From Punctularia strigosozonata HHB-11173 SS5 (taxonomy: Eukaryota; Basidiomycota; Agaricomycetes; Corticiales; Punctulariaceae): a stretch of DNA of 64,000 bases. The stretch is from positions 117,846-181,845 of the forward strand of contig NW_006767433.1 of NCBI RefSeq assembly GCF_000264995.1, written 5' to 3'. The notes beneath the pieces were generated by a model. That model had not been told where the DNA came from. It worked only from the letters and a program-made list of their open reading frames with translations, and did not search any database. The position numbers were made by a program, and so were the translations under genes. Every line of letters starts with the position of its first letter. The first letter of the stretch is position 1. Below, piece by piece: positions 1 through 64,000 of this stretch.

Positions 1-1037
1 CGTCGTCCGCCTGCTTCGGCTCTTTGCACAGGACGACGACGACGACGAGCTGCTCACTCTCTTTTGCTTAAACATACGCGCAAGCTGGTACCGACCTGCT
101 TCGCGCTTGGCTTGGCTACCTTCGATACGTCTATGCGCCCAGTTCATGAGGCTCATGCGTGGCTGGGAACACGGCGCCGGTTCATCGCGCTGGCTCTCTC
201 GGTACGGCATCCCTCGGGGCCGACACCCACACCTCCACTCGGATTCCCAAGAGCCGCGATCCGTGCCACACATACGAGCGCGTCTGGGCACGCCTAGCAC
301 GGCCTCACCGTCTACATGCTCTCTGAAAATCTCCGTCTCGCGATGCTTGGTCGAAAGTTCGCGTAAACCACACACACTCGTTCCACAGCGACGGCGGCGC
401 GACCCCCGTCGCCCAGCTCTCGAGGCGGCGGCGGCCATTCTATCGTGGCGAGCTTGAATCAAATGAGGTCGTGGCTTTCATGCGAAACGCGATAGGCGCG
501 GAAAGGGCAGTCAGAACGGTCGACGAAGTGGAGCGGGGCCATCCGGGCATACTTGAATTCTTTGCTTCCGTGCTCTCGTAGCCGATAGCGTGCAGGACCA
601 GACTGCGTGAATGGGTTTCGCCTGCGGTTTTTGATCGTGACTAGGGCGAATGATATTCGATCTACGCTATGTCGCGACCAGCTACTACTGCCCATGCATG
701 CAGAAGCCCCGACGCCAACGGCCACGTTCATCTGCCAGAGCATGTGTAAATCACAGATCGACTCTGGTTCTTGTCGGCTTTGATTGTCGAGTGTGATAGC
801 TGTCCCGTCGGAACTACATGCACGGCTACCTGCACTGTTTGAGGTTGTCAACGCGAGTGGATGAAATGGCTATCACGTTTTGCGTGCTGTTTCTTCCATG
901 CAGGCGGACAAATACGGCTCTATACGAGGTGGACTACGTCAACGCGCCGACTCGTCAACCAACACTAGATCGAACTTCTCTGAGCAGAATCGGATTACAA
1001 GTGCCATACAATGAATAGAACGAGATCGGTCGGCCAC
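1..1037. other. No gene supported
   Basis: I see no gene here with recognisable domains or a coherent splice pattern. A minus-strand frame at 459-851 is open for 130 codons. It ends in a basic, arginine- and histidine-rich stretch, but it has no family I recognise and no clear partner exon, so I do not call it. Confidence 0.4.
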
Positions 1038-2760
1038 CTACGCCGTCGATGTCAATCCGTCTGTGGGGTTCTGTACGTCCGCTGCGCCCGCTTCATCGAC
1101 ATCATCCACCTGTACGTCCCAAATCTTCACCGTCGTATCCTTGCCGCCCGAAACAAGCCGCTTGCCATCAGGAGAGAATCCGACGGAGTAGACGAAACCT
1201 CCGTGCTCGCCCAACGTCTCCATAACGCTCTCTCCCGTATGCGCATCCCACAACCGGATGGTGGTGTCGTAAGAGCTAGACGCGATGTACTTGCCGTCCG
1301 GCGAGAACGCCACCGACGGGACCATGTCGGTATGCTGCATTATCCTCCACTCCATAGTCCTCGTCTTAGCGTCCCAGATCGTGACCGATCCGTAGGTGGA
1401 ACCTGACACGATGCGCGTGCCGTCAGGCGAGTATGCGATGGAGCAGATCGGGTCGTCGTAGCCGTCGTCGCACGGTGTCGATCTACATTGGATAGCACTT
1501 CTTTCAGGACACGCTCGCGGTACTGCTTAGCGCTTGGCGGCAGCGAAGAAAGGGTGCTCAAAACGAGAGCAAGGTCGGTCACGTTCATCCGCATCTGCGT
1601 ATTCGTTCCGTAGCCGTCGATCAGGGTGTCGAGAGCTGCAAGAAGGCCGGTCGGGTCCAACTCGGACACATATCGCATCGCCTGTTTCCCCGTATCTAGC
1701 CTTCTATGTCAGCACAAGAGCAGGAGCGGCCAAGGAAGAGGTTCGCTGACCTGAAGCCATCAGTGGATCAAGTATATCACGTTCCGCATCAGGAAGTCCT
1801 CCGCTCGTGAGCTTGGTAATGACTGCCTTGGCCTTCACACCGAAGAATTGGGATATCTCGTACATAAACGATTCGACTCCTGGCCGAGTAGCGTCAACGT
1901 CTGGCAATGCCTCGATGAAGGCGCTATCCAGAAAAACCTCCTGATCGGGCTTGGCGGAGAGAACGCTGCACGCGACAATGGCGCTTATGAGATCTGTGGT
2001 GCGCGCTATGCGCACATCACGCTCGATGGATCGATCAGCCCGTAACACCTTCAGAGTCTCGTATAGTCGCGGTCCATTGGCGAGCTTCGAGATGGTCGTG
2101 AAACCATACCCTATTCCGGTATAAGTCATATCAGAACCGTTATCGTATATCAAGAGCTGGAGGGCGCACCGGGTGTCAGTAATATGTTGAAAATGCTCCG
2201 CTCGGTGCCGGAAAGTCCACGAATGATAAGAGCGTCCAATATCCTGGCTACTTTGCCGTAAAACATATCTGATAGTTTCTTCGATGCCGGTGCGATTTTC
2301 AATTTAACCCAGGAAGCGCTGAGATCCCGTCAAAGCCAGGCTTCGTCGCACAGAACTTCCCCAGCCGTCTGCATCCAAGTATGAGACATGTCGTCGTCGT
2401 CTGGGAACGCGGAGAGAGCGAAAAGGACGTTGATGATTTGCGGCAAGCGTATCCGTGGGTCTACTTCGATTTCTTGTTTAATTGCAGTCAAGGCCTTCAA
2501 GAAGGCGGAGGAATCCGCATTAGCTGTGGTAAGCTCCTTTTCACTATCTGGAGGGCGGTTGAAATCAATTGAAATTCGATATCAAAGTGCGACCCACCTG
2601 ATGATAACCATGTGATGAGAACCCCGCGATCGCTAGACGAAAGCTGACCCTTCAAGACATCCTGAACAACCTTAGGGGCCGATATATAGTGGTCATTCTC
2701 GATCCTCTCCTTGTCGTCGGCTATGGTTTCCCAAGTCAACAGGGGTGACATCGACGCCAT
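1038..2760 (-). pseudogene. Decayed gene: helical N-terminal part joined to a short WD40 remnant
   Basis: The frame starts at an ATG at 2760 and runs through several putative exons of a helical protein I do not recognise. It then meets about 2.7 WD40 repeats at 1038-1480, with typical FSPDG and IWD signatures. One intron near 1685-1750 has good sites and joins two exons in frame (PLMAS to DTGKQ). Several breaks suggest decay: an in-frame TGA in the part around 2330, a forced frame change near 2250-2300, and no splice site that brings the upstream frame (ending near 1475) into the WD40 frame. A functional propeller normally needs about seven blades, so the WD40 part is too short. The WD40 stretch may have been joined to this gene by recombination. 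The alternative is a living gene whose introns I mis-assigned. Confidence 0.5.
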
Positions 2761-2982
2761 AACCAACGTGGTGTGATTAAACAGTTGACTTCGCTGAATA
2801 ACACGGATATGACGAGTACGAGTACATAACGCAAGCATTTTCGCGACCACGCGACAGATCGTCGAGCGTTGACAGCATACACCTGAAAAAAGAGGAGAGG
2901 GTCTGAGGAAAGCTTGTGCACTCATAAGCGTGCGAACTTGCCTTCTAAGTCGCCTACGAAGGTTTGCGCTCTGTAAGATAGC

Positions 2983-4168
2983 CTACAGGAACCCACCACT
3001 GCTCCCCGTCCCAAAGCGATCTTTCAGTCCCGCAGAATCCTTGATAATGCGACTGCGCGTCTTGTCGTCCATCAGTCGACCGCCCATGCCCAGATCGCGA
3101 TCGCGGTCCCAGATGCCCTTGAACTCCTCCTCCTTCGTCGTGTTTTCGCGCTTGGCGTGCTTCGCGAGGAGGGTGTCGCCCCGGCTAGTACGCTGAAGTG
3201 AACGAACGACGTCAGAGCGGGCTTCCGCCCAGAGACAAGACGACGAGGCGTACGGTATACTCTTCGACGCCCCTCCGGATCTCCGCGTCCCGTCTCGCCT
3301 TCTTGGCGGCATTGACCGCGTCCTCGTCGTTCGTCGACGCGTTCTCGACCCGCCGCCGTTTTCCGGACACTTCGTCGGCGAGCCGCTGCTGACGCTCGGC
3401 GGGCGTCTCCGTCCAAAGCGAGTTGTCCGTGTCTCTCGTGCCCGATGTTTTGGTAGACGTGTTGAACTTGCGAGGTCGGCTGAGTTTTGTGGGGTCGAGA
3501 GCTGCGGACATCATGAAATTCGTGAGACGGGCGAGTCAAGTACGTCGAGAGGGGCTACTCACTGGCAAGGAGGCCTGAAGACGAAGGCGGCTTGAGCATC
3601 CACTCGTCACGTTCCAGTTTCTTGGGCTTTGCAGCTTCCTAGATGAGAAACGTACTCGATCAGCTCACGTCGTGCACACCACAGTAAGATCCCGACTTAC
3701 CTCCGCCGCCTTCCTCATCCGCTCCTCCCTTTCCATGAACTCCGTCACCGCATCCTTCTTTTCTGCGCCATAGCCCGCAGGAAGAGGTCGGGGGCCGAAA
3801 TCGTCATCTTCGTCATCGTCCTCGTCGCCGTACCCAGGCGCGCTATGCATGGGCTGGCCGAAACCAGGTGGCATGGCAGGTCCCACCAGTCGTTTCGATG
3901 CAGTACTCGAACCTCCAGCACCACCTCTCGATACAGCAAGATCCGGCGGTAACATCGGCACGTAGTCATCCTCGTCGTCGTCCTCGTCGTCCGGCGGAGG
4001 TTTCACGGTAGCAGGAGTCGGCCGTGGGGCATCGTCCTTTTCTCGAGATAGCACTGTACCAGTACGAGGGCGTTCTGGTCCTTCAGCATCTGATCTAGAA
4101 AGACTTTCAGACCGGGTGGCACCTGCTGCGAGGATGTGAGCTGGGATCTCCGGGCCAATGGACGACAT
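2983..4168 (-). CDS. GPALPP-motif (DUF3752) nuclear protein
   Basis: Four exons (4168-3701, 3638-3563, 3501-3254, 3192-2983) splice in frame to 333 residues. The first exon is acidic and disordered, with runs of Asp/Glu and a VGPAMPP motif of the GPALPP type. The second exon encodes the ERDEWMLKPP signature of the DUF3752 family. The C-terminal half is charged and helical. The DUF3752/GPALPP1 family is conserved in eukaryotes and its role is poorly known; nuclear or RNA-related roles are only suggested. The length fits the family. Introns have canonical GT-AG borders of about 60 nt. I am confident in the family and have no evidence on function. Confidence 0.85.
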
Positions 4169-4590
4169 GTTGCAGGTTGCGCCGCGCGGGCGCTTACCGC
4201 CGGGCTGCTGGGCGCTTGAGTGGCGCTTATTGTGTTAAACCTTGTTCACGGTGTCGGCCCGACGATGCCCGATGCAGGGGCCGGACTTCGCAGGGCTGGA
4301 GCTCGACGACGTCGACCGTAAACCCCCTGAGCAATGGCGCAACGGCCTTCAATGCTACGGCCGTCTGTAACTTGGCCAGTTCATCATCCTCCGCCAAGTA
4401 CCTAAGAAAAGCTCGGCAACGCATCTTGGCTCGGCCATAGACCGGTGAAGACGAAATCATGTTCCCCGGTTCGATACGGAGCTGAACTGCCGAACAGTTT
4501 ATAGGGACTTCGGTCAAAGAACTTTGGACTACACCCACTTGACCGCCTTCACGATTTCCCTCCTCAAATCCTGTCAAATCCCGCGAGGCC

Positions 4591-5891
4591 ATGTCGCAGC
4601 CAGTTCAGATGCGATCCGCGACGACGTCCGCGACGCCCACCATCGCGGAGCGCCCTCGACCATGGTACCGAAAACTCCTCGCGGCCGCGCTCTGGTTCGC
4701 CATGGACCAATGGTTCCTGATCATGGTCGGCATCCTCATCATTATCGCGTCCCAGGTTCAAGTCCCCGCTGCGCATCAGTCCATCAAGAGCGAGGTCATC
4801 AGCTACCTCTGCGTCGCGATCATCTTCCTCATCACCGGCCTGACGCTGCCCACCAAGATCCTCATCGCGAGCGCGTCTAGGATATGGTTGCACCTTTTCG
4901 TGCAGTCCTTCTGCTTTCTGTTGGACTCGGCGAGCGTGTTTGCGGTGGTGTCGATCATAGGGACGAACCACCATTTCATGGACGGCGGGTTGATGGTCGG
5001 CCTCATTTTTATGGGATGCATTCCTACTACGATATCATCGAACGTCGGTACGTCGTATACGCCCTGGATTACTCAGCGCGATCTGATGGAATACACCTAG
5101 TCATGACCCGCGCCGCGCACGGAAACGACGCCATCACCGTCGTCGAATCTACTCTCGGAAACGTCCTCGCACCCTTTCTTACCCCGCTTCTCATCAAGAT
5201 GTACCTCGCGTGCGACGCATGGTGGACCCACGCCGTTCCGCCCTCGGCAAGCGACCTCTCCGACCTCTACCGGCGCGTCTTCAAGCAGCTCGGCCTAAGC
5301 ATGCTCGTCCCCCTCTTCGTCGGGCAGCTCGTTCAAAACGCCTTCCCCGCACCCGTCAAGAAAATCATGACCGGGTACAAAGTGTCCAAGCTCTCGAGCT
5401 TCTGTCTGCTCGTCATCATCTGGTCCACGTATGACAAGGGGTTCGAGACCGGCACCTTCACCTCCGTCCCGGGGTCGAACATGATCCTCGTCGTCTTCGT
5501 CTCCGTCGGCTTCTACCTCCTTTGGCTGGCCCTCTCCGTCGTCCTATCCAGGCTGCTCCGATTCAGCAAGCGCGACACGATCGCGGTCGCCTACTGTGCC
5601 CCGGCGAAGACGCCGGCGATGGGTGTCCCCCTCGCGAACGCGATGTTCGCCCACCTCGACGGCGTCACCGCGTCCAAACTCCAGATCCCCCTCGTCATCT
5701 TCCAGGGACTGCAGATCGCGGGTGGCAGTATAATGACCATTCCGTTCCGGAGGTGGGTCAGAGACGAGGAGGAGCAGGCTAAGTTGCAAGCCGCCGCCGA
5801 CCGCACCAGCGAGACCACGGGCAACGATCAGGACGCTCCTGTTGGCGACATCGAAAAGCGGGGTGAAACACTGTCAGACGCAAAGCAATGA
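4591..5891 (+). CDS. RCH1: SBF-like membrane transporter (RCH1/SLC10A7 type)
   Basis: Two exons (4591-5047, 5101-5891) separated by a 53-nt intron give 415 residues with about ten hydrophobic segments. The sequence matches the bile acid:sodium symporter fold as found in yeast Rch1 and human SLC10A7. Supporting signatures are MDQWFLIMVG in the first membrane helix, LTLPTKIL, GLIFMGCIPTT, and TRAAHGNDA at the second-exon start. In yeast and humans this family limits calcium influx across the plasma membrane or secretory pathway; I infer the same here. The C-terminus is a short charged cytosolic tail. A decayed paralogue lies 1.2 kb downstream in the same orientation, so the locus was tandemly duplicated. 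Confidence 0.87.
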
Positions 5892-7117
5892 TGATCTTCC
5901 TGCATGCCGTAACGTTCTCCTTGGATCGCATTTAGAGAACCTTGTGAGTCTGCATTGTTCGATCACCCTGTTCACTCGCTCACTTCATCTACAGAATCTA
6001 CGCTAATCTGTTATGCTCACGTCAACACTCTAACGCATGCTTATCGATTCGTCACCTGTGTACAGTCTCATCTGAAAAATGCAGCTCCTTCAGCATGTGA
6101 ACATGGGGACCGAGCGTCCTGCTTCTAACCGCTCCGGCATTGGCGGAGTCCGGTATTCTCGATAGCCTTTGTGGCGCTCCGGCGCATCCGGCAGATGCCG
6201 CTGCTGCGCTCTACCGTCGGGAGCGCCTTGCTGACTTGTGTCTCCCTTTCCCGCGATCGTTCTTACTGCGAGAAGCTTGGCATTGGCTGAGACTGCACGT
6301 TGAAGTCGACTGCCCACAGTGAGGCGAGAGCGATTGTCGACGAGGTTGGAGTAAACCAACTGAACCCTCGTGTCGGTCGGCCAAGGCATCGGATCTCGAT
6401 TGCGACAGGTTTTGAACACCCTGGTACAACTTCGTCATGAGAGAATCCGTGGCGTTAGAGTGGTCTCATCCAATCGTACGTCTTGGCTCTCTTTTCAAGC
6501 TCAGTCAACGTTGCTCTCGCGAGTCTTTCATCTAGACTGCTTTCCGTTATGCTTTACCCACAGCGACACACGTGACGGCATTCCGTTCTTCTCCTTTGGA
6601 AGGTAGTCAACTCTCTGATTCGCACCGTTCATAGCCCCTTGACGATGAACGCTTTTCCCGAAAAGCGGGGTGGAGCGGAAACATGGCCTCTTGCCGCCAC
6701 GCTTGACGTCGGCGTGGCTCACTCCATTGCCCCCTCTCAATGTCGGAAGGCGACTGCGCATAGTTGGGGATGCGAATATTCGCCATTCTCCTTCGCGCAG
6801 TGGTGCGCACGGCGCTCCGTTGAGTGGAACACGAGCCATAGAAACACGATGCCAGCGCCTTGCCAAGGCTGATCTGGTATTGTCATGCATATTTCCGGTC
6901 GTGCAGAGCAGCGCCAGGGTGCATATCGATTCGGCACCTCTCATACGTTCTGCGAAAATCAAGTTCGCATCATCCTATGGTGTCCGTTATAAGCAAACCT
7001 CGATGTTCCAGGTCATGACTTTAGGAAATCCCTCACTTTCGATAAATAGTGGGTGTCCGTACCTGATACGCTCTTTGATGTTATCTCATACGTCGCAACC
7101 GCGTTGTCCAGAACAGG
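5892..7117. other. Intergenic, no gene supported
   Basis: About 1.2 kb between the transporter gene and its decayed copy. Short frames exist on both strands, but none has domains, a signal peptide or convincing introns. Confidence 0.5.
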
Positions 7118-8175
7118 ATGAGCGAGGTCAAAAATCGAAGTTCAGGCACTACCTCCATGAGGACGTCGACAGAGTCGTCCCCATCCCCAACCACATCGTG
7201 CAGGAGCGACCACTCTGATTTCGACGCGCCCTCGCCGGCATGATATGGCTCTTGATGGACCAGTGGTTCCTGATCATGGTCGGCGTGCTAGTTCTGCTCG
7301 CGTCCCAGATTCAAGTCCCAGAATCGCACCAAGCATCGAAGAGCGACGTTGTCAACTTCCTTTGCGTCGGGATCATCGTTGCGATCACGGGTCTTACGCT
7401 GCCCACACAGGTGCTAATCAAGAGCGCCTCGCGGATATGGCTACATCTATTCGTGCAGGTTTTCTCGTTCCTCCTTGATTAGGCGACCGTATTTGGCGTC
7501 GTCGCGTTGCTGGGAACGAACCACCATTTTATGGATGGAGGCCTGATGGTCGGGCTCGTTTCTATGGGTTGCATCTCAACGTTGGTGCGTCATCTCGAGC
7601 CACCGGCCCTCTCGCCCAGATCGCTGACGTCCTATGTAAAGTGATGACCCGAATTGCACATGGAAACGACGCCGTGACGGTCGTCGAGTCCACTCTGGGC
7701 AAAATCCTCGCGCCCTTCCTCACTCCCCTGCTTATGAGCATGTATCTTGCTTGCGACGCCTGGTGGACGCACTCCGTCCCGACCTCCTCGAGTGACTTCG
7801 GCCCGCTTTATCGACGCGTCTTCAAGCAGCTCGGGCTCAGCATGCTGCTGCCCCCTTTCGTCGGTCAGCTCGTCCAGAACATCTCCCCTTCGTACATCAA
7901 GACGATCATGACGAAATACAAGGTGGCGAAGTTATCAAGCTTCAGCCTGCTGGTCATCATCTGGTCGACATATGACAAGGGGTTTTCTTCGGGCGCCTTT
8001 ACGTCCGTCCCCGGGGCGAACATGGTCCTTGTCGTCTTCCTTTCCATATGCACTATGGCTCGCCACCAGCGTCGTCGCATCCAGAGTCGCAGGACTGAGC
8101 AAGCGGTATACGATCGCGGCCGGGAGTGTGGCGACGATACCGTTCAGGAGGTGGGTAAGAGAGGAAGAGGAACGA
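7118..8175 (+). pseudogene. Broken tandem copy of the RCH1-like transporter
   Basis: The sequence parallels the gene at 4591-5891 along its length. The match starts near MDQWFLIMVG and runs to the IPFRRWVREEEE region. Lesions are clear. The N-terminus is out of frame with the ATG at 7118. A TAG at 7480-7482 replaces the parent's Ser codon (TCG to TAG) after FLLD. A small deletion near 8045 shifts the frame. Forty-five codons present in the parent are missing after KRYTIA. Splice borders corresponding to the parent's intron persist near 7585-7642. No functional protein can be read. It is a tandem duplicate that decayed after duplication. Confidence 0.88.
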
Positions 8176-8794
8176 CTCGGAGGGGGTCCCAAATCAGTCA
8201 GTTGTATCTCCAGGGAGTTGTCCGACCCCATGAGGCTCGCGGACGGGTGGGATTCGGAATAAAGGGTGTGGACCATGAGGCAGGTGGATGCCGAGACTGG
8301 GATGCGTGATGCAGAAAACTGAAGGCTAGCAGGGATATGCAGTCGGGTCAGATAGCATAGCTCAACAGTAGCTGCATCGTGTTCTCCTTATCTATCGATA
8401 TAAAGCATGGGAAGACTGACTCCAAAATATACTTATTACTGACGCTGCAGCGGTGAGAGTTGCCGTGGGACGGAGGAGTAGGAGGCATCCAATAAGGGAT
8501 CATCTGTACGATGCTCGCGTTTTCAAGAAGAAATGACGGGATGGGTAGCTTGAGGCCGGAGCAGTTCGATATGCTGCCACGCTGATCAATAATCTCTCGT
8601 GCATCTATATACACGACGCCGACACATTTATTCGATACAGATTAACATTACTACGACCAGTACATTGCGGTGGTCAGACACACAACTTCGACGGCTTCCT
8701 ATATATGTCATCTTCATTGTTATGCGACTCCTTTTGGTCTCCAGTCAGAATACTGAGAGAGATGCCGTAAAGCCAACAAACCAGACTCACAGAT
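8176..8794. other. Intergenic, no gene supported
   Basis: Sequence between the transporter pseudogene and the 3' end of the next minus-strand gene. I see no coding or RNA feature. Confidence 0.45.
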
Positions 8795-9397
8795 TCAACC
8801 GTTTACGCCCACAGGACGCCCATTACTGAACGCCGATTCCACCATGTATCGCAGGAACGTGCTATCGCCTGTCGCGCACTTGGTGAGCTCTCTCGGCGCA
8901 GCGCCGGGCGTATCAACCCTCCACACGCGCGTGTCCTCGCCGAGGACAAGCACGACGAGAAAGCCATTGAGCATCGTTGGGTCGGCCAGGTTCCCAGCGT
9001 AGTCCCCTGTGTTCAGAGATCCGCCACCCGCATCGCTTGCCCGTCGCTTCACGTCGAACAGCGCGACAGGCCGACCATGAAGTCCACCGTCCACGGGCTC
9101 GAAGCCGTGTTGCATCGCCCACGCGCCTTCGACGCGTGTGACAAGGTAGTCCGGGCGTGCCGCGCCGTGCTGGACAGGCCCGCGCGTGGCGGATTGCGGC
9201 GGCTCGATCATGTAGGAGAAGGAAAGGGTGTAGATGGACGAAAGGATGGCCCCCAGTGCGCCGCCGAGCGAGGAAACGTCGCGCTCGGGTTGAACTGCTT
9301 CGGCTCGGAGGCGGCGGAGAGCCCAGTCGAGCTCGCGTTCGACGTTGGCGACCGCGGCAGTGATCGAGGCCGGATCAATGTGGTTAGTTGTGGCCAT
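8795..9397 (-). CDS. Small PD-(D/E)XK-like family protein, copy 1
   Basis: A single exon of 200 residues. It has two close relatives in this window (23264-23857 minus; 16762-17519 plus). The N-terminal half is helical. The centre has a PDY motif and, about 33 residues on, RPVALFDVKRR, followed by a helix with Asp-Tyr and then two hydrophobic strands (GFLVVLVLGED, RVWRV). The order PD, D-x-K, helix, strand is that of PD-(D/E)XK nuclease-like folds, and this is my inference from pattern only. There is no signal peptide and no other domain. It may be a nuclease, a DNA-binding relic of one, or an unrelated fold. No function can be assigned. Confidence 0.7.
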   Translation of the reverse strand: MATTNHIDPASITAAVANVERELDWALRRLRAEAVQPERDVSSLGGALGAILSSIYTLSFSYMIEPPQSATRGPVQHGAARPDYLVTRVEGAWAMQHGFEPVDGGLHGRPVALFDVKRRASDAGGGSLNTGDYAGNLADPTMLNGFLVVLVLGEDTRVWRVDTPGAAPRELTKCATGDSTFLRYMVESAFSNGRPVGVNG

Positions 9398-9680
9398 CGC
9401 GAAGAGGAGTAAGAGATGGTCTGCGGCGCTGCATCGATGGAGCTACTGATGTATAGACCAAATAAAGCCACGAAGAACAATGGTGCGCCTTAGCTTGGCT
9501 CAAGCGCTGAACATCGTGACCATATTTCAACACGTCGCGTCACAGGCGTCACACTCCTAAAGCAACACAGCAAGTCTACTTCAGCAGAAGCAAATAATAT
9601 GACATTGCACATTGCAACAATACGCTTGCAGACGTTCGCCCCTTCCATTCCTTGAGAACGGCACCCGACGTGGTCCCATC

Positions 9681-10112
9681 TCAAGCCGTGATGGTTATCG
9701 TCTCGCCGCCGCAAGTGAAGGTGCACGTAGAGCTGGATGGGCAGCTTGTGAGGATGTTCAGCCCTATGCACAGTATACGCAAACCCGCTCTTAACACTCA
9801 CTTAGGCAGCTCACAGATCGGGGGAGTAGGAGTGGCCCTGGGGTAGACGGTACTGGTGATGCAGGTAGCCGTGCATGTCTCACCGACCGTGCACCTGGTG
9901 TACAAGGTCACGTTTGGAAAAAGAGGACGATTGAATCATGTCTTACAGAGGCTCGTGACAGATGAGCGTGGTGGTGGGCACCGGGGCCTCCGTAATGGCG
10001 GGGGTAGCCAAAGCCCTGAACCGTCCATTAGCACACTTACGAGAAAACGTATAGAGCTCACCCACCCAACGCAGAGAGCAGCAAGGACGACGAAGTTGGT
10101 GAGCTTGCACAT
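9681..10112 (-). CDS. Small secreted cysteine-rich protein with two C-x4-C-x5-C-x3-C modules
   Basis: Four short exons (10112-10066, 10015-9947, 9894-9802, 9744-9681; 47, 69, 93 and 64 nt) splice in frame to 90 residues. The three introns are 50, 52 and 57 nt, all GT-AG. Residues 1-19 form a signal peptide with a likely cut after Ala-Leu-Ala. The mature part is Thr/Pro-rich and has eight cysteines, at 35, 40, 46, 50 and 66, 71, 77, 81. These are two identical C-x4-C-x5-C-x3-C modules joined by a Pro/Thr linker. A one-module relative lies at 11429-11765. No contiguous frame covers the protein, so it is easy to miss. It is probably extracellular; the role is unknown. Confidence 0.8.
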
Positions 10113-11428
10113 GTTGCGAATCAAATGTGTAGAGCCGTGATGTTGTCTTTCTACGATACCTTGCACGTCTTATATAGTCCAGTGTTGCGTAGTGAACGGA
10201 CTAGTCTCTTCCATTCCAGGTCGGCCGTGCCACGGCTGGTGCCCCAAGGCACTAAACTGGTACCCGTATCTACCCTGATTACGTTCGTACGCGGGATCGC
10301 GGCGGCAATTAGGAGAAACTGTGTATTCGACCATCATATTCATGATGGATTTAGTCCTCCCGCAGTACAGTCAGCCTTCGGAGTCGCCGTCCTGCAGTCC
10401 GAAGCGTCATCTCCCGTAGTTGAAGGAGCCGCACACTCAATCCAGACGGTTACATACCCAGGACCCTATCCCATGCAAGAATGTCTGGTGGGGTGTAGGA
10501 GTAGACCAACACGGTGGCAGCACCGACTTCTGTCGTTTGGAAGTGAGTGAACGTGCGCGGAATCCGCCTGGGTCTCAGCTGGTTCTGGGTTAGACACGCA
10601 GATATGCAAGCAGCGCCGAATCAGGGCAATCATTCCAGAGAGTGTTTGCCCTCTTGTTGCCGAGCATCAAAGCACAAGGAAAATCGGTGGAAGAGCCCGA
10701 ATAGGGCACACTCACGGACTGCTACGTCAGTCCGAGTGCCTCGGGGTACGCTCCATAACGACTAAAGGGTATAACGCCGACCAGGCGGTAGCCCAAGGGA
10801 ACCTAGTGCACAGTAAGCCTTGCGTCCGGCGCGCAGCCCCATGCCATCCTTGCCGCTTTTCCGATGAAGAGTGACGTACATCCGGGCAAGTGATCCCGTT
10901 GATAGTTTTTACCTTCGAGTACGGGGAAGATCGCAGTCTGGGGCTGTGGTGGCAGTTTTGAGATACACTCCGTAGTCCGCGGTTACAGACAAGCGCCAAA
11001 TGCGGACGATAGTAACGCCCAAGCCGTGGAGGCATCCAGTTATGGAATGTGCAGCGATGTAAACCGGGGCGGCTAAGTCTTTTAGGAAGCGACGGTGATC
11101 TGGTGAACGTCCGTTAGGCCGGCGCGTTGGACGCAGTGGACACGAGCAAAGCGAAAGAGGTGACCAAAGGCCTGAGAGAAAGTCACTGAATGGCTCATCC
11201 GATGCTGTGACTATGTTACGCCGTGACTTGCACGACCCAGATGTTCAACTCCCAACGTTCAAGAGAAGGCATAAGCCGAGTTCAGTTTGCAGCAACGGCG
11301 ATGCCATTCCATGTCATATATATACGAAGCGGTCACAAGGGCGAATATTTTCAAAAGGCGAAGATCTCTTGACAGGCCCACAAGATATGTGTATCACTCT
11401 CAATCTGAACCCGTTTTGATTTCAAGCA
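10113..11428. other. Intergenic between two secreted-protein genes, no gene supported
   Basis: I looked for a third member of the cysteine-rich family here. Cysteine-bearing minus-strand stretches near 10330-10450 and 10800-10950 exist, but neither has a signal-peptide exon or a full cysteine module. Nothing else is supported. Confidence 0.4.
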
Positions 11429-11765
11429 TTACGGACTAACTGTTTCCACGATGCAAACCAACGGGCATGGTCCGCCTCGTGTACACCTGTTCCTGGCTCG
11501 TGAGCATTCATACTTCACATTGCCCGCATCTTGTAATCCACTCACGCCGGGCAAATAACGGTGGTTGTCGGCGCGCGCTTGGAAGACGGCGACGTCGTAA
11601 TGATTGGTCCTCCGGGATTGTACGGCAGAGGTGTGTCAGGTGCCGGAGCAGCGAGAACGCTATGAAGAGCATTCTATCAGAGACGCGGTTTCATTGCTGA
11701 AGAAAGATCGCGGCTTACCTCCCGAGAGCTGCGGTAAGGAGGACAAAGCTGGCGAGTTTGAACAT
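11429..11765 (-). CDS. Small secreted cysteine-rich protein with one C-x4-C-x5-C-x3-C module
   Basis: Three exons (11765-11719, 11659-11546, 11492-11429; 47, 114 and 64 nt) give 74 residues. The first and last exons have the same lengths as in the gene at 9681-10112. Residues 1-19 are a signal peptide ending Val-Leu-Ala. A Lys-Arg at 43-44 could be a Kex2-type processing site. Cysteines at 52, 57, 63 and 67 follow C-x4-C-x5-C-x3-C, preceded by PTTTVIC, where the relative has PTTTLIC, and followed by ETVSP, where the relative has STVYP. The two genes lie 1.3 kb apart on the same strand and are clearly paralogues. It is probably secreted; the role is unknown. Confidence 0.78.
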
Positions 11766-12112
11766 CTCTGGGCCCCTCAAAGGTAGAAAGGATGGAGCGG
11801 TGAGTTGTTATCGCGCTCACTTATGTACGCCGCCTTGTACTGCGTCCCACGACTGAAACATACCAGCACGCGGGACTCGCTCCGTGAAGAATGCTCCTGC
11901 ACTGATCGCAGCAGTGCGCTTGCGACTACGAGTATGCTAGCGCGCTCCGGTGAATGGAAACATAGAGGTTACCGCCGCCGATGAAGGCGGACCGCTATAA
12001 GCGGTGCTCTAGCCCGAGCGGTCGCAAGCGCCGGTATACGCGCCATAGGTTAGCGGTGGCGGCCCTCTAGGCACCGTAACAGCGGTAAACGGCGTCTCCA
12101 CAGCTAATCGGA

Positions 12113-12501
12113 CTACATTCCAGGAGCAAGATACAGCGAGACGGTCAGAAAAGTTCGGTACTGCCATGTTCGTGGTCCCGTTTTCATCCCAAATTCCAGA
12201 GAATACGGCATGTAGACGAGAAATTCCCGTGTGCAGAATGAGTAGAAATCGCAGTAGAATATAGCACGCTCTTGAAGCCAAGGATGCGGGAGAGCACAGG
12301 ATTGATCCCCCGAAAGCACGATGCTCCTCGTCATCGAGGTGCTGTTTTTCAATGCTGAGCAACATGTTCAACCATTTCCGGCGTGAGATCGCGGCCCATT
12401 GTGTACCTACCCTCGAGCTGATACGGCTTCTGATCGAGCCTCCCGGTAGAGAACGTCGAGGTAGATGGTGTCGATATCAGGTCTTCGAGATCGCGGAACA
12501 T
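12113..12501 (-). CDS. Possible small two-exon orphan gene or relic
   Basis: An ATG at 12501 opens a frame (MFRDLEDLIS) with a possible donor after QLEG near 12411 and an acceptor near 12352. This continues a frame to a stop at 12113, about 115 residues in all. The second part has several Cys and aromatic residues but no recognised domain. Support is limited to an open frame with plausible splice sites. It may equally be a relic. Confidence 0.2.
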
Positions 12502-13103
12502 GAGTCTAGGAAGCGGAAGAGGTCAGCGTAAGGACGGACCTGCATAAAAGGTGTGAACCCAATAGGGGATTGACATAGCGAGGTGGTGATGACATACTTC
12601 AGAGGACACCGGCATGGAGACCAAGGAGAAGAGTTTTAGCTTCGCGTTCTACTCCTGGTCTGGAGGCGGGAGTCATCGCTGTTCCTGGATCCGGCCGTTC
12701 CCAACCCGTTCCATGCAAGCGTCTCCCCAAAATGTACTCGTACCCTTCTCGCGCGTCGCTGGGACTCGTTACGCCGTCACCCTCACTCGGCGGCGGAAAA
12801 GGACCCGGTATTATATGTTCCATCATGGTTCACCCCTATCCTCCTCCCTCCCGCGTTCTTCTTTGCTTTTCCGTTGTGTACGGTCGTGGGTATGGGGCAT
12901 CGCCGCTCGATGTAATCCGAATGTATTGATATTACTGTACATATCACTCTTCGATGAGAAGTGCAGAAGGGAGGAGATTGGAGTTGAAAACGACATTGAA
13001 CGACGGGCCTGACCTTGATTCGTTCGTTGACGATCCTGGGGCGGAAAGATGGGGTTTCATATCATTCTCGATCACAGCGGAATGCTGCGATTCCGGGGCT
13101 TTT

Positions 13104-13576
13104 TCACGAACGCGACGCGACCGCAGGCACCGACCCGTCCACTTTCGTTTCGGCGGTGACTGGTTGACACGAGCGTAAGTTCGTAAGAAAAACATACGAC
13201 GATGACCAAAAGAGGGCCGCGCACCCCATGGTCTCCTGTCCATCGGACACTGCTGCTTCGACGACGGCGTCCCGATCCACTTGAGCAGGCAATGCATGTG
13301 GAAGACGTGGCTGCACTCGCCCCATACTGTGAACAATGAATCGTGTTTTCGATCAGACTCTGAAGACCGTACATATAGACAGTGGATGTATGGAGAGGAG
13401 AAGACGCAACTGAGCGGGCAGTCGTCTCCGGGAACTTTGCAGCTCGGGCAGCAGCCTTCGTACGGGACGCGACAGATGCCGCACACGTCGTCCTCGTCCT
13501 CGCCGTCGCTGCGGTCTTTACCCGTGTCCCAGCGCCAGTAGGCGACGCCGTGCCAGTGTTTGATGTTGACCTTCAT
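13104..13576 (-). CDS. APC11: Anaphase-promoting complex RING subunit APC11
   Basis: Three exons (13576-13411, 13326-13225, 13159-13104) give 107 residues. It opens with MKVNIKHWHGVAYWRW, typical of APC11, and has the RING-H2 ligands Cys32/Cys35, Cys43/Cys46, Cys53, Cys60, His62, His65/His67, Cys68 and Cys82. In the APC/C, APC11 recruits the E2 and catalyses ubiquitin transfer to cell-cycle substrates. The final RING position is Asp85 (CPMDRRPW) where human and yeast APC11 have Cys; RBX1 also uses Asp there, so zinc binding is likely kept. The F-box-like gene at 13764 starts 187 bp away on the other strand. A fragment of this gene's 5' end recurs at 17673-17767. Confidence 0.92.
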
Positions 13577-13763
13577 CGATCGCGCTCGTCGTGGGCGAGG
13601 TCGTGAAGAAGGTCAACGCAGAGGGGGTCGGTTGTGACCGGCCGCGCCATCAATAGCACGCGTCGCGTCACACGCGCTGCGTCCTTTAGCCTGATCATGA
13701 GCGATCATCTTGGGCTACGCTGCTCGTACATCTCCCGTCATTAATCGCTATATCCCCACTGAG

Positions 13764-15233
13764 ATGGTGCACATACTCTTTCTCCCTTACGAAATCATGG
13801 CGCATGTAGCAGAATACGTTGCCTACGTGGTCCTTGAAGAGCTGGATCCGGAAGACGTTATCATGGCAGATCTCGACCCCCACTGGCGCGACTACCGTCC
13901 ATACAGGGATCTTCTCAGCATTTCCCTCACCTGCAAGGCATGGATAGAGCTCGGACTCAATGCTTTGTGGAAAGAGGTGGCCGACGTCGATCATCTCACA
14001 AAACTAATTCAATATCCCCGACGGTGGGATGAACTGAGACAGGCAAGTGTTGAGGACGAAGTACCCGAGCATTTCTGATGATGCTGTCTACAGTTCATTC
14101 CACCCAAACCGGAGGATGTAATTCTCGATCGCTTTGTCGCATACTCCCGCAGGGTGAGGACATTGAAATGCCACCCACGAATCCCCGTCCCAGGATCGGT
14201 CTTTGAGATCCTGGATGCCTCTAAGGAGAGCTTGTTCCCTCGCCTTCAGCACCTTCATTTCACTGTCACGGGATTCTTTTGGGAACATGCGACCGTCTTC
14301 ATCACTTCTCATCTCACGCATCTGGAGATTAACTGCAGGGATGCAAGAAGCCAGGTCCATAGGATCCTCCACGTTCTAACAGATACCGCGCCTCCGGGCC
14401 TGGTCGGGTTGAAGGTTGCTGGGTGGACCTTTGACCCACTGGCAGCAATTATTCTATCTAAGTTACCCTCATTACGCGAGATATCCATCTCTCTACGCGA
14501 CTCTGCCGGAGGGTCTTCAACTGTGCTAGACGCGGTCCAACACCTCTGGCGTATGCCCTTTCTCGATGACCTCTCCGTAACGCTTGGCGATGATATCAAT
14601 CGCATAAAATTACCTCATAAGCCTCAATTTCACAAGGAGCGATTGACCGTCGCGAAACAGAGATATGTGGCACACCCTCAGGTGCTTGACACGATACTGC
14701 CCATCGCACCGCATGCCCATGAGCTGCACATTACGGCGAACTGTGACGACGAGTCAAACGCGACATCCGCGCAATTGGACCGGACACTCCAGGTCGCATT
14801 CGCGAACTCGTCGGCTGCCCTCCAGACGCTCGAGGTACGGGACTTCGTGCGCACAATGTCGTATCCCGCGACAATGATGCTGCAGATGCCTCGACTCGCA
14901 GGGCTTCGCACCTTGGTTTTCGGCATCTACCTTGAATGGACGGACGATGTCGTGAACCACATCGCTCGCTCTTGCCCAGACGTCACATTGATTGACTTCG
15001 GTCATGGTCATGGACCCGGCCTCACATGCGGCGCCTTGATCTCTCTTGCGACGCACTGTAAACAACTTCGAACCCTGACGATCAATCTCGGCTCACAGCC
15101 GGATCTCGTTGATATCCCGCCTGACGTAGAGCCCCATGATAGCTTGGTACAACTCTGCTGTTGGTATCCGCCGGAATACTTTGGCAAGTTTCTGCGGGAT
15201 CTTTTCCCAAATCACCAGCCATATCCGTATTAG
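13764..15233 (+). CDS. F-box/LRR-like protein, copy 1
   Basis: Two exons (13764-14042, 14094-15233) give 472 residues. The intron has a GC donor (cag|GCAAGT). The N-terminus (LPYEIMAHVAEYV ... ISLTCKAW ... ALWKEV) fits a degenerate F-box as seen in many Agaricomycete proteins. The rest carries irregular leucine-rich repeats (SHLTHLEI, LPSLREISI, HCKQLRTLTI). F-box proteins usually present substrates to SCF ubiquitin ligases; that role is inferred. I chose ATG 13764 over an upstream in-frame start at 13710 because it aligns with the paralogue at 44684. Two C-terminal fragments of relatives lie at 17892 and 22732. Confidence 0.8.
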
Positions 15234-15615
15234 TAAGCGGTAAGTCGCTGAGTAGCCTATGACGAATCTGACCACAGTCTGACAGGATGCTTCTCGGAGA
15301 GGGTTTCAGGACTCCCCGTATATACGGATGCTGAGGCGCAACTCTATTAAACAGCGGAAGCTGCGCTTAGATTCCAGACAGAGCGTGGTACTGCCGTGAT
15401 CACTCCAAGGAGATGATCTCGTCGTCTCACTTGTCCGGAGTGCTCACAGAGATACGTTGTAGTCATGGATGTGCTGCTCGTGTCACGCAAAGTGATCCAA
15501 CGCACGGATATACTCATTGGGCCCCTCACCGAGCAATGTGTACACCAATCGGCAATAAATACAAGTCATCATTCAACATCATCAGTAGTCCCATATAGAA
15601 TGACAGATTGATCAT
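15234..15615. other. Intergenic, no gene supported
   Basis: Convergent 3' region between the F-box-like gene and a minus-strand orphan frame. No feature seen. Confidence 0.45.
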
Positions 15616-16155
15616 TCAACCGCGCAACTCCTTCTCCGCAATGATTACATATGATTTGGCTTCGCGGCCAGAGTGAATGCGACCCTTTTGACAGTCGTTG
15701 CAGTTCAAGAACCGCGGGATGCTAATTTCTTGAGCCCCGGAGAGAACACGATAGCGAGTCAGAGGGTATACCACGAATTCGAATATGTCGGGCGACATTC
15801 CAAGCTTCTCGACGATCTTGTTTTTCCACTGGATATCTATAACCTCCTCCCGCACTTTGTAGCAATCATTCCACGCCCCGTACGCGAAATTCAAGTCCTG
15901 AAATTGACGAGTAACGAACATGTAGCGTGAGTACTTCTCGAGGACTTCCTCCGTCGGATTTGAAGCTTCCTCGGCAGTGAGGGGTGGCCATCGAATGATA
16001 GTGAAGCGCACGTGTTCGCGAGGAAAGTCCGCCACATTCATGAAAAAATGGATGGGTCCCGAGATTATGTTGGAGCTATTATCAATTTTCGACGATACGA
16101 TCCAGTCCTTGATGCTCCACGCGGAACATTCGTACCCAACTGCGAGTAGAACCAT
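15616..16155 (-). CDS. Orphan protein of 179 residues
   Basis: A single open exon of 179 residues in an AT-richer stretch. The composition is normal for a protein: rich in aromatic residues, with balanced charges and internal hydrophobic strands. Near the C-terminus is LNCNDCQKG, a Cys-x2-Cys pair with no second pair that I can see. There is no signal peptide or membrane segment. I do not recognise the family and found no relative in this window. It could be a complete small gene or the last exon of a larger one. Confidence 0.45.
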   Translation of the reverse strand: MVLLAVGYECSAWSIKDWIVSSKIDNSSNIISGPIHFFMNVADFPREHVRFTIIRWPPLTAEEASNPTEEVLEKYSRYMFVTRQFQDLNFAYGAWNDCYKVREEVIDIQWKNKIVEKLGMSPDIFEFVVYPLTRYRVLSGAQEISIPRFLNCNDCQKGRIHSGREAKSYVIIAEKELRG

Positions 16156-16761
16156 CTACGGATAGGATTCAGATGTGGCACATACGGTATTGTGGTAAGA
16201 AATACGTTGCGGAGTGTTGTTAAGCTGCTTATATTGCTGAACTGAAAAGCTCTGAATATCTGGGCAAATTTCGGAGCAGACAGAGGTACTTATTTGTGTT
16301 TTTCCTCTTCACGACCGGACTCAAGCTGTCTAGAGCATTTTGATGTTGATTAACTCCCATCAACGGCAGCAATTGTCGCAGACATATTAAGGTAGAAGCC
16401 ACCCACGATTCTATGAATTATGTTTTTCGACAGCAGGAGCCAATGTGTGGCTATCAATTTCTGAAACAATGAATGAACACGACAAAAGCGATAGCATCAG
16501 ATAGAATGAAATGCGAGTGCTGGTCTAATGTGATTGTCACTCAATATTCTGCTTGTGCTATGTATACTTGATTGTTCTGCCATATTGTCCGTCCGGAGGG
16601 GGCTCATCAACTAATCATCACAATAGGAATTCCGCTGTCCTACCCACTCATCTGCTACGCCACAGCTAGTATTGTTTATCGGACTCATACTTAAGTAGAC
16701 CTGTATTACTGGCCAGACAACAGTTTCCCTCATTTCTGCATTCCTCCATCACAGGCACGCC
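16156..16761. other. AT-rich intergenic region
   Basis: About 600 bp, richer in A and T than its surroundings. It forms the upstream region of the plus-strand gene at 16762. No coding, RNA or repeat feature is supported. Confidence 0.45.
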
Positions 16762-17519
16762 ATGAATAGCAACATTTCTGTGAGAAATATAGTGATTACT
16801 CTATGCTCTGTATAACATACTCACAACCACTGGGATGTAGCAACTACGAGCGGCTGCCGAACAACTTGAGCAAAAGCCCAGCTGGTTAATCCAACCGGGA
16901 TGGGACGAAATCAGGCTCTACTGCCATTTAGCAGTCCTTCTGTCTCGTATAGCATCCTCAAGCTACCAACTAATTATCGGAGACCTAGTGGGGCCAAAGA
17001 ATGACAACATAGACTACGACAATTCTAATCGCTCCGAGTCCATTGATTCCTACCAACGGTCGGTCGCAATAGACGATGGTTCACCACAGCCGAAGGCCCC
17101 GGACTTCACTATTGTTTCTCTGCCACATGCAAGCAGGCAGGACAGTGGGAGGACTATTACGGACGCAGTTTGCCAGCAGCAACCTGTGGCGTTGATATAT
17201 GTCAAGCAGGTTCTTGACTCGGTTGATCAGGCCGCAGATCAGGCATTGAGCTATGTAGAGATTTTGCGCCAGAAGAATATGGTGGACAACTTCGTGGTGA
17301 TGCTCATATCAGGGACTACAACTCGTGTGTGGATTATTCGTCAGAGATCTTCAGCCCCCCAGGAGCAAGCTGCTTGCACGACAGGCGGTCCCGAGTTCTT
17401 GCAATACTTGCAGTCAATCTGCTCTCACAAGGCGTGTTCTGATCCCCTCGCTTTCATGAAGGTACATCTTTATCAGCTTCTTAAAATCCACGCTGAGTAT
17501 TGCATTGTCTCAGGATTAA
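16762..17519 (+). CDS. Small PD-(D/E)XK-like family protein, divergent copy 2
   Basis: Exons 16762-16779, 16841-17461 and 17514-17519 give 214 residues. The first exon encodes only six residues (MNSNIS) and the last only Asp plus stop, so the ends are less certain than the middle. The body aligns with the copies at 8795 and 23264: PDFTI, QPVALIYVKQV, VDNFVVMLISG, TRVWII and PEFLQYLQS. The D-x-K of the relatives is Y-V-K here, so a catalytic acidic residue is lost if the nuclease-like reading is right. The frame stays open to 17665, so the last intron may not be used. Confidence 0.55.
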
Positions 17520-17672
17520 TTGTTACACGATCAAGATGTCAGGAGGAGAGAGGTTTCGCAAACAGTAGGGTTCTTGCCAGATGCTTGACCCTTTCCCACA
17601 AGAACTATATTTTCTACTACGAAGGTGTTTCTTGTACTGCACTCGTTCTGGTCATGAATTACTAGATGCCTA

Positions 17673-17767
17673 CCACGGTTTTTCCCCGTGTCACAGCGCC
17701 AGTAGGCGACACCGTGACAGTGTTTGATAGAAAGACAACAGCGGGGTGGGACCATGTCACTCGGCAT
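17673..17767 (-). pseudogene. Fragment of APC11 5' coding end
   Basis: The minus strand reads SIKHCHGVAYWRCDTGKNR, matching the first 22 residues of the intact APC11 at 13576 with a few changes. It stops being similar after that point. It lies just upstream of an F-box C-terminal fragment in the same relative orientation as the intact pair, so it is a remnant of a duplicated APC11/F-box segment. Confidence 0.8.
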
Positions 17768-17891
17768 CCTCTTCTGAATTCACACCTTCGATAGCCTCCG
17801 CTTCAAACAAGACGATACACGAAGCTCTACGTATTCAGGACCTAGACTTTGGGTTCTAGACATATGCTCCTGTCCAGCTGTCACGTCGACA

Positions 17892-18140
17892 GATTTTGGA
17901 TATGGCTATGGACCCGGCGTCACATGTGGCGCCTTGATCTCTCTCGCGAGACACTGCAGGAAGCTCAAAAGCCTGAGGATCAACCTCGGTTCGGCACCGG
18001 ATCTTGTTGATCTCCCACCGAACGTGGATTGCAATACGAGCCTGGTACATCTCGCTGTTCGGAGACTTGGCGGTTCGAACGACTCGCTGGTCGGGATTCT
18101 CAGACAACTTTTCCCCAATCATCGAAGAGTAATTATTTAG
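17892..18140 (+). pseudogene. C-terminal fragment of an F-box/LRR-like gene
   Basis: An open stretch of about 82 codons starts at DFGYGYGPG and ends with LRQLFPNH and a stop at 18138-18140. It aligns with residues near the C-terminus of the intact gene at 13764-15233 (DFGHGHGPG to LRDLFPNH). The F-box and most repeats are absent. Together with the APC11 fragment at 17673 it marks a collapsed copy of the pair. Confidence 0.82.
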
Positions 18141-18323
18141 TGAGTGATTTGGTTTACGCGCTGCATCATGTCTAACCGAAACGATATCAGGAAGCATTAC
18201 CTGGTACTTTGGTGGTCGTATGATGACTGTTTTACGGTGAAATGATACGCATCATGGAGCATCACTCAATAAATGACTCTTACAAACGGTCTTCTAGATA
18301 GTATCGGCACTCTTCCACAATCA

Positions 18324-20800
18324 CTAGTCATCCCACTGGAATCCACACGTACATGCAATGAAGGCGCCTTTATTGCACATAGCACGCTTTTCTTTGCATC
18401 GTTGGCGCATTGCATGCACTAGCTCCGCGTCTCTACAGTAACAATAAACACTGTATCCCTGGCTGAAGATACTCAGGTGCTTGCTTACCTCGTCACCCAA
18501 TAAATCGCCGCGTCTGCGGATGTCGACGCTAAAATGTGTAATTCCATTTCCTCGTTTTCGAGCTCGTCAGAGAATGGGACGCCTATCGGATGCAAATTTT
18601 CTGAAAGAGTGAGGAGAGCGCCATCCTGATCGTTGCCGTCCAGTTGACGATAAAGGCCGATATGTTCGTGCCTCCTCCCGAACGGCAAGACTACGGGATG
18701 GTAACCGTCGCCCATTGAGGCGAGTGAGACCCGGCGCAGGTGCTCGCGGCCACGGAATGGCGCAATTAGTCGAGCATAGGACATGTCTTTGCGGTAGTGT
18801 CGAAAGGTGGGGTGCGGATGACGATAATGATCGTCGTAAACCTGTGCGACAGCTCGGTTGAGCATCAAGGTTGAGGGCAGAGGGTGAACACACGAGCCTT
18901 AGGCTGCTTTCTCCCGCAATCGGTCAGGGATCCGACGACAATTCCCGTACATCGAAGCTCCAATAGGTCGTCCCGCACGTCCCGAGATAACCACTCCTGC
19001 AGCACTTCGGGTACCTCTGTCGAAGTTTCAGCGGCGGCGGCCTTCAATCTCGAAGCCAGAGCTAAGCGGACGCGCTTATCCCACAATGGCGCGATGAACT
19101 CGACGTCTCTCATCATAGTGCTCGAAAAAGACAATCTACAACACCTTTGGATCAGTCAGATGAGCCTGGTCAAAGCGTCGGACCCACGATAAAATCAAGG
19201 AGACGGTGTTTTTACAAATCGCCTCCAGAGCGCCAGGTGGGATCTCACGCCTGATCCCGCCCCTGTTAATCCATCGCTCAAGATCCAAGGAAGACATTGC
19301 GCGTTCTCTGAAGGACATCTGGCACGGCCCGCCCAACGGATGGTCCTCCCATATTAGAAGGAGGCTCGCAGCGGGATCCGAAGCATCCATTAGGCCCATC
19401 AGCTGACCGGGTTCCAGACGATCCTTGAGGGAGTTGAGCTCCTCGCGCATCGGCGGGGCTGGATGCCATAGTATGTTGCGGCGGAAGCCAATTTGAATGG
19501 TCTGAGCTGCAGCTTGGACCGCTCCTCCGCCTTCGCAAAGGTCGGGATGTTGGGCTCTGTGAAATTTCGGTCATGGCACAGTCCACCTGCGCAAAACTCA
19601 AAATGTACCTGAAGCATAACAACGGGCGCAAGAGGATCTCGAGGGTATCTGGACGGGCGGTCCAGAACCAGGGACCATATAACGATACGAGAAAGTCGGT
19701 TAATGCGGCTTGCAGCGTGTGATCCTTGCACTCGCCGAGACATCGCCACCAACGCTGGACGACGTCGAATGTAAGCTCGTCGACCATGCTAGATTTGAAC
19801 CAAATTGAAGTCCAGGTGACGAAGAAGCGTCGCAGCCGAGTGATGGCAAGTATTTGCACATCCGGGTCACTGTCGTCTTACGCAGTTACATGTATCTGTT
19901 CAGTGAAGGATGCGACAGCTGCTTACCTCGTCAACTCGATAATGTGGGAGGATGTCCTTCGTAGATGACCCATATACTCGGTAAATATCGTATCGTCCCG
20001 GGTGAGATGGAGTTCCTTGCCGGACAGGGTGATGCAAGCGTCGAGAGAGTCAAACTCTTTGATTTGATTGAGGACTCTGCTCTGGGTAAGGCACGCAAGC
20101 GCTCGGCGAGATGAAGAGACGAGCGATGCGCTCTCGCATTCTTGCTCGAGGTAAAGAATAGTCCGTAAACGTAGCAACGATGTCACCGCGTTCAGGGAAG
20201 CAAAAAGGTCCAGGAACGCAACGTGAAATGATACCAAAGCCATGATGTAGTGAACGGATATGACGCGAGACGAGACGTTCGGTCCGCTAAGCATTAGAGT
20301 TAGCTCCGAGCTACTGGACTCGTCGAGGCGGAGTAGACTGACTTTAGAAGATGAACCAGTTCTTGACAAGCTCGTCGCACAGATGACCGAGCGACCAGCA
20401 CCTTCACCGTACGGTCTCTACACATAGTGCACAGGAGCGAAGGGGCGTCAGAGATCCACTTCAGCATCTTGTCGAGGTTCGCGTGGTGCGGTATGCCTGC
20501 GAGCTCGTCGCTGACCGCGTGCTGGTGCCTACAGGACGACGATTGAATCGGGAGGGTACGCATGGTGGCACATTGCCGAAGGGCACGCGATACCCTTTCT
20601 TGCGGTCCATAGCCCATACGACGTGCGAGGGTGATCAACAGTCGATCCAAACGAAATCCCCACGAAGTGAGCAAGCAGTTGAGCGACCGGCCCGGCCCGA
20701 GGATGTCGTCTTCGGTAGCGTCGGTGTCTGTAACGAAGGAGAGACGATCCATGTCGATAGGTGGCGCGTTGTCAGCAAATATGTCGCTATGAGTTGACAT
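18324..20800 (-). CDS. Orphan 720-residue protein, copy A
   Basis: Seven exons join in frame with GT-AG introns: 20800-20343, 20286-19927, 19869-19609, 19556-19188, 19144-18892, 18841-18489 and 18432-18324. The paralogue at 35731-38207 has the same first four exon lengths (458, 360, 261, 369 nt), which supports the model. The protein is mostly helical with no signal peptide. It has a Cys-rich patch in exon 1, RWINRGGIRREIPP in exon 4, and a conserved C-terminal end, KGAFIACTCGFQWDD. I do not recognise the family. It resembles the large uncharacterised proteins that expand in Agaricomycetes. Confidence 0.75.
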
Positions 20801-22731
20801 TATTGGGAAATAGTATGAGGAAAAGAGAGAGGAAGGGGCGGGAAACGTATCTGCGGGACTTCAGTGGGCAACAGGGAGGTCTTTATATAAGCTTGCAGCT
20901 CACCGTAATGGAGCAACTTGAGCGTTCGGCGTCAATGGGTGAGTAGGAACATCGGAGGAAGACGTTAAGAAAGGAATGTAGTGTCCCAGATATCAGAAAA
21001 TCGTGAACATTGATCTAAGCGGCGGTAATGGCGCGAATAAGACGGTGTCGTCGAGACCTACTGACAGCGCTTACAATGGCACGATGGGATCTGCGTGATA
21101 GATATTGAGGCAGTCCCTGTGTTTCAGCAATGACAGGTTGCGGCTAGATGGTCGAAAGTGAGCGCCAATGAATATACATATCTCCAGGCTGTGTGTGTGT
21201 ACCTGACGCGGAGTAAGCATTCACCCAGCCGCCCACAGCAGAAGGCATATATGCGGGTGAGCATTCGCCCAGTTCGGCCGACACCGTGGAAGCATTGATC
21301 AAGGCCAACGGTGACAGGGAACAGGACTCAATATGGCGCTCGAGATCAAAGAGGTCAGACTTAGCCAAGCTTTTGCAAATATAAGAGCAGCATAGCAGTC
21401 CAGAGAGCTACAGTGAGGGAGCCCGAGTTTGCGGGTGTGAACAGCCAGTATGGTTGGTGAGATGAAACAGATCCCGATGCTTGGACAGACATCGCGGTAG
21501 GTATTCAAGGATTGCTGGATCCAATCATTCACCGAGTCCACGATATAGTTCTGCGCCGCATATCTTCCAGAGCCATTTTGGAAGGGTTGCTATTTTATGT
21601 ATCCTGTAGGACGAGGAACATACTCGTAGTGATGTCGATCCGTTATGGAGAAACCCTCAGCGTCGCATTGAGGCAAGTGACGTGGCGTTCCAGCGGAGCT
21701 CAAAGTTGACATTCAAACACAGATCGTGTTCAAGAGAAGCGACTCATGCAGATGTTCGCAATATGTCCTGCCGTCGATACCTCCGAAGTAGTATCCCGAT
21801 CAGGCAGAGGCGAGGAAGATAGTTTCATCCAACTGAGTGTGTACCAGAGGGCACAGATCGTTCTCCGCTCGCTGCTCGGACCTCCATTTGCCCGCCATCT
21901 TCGTTCGTGCCTCCAATACACTCCGTTACCGTTGTAATTTCGTACACACAGATCGCATGCACCGTGTGCCATACCCTGATTAAATGGCGGTCGTGTTCAT
22001 TATTGTCACGCCCTCTGTCACACAAGAAGGCGTTCAAATCACCGCGTCTCAAGTGCAACAACGCATTCACCCCGCGCCCCGCGCAGCGAATAGATGACCT
22101 TTCGGTCTTGGCGTGGACGTCTTCGTTGTCGAGGAGCACATTGCACTGATACCCCAGAAATGATCTGACCGTTGTCATACGCCACTCAGCCATGGACCGC
22201 CAAGTAGGAAGGAGACGGATACGGGCGCATAGCACCGGGGAGCGATAACATGGGCTCTCACGGCGGAAATGATAGAAGCTATGACTGGAAATGAGGGTTA
22301 GCGGGACGCGTAGCCCTTATCGGCGGCGAGGGGTGTGTGTGCCCATGCACACTAAGTATACCATTGATCAGCCTAGGGGTGATCCGCCGCTCGCTGAGAC
22401 AAGCACAGCTGAGGAGATAACCCGGGTCGCGATCGCCGTGGACGCTCGAATTCTGTTCATTTGAGCTTGTTCGCTCGAAACATCGTCGCAAATGCTGAGT
22501 TGGCGTGGTTCGCGGATCCGACAGCAAACGGAGCAATGATCCAATGTACCATGTTCGTCGGTGTTCGTTTATTGCGATAAGCACCGGCGGAATGGCGTCT
22601 AAGATTGAGCATCAGCTATGAGTCACAGCAAGGACTAAAGTTGACCGGTCATAGAAAATGACAGAGAGCGAAATAAAGGCAGGGTTGCGAAACCGGATCG
22701 AAGGAAGCGGAAATAATAATAAATATTGTCG
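20801..22731. other. Intergenic, no gene supported
   Basis: Nearly 2 kb upstream of orphan gene A. Several frames of 60-136 codons overlap on both strands, but none shows domains, a signal peptide or a consistent splice pattern. No RNA gene or repeat was recognised. Confidence 0.45.
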
Positions 22732-22785
22732 CTGGCTGAGCTTCTTAGGAAGCTGTTCCCTAATCACCAAAGGAGACTGATTTAG
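22732..22785 (+). pseudogene. Short C-terminal remnant of an F-box/LRR-like gene
   Basis: Seventeen codons and a stop (LAELLRKLFPNHQRRLI) match the extreme C-terminus of the F-box-like genes. Similarity continues past the stop into the 3' flank: tagtgagtga and a later cttacctgg are shared with the fragment at 17892. It is a relic only. Confidence 0.7.
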
Positions 22786-23263
22786 TGAGTGACCTCGTCT
22801 TTGCATTGTGGTATGTATCACTGACAAGATCGCAGGAACCCTTACCTGGCATGATGATTGCCGTGTAATCCATTTCGTGCATGCAATGCAGCGGAGTAAT
22901 ATTTATCATGATGCGTCACTGGGCAAGCCACCCCTGCGAAACATCTAGATCTTACAAGGCAGATCGATGTACAGATCCACTCGAATTCGCATGTGCATAC
23001 AATCGCTTCCTATATCCTTTTTACTAGGTTATGGTGGACCTTGTATTCTAGTAAATTCGAACAGTGCACGGTTTCCCAACGTTCTTATAGCTTGCAGACA
23101 GATTATGGCTCTACGCAAATCTCGAACTCCATCACAGTGGACGTTTTTGACCATGTGGAGGTCGCGCATGTCTTTGATTTTTTCATCTTTGCAATCTGTT
23201 CCGGCACATGCTGGTCATTTAGGTAGTCAGCAGGGTAATGCCCGCATCAACTGTACCACAAAC

Positions 23264-23857
23264 TCACAGATTTATCCGTTGAATCAAGTTTGCGGATAAC
23301 CCGTTCCTGCGGGCTGACTCCACCAGGTACCGCAGGAACTGGCTATCGCCTGTCTTGCACCGCGGAAGCTCTCTTGGGGAAGCGCCGGGTCTATCGACTA
23401 TCCATACGCGCGTATATTCGCCGAGGATGAGCACGATGAGGAAACCATTGACCATGGTACGGTCGGCTAGATACCGAGCGTAGTCCTCCCGATGCAGCTT
23501 CCCGCCATCTGCGTCGCTCTCCCGGCGCTTCAAGTCGAACAGTGCGACAGGGCGATCGCGATGAGCGCCGCCCGGCGTGCGTGCAAAGATGCGCTGCTTG
23601 ATGACGTAGTCTGGGTGTGCCGTGCCGTGCTGACGGTGCCCGCGCGCTGGGGACGGTGCCGGGTCAGTCAAGTAGGAATAGCGCCATTGGTGGGTGTGGA
23701 GCAAGAGCTGCGTCAGGCAGTATCCTAGCGAGGAGATCTTGCGTTGAGGACGGATGGCTACGGCTCGGATGTTGTTGATAAGGTTGCCGACTCGTTGTTC
23801 GAGGATGACGACTTCGGCAGCGGCCAAGGCCGTGTTGGCGGGGGTGACGGCGGACAT
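23264..23857 (-). CDS. Small PD-(D/E)XK-like family protein, copy 3
   Basis: A single exon of 197 residues from ATG 23857; an upstream in-frame ATG at 23968 is possible but the relatives start near 23857. Key features match copy 1: PDYVI, RPVALFDLKRR, a helix with DYARYL, then VNGFLIVLILGE, TRVWIVD and FLRYLVES. The PD...D-x-K spacing and following helix-strand order suggest a restriction-endonuclease-like fold; this is inference. The gene lies next to a remnant of an F-box-like gene, as copies 1 and 2 also lie near APC11/F-box segments. Confidence 0.7.
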   Translation of the reverse strand: MSAVTPANTALAAAEVVILEQRVGNLINNIRAVAIRPQRKISSLGYCLTQLLLHTHQWRYSYLTDPAPSPARGHRQHGTAHPDYVIKQRIFARTPGGAHRDRPVALFDLKRRESDADGGKLHREDYARYLADRTMVNGFLIVLILGEYTRVWIVDRPGASPRELPRCKTGDSQFLRYLVESARRNGLSANLIQRINL

Positions 23858-23945
23858 GGCGACCGCAGACGAGGAGCCAGACAGCGAAAGGTTGAGATAA
23901 GACCGTGACCATATCAGCACATCACAATCACAAGTAGTCACGTAA

Positions 23946-24220
23946 CGAGAATAAAAAAGCTGTTCCAATTACCACTCTTGAGCCAATTGGAAGGTCATTG
24001 AGACTGTGCATTTCCCGATGAACATTATAAAGTACACTCATAAAAACATGTTGATGTAGTTTAACTAGGATTAGTTGCTCCAGCTGTGATGAATACCGGT
24101 TTGCTCATAGTAGGTAAAGGTGCACGTAGACCTGTAACGAGTAAAAAAGCTGTCCCAACTCCCACTCTTGAGCGGTCAATGAAACTGTACATTGTTAAGT
24201 TAGCTCAAGTTGTGACGAAT
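23946..24220. repeat. Pair of imperfect direct repeats
   Basis: Two copies of about 75 bp start at 23946 and 24138. Both read roughly aaaaaagctgt.ccaa.t.ccactcttgag, followed by gag.caat.gaaactgt.catt. They flank the upstream region of the minus-strand gene at 23857 and lie beside the U6 gene. Their origin is unclear. Confidence 0.6.
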
Positions 24221-24240
24221 CCCGGTTCATACCGTCGAAG

Positions 24241-24315
24241 AAAAAGAGAATCAATAAATATTGAGACCCGTAGGTCTACCACTCCGGGAAAGCGTGTCAT
24301 CCTTGTGCAGGGGCC

Positions 24316-24347
<32 letters not shown>

Positions 24348-24370
24348 TCGTATGTCACCCCGAAGGGGAC
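24241..24370 (-). ncRNA. U6 spliceosomal snRNA
   Basis: The minus strand contains the U6 core: a 5' stem-loop (GTCCCC-TTCG-GGG), then AAAATTGGAACGATACAGAGA with the invariant ACAGAGA box, AGATTAGCATGGCCCCTGC, and AAGGATGACACGC. A T5 run at 24245-24241 would end pol III transcription. U6 forms the catalytic core of the spliceosome with U2. The 3' part after GACACGC differs from the animal and yeast sequence and forms its own hairpin (AGACC-TAC-GGGTCT). A TATATA lies about 57 nt upstream of the 5' end, farther than usual. The 3' end is set by the T run and is uncertain. Confidence 0.85.
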
Positions 24371-25004
24371 ATCAGCCCTTGCAAGAGGCGGAGGATGCGA
24401 GTAGACCAGATTTGCAACTGGTATATACTACGATCTTTGACATAGATCTCGAGCAGCGTGTATTATGCTCCACAGTATCTCACGCATAGACAGTGTCTGG
24501 CTTAGGCTCGGTATGCTCATTGCCGACTTTTCATTCTGTCGTTGTTTCCTGAGTACCTTCAAGACGACCGTAGGTGGGCTCTGTCGATTGTTGCAACGAA
24601 TAGCAGGGGCGGGGTATGGCGTGCGGTGCCTCCCGAAGGCCATCAAGCGTGGAGGCGAGACAAAGAAAAATACTAACCTGAGCGTGGGAGATACCACGAT
24701 TTCAGAAAATACCAGCTGCAAATCTGGTCTAGTGAGGGAGAGCGAATTGTGTGCGTTTCGCGGGTTGGCGCATCAGTAAGACGAAGGTCTGACGTCATCG
24801 CCATCCCTCTCCGGGCCAAAGGACCAAGGACACACACCTCCCGGAGTAATTTTTTTTAAATTTACTGCTTGTCTTTTTTGCATGCGACCGAGTGTACGAT
24901 TATATTCTGCGGTTATGAGACGGATCGAGTTTCAGGTGCGCGTATATATATACTACAAGCACCGGTTCGGCAGTTAGAGTCTCTCTGAGATATGTACTGA
25001 GCGG
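24371..25004. other. Intergenic between U6 and acylphosphatase
   Basis: Contains the U6 upstream region (TATATA near 24424-24430) and an A/T-rich tract near 24850-24890 (long T runs). No coding feature is supported. Confidence 0.45.
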
Positions 25005-25402
25005 ATGTGGGGGACGTGGAAACAGGTCCGGGGCGTGGTCCAGGGCGTCAACTTCCGCCGCTGGACGGCCAAGCAGGCGGGCGCGCTCGGGCTGGTGGGG
25101 TGGGTGCGAAACACGCCGGACGGGCACGTCGAGGGCGCGGCGGTGGGGAAAGACGAGAGCGTCGAGAAGTTGTAGGTTTTTTTTTATGCGTTTGAGATCT
25201 TCCTCTTCCTCTTCCTCTTCGAGCTGACTGGGGATATGTGGGGGTGTGTGGTGTGGTATGTGTGTATGCCAGTAAGACGTTGTTGTGGGAAGGCCCGAGC
25301 GTCGCGAACGTGTCGGCGGTGGAGATCGTGAAGGAGCATGAGGTCGGGGAGGAGGAGGAGGGGAGCGCGACGTTCACGAAGTTTGAGATTAGACGGTGGT
25401 GA
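25005..25402 (+). CDS. Acylphosphatase
   Basis: Two exons (25005-25171, 25273-25402) give 98 residues, the usual size. The motif VRGVVQGVNFRRW carries the phosphate-binding Arg, and GWVRNTPDGHVEG carries the catalytic Asn. The second exon gives LLWEGPSVANV and ends FEIRRW. The enzyme hydrolyses acyl phosphates such as 1,3-bisphosphoglycerate to carboxylate and phosphate in the cytosol. ATG 25005 is the first that is in frame; an ATG at 24992 is closed by a stop at once. The 101-nt intron contains a CT-rich run. It converges with TRAPPC6. Confidence 0.93.
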
Positions 25403-25597
25403 GTTTTTTTCATCCGCGCGAGACAGGTTCTGGACGCTCATGTACGTTTTGCCGCCAGATCGGAACGCATGCATCCATCATGATAGAGCGAAGATGGGAA
25501 CAAACAGTGTATATTACCACCGAAGATGGCGCATATCAGTACAGGATATATCTTGTGGACCACCGTATAACTATGCGGTCGACGCAATGCGAACTTC

Positions 25598-26600
25598 TCA
25601 AGTTCCTTTCGGGAGCTTCACCTGGAACGTGCCTGGCGCCGACGATAAGTATCAGTAAACGTTGTATACGCGTATGCCTTTGAGAGAGAGAAGAGGGACG
25701 CACACGATGGCATGCTGTTGATTTCTGGCGTCACGGTGACGTTGGCGAAGCCCATGCGGGTGAGGGCGCCGCGGATGATGCCCGCCGGGAGCGCGACATA
25801 CTGTCGTTAATACGAATCAGCGCAGTTCGTTGGGTGAACGAGGAGCGGAGAGAGAGGGAGAGAGCACACGCACCAGTCTCGCTCGTCGTAGAGCATCGGG
25901 TCGGCCTTCCCACGACGAGAGACGAGAGATGGGCTTGAACGCGTTGTCCTGTAAGACGTACACGCCCTAGAAAACGCGATGGCGGTGGTCAGTCACGTCG
26001 GTATATGGGGCATATACGCGGGGAAGATATGGCGCACGCGGTGGTTCGTCCGCAGATTGTCGACCTGCTTGTCCCAGCAGGCGATCCAGACGTCCTTGCA
26101 TATGAACTTGACCGAGTCGAGCGTGTCCGCGAACAGCCCGCGATCGCGACACAACCTGTAGTTTTCGTTTTTTATTTATTTCACGAGGGCGACCTTGTGT
26201 CCGTCAACGACAATCTCCCGCCGTGGCCAGCCCGGACGCACCGTTCTGCGAGATTGGCGCCGACGTGCGCCCCGATGCTCTCCAGCCGCACCCGCACCTC
26301 TTCCTCGTCCTCGTCGAGCGGCGCCTTCCCCGCGGTGACGGCGCTCGCGAGCGTGCTCCCCGCGCTCTCCCTCTCCCTCTCTCGTTCCCGTTCCCGTTCT
26401 TTCTTGAGCAGCGGCGCGGGCGGCGGAGGCGGCGGGACGAGCCCGGCGTCGACCATCTCACGCTCGATCTCGCGGGCGCGCGCGACGGCGACGCCCGCGG
26501 ACGCGCGCAGCGCCGCGACGGTCTCGATGAGGAAGTAGTCCATCGCGGCGCCGTCCATGAGGCGCGGCGGCGCGTCGGCGAGCGGGCCCGTGCTGGTCAT
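25598..26600 (-). CDS. TRS33: TRAPP complex subunit 6 (Trs33/BET3 family)
   Basis: Five exons (26600-26242, 26155-26038, 25966-25874, 25800-25704, 25632-25598) give 233 residues. Conserved BET3-family landmarks are MDYFLIE, GANLAERL, LDSVKFICKDVW, KQVDNLRTNH, GVYVLQDNAFKP, ALPAGIIRGAL and NSMPSCTFQVKLP at the C-terminus. TRAPPC6/Trs33 is a core subunit of TRAPP, the exchange factor complex for Rab GTPases in ER-to-Golgi traffic. A Pro-rich stretch and a charged Lys/Glu/Arg insert (near 26360-26440) lengthen the region between helices compared with short homologues. The last exon is only 35 nt. It diverges from UBR1. Confidence 0.92.
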
Positions 26601-26859
26601 GGCTAGGTCGGGTGTTCGTGGCGAGCGTGGATGACGAATCGGCGCGGTGATGGTATAAGCCAGAGAGAGTGAGAGAGAGAGAGAGACGGCGGCGTCGACG
26701 GGTGGCTCTCCCACTGACCACGACCTCGCCTCCGTCGTCCCTCGCGCCCCCGCCGTCTACGACCGGCACGGCGACGGATCCCGGTGTCTGTGTCTGAGAG
26801 AGCAAAGCCGACCGTGCGCGGTCCTTGTCGACCCTATCACGAGCCCGAGGCCGAGCCCC
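26601..26859. promoter_or_regulatory. Shared upstream region of TRAPPC6 and UBR1
   Basis: The 259 bp between two divergent start codons must hold both promoters. It contains a GA-rich run (gagagtgagagagagagagag near 26668-26690) that reads CT-rich toward TRAPPC6, as common in fungal promoters. No clear TATA box was seen. Confidence 0.5.
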
Positions 26860-29800
26860 ATGTCCGGCCTCTCCTCCTTCCTCCCCTCCCGCCTCCTCGG
26901 CGCCGGCTCCCGCTCTGCCGCCGCCGCCGCCGCCGCCTCCGCCTCCTCGTCTTCCTCGACATCCACGCCAGCGACGGCGGCGACGCCGACAACGCCGGGC
27001 GAGACGCCGCTCGACGCGCTCCGGTTCGCGATGGAGACGATGCCCGGCGCGCGCAAGCACTTCTTCCTGCCCTCGACCCGCGCCGAGATCCTCGCCGCGC
27101 TCTACGACGCGCTCTGGGGCCCGTACGCGCATCTCTTCCTCCCCAACTCGAACAGCAGCCTCCCGATGCACGCCCTCTTGAGCGACGTCCAGGCCAAGCT
27201 CCGCTTCGGCGGCGCGGGCGACGGCGAGGCCGCCGTCCCCGGTCGCCCGTGCGGTCATATCTTCAAGAAGGGCCAGAGCTGCTTTCGCTGCAAGTGAGTA
27301 GTTCCTCCCTTTCCTTCCTTTTGTGTACCCTGCCCTTCCGATCTCGCCTGCGTGGCTCTCGCACCCTTTGTCTCTTAGTCTCTCAGACTCTTTGTAGCAG
27401 ATCGCTGACCGACGTCGACGTCCCGCAGGGAATGCGCGCTGGACGACAGCTGCGTGATGTGCTCCAAGTGCTTCCACGCGACGGATCACAGCGGGCACAA
27501 CATCTCCTTCTTCGTCGCCCAGCAGTCCGGCGGATCCTGCGACTGCGGCGACACCGAGGCCTGGCGCCATCCCATCAACTGCCCGCACCATCCACCCCTC
27601 CCACCCGACGCCGGCGGCCCCTCGACCTCCACCCTCGCGAGCATGCTCGCCTCCAAACCCGCCGGCGCCCCCAAGTCCGTCTGGGCCGCCGACGTCCCCC
27701 CGGTATCCAACTACCCCCTCCGCGCGTCCGTCCCCGCCGAACTGCACACCGCCATGTCGCGCACGATCGGCTACGCCCTCGACTTCGTCCTCGACACGCT
27801 CGACGTCTCCCCGGACGAAGTCGGCCCCCCCGCGTCCGAGGCCGACCTCCGCCTGCAGCCGACCTCCGACCCGCTCACCAAGGACGTCTACTGCGTCGTC
27901 CTCTGGAACGACGACAAGCACTCCTTCGACGAGGTCATCCAGCTCGCGATCGACACCACCGGCCGCCCGCGCGCCGAGGCGGCCGAGATCGCGCGCCGCG
28001 TCGACGAGCTCGGGCGCGACGTGCTCGAGTGCGGGAACAACGTCCCGCGCCTGCTCGAGACCGCGCGCACGTTCGCCCAGGTCGATCTCGGCGTCACCGT
28101 CCGGCGCGCGCACGACACCTTCCGCGAGCAGATGGCGGCCGTCATCGTCGAGTGGCTCCTCGACCTCACCCGCGCCCGCGTCGGCACGGACACGCTGATG
28201 CTCCGCGAGATCATCGCCGCCGAGCTGCTCTCGCCCCGCCGCCGCCGCGACGCGGCCGAGAAGCTCAGGGAGCACTCGAAGCTCATCCCGGACGACGACG
28301 GCGAGGGCACGGCGAGGATCGATTGGCTGTTCCTCTATCACGCCAAGCTTTGGAAGCGGCCCAGGTTGTCCCTGAAGGAGATGTACGCGAGCATCCTCAG
28401 CATCAGTCCGGACCACAAGATGGCCATCGGTGCGTACTCCTCGATTCCCCCGTTCGGGCGGTGTATTGACGGCATGCATTCCGTTTCAGCCGTGCGATTC
28501 GGGAATATATACCCCCGCATCATCGACGCGTACCTCCTCATCGACCGCGAGGCGGAGACCTCCATCAAGTACTTCGCCTTGCAACTCTTCACCGTGCCCT
28601 CCGTCGCCGCGCACCTCGTGCAACACCATCAGCTCGCCACCCGCATCCTCTCCATCGTCAGCGCCTTCTTCACCAACCAAATCGCCGACAAACGCGTCCT
28701 TTCCTCGTCGTCCGCCTCCGCCGCCGGCGCCGGGCCCAGCGCGGCCTCGCTCGACGTCGACGCCTTTCCCTTCAAATCCAAGCGCTTCATGCCCGTCTTC
28801 TCCGACCTGCGCTGCCTGTGCCACAACGCGCCCGTCCAGCGGCTGATCGCGAGCACCCCGGCCTACCTCGCCCACTTTGCGCGCACCTGCCAGCTCTTCA
28901 TGTGCGTCAACCCGAACAAGCGCGCGGCGGCGTCCCACGTCGAGTACGAGACGGACGCGTGGATCAGCGTCTTCAACGTCACCCTCTCCCTCTCGCGCGT
29001 CATCAAGGTCTACGGCGAGGCCTTCGCGCACGGCACCGCCGCCCAGCTCCTCGGCGCGGTCGAGACGGTGCTGCACTACATCATGCTCGGCTGCACGCTC
29101 TCGCCCGACCGACAGGACCGGACCCGGTTCGCGCCCGTCGCGTTCCACGACGTCGAGTTTGGGCGCGGGACGTACCATATATGCGAGTTCGACGTGCTCG
29201 AGGGCTGGGTCAGCTTTCACCACTCGCTGCATTGGCTCCTGGCGGAGCTGTTCAAGCACGTGCATCTCCTCGGCGAGGAGCGCTTCGCGCGCGAGCTGGG
29301 GTACGCGAGCATCGGGACGGCGCTCGCGCAGAGCCATAGCCAGCGTTCGCTCCTCACGGTCGTGGACTTTCCCCTCCGAGGTGAGCGGGTTTTTGATATA
29401 GTTCATATTAAATATAAAGAGCGAGATGGCGATCCGTGGATGCTGACGAACTGCTCGTGCTTTTCCAGTTCTCGCGATGGTCGCCCAAATACGCGTCGGG
29501 CTCTGGGTCCGGAACGGGTTCGCGATCCGCGGCCAGCTCCTCCACTATCGCGACTTTATGCTCCGCGAGCTGTGCTACGACCAGGACATCTACGTGCTCC
29601 AAACGGCGCTCATCCTCATCGACCCGGACGTCGTCCTCGTCAGCGTCCTCGACCGTTTCCAGCTCCTCAATTACTTTTCCGGCATCACGTTGCACGAGGC
29701 GTACGAGGAGGCGCAGCTGAGCGGGATGGTCGAGGAGGCGCTGTACGTGATCGTCACGATCCTGACCGAGGGCGCGAACGCGAAGGGGCTCTCGCTCCCG

Positions 29801-32800
29801 GACGCGATCCGGCGCGAGGTCGTGCACGCGCTCGCCGTCGGCCCGTGCACGTTCACGGACCTCGTCAAGCGCGTCGCGGAGCGGATGGTGGACGACGTCG
29901 CGTTCGAGCACGTCCTCCGCGAGGTCGCGCACTTCCGACCGCCCGAGTCGAACCTCGACGCGGGCACGTACGAGCTCCGGCCCGAGTGCTTCGACGAGGT
30001 CGACCCGTTCTTTTACCACTACACGCGCAACAAGCGCGAGGAGGTCGAGGCCATCCTCCGCGCCCGGATCAAGAAGCGGACGGGGGAGGAGGACCCGGTG
30101 CTCGTGCCGCGCCCGACGGGGATGCCCGCGTCCGGCCCGTTCGCGCGCCTGCCGCTCGTGTTCGAGTCGCCGGTGATGCTCCAGATCGCGTTCTTCGCGG
30201 TCGACAACGTGCTGGCGTCGACGCAGGCGAACGGGAGCACGCCGCCGTCGGCGGAGGCGATCCTCGACCAGACGCTGCACCTCGTCATGGTCGCCCTCGT
30301 CGAGCGCGGCGCGTCGTTCGCCCGCTTGGCGGCCGAGACGGCGTTCGCGGGCGGGAGGACGGTCGTCGACGCCGTGTGCGCGCTCGAGGCGCACGACAAG
30401 TACAAGACGTATAAGGCGCGCGCGGGGTGGATCTTGGACCGGCTGGCGGAGCACGTGCGCGAGGCGGTCGCGAGCCGGCGGAAGGCGCCGGACGGGGAGG
30501 ACAAGGCGAAGAAGGACGGGGAGGACGCGAAGAAGCGGGCGGCGAAGGCGCGGCAGGAGGCGATCATGCGCCAGATGAAGGCGCAGCAGGCGAGCTTTGC
30601 GGACAACTTTGAGGACGTGGACGACGAGGACGACGAGATGGCGGACGCGGCGGGCGCGGGCGCGGAGGAGGCCGTCTCGTTCGGGACGTGCATCGTGTGC
30701 CAGGAGGACCTGAACACGGCGTCGAAGGCGTTCGGCGCGCTCGGGATGCTGCAGCCGAGCAGGGTCGTGAGGCGCCAGGCGTCGGGCAGCGCGGCGGCGT
30801 TCAACGAGGTCCTCGCCATGCCCCATTCGCTCGATCGCGCGGCGCAGCATCCTCAGCGTACCGTGTTCCCTCCGCCCGAGAACGAGATACAAAGCTCGAA
30901 GCCGGCCTCGAACAACACGTTCGAGGGCTACCCTTCGCACAGCACGCGCTTCGGCCTTCACGCCTCGGTGTGCAGTCACATGATGCACCTCGATTGCTTC
31001 AACGTCTATAGCTTGTCGATGCGTCAACGCCATCGCAGCCAGGCGACGCGGAACCACCCCGAAAGCCTGGCGCGCAAGGAGTACATCTGCCCGCTCTGCA
31101 AGAGCCTCGGCAACGTGATGCTTCCCATCTCCGTCCCTTCGAACGCGGCGCTGAGCACGGTCCCGTTCACGGACTGGATCCGGGCGTCCGGCATCAGCAT
31201 CCTCAAGTCCAAGCCGGACCCGCTCATGGAGTCGCTGCAGTTCAAGATGGGCACGGGCGAGTTCGTGTTCTGGAGCGCGCAGGACCCGGGGTACATCACC
31301 GCGTTGAGGAACGCGGACAAGGTTGAGAGCATGGAGCTGCATAAGATCGTAGACACGGTCATGGCGACCGCGAAAGTCTTATCATCGCAAACAAGGCATC
31401 TACGCGATCGGCCGGAGCCGGAACAGGGGGAACGCGGTGCGGGCCTTTACCTCCCAGAGGACCTTGTCGGATACACGATCGCATCGATGGAAGTGATGCA
31501 GCGCGGCACTGGTGCTCCCGGGACCCTCATCGCCGACAACCTTACGGAGCCGCAGACGAAGATGATCCGCGGCTTGGTATCCTGTCTGACCAAGCTGGCC
31601 GCCCTCCAGTTCAAGGGCAGACCCGACGAGGGGCGCGAAGCCGTCCGCCATGCCGTCATCAAGAGATTGCTGCCCGAATGGAGCAGAGCGACCCACGCCG
31701 CCTTCGCCTACCCTCTCATCCTGCGAGACCCGTTCACGCTCCTGGTGGAGAGTGCGGCCGTCGCGCCGGAAATGCTCCGGCACATCCTCACGCTCACGTA
31801 CTACGCTTGTCTGGCCAAGGCGGTCATCGGCATCGTTCAGCTGCTTCAGCATAGAAACCGGAACTGGCACCATTCGGCGGTGCAGCAACGACAGCACGAG
31901 GGCATATTCGGGGACCTCCGGATGTTCTTCATGTCCGTCGTCCGTCATTCGCCAATGTTCGAAGGTTCGCTGGCTCTTGTATTCCGAGTTATGGGCGAGC
32001 CCCAGATGGAGAAGCTCCTGTACGCCTTCACGCTACCTTTCTTGCGCAAGGCCGCCATTCTCTGCCGCGCGATGCTCCCGAACGCGTTCCCGACCCCGGC
32101 CTTCGACGGTGACGAACCCTCGGAGTATGCCCGGCTCCTATCGATGCTCGGCATCCCTCCCCTGTCCGACCTGCCGAATCAAGACGCGTTGCAGAACGCT
32201 CTATCCGGATGGTGCGCGCACTACGGCCACATGCACGGGACGTCTTCCGGCATGGTCGCGGTTTACTTCGATTACCCTGCCGTCTACCGGATAGCGAAGC
32301 TGCCCCTCGTGCTGGACAACCTCTTCGAGGACAAGGCTCTCTCGTGTTCTCGCTGCAACACGGCTCCCTCGGACGCTGCGATATGTCTCATCTGCGGCAC
32401 GGTCGTTTGCATGCAAAGCCACTGCTGCATCGACCAAGAAGCGGGGAGGGGCGAATGCAACATGCATACCCGAGAGTGCGTATCTTTCATGTGATTAATA
32501 GCTGGCTCCGCTAACGACGCATTTTTGGCGCAGGTGCGGCGGGGCAGTCGGCATATATTTCTGCGTGAAACGATGCTCGCTCCTATATCTTTACGCGGGC
32601 AATGGGACCTTTGTCGCTTCGCCTTACCTCGACGTCCACGGAGAGGTCGATATGTCCATGAGGTGAGGCTGCTTCGTACTCAATATCTCAGCTGTTCAGT
32701 TTCTCATGAAGTATACTCAGGCGAGGCCGGAGACAGTTCCTGCATCACGCCCGATGGGAAGAAATACGGAAGCTATGGCTCAGCCACGGCATCCCGACGC

Positions 32801-32856
32801 TTGTCGCTCGGAAACTCGAGAGCACGGTCGACAACGGAGGTTGGGAGACGCTCTGA
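26860..32856 (+). CDS. UBR1: UBR1-type N-recognin E3 ubiquitin ligase
   Basis: Six exons (26860-27293, 27429-28429, 28490-29380, 29469-32475, 32534-32662, 32721-32856) splice in frame to 1,865 residues. After a low-complexity N-terminus comes a UBR box at about residues 130-200 (GRPCGHIFKKGQSC, CSKCFHATDHSGH, CDCGD), which binds basic N-degrons. A ClpS-like region follows near 298-360 (VVLWNDDKHSF), then a long helical body. A RING-H2 at about 1183-1300 (CIVCQEDL, CSHMMHLDC, CPLCKS) contains a long insert. The C-terminal cap ends with GGWETL as in yeast Ubr1. It ubiquitylates proteins with destabilising N-termini. It converges with the GluRS gene. Confidence 0.95.
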
Positions 32857-32971
32857 TTCACCAGATCATATATTTTCTGCATAGCTGGATTCACACCTCA
32901 CGATGTAGTTGTATCGACGTAGCAAGCACGCATTGTATCACCAGGCTTAATACACTAGATGTCCCCCCCAA

Positions 32972-35301
<2,330 letters not shown>

Positions 35302-35730
35302 CTACCTATTTTCTGTGCCTACAAAGGGTTCAAATGTTCAACCAATGGTCCAGGATGTGTCGGACTATGTCGAAGAGACTGGACGTCGAGCGCCAGATGC
35401 AATATGTAAGCAAGAGCTGGTTGAGACTCGGGAGGCAAGACGCGACGTCGCGTCCGCTCCAATCGGACATGGATTTGTGGAGGCCTCCCCCAGCCTCAGG
35501 CTTGTACAATGCAAATTCACCTAATACGTGTACCTTCGGAATTATACTCAATATGCAATGGTCCACGACATAATATATTGGCAAGATAGTCTCCATTTTC
35601 CAGCAGGCAGCCAACTTGTGATCCAGAAACTCGATTGTAATGACATCAAGTCGTGCATGCAACGTGAACATATTCGTCAAGTATACATACCCACCGGATC
35701 CGAGGAGGATCAAGACGAGCTGGCAAACAC

Positions 35731-38207
35731 CTAGTCATCCCATTCAAAACCGCACGTACATGCGATGAATGCGCCTTTCGCGCACGAAACGGCGATACGT
35801 CGCTTCTGCTCAGGGCGGAGAGCGTGCACAAGCTTGGTGGTCCTGCAAGGGCATGTCGATAAGAAGTACGCATCGAGAAGATTTGAATATTCCTCCCGAC
35901 CTCGTGACCCAGTAAATCGCAGCATCCGCAGATGTCGACGCCAGGACGTGCAACCCCGTTTCCTCGTTCTTGATGTCGTTCGTGCAGGCTGTCTCGACCG
36001 GACGTAGATCTTCCGAAAGGGTCAAGAGAACGCCGTCGTTCTCGTCCTCGCTGTCCAGTTGACGGAAGAGACCGATATGCTCGCGCCTTCGTCCAAACGG
36101 TAGGACGATGGGGTGGTACCCCTTGTCCATCACACTGAGTGGAACCCAGCGCAGGTGCTCACGACCGCGGAACGGGGCGACGAGACGCGCGTACGAAGTC
36201 TCTTTCTGGTAGTGCCGGAACGTGGGGTACGGATGACGGTAATGGTCATCGTACGCCTGAACGTCGATCAGCATCGCTATGATGGCCATATGATGATCAT
36301 ACGTGCCTTGGCATCATCATCGCCATCCGTGAGGGAGCCGAAGACGATTCCCGTGCATCGGAGCTCCGCGATGTTATCATGTACTTCCTTGGACAGCCAT
36401 TCATGCAATACCTCGGGGACATTTCTTGAGGATGCAGCTCCAGCATCCTCCAGCCGCGAAGCCAGAGCGGAGCGAACACGCTTCTCCCATGCCGGCGCTA
36501 CAAACTCGACGTCCCTCATTGTCGTTGCGGTAAAAGGCGACCTGGACCTGACGTTAGCTTCGTAGAATCTGAGAGTATCTAAGCTGCACTCGCGATAGAA
36601 GAGAAGACACCGCGTCTTCGCATATCGCCGCCAGAGCTCGTGGTGGGATCTCCCGCCTGATCCCGCCCCTGTTGATCCATCGCTCGATATCCAAAGAGGT
36701 CATCGCACGCTCTCTGAACGATGCTTCGCAAGGACCAGCCAACGGGTGGTCCTCCCATATCTCGAGGAGGCGCGCAGCGGGATCCGATGCATCCACCAGG
36801 TCCATCAGCTGGCCGAGTTCCAGGTGATCCCTGAGGGAGTTGAGCTCCTCGCGCAGCGGCGGCGCTGGATGCCACAGGATGTTGCGGCGGAAGCATGTTT
36901 GGATGCTCTGCGCCGCGGATTGGACCGCACCTCCGCCTTCGCACAGTTCAGGGTGCTGGACCCTGTGGGGTCCAAGTTACAAAAGACGTTTTTCATCCTC
37001 GTACCATGCCCTACCTGAAGCATAACAGGGGACGTAGGAGGATCTCGAGCGTATCGGGACGGGCGGTCCAGAACCAGGCCCCGTAGAGCGACACGAGGAA
37101 GTCGGTCAAAGCGGACTGCAGCGTGGGATCCGTACATTCGCCGAGGCATCGCCACCAGCTCTGGAGAACGTCGAACGTGAGTTCGTCGACCATGCTGGAT
37201 TTGAACCAGATCGAACTCCAGGTGACGAAGAAGCGTCTCAGGCGAGTGATGGCTAATATCTGCACGTCCGGGTGACTGTGAGTATGAGGAGTCAGCCACG
37301 AGCGATCGAGGAACGAATAGCAAGGGCTCACCTGGTGAGTGCTATGAGACGGGAAGATACGTGGTTCAAATCGTCCATTCGCTCGTGGAACCGCTTCTCA
37401 TCCCGGGTATGATGGAGTCCCTTGCCGAACATGGTGACGCAAACGTCGAGGGAGTCGAACTCTTTGAGCTGATTGAGGACCTCGCCTTGGGTCAGGCATG
37501 CGAGAGCCCGACGAGAAGGTCGAGCAAGCAGGGTGCTCTCGTATCCGGGCTCGAGGTGCAATAGAAGTCTCAGTTGTAACAGCGACGGTACTGCTTCTAA
37601 AGCAATGAAGAGTTCTTGAAACGCAACGTGAAATGCGATCAGCGCAGTGATGTAGTGGATAGCAATAGCCCGAGACGACATATTGCTTCCGCTGGATAGG
37701 ATATCGCCAGTCAACCGCGTAGAGCATACACAAGAAGGGCGAAACTCACTTCAGGAGGAGAACAAGCCTCTGACAAGCTCTACGGACAGATTTCCGCGCG
37801 ATCAGCGCCTTGGCCGTTCGATCTCTGCACATGGGACACATAAGCGAGGCGGACTCAGAGATCCACTCCAGCATGTCGTTCAGGCTCCCGTGGTTCGGTA
37901 TCCCCGCGAGCGCATCGCCGACCGCATCCTTGTGCCTACAAGACGACGATTGAATGGGGAGGGTACCAATTCTGGCACATTGCCGAAGAGCGCGCGATAC
38001 CGTTGCCTGCGGTCCGTATCCTAGACGGTTCGCGAGCGATATCAGGATTTGGTCCAAGCGGAGGCCGCAGGAGGTGAGGAGGCGGCTGAGCGAGCGGCCC
38101 GGGCCGAGAATGTCGTCGTCGGTGGCGTTCGTGTCGGTGACGAAGGATAGGCGATTGAAGTCGATCGGAGGCGGGCTGTCGGTAACGCTGCTGGTGTATG
38201 TTGCCAT
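35731..38207 (-). CDS. Orphan ~720-residue protein, copy B (possibly breaking down)
   Basis: Paralogue of the gene at 18324-20800. Exons 38207-37750, 37691-37332, 37275-37015 and 36962-36594 have exactly the lengths of copy A (458, 360, 261, 369 nt). The next ones, 36547-36303, 36256-35901 and 35842-35731, follow. The intron after exon 4 would need a GC donor (GCGAGT) where copy A has GT. Exon 5 is 245 nt against 253 in copy A, and joining it to exon 6 shifts the frame by one. So copy B either uses sites I did not find or has a frameshift. The C-terminal KGAFIACTCGFEWDD is kept. Function unknown. Confidence 0.62.
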
Positions 38208-39118
38208 CCTCGAGGTCTTTGGTAGGCTGTCGGGCCAGAGGAGAGATTGACGTCGTGGTTCTGGGCTCTGGTACGGCATCTGGAGCTTATATATGTTTGC
38301 CTTGGGCGTCTGCCTGGAGTTGAAGACGGTGTGAGATACACGAACAGTGACAACGAGGAGCGGGAGCGGGCGATCGCATAGTAAACTTTGTCGACAGCCC
38401 CTCGTGATATATGGAGTCTGGACGGGGCAAAGAGGCGAAGGAACGGCTAAGGTTCGCTTCTTCGTTATACATATCCGTGGCGTGCGTACAAGGGAGCAAC
38501 TCGCTTCCTTCTATTGCGGCCCCGTTGAGCGCCCATTTCGTGCTGCCGCCGGATCGATATGGAGGATGAGGTACAGAAGTCGCCCTGGAGGGTGTCGTCA
38601 TGCTCACCGGTCGTTCTGGTTTCTCACCGCACATAGCTTCAAACGTTGTGTTGGTCACAAGCATGAGCGTTTGGGTGTTCATCACCGCGCCGCAGTGCTC
38701 ATCGATGCGAGCATGTATATCATGTGTTTGCAGCGCGTTCGAATTAGAACGTGCATTCGGCTCAAGCCAAGAGGATTACGACAGCTAAGCATAATACAAA
38801 GTCCAAGCCGACCATGGTCCATAGGGAGAGAAGTAGATTAAGCCATATAAGGCGAATGCGGCGGGACAATTTGCATTGTTGTCAGGTGATGCAACATTGT
38901 CCTAAACTGACCCGCATTTGGAACGTTTTCCCTCGCGTCTTCCGTTTCTGGCGACTTTCGTCCTCACCTCCGCCCGTCGTCCACGCCGTCGCCGCCGTTG
39001 CCCGTGCATCGCGACCTCCGGTTCCACCCTCCGTCTCACCGCACAACTCATCCAGCTTGACGTCTCTCGCTTTTATCTCTTCTCTCTTGTCAGCTGGCGA
39101 TTACTGCGACCGCCGAGC
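38208..39118. other. Intergenic, no gene supported
   Basis: Upstream region shared by orphan copy B and CHS7. A CT-rich stretch just before the CHS7 start (38980-39118) is typical of fungal promoters. Open frames here lack domains. Confidence 0.45.
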
Positions 39119-40622
39119 ATGGGTATTCAGTTCGGTTCATTCGACAGCATCTGCGAGACCGCCGCGCTCGTCATCTGCCCTCTCGTCGGCTCAGCACAAG
39201 GCATTGAGCCTACGTGCTACAGCAGGAATGTGGACATTGCGGGCACGCTCATATTTCAGCCTTGTAAGTTCGCCTTGTTTAATGTTCCAGGCGCGTGGGT
39301 ACGGGCGGGTATAGTGCGATGCGAGGGAGAGACATCGGGGGGGTCACAATGCAGGACGACCTTGGTCGATTCCTTGGAGCTGGAATCGAGTTGGCGATGC
39401 TGGGTCTTCTTGCTTCGCCACCCCGTCGATGTATCATGTCTGAACCGGTGCTGACCCTCCTCGTTCCCAGCAACATGTTTCGTCCACATCGTCGCCATAA
39501 TAATGACCGTCATAATGATATACCACATCCGTAGTAAATATACCGCCGTCGGTACGCCTCAGTCTCATGCCATTTCTCCGGCCAAGATCTGACCCGCTTC
39601 TGCAGGACGAAGAGAGATCGTCATGTTCTTTTACCTCTACGCTATCATTGAGCTTCTCGCAATATTCCTCGATTCCAACATCATACCCACAGCCAATGCC
39701 AGCTATCCGGTGCGTTTCTCTTCTGATCGTTTCACATCGTTCAAGAAGCTAACGCCATTCCAGTGGTTCGCTGCAGTATACACTGGCCTGGTAGCAGCAG
39801 CGTACTGCTGCCTTCTCATCAACGGTTTCGTGGGCTTCCAATTCGCAGAAGATGGCACGCCGCTCTCGCTCTGGGTATGTCACAGCGCTCTCTGCCCTAC
39901 TGCTACCCTCTTACGCCCTGATCCCCAGCTGCTCCGCATCTCCTGCCTGGTCGTCTTCGGCGTCTCGTTCTTCCTCGCCATCGCGACCTTCAAAGGCTTC
40001 GCCGGCTTCAGCTTCTCCAAGCCGATCGCGCTCTGGATCGTCTACATCCTCTGGCCGCTCATCTGCGCCGTCATCTACACCGTCTCCCAGCTCGTGCTCG
40101 TCTTCCGCACGCTCGACGACCGCTGGCCGATCGGCGACATCGTCTTCGGCGCCGCGTTCTTCACCATCGCCCAGATCCTCCTCTTCGCGTTCAGCGCCAC
40201 GATCTGCGACGCGATCAAGCACTACATCGACGGCCTGTTCTTCTTCCACCTCTGCATGCTCCTCAGCGTCATGATGGTGTACAAGTACTGGGACAGTATC
40301 ACGGTGCGTTGCCCCACCCCCACCCCCATCCCCTCTCCCTTCTCCCCTTTCCAGCCCCGGGTGAATCGATCGCTGATCTGAACACCCGCTTGTGTTTTTT
40401 CGCGATCAACAGAAAGAGGATCTGGAGTTCTCCGTCGGCTCGAAGCAGGCGGTGTGGGAGGTCAAGGACCCGCTCCTCGCGGACTACCCCGAAGACGACG
40501 TGCAGAGCAACTACTACGCCGGCGCACCCGCGAGCATCGTGGGCGGCGGCAACGGGCAGCAGATGTATGGCAAGGCGGGGTACGGTGGGCGAGGGTACCC
40601 GCCGAGCTCGGAGAGGTACTGA
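39119..40622 (+). CDS. CHS7: Chitin synthase export chaperone CHS7
   Basis: Six exons (39119-39263, 39471-39551, 39606-39709, 39764-39874, 39929-40303, 40413-40622) give 341 residues with about seven membrane segments. The N-terminus ([26 protein letters not shown]) and the region [24 protein letters not shown] match the Chs7 family. In yeast, Chs7 is an ER protein needed for exit of chitin synthase Chs3; the same role is likely. The C-terminal tail is hydrophilic and Gly/Tyr-rich. All introns are GT-AG; the first is 207 nt, long for this window. Confidence 0.93.
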
Positions 40623-41748
40623 TCGTCGTCGTCGTCGTCGGTCGTATCATGAGATACCGGACTTTTTCGTCGGCAAGGACGCTGTATCATCCCTTTGGTC
40701 GTAGCTACTACTTGATCTCTCTTCAACACGTACGCCGATCTGGACCCGCTTGATTATCGTGCTCGGTAGTGTTGACCTGGCATTTCGGTTTCACGCGGAG
40801 CGAGGGATCCGCGAGCAACGTCAATAACACTGACCATAGTGATACATCGTAGTTGACACAGATCGCGAGCACATGCATAAGACTCATCGGCCTCGTAGGC
40901 GCACAAGAAATGTGATACTGCAAAACGATTCATTGCACATCCGAAATCTACAAGCTACGACGGAAGACACGTATCGTAAGGGGTTTTCCAAAAATTGCTG
41001 AAGGCCGAAGCCAACAGACGGTACGGAAATTAATTTGCAATCAGCAAAAGACTGTGCCTCGGTAAAGACCTCACTGGCGACAGTACATGCCCGAGCACAA
41101 GAGATGAGGAGACCAATTGCGGAGTACGCCCTTATATATGGTGACGCGAAGGTACTTTAGGGCCGGCCGAATACGTCTGGTCCTTCCCGCGGTTCTGTGT
41201 TCCCCAAGCTTTTCCGTCTGGGCCAATAAGACGTATCAATGGGCCCATCTGCAGGGCGACAGGATCACCACCCTTTTTGCTTTGAGAACGATTCCCGCCG
41301 ATCGGCGCGCGAGACCGCCCACCTGCCTATTATTCACCGGGGTGGGGGAGGGGGGTTGGGTTGCCGATTGATCAAAATTGAGGACTTCGTCGGACTTGGA
41401 CAGGATCTCGGCCCCTGATACATGTCGCAGGTTGGGCGCTGTATTTCGTCAAGCAACATACATGGTTATAACGTTGGGAAAACATTCAAGATCCTTCGCG
41501 TTCCATCCCAACTTCCGGTGCCCCTTCATCACTAATGCTATGTGATGTCGAGAGCTCGCAGTCGCTCTCCGCGCTCCATCCATCTTTGGAAAAGCCCAGC
41601 GACGGAGTCCCTGAGATGTATCAGCAGGCTGAATAAAAGCATGTGATGAACAGGCTTCTCCATACTGGAAATTGGCCGTTGGCCAAGGTGTTGTGTGGAT
41701 ACGGGCTTGGCATCGACGACTGATAGCGCGTCGGAGGCACACTCTTCA
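40623..41748. other. Intergenic, no gene supported
   Basis: About 1.1 kb with short frames only. No family, RNA gene or repeat recognised. Confidence 0.45.
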
Positions 41749-42580
41749 TCATCGTCTTGGTACTCGAAGACATAGTCTGAAAGGAAAGCAAATGGGTGAG
41801 CTAGACGACCAGCGCAATAAAAGGCGGGTTCTCATGCCTGACATAGCATCTAAGATAGTGTCGCGTCCCAGTTTGCCAGGATCTGGAACAGGGTCTCCGA
41901 TGTGATCGTAGGGAACGAAAGTGTAATCGGGAGGGTTGTGCGGGGTTTCATCCTGAACTAATACTATAAGCAGTCGGCTGCTGGCCCTGTTTACCCGAGT
42001 AGCAGTAACACTCACTCTGCGGACCTAATGCGTCCCGCGCCGCCGCCCCAAGCTTCATCTGCTCTGCGATTTGCACAGTCATGCAGACTTCCTGAAGAGT
42101 GGTGCAGAAGTATGTAAAGGGATGTGAAATCACTAAGTCAAGGACACAACGCACCGTAATATGGCTATTATATCGTGCCGCCAGCCACCGATACTGGATG
42201 GCGTGTTTTCGAGCGGTCGAGATGAGATTGAGTGGTAGGAGTTTAGTAGCCCCGATCCGTCGGATCATCCGCTCGAGTTGTCTCCGGTGATCCATTAGAC
42301 TGCAATGGGCTGTGTGTCAGTATCAACGTGCTCATCATGGAAAACAGCTAACGAAGACTGCTCACGCCTGCCATTCCCTCTGGAGAGACTGCTTCGTCGC
42401 CGCATTCTCTATCATAAATCGATGCTCCATCCATGCATGACGAGCGACATTGACGATTTCCTGTGCTTCGAGATATGGGCCGCGGACGAGTAAGGGACAT
42501 TCGCGTTTGATGAACCCGATGTCATATTGCTGCAGGCTCGTCATGTGCCCTTCGAGATATGGAAGCAAGGGTGGGGGCAT
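41749..42580 (-). CDS. Five-gene orphan family, divergent member 1
   Basis: Four exons (42580-42366, 42299-42155, 42091-42016, 41957-41749) give 214 residues with intron phases 2, 0 and 1, the pattern of the family. Exon 1 contains VARHAWMEHRFMIE, matching VARHCWIQHADLIE of the neighbour at 43566. Exon 2 is basic and helical. The tail is polar. It has no signal peptide, membrane segment or recognised domain. It is the most divergent member in this window. It faces away from member 2, about 1 kb apart. Confidence 0.62.
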
Positions 42581-43565
42581 GATGGTGAGGTGTTCAGGTA
42601 GAGGAAGAATTACGTGCACTGACGAGGGAGTACAGCAAATAGGATTGAGGTGGTGGGCCGTCCCGACGTACAGGATTTGAATGGCGAACCGTTTATAACC
42701 TCCAATTGTAAGGGAGATCGCCGTGCATGATAGTATTATGTACGCCTGTTTGCACGGAAAACGAGGCAAGGGTGGATTTCTTCCATGGGTGTACCCGAAG
42801 AACGGGCGCCGTCATTTGTACGATGGAATATGCCTTGGTCGTACCGTGTACCAAATACCCAGGTTGAAGGCCCCTTTTACGAAGGCGGGAGTTCCGGCAT
42901 GAGAAAGCGGATCATATCACTGTCGAGGCTAAAGCTCGCTCAGCGATGCCAGCAAAGCGCGAGGGAATGGGCACCTTCCAAAGTGAGGACATTGCATCGG
43001 CCATCTTAGGGTCAGTTATTCCCACACATACAACGATCAGAAGACACCAGTTATAGCTCCGCCGACAATCCAGCCATCGACGCTTGGATCTTCTTTTATT
43101 GATGATAAAGTAGTCCGGGACTCTGTACAAAACATAGCGCGCGCAAGGCGCAACGACACAAGGGCGCTGAATTGCGCTCACATCCCGTTACGTTTTTCAT
43201 CACTTATCAGCGGCATGCATACCATCCTCTCCCAGTGATCAATTGTGGGCGCTGTGGGTCCAGAAGTAGCCTTCGCAACCAAGTGCTGTCCTTATCACCG
43301 AATTCGCACAACAGCATTCAGTGAAGCAATTCCTTGTAGAACAAGGAGTCGGATAAGAACAACGCATGCCTCTGTTGGAACTCAACGCGAGGGGCAACTG
43401 AGGTGTATATAAGATAAGCGACGCTTTCCACTTGGAAATCATCTACCAACCCTCAATCATTTACGATTGTCGGAGACACCATCGCGTCCGCTTTGCTCCC
43501 CTCTCATACTATACCCCCTCCGCAACAGCCATCACCTTCAACGAAGTACCCCTCGCAGATTTCTG
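42581..43565. other. Shared upstream region of family members 1 and 2
   Basis: Divergent intergenic region of about 1 kb. The sequence gtgtatataag near 43402-43412 could be a TATA element for member 2. No gene is supported. Confidence 0.4.
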
Positions 43566-44352
43566 ATGTCCCAACACTTCGCCAAATCATCCTTTGCGCC
43601 GCAGTTCCCGTCGATCGACTTGCCACAGGATGAGGTGGATGAGATCGAGTGCTCATTCCATCCCCATATCGCCGTCATATACCTCAACGCCCGTAAAACT
43701 GTTCATGTCGCCCGCCACTGCTGGATACAACACGCCGATCTGATCGAGGCTGGGAGCAAGGATCACCTCGAGATGCTCTGGGAGAGGTGAGCAGAAACCT
43801 TTCTCGGAAGTGCGTTGATCAAACCTTCGTTTGTGTCAGCTTGGAGCACGAACGCGTGATACTCAGGAGCAGAATTCAACGAGCGAAGGATTCGTGGCTT
43901 CCTGTAGTTCTTTCTCTGCCCGTGCGCAGAGCTATTCAGGAATATACAAGAAAGGCGTGCGAATTTCGTCAATCCGTACTGGTCAGCTCTCTTTTTCTCC
44001 ACGTGCGCGTGTTAGAGCCTCATAGTCTGTCATCGGTCTAGGACGCTTGTGAACATGCACGCTATGCACAACAGGTCGATTTGATATTAGAGCCGATCCG
44101 TCCCAACGGCGTCTGCATGCAGCACTCGGTATCCCGCGCAGACTCCGATTATGCCCGACTGGACCACCTGCCAGAACTCGCAGACGACGGGGCCATCGCT
44201 GGAATATTCTCGCGTACGCATAAGCTTCATGCACATACGCACAACGGAACTCAATGACACTATCAATAGAACTGAAGTTGGCTGATGGCCAGGAGCCTGA
44301 CACGACTGGGTTTATCATGGCAGAACCCGCGCGTGGTATCGTAGCATCGTAG
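43566..44352 (+). CDS. Five-gene orphan family, member 2
   Basis: Four exons (43566-43786, 43840-43981, 44042-44213, 44270-44352) give 205 residues with intron phases 2, 0 and 1. Exon 1 has LPQDEVDEIE and VARHCWIQHADLIEAG, the family signature. Exon 2 carries a basic helix and ends FRQSVL, as members 3-5 end with (R/T)xxVL. Exon 3 has ARYAQQVDL where relatives have ARYRAAYDDA. The protein looks helical and soluble. I do not recognise a domain, and no function can be given. I took ATG 43566 because the paralogues start at the same distance from the signature. Confidence 0.7.
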
Positions 44353-44683
44353 ACTCGCGGCGACGGGGCTGATATTCTAATTTATCACCCAAGCTAGTTA
44401 ACAGCCCTATTGGCCTCATTGTGGCAGACATTGTCTAATATACCCTCCTAACCGCATGTATATCTTGTATCATACCACATGACTATATTGTCCATCGAGC
44501 ACACAAACACAACGGCTTCGGACCCGGAGGGCACTACGGCCCCGGGCGTTGACTGATACTGCAATGCACTGCATTGCTCGTGACTCACGAGAACGGCTTC
44601 GTCAATAAGGCGCTGTCTCGCGAGCGAGCTTTATTCGCGCTACCCCCCCCCCCCCGACTCATCACAAACTCTTAGGGTCCAAT
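44353..44683. other. Intergenic with a poly-C tract
   Basis: Upstream region of the second F-box-like gene. A run of about 13 C residues lies at 44644-44657. Nothing else is seen. Confidence 0.45.
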
Positions 44684-46173
44684 ATGCACCAGGTGTTTCT
44701 CATTGCAGAGATAGCGCGGCATATAGTAGACCTTGCAAGCCACGACGACAAGGTCTGGCATGGACGCAGATATCAGGATCTCCTCAACATTGCACTCACT
44801 TGCAAGGCACTCTCAGGAGTTGCGCTGGACGCGCTATGGGCCAAGGTCGTCGACCTCGACAATATTTTGAGGCTGTTGCCCGATCTTGAAGGAGCAGGGG
44901 TAGGTCACCTGAATGTATCACTCCTGTCTGCAAGACTGAGGAACAGGACTCGTCTCTCACTATAACAGAAGCCTTTCTCAGGAACTCGCGCAGAGTTAAA
45001 GAACTGGACCTCGGACATACTGCATACCGACGTAAAACACGCGCCGTCTCTGCCCACGCTTCCTTGGATGACCTGCACGCCTTTTGCAAGCAGAACAGAG
45101 TTGATCTCTTCCCTCGTCTTCATTCCGTGACCATACGGCACCGTGAATGGCGCCTGGCTCATGCAGCTGTATTCATCACTTCCCATTTGACATTTTTGTC
45201 CATCAACGACGTCTACGATATCCCGGACCGCCCAGTTGAATCTGTCCTGCCGACTACCCAGGATCTCGTTCATTCTCTCATCAAAGCTTCTCCATCACAT
45301 CTCACCACTCTCCGTATACGACGACTTCCCCTCGACGTACCCCTACTAGCACGTCTGCCTGAGCTTCCGTCCTTACAGGAGGTTTCTATTCTCTTGACCG
45401 CGTCCGCAGGCAAAGACCGTAACTTCCTGCACACCCTGAATCGTGTCTGGCAGATGCCCTCACTCACGGGTCTGCACATCCTTTACGGGGGTCCCACGGA
45501 ACTATATCAGCCGGAAGGGCCTTTGCTTGTGGATGCAAACTTGCTCGTCTCCGACCAAACGCTCATCGGGCCGGTCAGAGCCACAACCACCATGATTCGG
45601 CACGGGCCAAACGCTCGTACTTTGGATATCGTCGCAACGGAATTAGCCAGCTCTGAAGACTGGGATGCCGCCCTCACAGCTGTTTTTGAGCATTCAACTC
45701 AGACGATGCAAACATTGAGCGTTCAGAAGGATATCAGATGGCCGGACCTTAGCACGATGACGCCCCTTCCCGCCGCCATCATGCTCACCATGCCGCGGTA
45801 CGACAACATCCAAACGCTTGTCCTTAACATCCCGCTCGACTGGACGGACTCCATCGTCGACCACGTCGCTCGCTCCTGTCCGGCGATAACGGTCGTTGAC
45901 ATCGGAAACGAGATCAAGAACCCGCGCCTGACGTCCGCCAGCCTCGTATCTCTGGCTGTTGAATGCTTGAAGCTAGAGAGCTTCACGGCTGTCCTCTCCT
46001 CGAACAACGAGTCTTTGATGCGTGGCTGGGAGGCCCTACCACGCGACTTCGCAGGCAATCCGATTCTTGTCAAGCTGGCTGTCCAGCTACTCCCGGTTCC
46101 TCAGAAACGGAATCAGAAGTACTACGCTCTCCTCCGTAAACTATTTCCCAATCGGAATACTCGGCTGAAGTAA
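44684..46173 (+). CDS. F-box/LRR-like protein, copy 2
   Basis: Two exons (44684-44899, 44935-46173) give 484 residues. The intron would be only 35 nt, short even for this organism, so the junction is less sure than the rest. The N-terminus (FLIAEIARHIVDLA, NIALTCKALSG, ALWAKVVDLD) parallels copy 1 at 13764. The body has the same repeat signatures (ITSHLTFLSI, LPSLQEVSIL, RSCPAITVVDIG) and the C-terminal LRKLFPNR. SCF substrate adaptor by inference. The two intact copies are well diverged, so this duplication is older than the fragments at 17.9 and 22.7 kb. Confidence 0.78.
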
Positions 46174-47004
46174 CCATATTGCAGGTCATCGCTACCAGTG
46201 ACACGTCATTATAACGCGTGATATGTGATGACAATCATGCAGCAGAGAATAGTTGGAGACTATGTCGTGCCAAGAATGTGCGTGCGTTCAAGAATATCAG
46301 AACACAGGCCTGGGTTGGTATGGCTCCTCAAGATACTTTCACTTCATCCTCATGATGAAAGTCGTTTATGGTTTGACTCGGAACTAAGAACGGATACAGT
46401 GATTTTAGTTACGGGAAATTCGTGGGGGCTTTGCGGAACTGTGACCAGCTCATGGTGATTGCTGGTCGTGTCATTGTTCAGGTTCTTTACCAAACGCTTT
46501 CGTCGGAGATTGTAGCTATTGCAGCTGTGTGCATTGTGACGCTGCGGAGACCGGATATCACTGCGAACACGAACTCAAACCGCCGTGAGTTCACCTACGG
46601 AACTAGAAGGTTAGACTGAGAATATATGCGCCCGAAATTGACAGCGCGAACTGCTAGAGGATATGAATCCCAAACGGGGGAGCTGCCACAGTTATATGCG
46701 CGCATAAAATGATGCCGTATCCGGCCCATCTTCTCCGGATAACGACAAACTTCCCCATTGGCGTCCCGTCGATTCCATCGAGCTGTGTGCTGCATGCAAT
46801 TCATGAACCGGAGACAAGGTTCGGACAGAATTATCGCGATTCTCATTTGGTATAGGCTGCTGGTGATACAAACAAATACGGCATGTAAGGTAATAGTCCC
46901 GAACTCGTCAGCATGAATACCAGGTCCTAAGATAGATCGTACACCCGTGGTCCATCATAGCCCTCTGGCGCGCAAAGGTCCGTCCGATGACTCGGATTAT
47001 GATC
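46174..47004. other. Intergenic, no gene supported
   Basis: Convergent 3' region of the F-box-like gene and the peroxidase gene. Nothing recognised. Confidence 0.45.
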
Positions 47005-47761
47005 TCATACACTCTTCTGTTTCGCGTCCTTCAGCTGCTGCACCTTCTTCTTCACCTTGTTCGCCTCGTGGTGGAGCGCGAGGAAGCCTTGCTCCTGCTC
47101 CGGGCGCGTCCACCCGTCCGGAAACCGCTCTTCGCCGAGCCACTGCTCCAGCCTGTCCCGCGGCACGCCCCCGCTCGCGTCCTTGAGCGTGTTGTACAGG
47201 AACACGGCCTCCGCCGCGCCGAGCGTGCGGTGCAGGCCGTCGAGCCTCGCGTCGCGCGCGTTCGCCGTCTCCCGCGCCGCGCGCACTTCGCACAGATCTT
47301 CGAGGCCCATGCCCTGCGGCGGGCAGCGGGCGAGCACGTCGGAGAGGAGCGCGGGGTCGACGGCGGTAGGCGCGTATCGCGCGCCCTTGGGCGCGTCGGC
47401 GTGCACGAGCGACGCGTCGTGCTCGATCCGGTCGTGCCGCGCGAGGTCGCCGAGGTCGATGTGGGCCGCGAGCCAGCGGCGGGAGCAGAGGAGGAGGCCG
47501 CCGACGGCGAGGAGGTACGCGAGCGGGGTCGAGAGGTGGTACGCGCGCCGGACCGCGTCCGCGAGCTGGAAGAGCGAGATGTGCCGCCCGTCGCGCGGCC
47601 TAGGAAAAGGGGCTATTGTTAGGATCGCGGGCGCTGTTGGGAGGCGCGCGGATGTTTACGTACAGGATGCCGTGGTTCGCGAGCGTGTTCAGTGCCGGGC
47701 AGGGCGAGCGAGAGTCGCTGGCTGCCGGCGGGTGGTAGGGATGTTGTAGGAGGGTGTCCAT
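47005..47761 (-). CDS. Short heme-thiolate peroxidase/peroxygenase (chloroperoxidase family)
   Basis: Two exons (47761-47664, 47599-47005) give 230 residues. The motif SPCPALNTLANHG places the proximal heme-thiolate ligand at Cys21, and IEHDASL gives the conserved Glu-His-Asp triad at 92-94. A third landmark is GVPRDRLEQWLGEERFPDGW. The family uses hydrogen peroxide to oxygenate or halogenate organic substrates. Short members of about 230-260 residues resemble the Marasmius-type peroxygenase. No signal peptide precedes the PCP motif, so this one is likely intracellular, unlike the well-studied secreted enzymes. The C-terminus ends in a Lys-rich helix. Confidence 0.87.
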
Positions 47762-49001
47762 GGATGTTATCTCAGATTACGCTCTGTGAGGCGAGGATGG
47801 TGTGAATGTGGGCGAGGATGCGTATTTCGGATCGTCGTCGATGCGAATATATAGCAGAACCTTGGACGTGTATATATAAACGCGCGGTGTCTGTCAAGGC
47901 AATACAGAGGGGGAGGAGTCAATTACAGGGACATGAGAACGCGCTGCTAGCCACAGCATGATATATTATATGATGTTGACCGCATTACGCGGTGCGGCGT
48001 GGCTTGGGGCCAATCGGGCCAGGTACTTCGAGATAAGTGATTGGAAAAAACACGCGCCCCTGGCCCATCGCAACGAGGCCACACCGAACTCACGTAGGGG
48101 AGATTGGGCCGATTTCATCAAGGGGATGTACGAGGATGGAAGGCGATTGACCTGGTTGCTTGACCATCCGGATCACCTTGGTTGGACGCTGTGTTCAACG
48201 CTGAACGTTACACGGATTTGCGACAGACAGGCTGCACTGTGGCATAGTGACACACGGGATTGATCCCGCTCACGGGTCGTGGAATCGTCGGATCCTTTCC
48301 ACCCCATCCGGTAGACGAAAAACCACAGGTCCTATCGACGCATTTGATCCATCATGCATCACCATGGGCCCACCCGCGGGAGGTGGGCAAGGATACCTGC
48401 CAAGGTTCGGACTGCGCGAATACCATGCAAGGCGCTGCAATCATGGCTACGTCGGCCTCAACCCCTCCATAAGGCGGCGCCTGAGTCGAACTGTCCAAAC
48501 CGCGTCGCAATCGCGCACGAAATGACAAAAACGTCGTGTCGAGGCTGTGACGTCGACTGTAGATCTTTACCATGGCATGCTTTGCCGCAAGGACCGGTAG
48601 ATACATACATAACCGGAGGGTGGCAGTCCGAGTCACTGTGGCTGGGTATGGCTAAACAAGGTAGCAAGCTGTAACCTGTATTTCGAGGTACCTGACAAAA
48701 AAGGGCCACCGAATGCATAAGACAACAAAATACATACCCTGCAAGCTCAAAGCAGGTAAATATAGACTTCGTGGCACAGCGGACAGTGCCCGGACCAGCC
48801 TTCTAGGCTCGTTCAGTTGTTTCTTCACCGAGCACCGGCAGCGCGCTGCTGCGTCATGGCACCCATGGCGCAGCGGGGAGGAACCGTTCATATCGGGCTC
48901 GCGCGGGCCACGAGAACGGGACAGCAGCCGCATCGCCTACCCCCATAGCTTCCGACAGAAAAAGGGTCGCAAATCAGGGGGGAGGGCGTCCGCCAAGTTA
49001 C
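47762..49001. other. Intergenic, no gene supported
   Basis: About 1.2 kb upstream of the peroxidase gene and downstream of DCTN6. Tandem tatata elements lie near 47850 and 47870. No gene, RNA or repeat is supported. Confidence 0.45.
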
Positions 49002-49778
49002 TCAGGACGCGTCCCCGCGCCGGAGCCGGTTGAACTTGGGCAGCATCTCGCGCAGGTACTCGGCGTGCTTACGGCGGAGATCGGCCTCCTGGACTTTGCC
49101 GCGCCCGGACCACGTGCGGCGTTCTGCCCCGGGACCGTACACGACGGTGTAGTCCGGCAGGCTCTCGTCTTCGGGCGGGACGACGAGGCAGCAGGGTCCG
49201 ATCGCGCAGTGCGACCCGAGTCGGACGGTGTGGTGGACGCGGGCGCGAGTGGAGATGGTGTTGAAGGAGCCGATGGAGGGGCATTCGACGCCTGTGTGTG
49301 TGGGGGGGGGGGATTTGGTGATGAGTAGAGGGAAAGTAGTGCAAGGAGGGACGGGGCGGGACGTACGGCAACCGATTTCGAAGAGGTTGTCGTCGCCCAC
49401 GCGCATGACTTCTTTTCTCCTACGCATCGTTATGGGCAAGGAGCACCTGTTTTCACGGGTAAGACGGCGTACCGGTTGACGATGATGGCACCCTCCTCGA
49501 TGATACAGTTCGCGCCGATGACGATTGGCCCTGCTATGGCGAAGATGGTCGCCTTCGGGTGCACGATGGTACCTGTAGTAGATATGGTTCAGAGTTAATG
49601 CATCAACGTTCGTAAGCGTGATCAGGACGCGCCTGCACCAATGGTAATGTCCCCTTTCAGTTCCACGTCTTGGCAGACAACCGCCTTGGAATGGATCGTG
49701 AACTTGTCGCGTCTGACCAGGAGGTGGGTGTGAGCTCATGACTTACGTAATGGTTTGTGATACGTACATCGGAGGCAT
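49002..49778 (-). CDS. Dynactin subunit 6 (p27)
   Basis: Five exons (49778-49747, 49712-49633, 49572-49473, 49419-49367, 49291-49002) give 184 residues, the family size. The protein is a left-handed beta helix with hexapeptide repeats (KAVVCQDVELKGDITIG, VIGANCIIEEGAIIVNR, RLGSHCAIGPCCLV). The C-terminus is a helix with YLREMLPKFNRL. Dynactin p27 sits in the pointed-end complex of dynactin, the dynein activator, and helps cargo and membrane binding. The second intron has a GC donor (GCGCGT), required to keep the repeat pattern in frame. It diverges from SBDS. Confidence 0.88.
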
Positions 49779-50036
49779 ATCTAGTTCGCTATGCGGGAGG
49801 GCATGCGACACGTTTATTCGTCGTCGCGAGCTCGAGGTCGATGTTGGCGACGAGAGGGCCTGGGTATGCGGCGGCACCGTTCCATTGACAACATCAGGTG
49901 ATAGCATCATTACCATTGAATCCTCCGGGTCCGGTGCGCTCGGCTCTCTCGTTACTCATAGCTTTTGCACGCCAGAGGGATCCTTTGACCTGATCTTCAT
50001 CACCGCACGTTTCGTTGGTCTGGATAAAGGATAGCC
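49779..50036. promoter_or_regulatory. Shared upstream region of DCTN6 and SBDS
   Basis: The 258 bp between the divergent start codons must hold both promoters. No obvious TATA box. A short plus-strand open frame crosses it, but the family starts lie outside it. Confidence 0.45.
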
Positions 50037-51145
50037 ATGGTCATACAACAACCCGTCGGTCAGATCAAGTGCAGCCGCCTGATCTACGCATTCCGGTCGA
50101 TAAACTGATCTTGTGTCCGCCGGCAGGTTGACGAACGTCTCCATCGTGAGGCTCAAGAAGGGGGGCAAACGGTTCGAGGTATGCCTCGATAATTGCTCTA
50201 CAGTACCTATCTTAACCTGATCACTGGATCCCCAGATCGCATGTTACAAGAACAAAGTCCAAGAATGGCGCAACGGCGTGTACGTCCCGCACGACTACAC
50301 AACCCGAGTCGAATCTGTAGTCCTGACTCACCATGTGAGACAGTGAAAAGAACTTGGATGACGTTCTACAGATAGGAAACATCTTCGTGAACGTATCAAA
50401 GGGCGAAGTCGCGAAGAACAACGACCTTCAGAAGGCGTTCGGCACCACAGACCGGGACGAGATCGTCAAGCAGGCGAGTCGATCACTATCACTATCACCA
50501 CCCCCACCCTCCCCTCTTCCTCTTCCGCTCGCTTTCGCACCGATTTTACCTGCTCACCACCGCCATCGCTGTCCAGATCCTCCAAAAAGGCGAGGTTCAA
50601 GTCGGCGAAAAAGAGCGGGAACACGACCTGTCCTCCCTCCGACGCGAGATCGCGACGCTCGTCGCCGAGAAATGCGTCGATCCCACCACGCAGCGCCCTT
50701 ACCCCTCGGGGATCATCGAGAAGGCGATGACCGAGGCCGGATTCAGCGTCAAGCAGGACAAGAGCGCGAAGTCGCAGGTGGGCGCGTGCCTGAAGGCGAT
50801 CCAGGCCGGGTCGGCGCTGCCCATCCAGCGCGCGCGGATGCGGGTCCGGGTGAGCGTTCCCGCGAAAGAGGCGGGCGAGGGCGAGGGGAGTTTGAAGAGC
50901 AAGGTGCTCGAGGGCGCGGAGAAGGTCGAGAGCGAGGAGACCGGCGCGGATGGTTGGGACGTGGTGCGTAATGCTCGGCCTGTTGTCTGTTGCTTGTGAC
51001 AACCGGATTGACTTTGGGCGAACGTCAGGTCATGCTCATCGATCCGGGCCAGTTCAGGGTGATCAACGAGTTGCTGCAGAAGCACTGCAAGGGTAAGGGT
51101 CGGATAGAGACCCTGACTTTTGCGGCGACGTCCACGACCAGCTGA
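50037..51145 (+). CDS. SDO1: Ribosome maturation protein SBDS
   Basis: Six exons (50037-50068, 50127-50178, 50236-50279, 50344-50473, 50577-50963, 51029-51145) give 253 residues. The N-terminus ([20 protein letters not shown], then [15 protein letters not shown]) and the exon [17 protein letters not shown] are diagnostic. [16 protein letters not shown] and [17 protein letters not shown] follow. SBDS/Sdo1 works with the GTPase Efl1 to release eIF6 from 60S subunits. Introns are GT-AG except the fourth, which starts GCGAGT after CAG. The first three exons are very short (32, 52 and 44 nt). It converges with UBE2W. Confidence 0.94.
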
Positions 51146-51335
51146 ACTCGCAGCACAAGCCCGAGATCTTGTCGTATCTTCCGATGTATTTTCTGATGTA
51201 TTTCTTAGTCCGTGTTTCGGTACATCCACAATAGCATTAACGTTACAAGACGAGGAAAACATGACATTGGCTCGGAGATCGCGATATGCAAGGCCAGCAG
51301 GGGATAAGAGCGCTCGGGGCCTCCCATGTTAGGGA

Positions 51336-52338
51336 TTATACACTGCGAACATGCTCAGATGTCGGCGAAGTCATTATCCGGGGGCAATGCACGTACTTGT
51401 CATCTGATGGCCACGGCGTTAATCTTCAGATATGGAGGGTATGAGAACAATACCGGTACTCACCATGATAGACGAACCGCGTCTGAACCGCGTTTCGAGC
51501 GACGTATATCAGTACGGCATCGAGGCATGTAACCGTGCAGGCAAACCTTCTTGGGATTCTCAGGCGCGGTGCGAACGTAGCGATCGTTGTCTTCAGGACT
51601 GCATTTGATAGAGATCGGTTAGAGCAGCGAGATCAGGACGCAAATGATCGGATTTACCGCTCCTTAGCCTGCGATGTGATCATGAATCAGGCAATCGCAA
51701 GTAGGCGCCCGAGCGAGGAGTGGACGAACGCACCGTACACGAAGCGAGCATGCTCTGCAGCGTCACGCATACGCTCATCACGCTGAGAACGGGCGACCAC
51801 TCATTTCCCAGTATCGAAGCGCATATCTGGTAGAGGTTGAGTACCGTTGCGATGAGATCGGTTTGATACTAAGAGCGCGGACGGACATGACCATTCGAGT
51901 AAACGTGCTGGGAACGTGCGTCAGCCTACGATCGGCAGAGGCGAGACGCAAGGTGTGAGCGTACAGGATGTATAGGCGCTTTCCAGTTCTCGTCGACAAC
52001 GAATTGTACGGCCGGGGATGATATCGGATATTGCGGCTCGAAACGGAACTTGAGCGCGAACACCTCGTCCTACGGAATGCAAGGTGAACATGATATCGAT
52101 GACCTAGGAGCACAAGATGATACCATACCTTGTACAGGCTCTCGCCCTTGACTTCAATCGACAGGAACCAGGTCTGGAAGTCGTCCGCCTGAAGTAGTGT
52201 GATACCTGCCTTCGTGCAAGTTGCATTAGATGGGTTCGACAGGCCCTGAGGACACCTTAACGCACCAACTGGACATCCGTTCGTCTTTATATCCGTAAGC
52301 TCCTTCGCGAGACGTTTGGACGAGATCGGAACGGCCAT
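51336..52338 (-). CDS. Ubiquitin-conjugating enzyme E2, UBE2W type
   Basis: The start is MAVPISSKRLAKEL at 52338. Exons then give CPVGITLLQADDFQTWFLSIEVKGESLYK-like core, EVFALKFRFEPQYPISSPAVQF, a 21-nt exon HVYSNGH (51907-51887), ICASILGNEWSPVLSV with the catalytic Cys, an 11-nt exon (51668-51658) joining Ala-Lys-Glu-Arg, PEDNDRYVRTAPENPKK and TRFVYHDDKYVHC. The E2 fold is complete. UBE2W adds ubiquitin to protein N-termini in other eukaryotes; this is likely but not shown. Ends at 51336 with a short basic tail. All introns are GT-AG. Confidence 0.88.
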
Positions 52339-52764
52339 GGTCGGTGCAGGCAGCCTGGCAGCAGGGCCGAAGCCGTGCAAGCCCACGCGCGCTAGTCCAG
52401 CCACGTCTGCCAAACATGCATCAACAGCGCCGACAGCATATAAAGAGCGACGCAAACTCGGTTTTTTCTCTTCAACAATGTCATCGAGGTCCCTGCTTTA
52501 GAGTCACTTGCTCGGCCGTCCAAGAGGCCTTGCAGGCGCTCGCGGAGACCCAGAAGAAACCTCGGTCGTGAATCTCATTTCGTCGGGCTGCATCTTCGCT
52601 ATGGCCCGCTCGGATAATTTTGCGAGCACATCCATGCACCTCGAGCTTGCTCCTCGCTCTAGTCCCTTCGTCCATCTTGATAGGCCCAGTATGTGGTATA
52701 CACTCTACAAGAATACATCTTTTGTATTGCACACACATACGCCCGATTTATGCCGGAACGCCCA
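52339..52764. other. Intergenic, no gene supported
   Basis: Region between the UBE2W start and the porphobilinogen deaminase stop, both minus strand. No feature seen. Confidence 0.4.
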
Positions 52765-54014
52765 TCAAGCCTGCGCCGTCGGACCATCCATCGCGGTCTC
52801 AATTTTGGTAACCTCATCGGCTGCCTTCGCCTCGCCCACCCTCTTCTCCCTGTCCGCCGCGACCGCGTCCAAGATCTCCTTCGCGCCGGTATCGATCAAT
52901 ATCTTCGCCATCTGCACGCCGACCGCCTCCGCCTCCTCCAGCGACCCCACGGGCTCGTTCAGCGTATGCTCCACGTGCAGCCGTCCATCGATCCCCGTCA
53001 CGCACCCCGTCATCCTCAGCGCGCTCTTCCCTCCCTCATCGCCGGCATCGACGAGCGTGGTGTGCACGCCGACGGGGACGCTGCACCCGCCCTCGAGCAC
53101 GCGCAGGCACGCGCGCTCCGCGAGGCACTCCCACTGCGTGCGCCGGTGGGTGATCGCGGCGCCGAGCTCGCGCGCGAACGCGTCGTCCGCCCGGGCTTCG
53201 ATGCACAGCGCGCCCTGGCCGACGGCGTAGTAGAGCGTCGGCGGGCCGATGTCGGCCGTGATGCGGTCCCCGAACCCGAGCCGGTCCATCCCCGCGCGCG
53301 CGAGGACGATCGCGGTGTAGGGCCCGTCTTCCGCGTCAAGCTTGGCCAGGCGGGTGTTCCTAGGCGTACGCACGAGATGCAATGAGAGTGAGAGTGAGGG
53401 GAGCGAAGACGGCGCAAGAGGTCGATAAGACGTACAGGTTTCCGCGCTGTGGCCAGAGTATAGCGTGTATGAGACGTCGTGAAAAGGGGCGATAAATAAA
53501 TAAATATGGGGGGGTGAGAGATACGCACGACGTCCAGGAAAGTAAGCTTGGGGTACGCCCTCCGCAGCTGCGCGACCCTCCGCACGCTGCTCGTGCCCAC
53601 CACCGCACCGTCCGGGAGCTCCGCCAGCGTCTTGTACGGCAAGCCCTTCTTCACCACCAAGCTGTCCACCGCGCTCTCGCGCTCCGCGATCGCCGCGAGC
53701 GCGCACCCGGGGGGCAGCACGGTCGGCACGTCCTTCGTGCAGTGCACGAGCATGTCGACCCGGCCCTCGAGCAGCTCGACCTCGAGCTCCTTCGTCCAGA
53801 GCGCCTTGCCGCCGAGCAGGTACAGCGCCTGCGACTGGTTCTTGTCCCCCTCGGTGCTCATGAACGCCGTCTCGAACGTCACGGACGGGAACGCGGCCGC
53901 GAGCGCGTCCCGGACGGAGACCGTCTGGATCTGCGCCAGCTGGGACGCGCGCGAGGCGAGGGTGATCGAGCGCCTGGCGCCCGTGGGGGCGGGGGCGGGG
54001 GTGCTGCTAGCCAT
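52765..54014 (-). CDS. HEM3: Porphobilinogen deaminase (hydroxymethylbilane synthase)
   Basis: Three exons give 363 residues: 54014-53529, an 11-nt microexon at 53446-53436, and 53359-52765. The microexon restores the family-invariant RGNLNTRL across the two junctions. Other signatures are LASRASQLAQIQT, ALWTKELE, HCTKDVPT and the dipyrromethane-cofactor loop LEGGCSVPVG with Cys at about 258. The enzyme joins four porphobilinogens to hydroxymethylbilane in heme synthesis, in the cytosol. The C-terminal domain is standard. No targeting peptide is seen. Confidence 0.95.
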
Positions 54015-54505
54015 AGTCGTAGTGTCGAGGGGATCGCGTCCGGTTTAGCCTGTTGAATCAAGATGAGATATACAGGTAACAGTAAGAACTCGGAGCGGAG
54101 ATGGAGATTGCGAGCAAGGAAGGGGAGTCAGATGGCGGGCCGCCCGAGCGGCGGACCAAAGATCTAAGCGAGGTTTATACATCGCTCGCGTGAGCAAACC
54201 GCGCGATGGGTATCCGGCCGCAGATATCGGCGCGGACGAGCGCGCTAACACGTCCCCCGGCAACTTTCACTCGCGGCCACGAGCGGCGAACGTGGCGTGA
54301 GCGCAGAGGGCGCGGACGGTGAGAAGCAGTGCGTATGGATACATGGTCTACATTAGCGCGGTGCGTACGATACATGCGTGGGGCCGGATGCGAGTGGGAG
54401 ACTCTCAGCGGATCTCTCAGGGAGACATGTACTGCGCCATGCTGCGAGGGAGGGGATCCCGGGCCGTGAGCGGGGCGGGTGGATCGTGAGGGTGGGCTGG
54501 ATAGC
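54015..54505. other. Intergenic, no gene supported
   Basis: Upstream of HEM3 and downstream of NFU1, both on the minus strand. Nothing recognised. Confidence 0.45.
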
Positions 54506-55487
54506 TTACGCGGAGTCTTTCGGGGCGTCGTCGCGGTGCAACCGTTGCTCCAGCTTTTCGAATTCGTTTAGAGCGATCGTCTCTTCCTGGTCCAGGATCT
54601 GGTTTAACAACGCGATATCAGTATTACGTCAGGTAGGGATGATGATCCACTGACCTGTTCGACGCCCTTCACCTCCGGGATATAGTGCATCAACATGCGT
54701 TCGATCCCGCTCTTCAGCGTCACCGTGCTCGAATCGCACCCCCTACAGCTCCCCTTCAACTTCACTTGCACGATCCCGTCCTCCGTCATGCCCCTATACT
54801 CGATATCGCCCCCGTCCTCCATGATCGCCGGCCTCACCCTCGTGTCCAACAGCTCCTTCACCATCGCCACCGTCTCCGAGTCCGTCTCCAATATCCGCGT
54901 GTCCTGCGGGCCCGCGCTCAGCCGCTCCTCCTCGCTCCGGAACAGCGGCGCGCCGGACGAGAAGTGCTCCATGAGCGTCGCGTACACCTCCGGCTTGACG
55001 ACCGACCACGGCACGTCGCGCTCCTTCGAGACCGTGACGAAGTCCGGGCCGAAGAAGACGGCGCGGACGCCGTCGATGCCCATCAGCCGCAGCGCGAGCG
55101 GGGAGGCGAGCGCGGCGCGCGTGTCGAGGAACTCGGCCGAGCCGTCGGTCATCACCGGCACGCCCGGGATGAACTTGAGCGAGTCGTCGTTCGGCGTGTT
55201 CTCCGTCTGGATGAACATCGTCCGTACTAAAAGTAAGGGGAGCGTGACGAGTTCAGAAGAGCGAGCAGGGGTGAGGAGGAGTAAGAAATTGTACCTAGAG
55301 AGGGCGCCCTCCTTTGTATGCCGTTGCTGAGTGACCACCGACTGGCGTTGGTCGTTGTCAACGTCGCCGGTCGTCGGCGTGCGCTGGACGCCATGGCGCG
55401 AGCGAGCGCGGCGCGGGGTATCCTCGTCGGCTTCGCCGCATCTCTGAGCAGCCTGAGGGCACTTCGCGTTTGCGTGGCAGCGTTCAT
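54506..55487 (-). CDS. NFU1: Mitochondrial iron-sulfur scaffold NFU1
   Basis: Three exons (55487-55295, 55226-54655, 54598-54506) give 285 residues. The first 60 residues are Arg/Ala/Ser-rich and lack acids, a typical mitochondrial targeting peptide. MFIQTENTPNDDSLKF starts the Nfu N-domain. The Nfu C-domain has DGGDIEYRG and the cluster-binding Cys-x2-Cys in KGSCRGCDSS (about Cys225 and Cys228). NFU1 passes 4Fe-4S clusters to lipoyl synthase and other enzymes. The last exon is a short acidic tail. The introns are GT-AG. Confidence 0.94.
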
Positions 55488-56162
55488 CGTCCGTAGTCGA
55501 CGTTTGCACAGTCGGAGAGAAAGATGAGGTCAGCGAGGGAGTTGCGCGCCTTCGGAGCCCGGGATCGGCGAAACGGCTGACTGACCGGTGGCTGTACGCT
55601 ATTTCATTCGTCTCTCGACCGTCGTCCAGTAAGAACGCGAACGTTTCAGTCACGGTCTTGCTTACCCACAGTGCGCGTATCGGTATCACAGCGGGAAATC
55701 CCTGGAATCTGGGGAAAACATATAACAAAACTATCGTATAATAACTATGGTTGTTACTGACATCTGAAGTTATGACAGGTTTATCTCAAGATATATGTCA
55801 AAAATATGACTACTCTCCCGGTCTCTTTGAAGTAAGTTTGACATCATTTGGATCAACTTAGCTCATAGCTTTTCTGAATCATTTTGCCAATTATTTCTTA
55901 CCAGATTCAGCCTGTTTCCCGCAGTGTATACCGACCCCGACAAGCAGAACCATCCAGAAAAAAAGAAGTGAACATATACGCAAAAACAGCACCTCTTTTC
56001 GATCGGGGTCGCACCGGTGCAAGTCGCGGTAACAACGTCGCTCCATCACTTTCGCGGTACACATGGTCCGAGTACGTATACAGAATGCTGGCACGTTCAA
56101 GGAGGGGGGGGGGGGGCATATAATTATGCGTACGCTCACGCTGGAAACGGACCTACTCCACG
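55488..56162. other. AT-rich intergenic region
   Basis: The sequence becomes AT-rich around 55680-55920. A G run of about 14 lies at 56103-56117. No gene supported. Confidence 0.5.
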
Positions 56163-57226
56163 TCACGACGACGATACCGGTTCGGAATCCATCATAAACG
56201 ACCGGTACCAAGCATCCACGTCCGGGCCAAATTCTGATTCGTCCGCGGTCTCGGGAAGTCCTGCGTCTAGTTCTTGTTGCAGCTTGTAGATTTCGACGAG
56301 GTCGGCCGGATCGGGCGGCGTCATGAGGCCAGTCAAGCCATCGTGCCCGGCGCTGTCGTCGGCGGCCCTGACCACGCGTCGGAAACGTTCGGCCAACGGC
56401 GACGAATCTTCGAGTTCCTGCGCGACTCCCGCTGTCGCAGGCTTGGGCGGAGCCTGACCAGGCAGTCCCGACTCGGACCCCAGCGCTATGAAGCACACAG
56501 TCAGTTCTGCCGTTCTCGGGAGGTAACCCCCCCACCCCCCCCACCCCTTCGTATGATCAGAACGTAATGAATGGTGGCGTACGCGACAGGAGACCGGAAC
56601 CGGACTGATCGTCGTTCAACTCGGGCAGGTTGGCGAGTTCGGAGTAGCTGGCGACCGTGCGGTCCCGCAAGGACTTGGCGGCCTCGTCCGACCCTTTCAG
56701 GCGGGCTACATTGCAAACGTCCTGGTGCGTCACGGTGACATATCAGCGGTTCCGCGGGTATGGGGCGATGCGGAGGCGAGGCGAGCGAGCTGACCAGAAC
56801 ATCTTGACGGAACCGGCGCGCCAATCCCACGTAAGCCCGGAGCGCATCGCGCACGGGAGGGGATACGCCCAGCGCCGTCGACAGCCACGACTTCTTCGCG
56901 GCCCTGATCGCGTCCAGGAGCCATCTGCCCGCCTTACCCAAGCTGAAGAACCAAAAGAAGAAGAAATCCGGTTATTACCTCGGCTTTGCGGGGGGGAAAA
57001 AGGTTAACAAGGCCGCGATTGCTCACTTTCTCCAGAGCGATTCGAGCTCTTCGTCCGCTCCCTCCTTGATCAGCTCGGCGTGCTGCACCCAGCAGTTGCG
57101 GGCGACGAGGACCGTGATGCGGGCGTGGTAGTACGTGGTGGCCATATGACCGGATAAGAAGCGCTTGACTTCGTCCAGCTCGTCTTGCGGCAGGTTGGTC
57201 CGCTCGCGATGTGCGGAAGAAGCCAT
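56163..57226 (-). CDS. Five-gene orphan family, member 3
   Basis: Four exons (57226-57027, 56942-56795, 56721-56583, 56485-56163) give 269 residues, the longest member. Phases are 2, 0 and 1. Exon 1 has LPQDELDEVK and VARNCWVQHAELIKEG; exon 2 ends FRQDVL; exon 3 starts DVCNVARL. Exon 4 is long, acidic and Pro-rich and is mostly unlike the other members. The intron before exon 4 contains mixed C/A runs (near 56523-56550). Helical and soluble by composition; no known domain. Function unknown. Confidence 0.7.
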
Positions 57227-57685
57227 TTCTGGAACGGTGGTGACGTAGTCAGGGTGTTGCAGGGACGGGCTGCAGATCAAAGGAAAGTAGGAGGAGTTGA
57301 TATGACACCAGAGTAGGAGAGATCTGGAATGCGCGGTCGATTGACTGGGGGAGGAGTATCGATGTGCTTATATAGACGTACCGTGGAGACATCATCGACG
57401 TGACCTTGAGAGATACATTGTCCCAGAGATAGTTGGCGTGGTGAATGCAGTCCGCTATAGACGTTTCGGGACGTAAGCAGCCCACATGCGGCCTGTGAGT
57501 CTGCGGACAGCACCGTCGTCGCGATGACTACCTGTTTTTTGGGCACACATGCCACCACACAGTGAATGATGACCCAGTGTGCAAAGAACCGCTCATTCGG
57601 ATACCGCGCTGCATGTCTATGCGCAGATACGGAGCGCGGTGAATACAATTCGAGATGACCAAGGGTAGTCTACAGCATAGCTGCA
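57227..57685. other. Intergenic, no gene supported
   Basis: Upstream of member 3. A tatatag element lies near 57368. No gene supported. Confidence 0.4.
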
Positions 57686-58677
57686 TCAGGCTGTGCAATG
57701 AGGCGAACCAACCGACTCCGCGCTGCTGCTTTCGCCATCGCTGTCGTCCTCCACTCCGGGTGACGTGGGCGCGAGGCGTTCGCACAATTGGGACGGATCA
57801 GCGCGGGTGAGCCGCGCGGGCTTGGGCGCGGCTCGAGCACGATCTTCGTGCTCGGATTCGGATTCTACGCATATATGTGAGAACGTCAGTCCGGTCCCTT
57901 GGGCGTGCACGGGCGCAGCGGCGAGGGTGCGTACGCGGAAACAAGGCGGCGACGGCCTTGGCATCGAGCTTTGTCAGTCGATAGAAGTCGACGCTCGCGC
58001 GTTCCATCGCGTCTTTCGCGACGGCGACGGTCGTGTCGTCACCCCGTTCGGGGCCATATCGCAGCCGGGTATGGTCGTTCTTCGCGCGAGACTTCAGCGA
58101 CCAGGCGTCGTCGTACGCCGCCCGATACCGGGCATTGCAAGCGAGCTGAGCGAAGAAGGAGTTGAGAGAGGGCGGAATCAGGGTGATAGAGATATGCCAG
58201 GAGCGCACTGACGAGCACGGATGTCTGAAACAGGCGCGCCTTCCTCACGTAGAATTGGACCGTTTCGGGTATGGTCATCAAGTCGCTCGGTTCTGGGCGC
58301 TTCGGGTTCCACAGCGCCGGGCGCGTCTTCGCCTTTTCGACGATGTACGGGATCAACTTCCGTACGTGCTCCAACCTGGGGACGAACGAGAACAAGGGGG
58401 CCATGGGTGGGTCGAAACGCGGGAGAGGAGGTGTGGGGTGTTGGTGTTGGTATTGGTATTGGTATTGCAGCACTCACAGGTCCCAGAGTTCACTGAGATG
58501 CTTAAGATCATCGGCTCCTCCGCGTTCGATCACATGAGCGTGCTGCATCCAGAGATGGCGCAAAACGAGAACCATTGTGCGAGCTTTGATATACGTGGTA
58601 GCTAACTGGCCAGGGAAGGAGCGCTCGATCTCGTCCACGTCGTCTTGCGCTAGCTTGATCTGCGCGGTGGGATCCAT
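57686..58677 (-). CDS. Five-gene orphan family, member 4
   Basis: Four exons (58677-58478, 58375-58213, 58145-57935, 57864-57686) give 250 residues with phases 2, 0 and 1. Exon 1 has LAQDDVDEIERSF and LRHLWMQHAHVIERG. Exon 2 has LEHVRKLIPYIVEKAKT and ends TSVL. Exon 3 starts LACNARYRAAYDDAW. The tail is acidic and Ser-rich. Member 5 is its near twin: exons 1 and 2 have identical lengths (200 and 163 nt). It lies in a tandem duplication of about 1.8 kb. No domain recognised. Confidence 0.75.
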
Positions 58678-59425
58678 ATGTAAGGCAGGGTCGGGCGTGA
58701 CGAAGATGGAGCACGTTCGTTCTAAAGCTGGAGGAGGCGGGACGGGACTAGGGCAGGGAAAGGTAGCTTGAGTCGGTCTTATACGGACGCACAGTGCACA
58801 CCGATCGTTGTATAAAACCTCGAAAACGGAGACGGCTTGTTCGTGTTCGTGAAACAATGCCGCTATCGCGCCAATTGCAAGTTTACGCAAGCTCGTCTCC
58901 TCGAGACGCCGCCCACGCAGATCGGAGTTTTCATGCATTGCATCATCGGTATCGTTGCGTTGACCACGGTAGTGGCGTTGTCCACTGGGTACAGTTACAA
59001 TAACGAGCCCGGGTACGGAGACCGGCGGAAGGTGAGAGAACAATGTCAACCTATAACGCCTTCCTTTCGTGGAACGCTATACTTACTCTGGGTTGGACTT
59101 TACCCACGTGGATCAAGAAGCTGACAGGATGGTCGTGGCATTATATGCAGTACAATAACATGTATATGCAAGCAGAACAAGAGCTTTCCCCACTCAATCG
59201 CCCGATACACGCTGATAGAATTTCTCAGATTTCATGCACATGAAGCGAAAAAAAAAAACACCCGACGCGACTTCTGGAGGAAATAACCTGATAAACCATG
59301 ATCTACTGGTGACCGGCACCATGATCGAGTTTTACTAAGTTCCCCGCTCTTGAATAGACAACACGCGCGTCTTTACTGTCGACCGTTATGCAAAGCACAG
59401 TGAGGTAGTCTACGGCATGGCTGAA
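58678..59425. other. Upstream region of member 4, part of the tandem duplication
   Basis: The minus strand has GTATAAGACC near 58778, also present as CATATAAGACC upstream of member 5, so it is a likely core promoter element. The stretches near 58830-58855 and 59030-59180 recur near 60590-60618 and 61180-61350. Confidence 0.5.
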
Positions 59426-60374
59426 TCAGGCCGTACGACGAGACGAACGATCCGACTCCACGCTGAGGCTGCTGCTGTCGCCATTACCGTCGCCGTCGAT
59501 CTTCGCCCCGAGTGCCACGGGTGTGAGGCGTCCGCGAGCATGATCTTCGTGTTCGTGTTCTCGGATCCTAACAAACGCATTTCTGGAAACGTCAGCCCGG
59601 TCCATCTTTTGACCTTTGGTGTGTGTGTGTGCACGGGTGCAGCAGCGGGGTGCGTATACGGAAAGATGGCAGCGATGGACCTGGAATCCAGGTTTTCCAG
59701 TCGTTCAAAGTCGGCGCACGCGCGGTGCATCGTTCGTTTCGCGATGGCGATGGCCGTCTCGTCGCGGGGAAAACCGAGCAGTCGACGGTGGTCGGATATC
59801 GCGCGATGCATCAGCTCCCGCGCGTCGTCGTACGCCGCTCGGTACCGGGGGTTGCAAGCGAGCTGGAGTGGAAAATGGGTGTTGAGGGGCGGGAGAAACT
59901 ACGGTGATAGAGATATGTAACCGCGGGCGCACTACTGACCAGGACGGACAACCGGAACAGGGGAGCCCTGCTCACGTAGGACTGGACCGCATCCGGTATG
60001 GTCCTCGGGTCGTTCGATCCCGGGCGCTCCGAGTTCCACAGCTCCGGGTGCGTCTTCGCCCTTTCGATCATGTACGGGATCAACTTCCGTACGTGCTCCA
60101 GCCTGGGACATGAACGAACCCCCGGGGGGATAGGTCGGTGGAAACGCGGGAGGGTAAGGTAATGCAGCACTCACAGGTCCCAGAGATCCTTGAGCTCCTT
60201 CAGATGGTCGGCTCTTCCGTGCTCGATCACATGAGCGTGCTGCATCCAGCGATGCAGGCCAACGAGGACGGTCATGCGAGCTTGGATGTACGCGGTAGCT
60301 AATCGGTCAGGTAAGGAGCGCTGGATCCCGTCCACCTCGTCCTGCGCTAGCTTGATCTGCGCGGTGGGATACAT
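59426..60374 (-). CDS. Five-gene orphan family, member 5
   Basis: Four exons (60374-60175, 60102-59940, 59862-59660, 59567-59426) give 235 residues. The first two introns have phases 2 and 0; the third is shifted to phase 2 by a GTATAC donor in place of member 4's GTACGC. Exon 1 has LAQDEVDGIQRS and LHRWMQHAHVIEHG. Exon 2 has LEHVRKLIPYMIERAKT and ends LSVL. Exon 3 starts LACNPRYRAAYDDAR. It is a recent tandem copy of member 4. No known domain. Confidence 0.73.
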
Positions 60375-60637
60375 TTTTTCTTGGGGGGGGGGGAGGTTGG
60401 CGCGACGAGTATTCAGAAGAAGCGGTTCGTTCCAGCTGGAGGATGCGGGACGGGTCCAGGCAGTGAGAGCTGGCTAGCTGGCTAGACGAGAGACCCGGAC
60501 GGGCAGTTCATTTAGCTCGAGAGCTTCAGGTAGGTGGTCTTATATGGACGCACAGCGCGCATCGATGGCTGTATACAACGTCGAAAGCGGACACGGCTTG
60601 CTTCGTGTTCGTGAACACGGTGGGCGAACGCCACGCT

Positions 60638-60722
60638 GATCAGAGTTTAAGGACTGCATATCGATATCGTTGCCTTGAAACGCCCAGATCAGAGTGTATG
60701 GACTGCATCTCGATATCGCCGC
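60638..60722. repeat. Short direct repeat
   Basis: Two copies of about 37 bp at 60638 and 60686 read gatcagagt.ta.ggactgcat.tcgatatcg. They lie in the upstream flank of member 5 and are not duplicated in member 4, which has a single related stretch near 58935. Confidence 0.7.
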
Positions 60723-61821
60723 GTTGACCACGGTACATAGTCTAGCGGGTAGAGTCGGCAGTTACCTGAGCTTGCTCTGGTATCTCCCTGCCCGTAATTA
60801 GTAAGCATCGCTAACCGTGGCTGTGTTACGCGTTTAAGCCCCGATCTGATACTCCGATTCAAAACGGAGCGTATACGGTATACGGCAAACATACATGATA
60901 CCTCGTCGATTCTACGCAGACTTTACGAAGTATATACATGGCTTGTTGTACTGCTACTAAACATAACAGTGATTTGCAGAACGATTTAGTGTACGTCACA
61001 TCCTTCCTAAGTTGGCATTAGATGGGTCAAGACTAGGAATGGCTGGCATCCTAAGGTGCATTAATAGTTATCTAGTTGTCATGTATACACTTAGAGCATA
61101 CCATTGCGTCTTAAATCACACAAGGCAGGTGCAAGCGAATGTGGATTGGCGGGAGACCGCCCTTTCCTCTAGTAAGTAGGTAGGTGAGAGAACAAAGTCA
61201 GTTATACTGTACCGCTTTCCTTACGTGGAACCGGTTGTGGGGACCCTCCGACACGTACTAATAGGTCAAAGCAGACAGAAGACGGGACGCATCGTGAACA
61301 TTATATACGGTACAATAACATATATGCAAGGAACAAAGGAGAGCTTTTCCCCCGGTACCGGTAACCGAATCCATGGCACACGCACAACACTCTATGTACC
61401 CCGATGCTCCTCCGCCCCCCGCCCCCTCCCAACAGAGAAAGCAATGAACAAGCAAAGCAGCACGCAACAGGAGGAAGGAGCGACGGCGCTGGCGCTGGCG
61501 CACCCGAGACCGAGCGAGAGCCGCCAACGCAAGATGCGACGGAAGATAAAGGGCGATGAAAGCAAAAACAAAAAGAAAAAAAAGGTTATGTGAGGAGAGC
61601 AAACTGTTGTTACAAATGAGCAAACGATGAAACACGAGAGGTGAAGAAGAAGAAGAAGAAGAAAACGATAAAAATTCCATCCGAGCAGGCGGGGTACGTA
61701 TATGCATAAAAGTGAGCCTCGAGACCGGAGAACGCTCGTTCTCGATTTTTTTCGAGAGGGCAGGGAGGGAGGGAAGGGTGAGAGAATGTGAGAGAGCATA
61801 GTTTTCTTTCGTTGTGAATAT
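60723..61821. other. Intergenic, no gene supported
   Basis: Contains the distal flank of the tandem duplication and purine-rich runs (gaagaagaagaagaag near 61640). No gene supported. Confidence 0.45.
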
Positions 61822-63520
61822 TCAGACGCCGTACCCCGATCCGCCGATCGCCCCGACGCCCCTGATCGCCGAACTGAAAAACGTCGCCCACGTCCCGTTA
61901 TGCTGCTGCTGCTGGCGCGGCGACTTGCCCGCGTTCGCGGACGAGGACGAGTTGTGGCGCCTGAGCCGGACGCCGCCGAGCAGCGGGCTCGGGTGCGCCT
62001 TGTGCGGGGTCGCGAACGTGATCGCGGGGGAGGAGGAGGAGGAGGAGGAGGGAGATGGTGAGGCCGGGGTGAGCGATACGGAGCGGCGTGGACGGGTGGG
62101 AGGGGAGGCGCGCCGGGCGAGGGAGGGCAGCAGCGTCGGCGCTGCGTCGTCGTTGAGCGAGTAGATCGGGTCCGTGGGCGGGGACGGGCAGCGCTCCAGC
62201 GGCGGCGTGGGCAGCGGCGAGGCCGAGAAGAGCATCCGCTGCGAGACGCAGCCCAACAGCGCCGGCGGCCCCTTCCCCCTTTCCCGGCCGGCGTTCGACT
62301 TGGGGTCGGCGGCGACCCGTCCGGACGCGGTGCTCGAGAGCGAGCTGGTGGACGCGTTGTCGACGGCCGGGAGCGCGGGGAGCTGTTTGAGCTTGGCGCT
62401 GTTGGCGAGCGCGAGCGCGAGCTGGGTCGAGGACGGGTTCGGGCTCGTGAGCGGGGACGAGGTCGGCGTGCGGCGCGGGGAGGGCAGCGGGAACAGCTCG
62501 TCCTCGTTCTCCTCCGCGATCGGCGTCGCCACGCGGGGCAGCACGGGCGACAGCGAGTGCTCCGCCCGCCGTCGTCGCTTGCTACCGCCTCCTTCTTCGT
62601 CCTGACCCTCCTCCCCCTCCTCCCCCTCTTCTTCTTCTTCTTCGTCCGCGTCGTCGTCGTCCGCGTCATCGCGAGCGCTCGAGGGTTTCGTACCGGGCCC
62701 GATCTTCGACATGTCGTGCGACGCCGACAGCCGCCGCTTGTCGACCTCGTCCACCCTCAGATCCGCGAACCCGGGCAGCGCGTCGGCCACCTTGCGTCGC
62801 GCGGGGACGCCGCCGCCGTCCGAGCTGGCGGACGAAGAGCGGCGGCGTCGTCGGGCGCCTCGGGTGAACCGCTCGTGCCCGTCGTCGTTCGCGGGCAGCT
62901 CGCACGCGGCGAGGCAGGCGGCGCAGCAGGCGCGGAGGGGGACCGTCGTCAGGTGCGCGTGGAGAGCGTGCGCGTGCGGTTTGGGCGGGAGCGGGAGCGA
63001 GGGGCGCCGGAGCGGGGGCCTGGAGCGGGCGAGCGTTGGAGACGGCGGGCCCGGGGAGCGGTGGACGAGGCAGGGCGTGAGCTCCATCGGAGACGTCGCC
63101 GTGCGGGTCGGAGAGAGCGCGCGAGCGGCGTGGAATCTTGGTGAAGTGCAGGGGTGTAGGGGGGGTGGGATGGAAAAAAACGTCAGATTAAATCTGGGAG
63201 TGGGGGGTCTCGGGCGCGGAAGGAAGAGAGGGAACACACGTGGGTATGGGCAGCGGGATGCTGAGCACGACTTTCTCGCTCTCTTCCTCGCCGACGCCGT
63301 CCTCGCCGTCGGACGCGGCGCCGGCGACGACGCGGCGTTTCCACAGCGGGAGCGAGTACGATTTTGTCACGATCTTCGGCCGGCGCGTGCTGTGCGGCGG
63401 CGGGTCGGGGATCAGCACGCACTCGTCGTCGAAGCGCACGAGGCGGGTGGGGGCGTCGGCGTCGGCGTCGGCGTCGGCGATCAGCGCGCTCGACCCGGAC
63501 ATGATAACGACGGGGGCCAT
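61822..63520 (-). CDS. Conserved low-complexity basidiomycete protein
   Basis: Two exons (63520-63240, 63136-61822) give 531 residues. The N-terminus has RLVRFDDECVLIPDPPP and KIVTKSYSLPLWKR, a conserved block; CCAACLAAC follows a Pro/Ser-rich part. The middle has a long acidic run of Asp/Glu and a basic KRRRRAEH stretch that may be a nuclear signal. The C-terminus is Ser/Pro-rich and ends with NGTWATFFSSAIRG. No catalytic domain. It is probably a disordered regulatory protein. I chose ATG 63520; an upstream start is possible. Confidence 0.7.
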
Positions 63521-64000
63521 CGGCGGCGGGAGAAGCGGATCGTCGTCGTCGTCGTCGTCGTCGGTGGTGGTGGTGGAAGACAGTGTAGTGCGGACCGGCG
63601 GGTGGGCTAGGCCGAATCCAAAATGAAATATATATGCGCGAGGTTAAGAGGCGGGTTCAGCGGCTGCCGAATGGGTAGATAGAGTAGGTAAGAATAAGGG
63701 GAATAGATGTGTGTAAAGCGGACGTGGGCGAAACGGAGACAGTTCGGAGACGGAGTCGGGCGGAGACGAGACGAGAGCGGGTAACGATGTGCGATTCGGG
63801 GGTCGTCTCCCCTCGAGAACTACATACGAGTTGTCCTTTTATACCCTACGACTTGTCCCTATCGTCCAATCCCGTCGCGTGCCTAGTGTTGCGTATGCCG
63901 AGAGTAAGTGCGCGCCGATGCGCAAGCAGCGCGTAGTGTGTCGAGCACCGGTAGGCGGAGCGGAGAGCCGGTCGAAAAGACTCGAAAGGTCGAGCAGGAG
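63521..64000. other. Upstream region, no gene supported
   Basis: GC-rich trinucleotide runs (cgtcgtcgtcgtcgtcgtc near 63540) sit just upstream of the minus-strand gene, with tatata near 63628. Nothing coding is supported to the window end. Confidence 0.45.

Follow-up and report, generated by a model that had tools for sequence, protein, structure and literature searches.

Kex2 cleaves after dibasic pairs such as KR and RR, and copsin is a six-cysteine defensin of a type with six or more cysteines in a CS-alpha-beta pattern. In the sections of the literature on which we draw, several groups of fungal precursors come close to the genes described here. Copsin is named there as KEX2-cleaved (PMC9769878), and K2PP effectors are delimited by a disordered pro-region that is followed by KR, RR or LxxR within the first half of the protein (PMC8528282). 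One survey of KEPs required at least three similar units (PMC6339444), and a UstYa neighbour was counted for 103 of 1680 basidiomycete KEPs (PMC7329392). The knockout of kep genes in C. cinerea caused no detectable phenotype (PMC9769878). XP or XA following a Kex2 site is given as the signature of Ste13 (PMC6339444), and X-Pro after a Kex2 site also occurs in basidiomycete precursors (PMC6339444, PMC9769878).

We analyzed a window of 64,000 nt (C1:117846-181845, where C1 denotes the contig; positions without this prefix are those of the window) in the 33.6 Mb, 32-contig genome of Punctularia strigosozonata. A preliminary description of the window had reported two small genes, A and B, as members of a family of secreted proteins with a common cysteine module. 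Its observation is partly confirmed and its interpretation partly supported by our data: genes A and B, together with a third gene, C, form a real local family of small, probably secreted proteins with a four-cysteine module. By analogy, these proteins would work most like Kex2-processed secreted peptides.

Gene models and family membership

Gene A was recovered exactly as claimed (90 aa, two modules, exons of 47, 69, 93 and 64 nt on the minus strand). The claimed model of gene B (74 aa, exons of 47, 114 and 64 nt) was also reproduced, provided that the acceptor of the preliminary description was used, and this acceptor is probably the wrong one. The exon reproduction likewise bore out that both first exons are 47 nt long. 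All five introns of the two genes are GT..AG (5/5), and all are in phase 2, as calculated from the exon lengths. The features are listed below.

10170-10176, minus strand: TATATAA box of gene A, starting 64 nt upstream of the ATG
10066-10112, minus strand: gene A exon 1, 47 nt, putative signal peptide MCKLTNFVVLAALCVG (exon reproduction)
9947-10015, minus strand: gene A exon 2, 69 nt, PTTTLIC and the first half of module 1
9802-9894, minus strand: gene A exon 3, 93 nt, phase 2-2 symmetric (exon reproduction and splice-aware scan)
9681-9744, minus strand: gene A exon 4, 64 nt, carrying the rest of module 2 and the stop codon
11821-11826, minus strand: TATA-like ACATAA of gene B, starting 61 nt upstream of the ATG
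11719-11765, minus strand: gene B exon 1, 47 nt, putative signal peptide MFKLASFVLLTAALG
11546-11659, minus strand: gene B exon 2, 114 nt, pro-region with PGGPI, the Kex2-type site SSKR/AP and PTTTVIC
11487-11545, minus strand: gene B intron 2 with the favoured acceptor, 59 nt (60 nt in gene C)
11429-11486, minus strand: gene B exon 3 with the favoured acceptor, 58 nt (11429-11492, 64 nt, in the preliminary description)

A whole-genome protein search with B identified the third paralogue, gene C, outside the window at C1:94053-93669 on the minus strand. It has exons of 47, 159 and 58 nt and encodes 87 aa, with the putative signal peptide MFKLASSVVLVYILS within the 47-nt exon. A phase-2 first exon of 47 nt is common to the three genes, the introns of the family measure 50-61 nt, and the N-terminus of each protein was judged by eye to be hydrophobic. 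ACATAA is also present at -61 in gene C, and each of the three genes has a TATA-like box between -61 and -64. Exon 2 of gene A resembles, in alignment, the 3' end of exon 2 in B and C. Compared with that of B, the pro-region of gene C (C1:93945-93787) is longer by 15 inserted residues in which the PGGPI unit is repeated; read from the alignment, this appears as a second small internal duplication within the family. With exons of only 47-159 nt, these genes escape contiguous-frame reading.

Small exons of this kind, as well as the weak-looking acceptor ACAAG of the last intron of gene A, would fit decaying duplicates or chance readings of non-coding DNA, but several results make this explanation highly improbable. 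Over 72 aligned codon pairs, B and C differ by 39.1 synonymous and 24.9 non-synonymous changes (dN 0.178, dS 1.64), giving an omega of approximately 0.11 that is only rough because dS is near saturation. Such a low ratio suggests that the spliced frames of B and C are under purifying selection, and no other result argues more strongly for real genes. None of the three genes contains an internal stop, their exon phases match, and ACAAG is the site that preserves the module. A splice-aware scan for C-x(2-5)-C-x5-C-x3-C interrupted by a phase-2 intron yielded four donors, namely those of the two modules of A (A1 and A2), B and C, compared with 0 in both reversed controls and a mean of 0.33 (maximum, 2) in 60 Markov-simulated sequences; the pattern was derived from A, B and C themselves, and the result therefore shows rarity and is no independent test. 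The same kind of scan with a phase-1 intron gave one match. The scan covered both strands of C1:1-301845, or about 267 kb once long N runs are subtracted. These N runs total about 35 kb (C1:181846-206952, 25 kb directly after the window; C1:48446-50438; C1:65532-73203) and would hide any family members within them.

The paralogy of the three genes was also evident in full-length alignments, as the scores of A-B, A-C and B-C each exceeded those of all 1000 shuffles. B and C additionally resemble each other outside the coding sequence. Only 2 of 500 shuffles scored as high as their upstream DNA, and their second introns scored 5 against a maximum of 4 among 200 shuffles; the first introns scored 3, whereas the best shuffle scored 4. 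No such likeness was seen between the upstream regions of A and B or of A and C, for which 134 and 359 of 500 shuffles, respectively, scored as high. The third paralogue, the low dN/dS, the common gene structure and the TATA-like boxes thus support the claim that small cysteine proteins, probably secreted, are encoded here by a real gene family.

At E up to 10, protein searches of the whole genome, run with the three proteins and two pieces as queries, listed no genes other than A, B and C. Their sensitivity is limited, as the B and C queries did not list A and the A query listed neither B nor C. The module piece of B, used as a genome query, did not list gene C, and diverged members of the family may thus be overlooked; the search for members covered the genome of this single species.

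The preliminary description knew of no named family for the module, and our searches agree. In Pfam-A, no family matched A, B (74-aa and 72-aa versions) or C at E up to 10. When A and the 74-aa version of B were used as queries against PDB sequences, A gave seven weak matches (best E 0.43) and B gave 3369 at E up to 10 (best E 2.5e-6). We judged both sets spurious, and the best 60 of the 3369 matches of B were antibody chains aligned on the Gly/Pro/Ser/Thr-rich part and beyond. Among the literature matches listed (the best 20 of 24 for the spacing), no paper named the module. The family is outside every family searched, yet of a kind that fungi commonly make.

Cysteine spacing and the last acceptor of gene B

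Intron 2 of gene B ends in CCAG/GAACAG/GTG, which offers two in-frame acceptors 6 nt apart. The upstream acceptor, used in the preliminary description, gives C-x4-C, a 64-nt last exon and 74 aa; the downstream acceptor gives C-x2-C-x5-C-x3-C, a 58-nt last exon and 72 aa. We favour the downstream site as the probable one because of its match to gene C, the intron position and the branch-point distance. Gene C has C-x2-C and a 58-nt last exon, and only one in-frame acceptor was found there. With the downstream acceptor in B, all four modules have the intron within the codon that immediately precedes Cys2. The branch-like CTCAC of B lies 14 nt from the downstream acceptor vs 8 nt from the upstream one, and the corresponding distances in other introns are 12, 13, 17, 16 and 17 nt, by a rule that additionally lists sites at 3, 4 and 27 nt. 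By this rule, the second intron of A has no branch-like site. The last acceptor of gene B is nevertheless ambiguous as judged from sequence, and both sites may be in use.

Given the favoured acceptor, two earlier claims probably have to be revised. Identical module spacing had been proposed for A and B, but the first gap is probably x2 in B vs x4 in A, and the last exons, described as equal at 64 nt, are probably 64 nt in A and 58 nt in both B and C. The probable constants of the family are thus C-x5-C-x3-C and a phase-2 intron just before Cys2; the first gap would be x4 in A but x2 in the other two genes. The flanking motifs PTTT(L/V)IC and (S/E)TV(Y/S)P, which had been presented as common to the modules, are indeed common to module 1 of A and to B; module 2 of A instead has TPTPPIC and ETITI.

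The segments CPACTRGGPCPLVC (B) and CPTCPPGKACPRVC (C), with their C-x2-C and C-x3-C pairs and prolines, resemble two metal-binding knuckles, and comparable spacings are found in the parts of the zinc-finger and iron-sulfur literature consulted. However, the proteins are apparently secreted, and cysteines usually oxidise there; the modules of A have x4 and lack the prolines, and the Pfam search of A, B and C yielded no zinc domain. A metal-binding unit is therefore very improbable.

Cx5Cx3C is moreover a motif of the SUN domain, which is much larger than the module of A, B and C. These three proteins differ from SUN-domain proteins in that they have no Pfam match. In the excerpt of a paper on the SUN-domain family of the fungal cell wall, the string Cx5Cx3C appears once (PMC13251364).

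Proposed processing and comparison with described precursors

The preliminary account is silent on the Kex2-type sites of B and C. The dibasic sites KR/AP (SSKR/AP in B) and RR/VP (PSRR/VP in C) are aligned with each other at the exact start of the conserved block. Gene A has VYPR/AT between its modules and lacks both a dibasic site and a PGGPI pro-region. The natural C-termini of B (ETVSP) and C (ETISP) resemble STVYP, the end of module 1 of A that stands before the R of YPR. The genome encodes candidate enzymes as well. A profile search of the genome identified kexin-like genes through two P-domain matches on C9, of which one shares an open frame with a subtilase match and the other lies near a subtilase match in a different frame; the better of the two spans two stops, which we read as a probable intron. 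A DPPIV_N match was found in two adjoining pieces on C11.

On balance, we favour the view that A, B and C are Kex2-processed prepro-peptides and that A is a two-peptide precursor. The signal peptide would direct the product of each gene into the secretory pathway, and a Kex2-type protease would cut B and C after KR or RR, right before the module. A Ste13-like dipeptidyl peptidase may then strip AP (B) or VP (C). The product of B or C would have 26-28 residues and four cysteines, most likely in two disulfides, and would start with TTT(V/I)ICP and end with ET(V/I)SP. In A, a cut at VYPR/AT and the trimming of Arg by a carboxypeptidase would yield a first peptide ending in STVYP, and the second peptide would be ATPTPPIC...ITITA. 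VYPR fits Kex2 because proline is tolerated at P2 and an aliphatic residue is preferred at P4, as stated in the portion of the source used (PMC8528282). Nevertheless, the processing of A may differ from that of B and C, or may not occur, because A lacks the dibasic site and the PGGPI pro-region. Across the family, the released peptides would be about 26-38 aa long and probably two-disulfide. The net charges of the predicted peptides (K+R minus D+E) are 0, +1, -3 and -2, and classical cationic membrane-lytic action is unlikely because such peptides are near-neutral to acidic. We guess that they act extracellularly, either in the interaction with other organisms or in signalling.

It is also possible, though in our opinion rather doubtful, that the three are ordinary small secreted cysteine-rich proteins that act without being cut; the module would then be a structural knot, and KR/RR would be incidental. 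Gene A fits this explanation, since a dibasic site is absent from it and one folded unit could be built from the eight cysteines that follow its putative signal peptide. According to the part of the source consulted, fungi commonly have small secreted proteins that lack known domains (PMC7105643). The explanation does not account for a dibasic site kept in B and C exactly at the conserved-block start with X-Pro after it, nor for the likeness of their natural C-termini to the end of module 1 of A just before the R of YPR. If Kex2 processing is true, the family represents a new four-cysteine class among fungal secreted peptides and a simple route from single-peptide to repeat precursors. If it is not true, the genes are another small secreted cysteine-rich family of a common kind.

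Compared with KEPs, the family is alike in its putative signal peptide, in Kex2-type sites before short units, in X-Pro in B and C and in the repeated unit of A. However, there are two modules in A and one each in B and C, and the linker VYPR/AT of A is non-dibasic, whereas KEP units are separated by KR, RR or KK. The units of A, B and C also hold four cysteines, in contrast to the peptides of Agaricomycetes KEPs, which the excerpt describes as linear and minimally modified (PMC9769878). According to the portion of the survey used, most basidiomycete KEPs lack a UstYa neighbour (PMC7329392), and the same is true of A, B and C, with no UstYa match on C1. The genome contains eight UstYa (DUF3328) matches, all of them off this contig, and a dikaritin-type RiPP, for which UstYa genes would be expected next to the precursor, is unlikely.

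With K2PP effectors and copsin, the family has in common a putative signal peptide, a short Pro/Gly/Ser/Thr-rich pro-region, a dibasic site and a cysteine-containing mature part. It differs in the mature part of B and C, which would be short (about 28 aa), carry little charge and contain four cysteines. In addition, the dibasic site lies past the midpoint of the protein and not in its first half (KR at 43-44 of 72 in B; RR at 58-59 of 87 in C). We therefore assigned A, B and C to neither KEPs nor K2PP effectors, on account of the unit number and dibasic linker in the first case and of the first-half position in the second. We also rejected a defensin of the copsin type, as each predicted peptide has four cysteines and no Pfam match was obtained. 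Cylindracin/PRI3 has 95 aa, a 20-aa signal peptide and eight conserved cysteines, similar to the 90 aa of gene A and its eight cysteines downstream of the putative signal peptide; compared by description, as given in the part of the paper used, its cysteine domain is basic and glycine-rich, whereas the predicted peptides of gene A are acidic (PMC11532979).

The second module of gene A and neighbouring features

Exon 3 of gene A holds the second half of module 1, the linker VYPR/AT and the first half of module 2. Its 93 nt lie between phase-2 introns, and it is therefore duplicable without a frame shift. When the cysteines were held fixed, the similarity of A1 to B was reached by 0 of 1000 shuffles and that of A1 to C by 1 of 1000. 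A2 was not significantly similar to A1, B or C under the same procedure (80, 89 and 46 of 1000 shuffles, respectively, matched its scores), and the kinship of module 2 thus rests on cysteine spacing and intron position. The earlier suggestion of a repeat unit able to expand gains a concrete basis from the frame-neutral exon, but its premise that A2 is kin to the other modules is carried by the cysteines and the intron position. The second unit of A probably arose by duplication of a phase-2-bounded segment across an intron. We tentatively suggest, with more doubt than conviction, that the family is an early step toward a multi-peptide precursor, in which the frame-neutral exon of a single-peptide prepro-gene, with its module split by a phase-2 intron, was duplicated, the old C-terminus plus Arg became a protease site and two disulfide peptides resulted.

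Around these genes, 20 of the 140 frames of at least 130 aa were searched against Pfam. An inverted duplicate (88.6% identity, 920 bases) joins 12680-13577 of the window to C1:109044-109933 and covers an APC11-like RING gene (Pfam zf-ANAPC11, 12947-13612); APC11 is usually single copy. Two adjoining SBF-like transporter genes lie at 4543-8306 on the plus strand, where 4677-5589 and 7230-8122 form a direct repeat (72% identity, 923 bases). Another direct repeat of 2.5 kb and 72% identity links 18318-20773 (C1:136163-138618) to 35724-38180 (C1:153569-156025).
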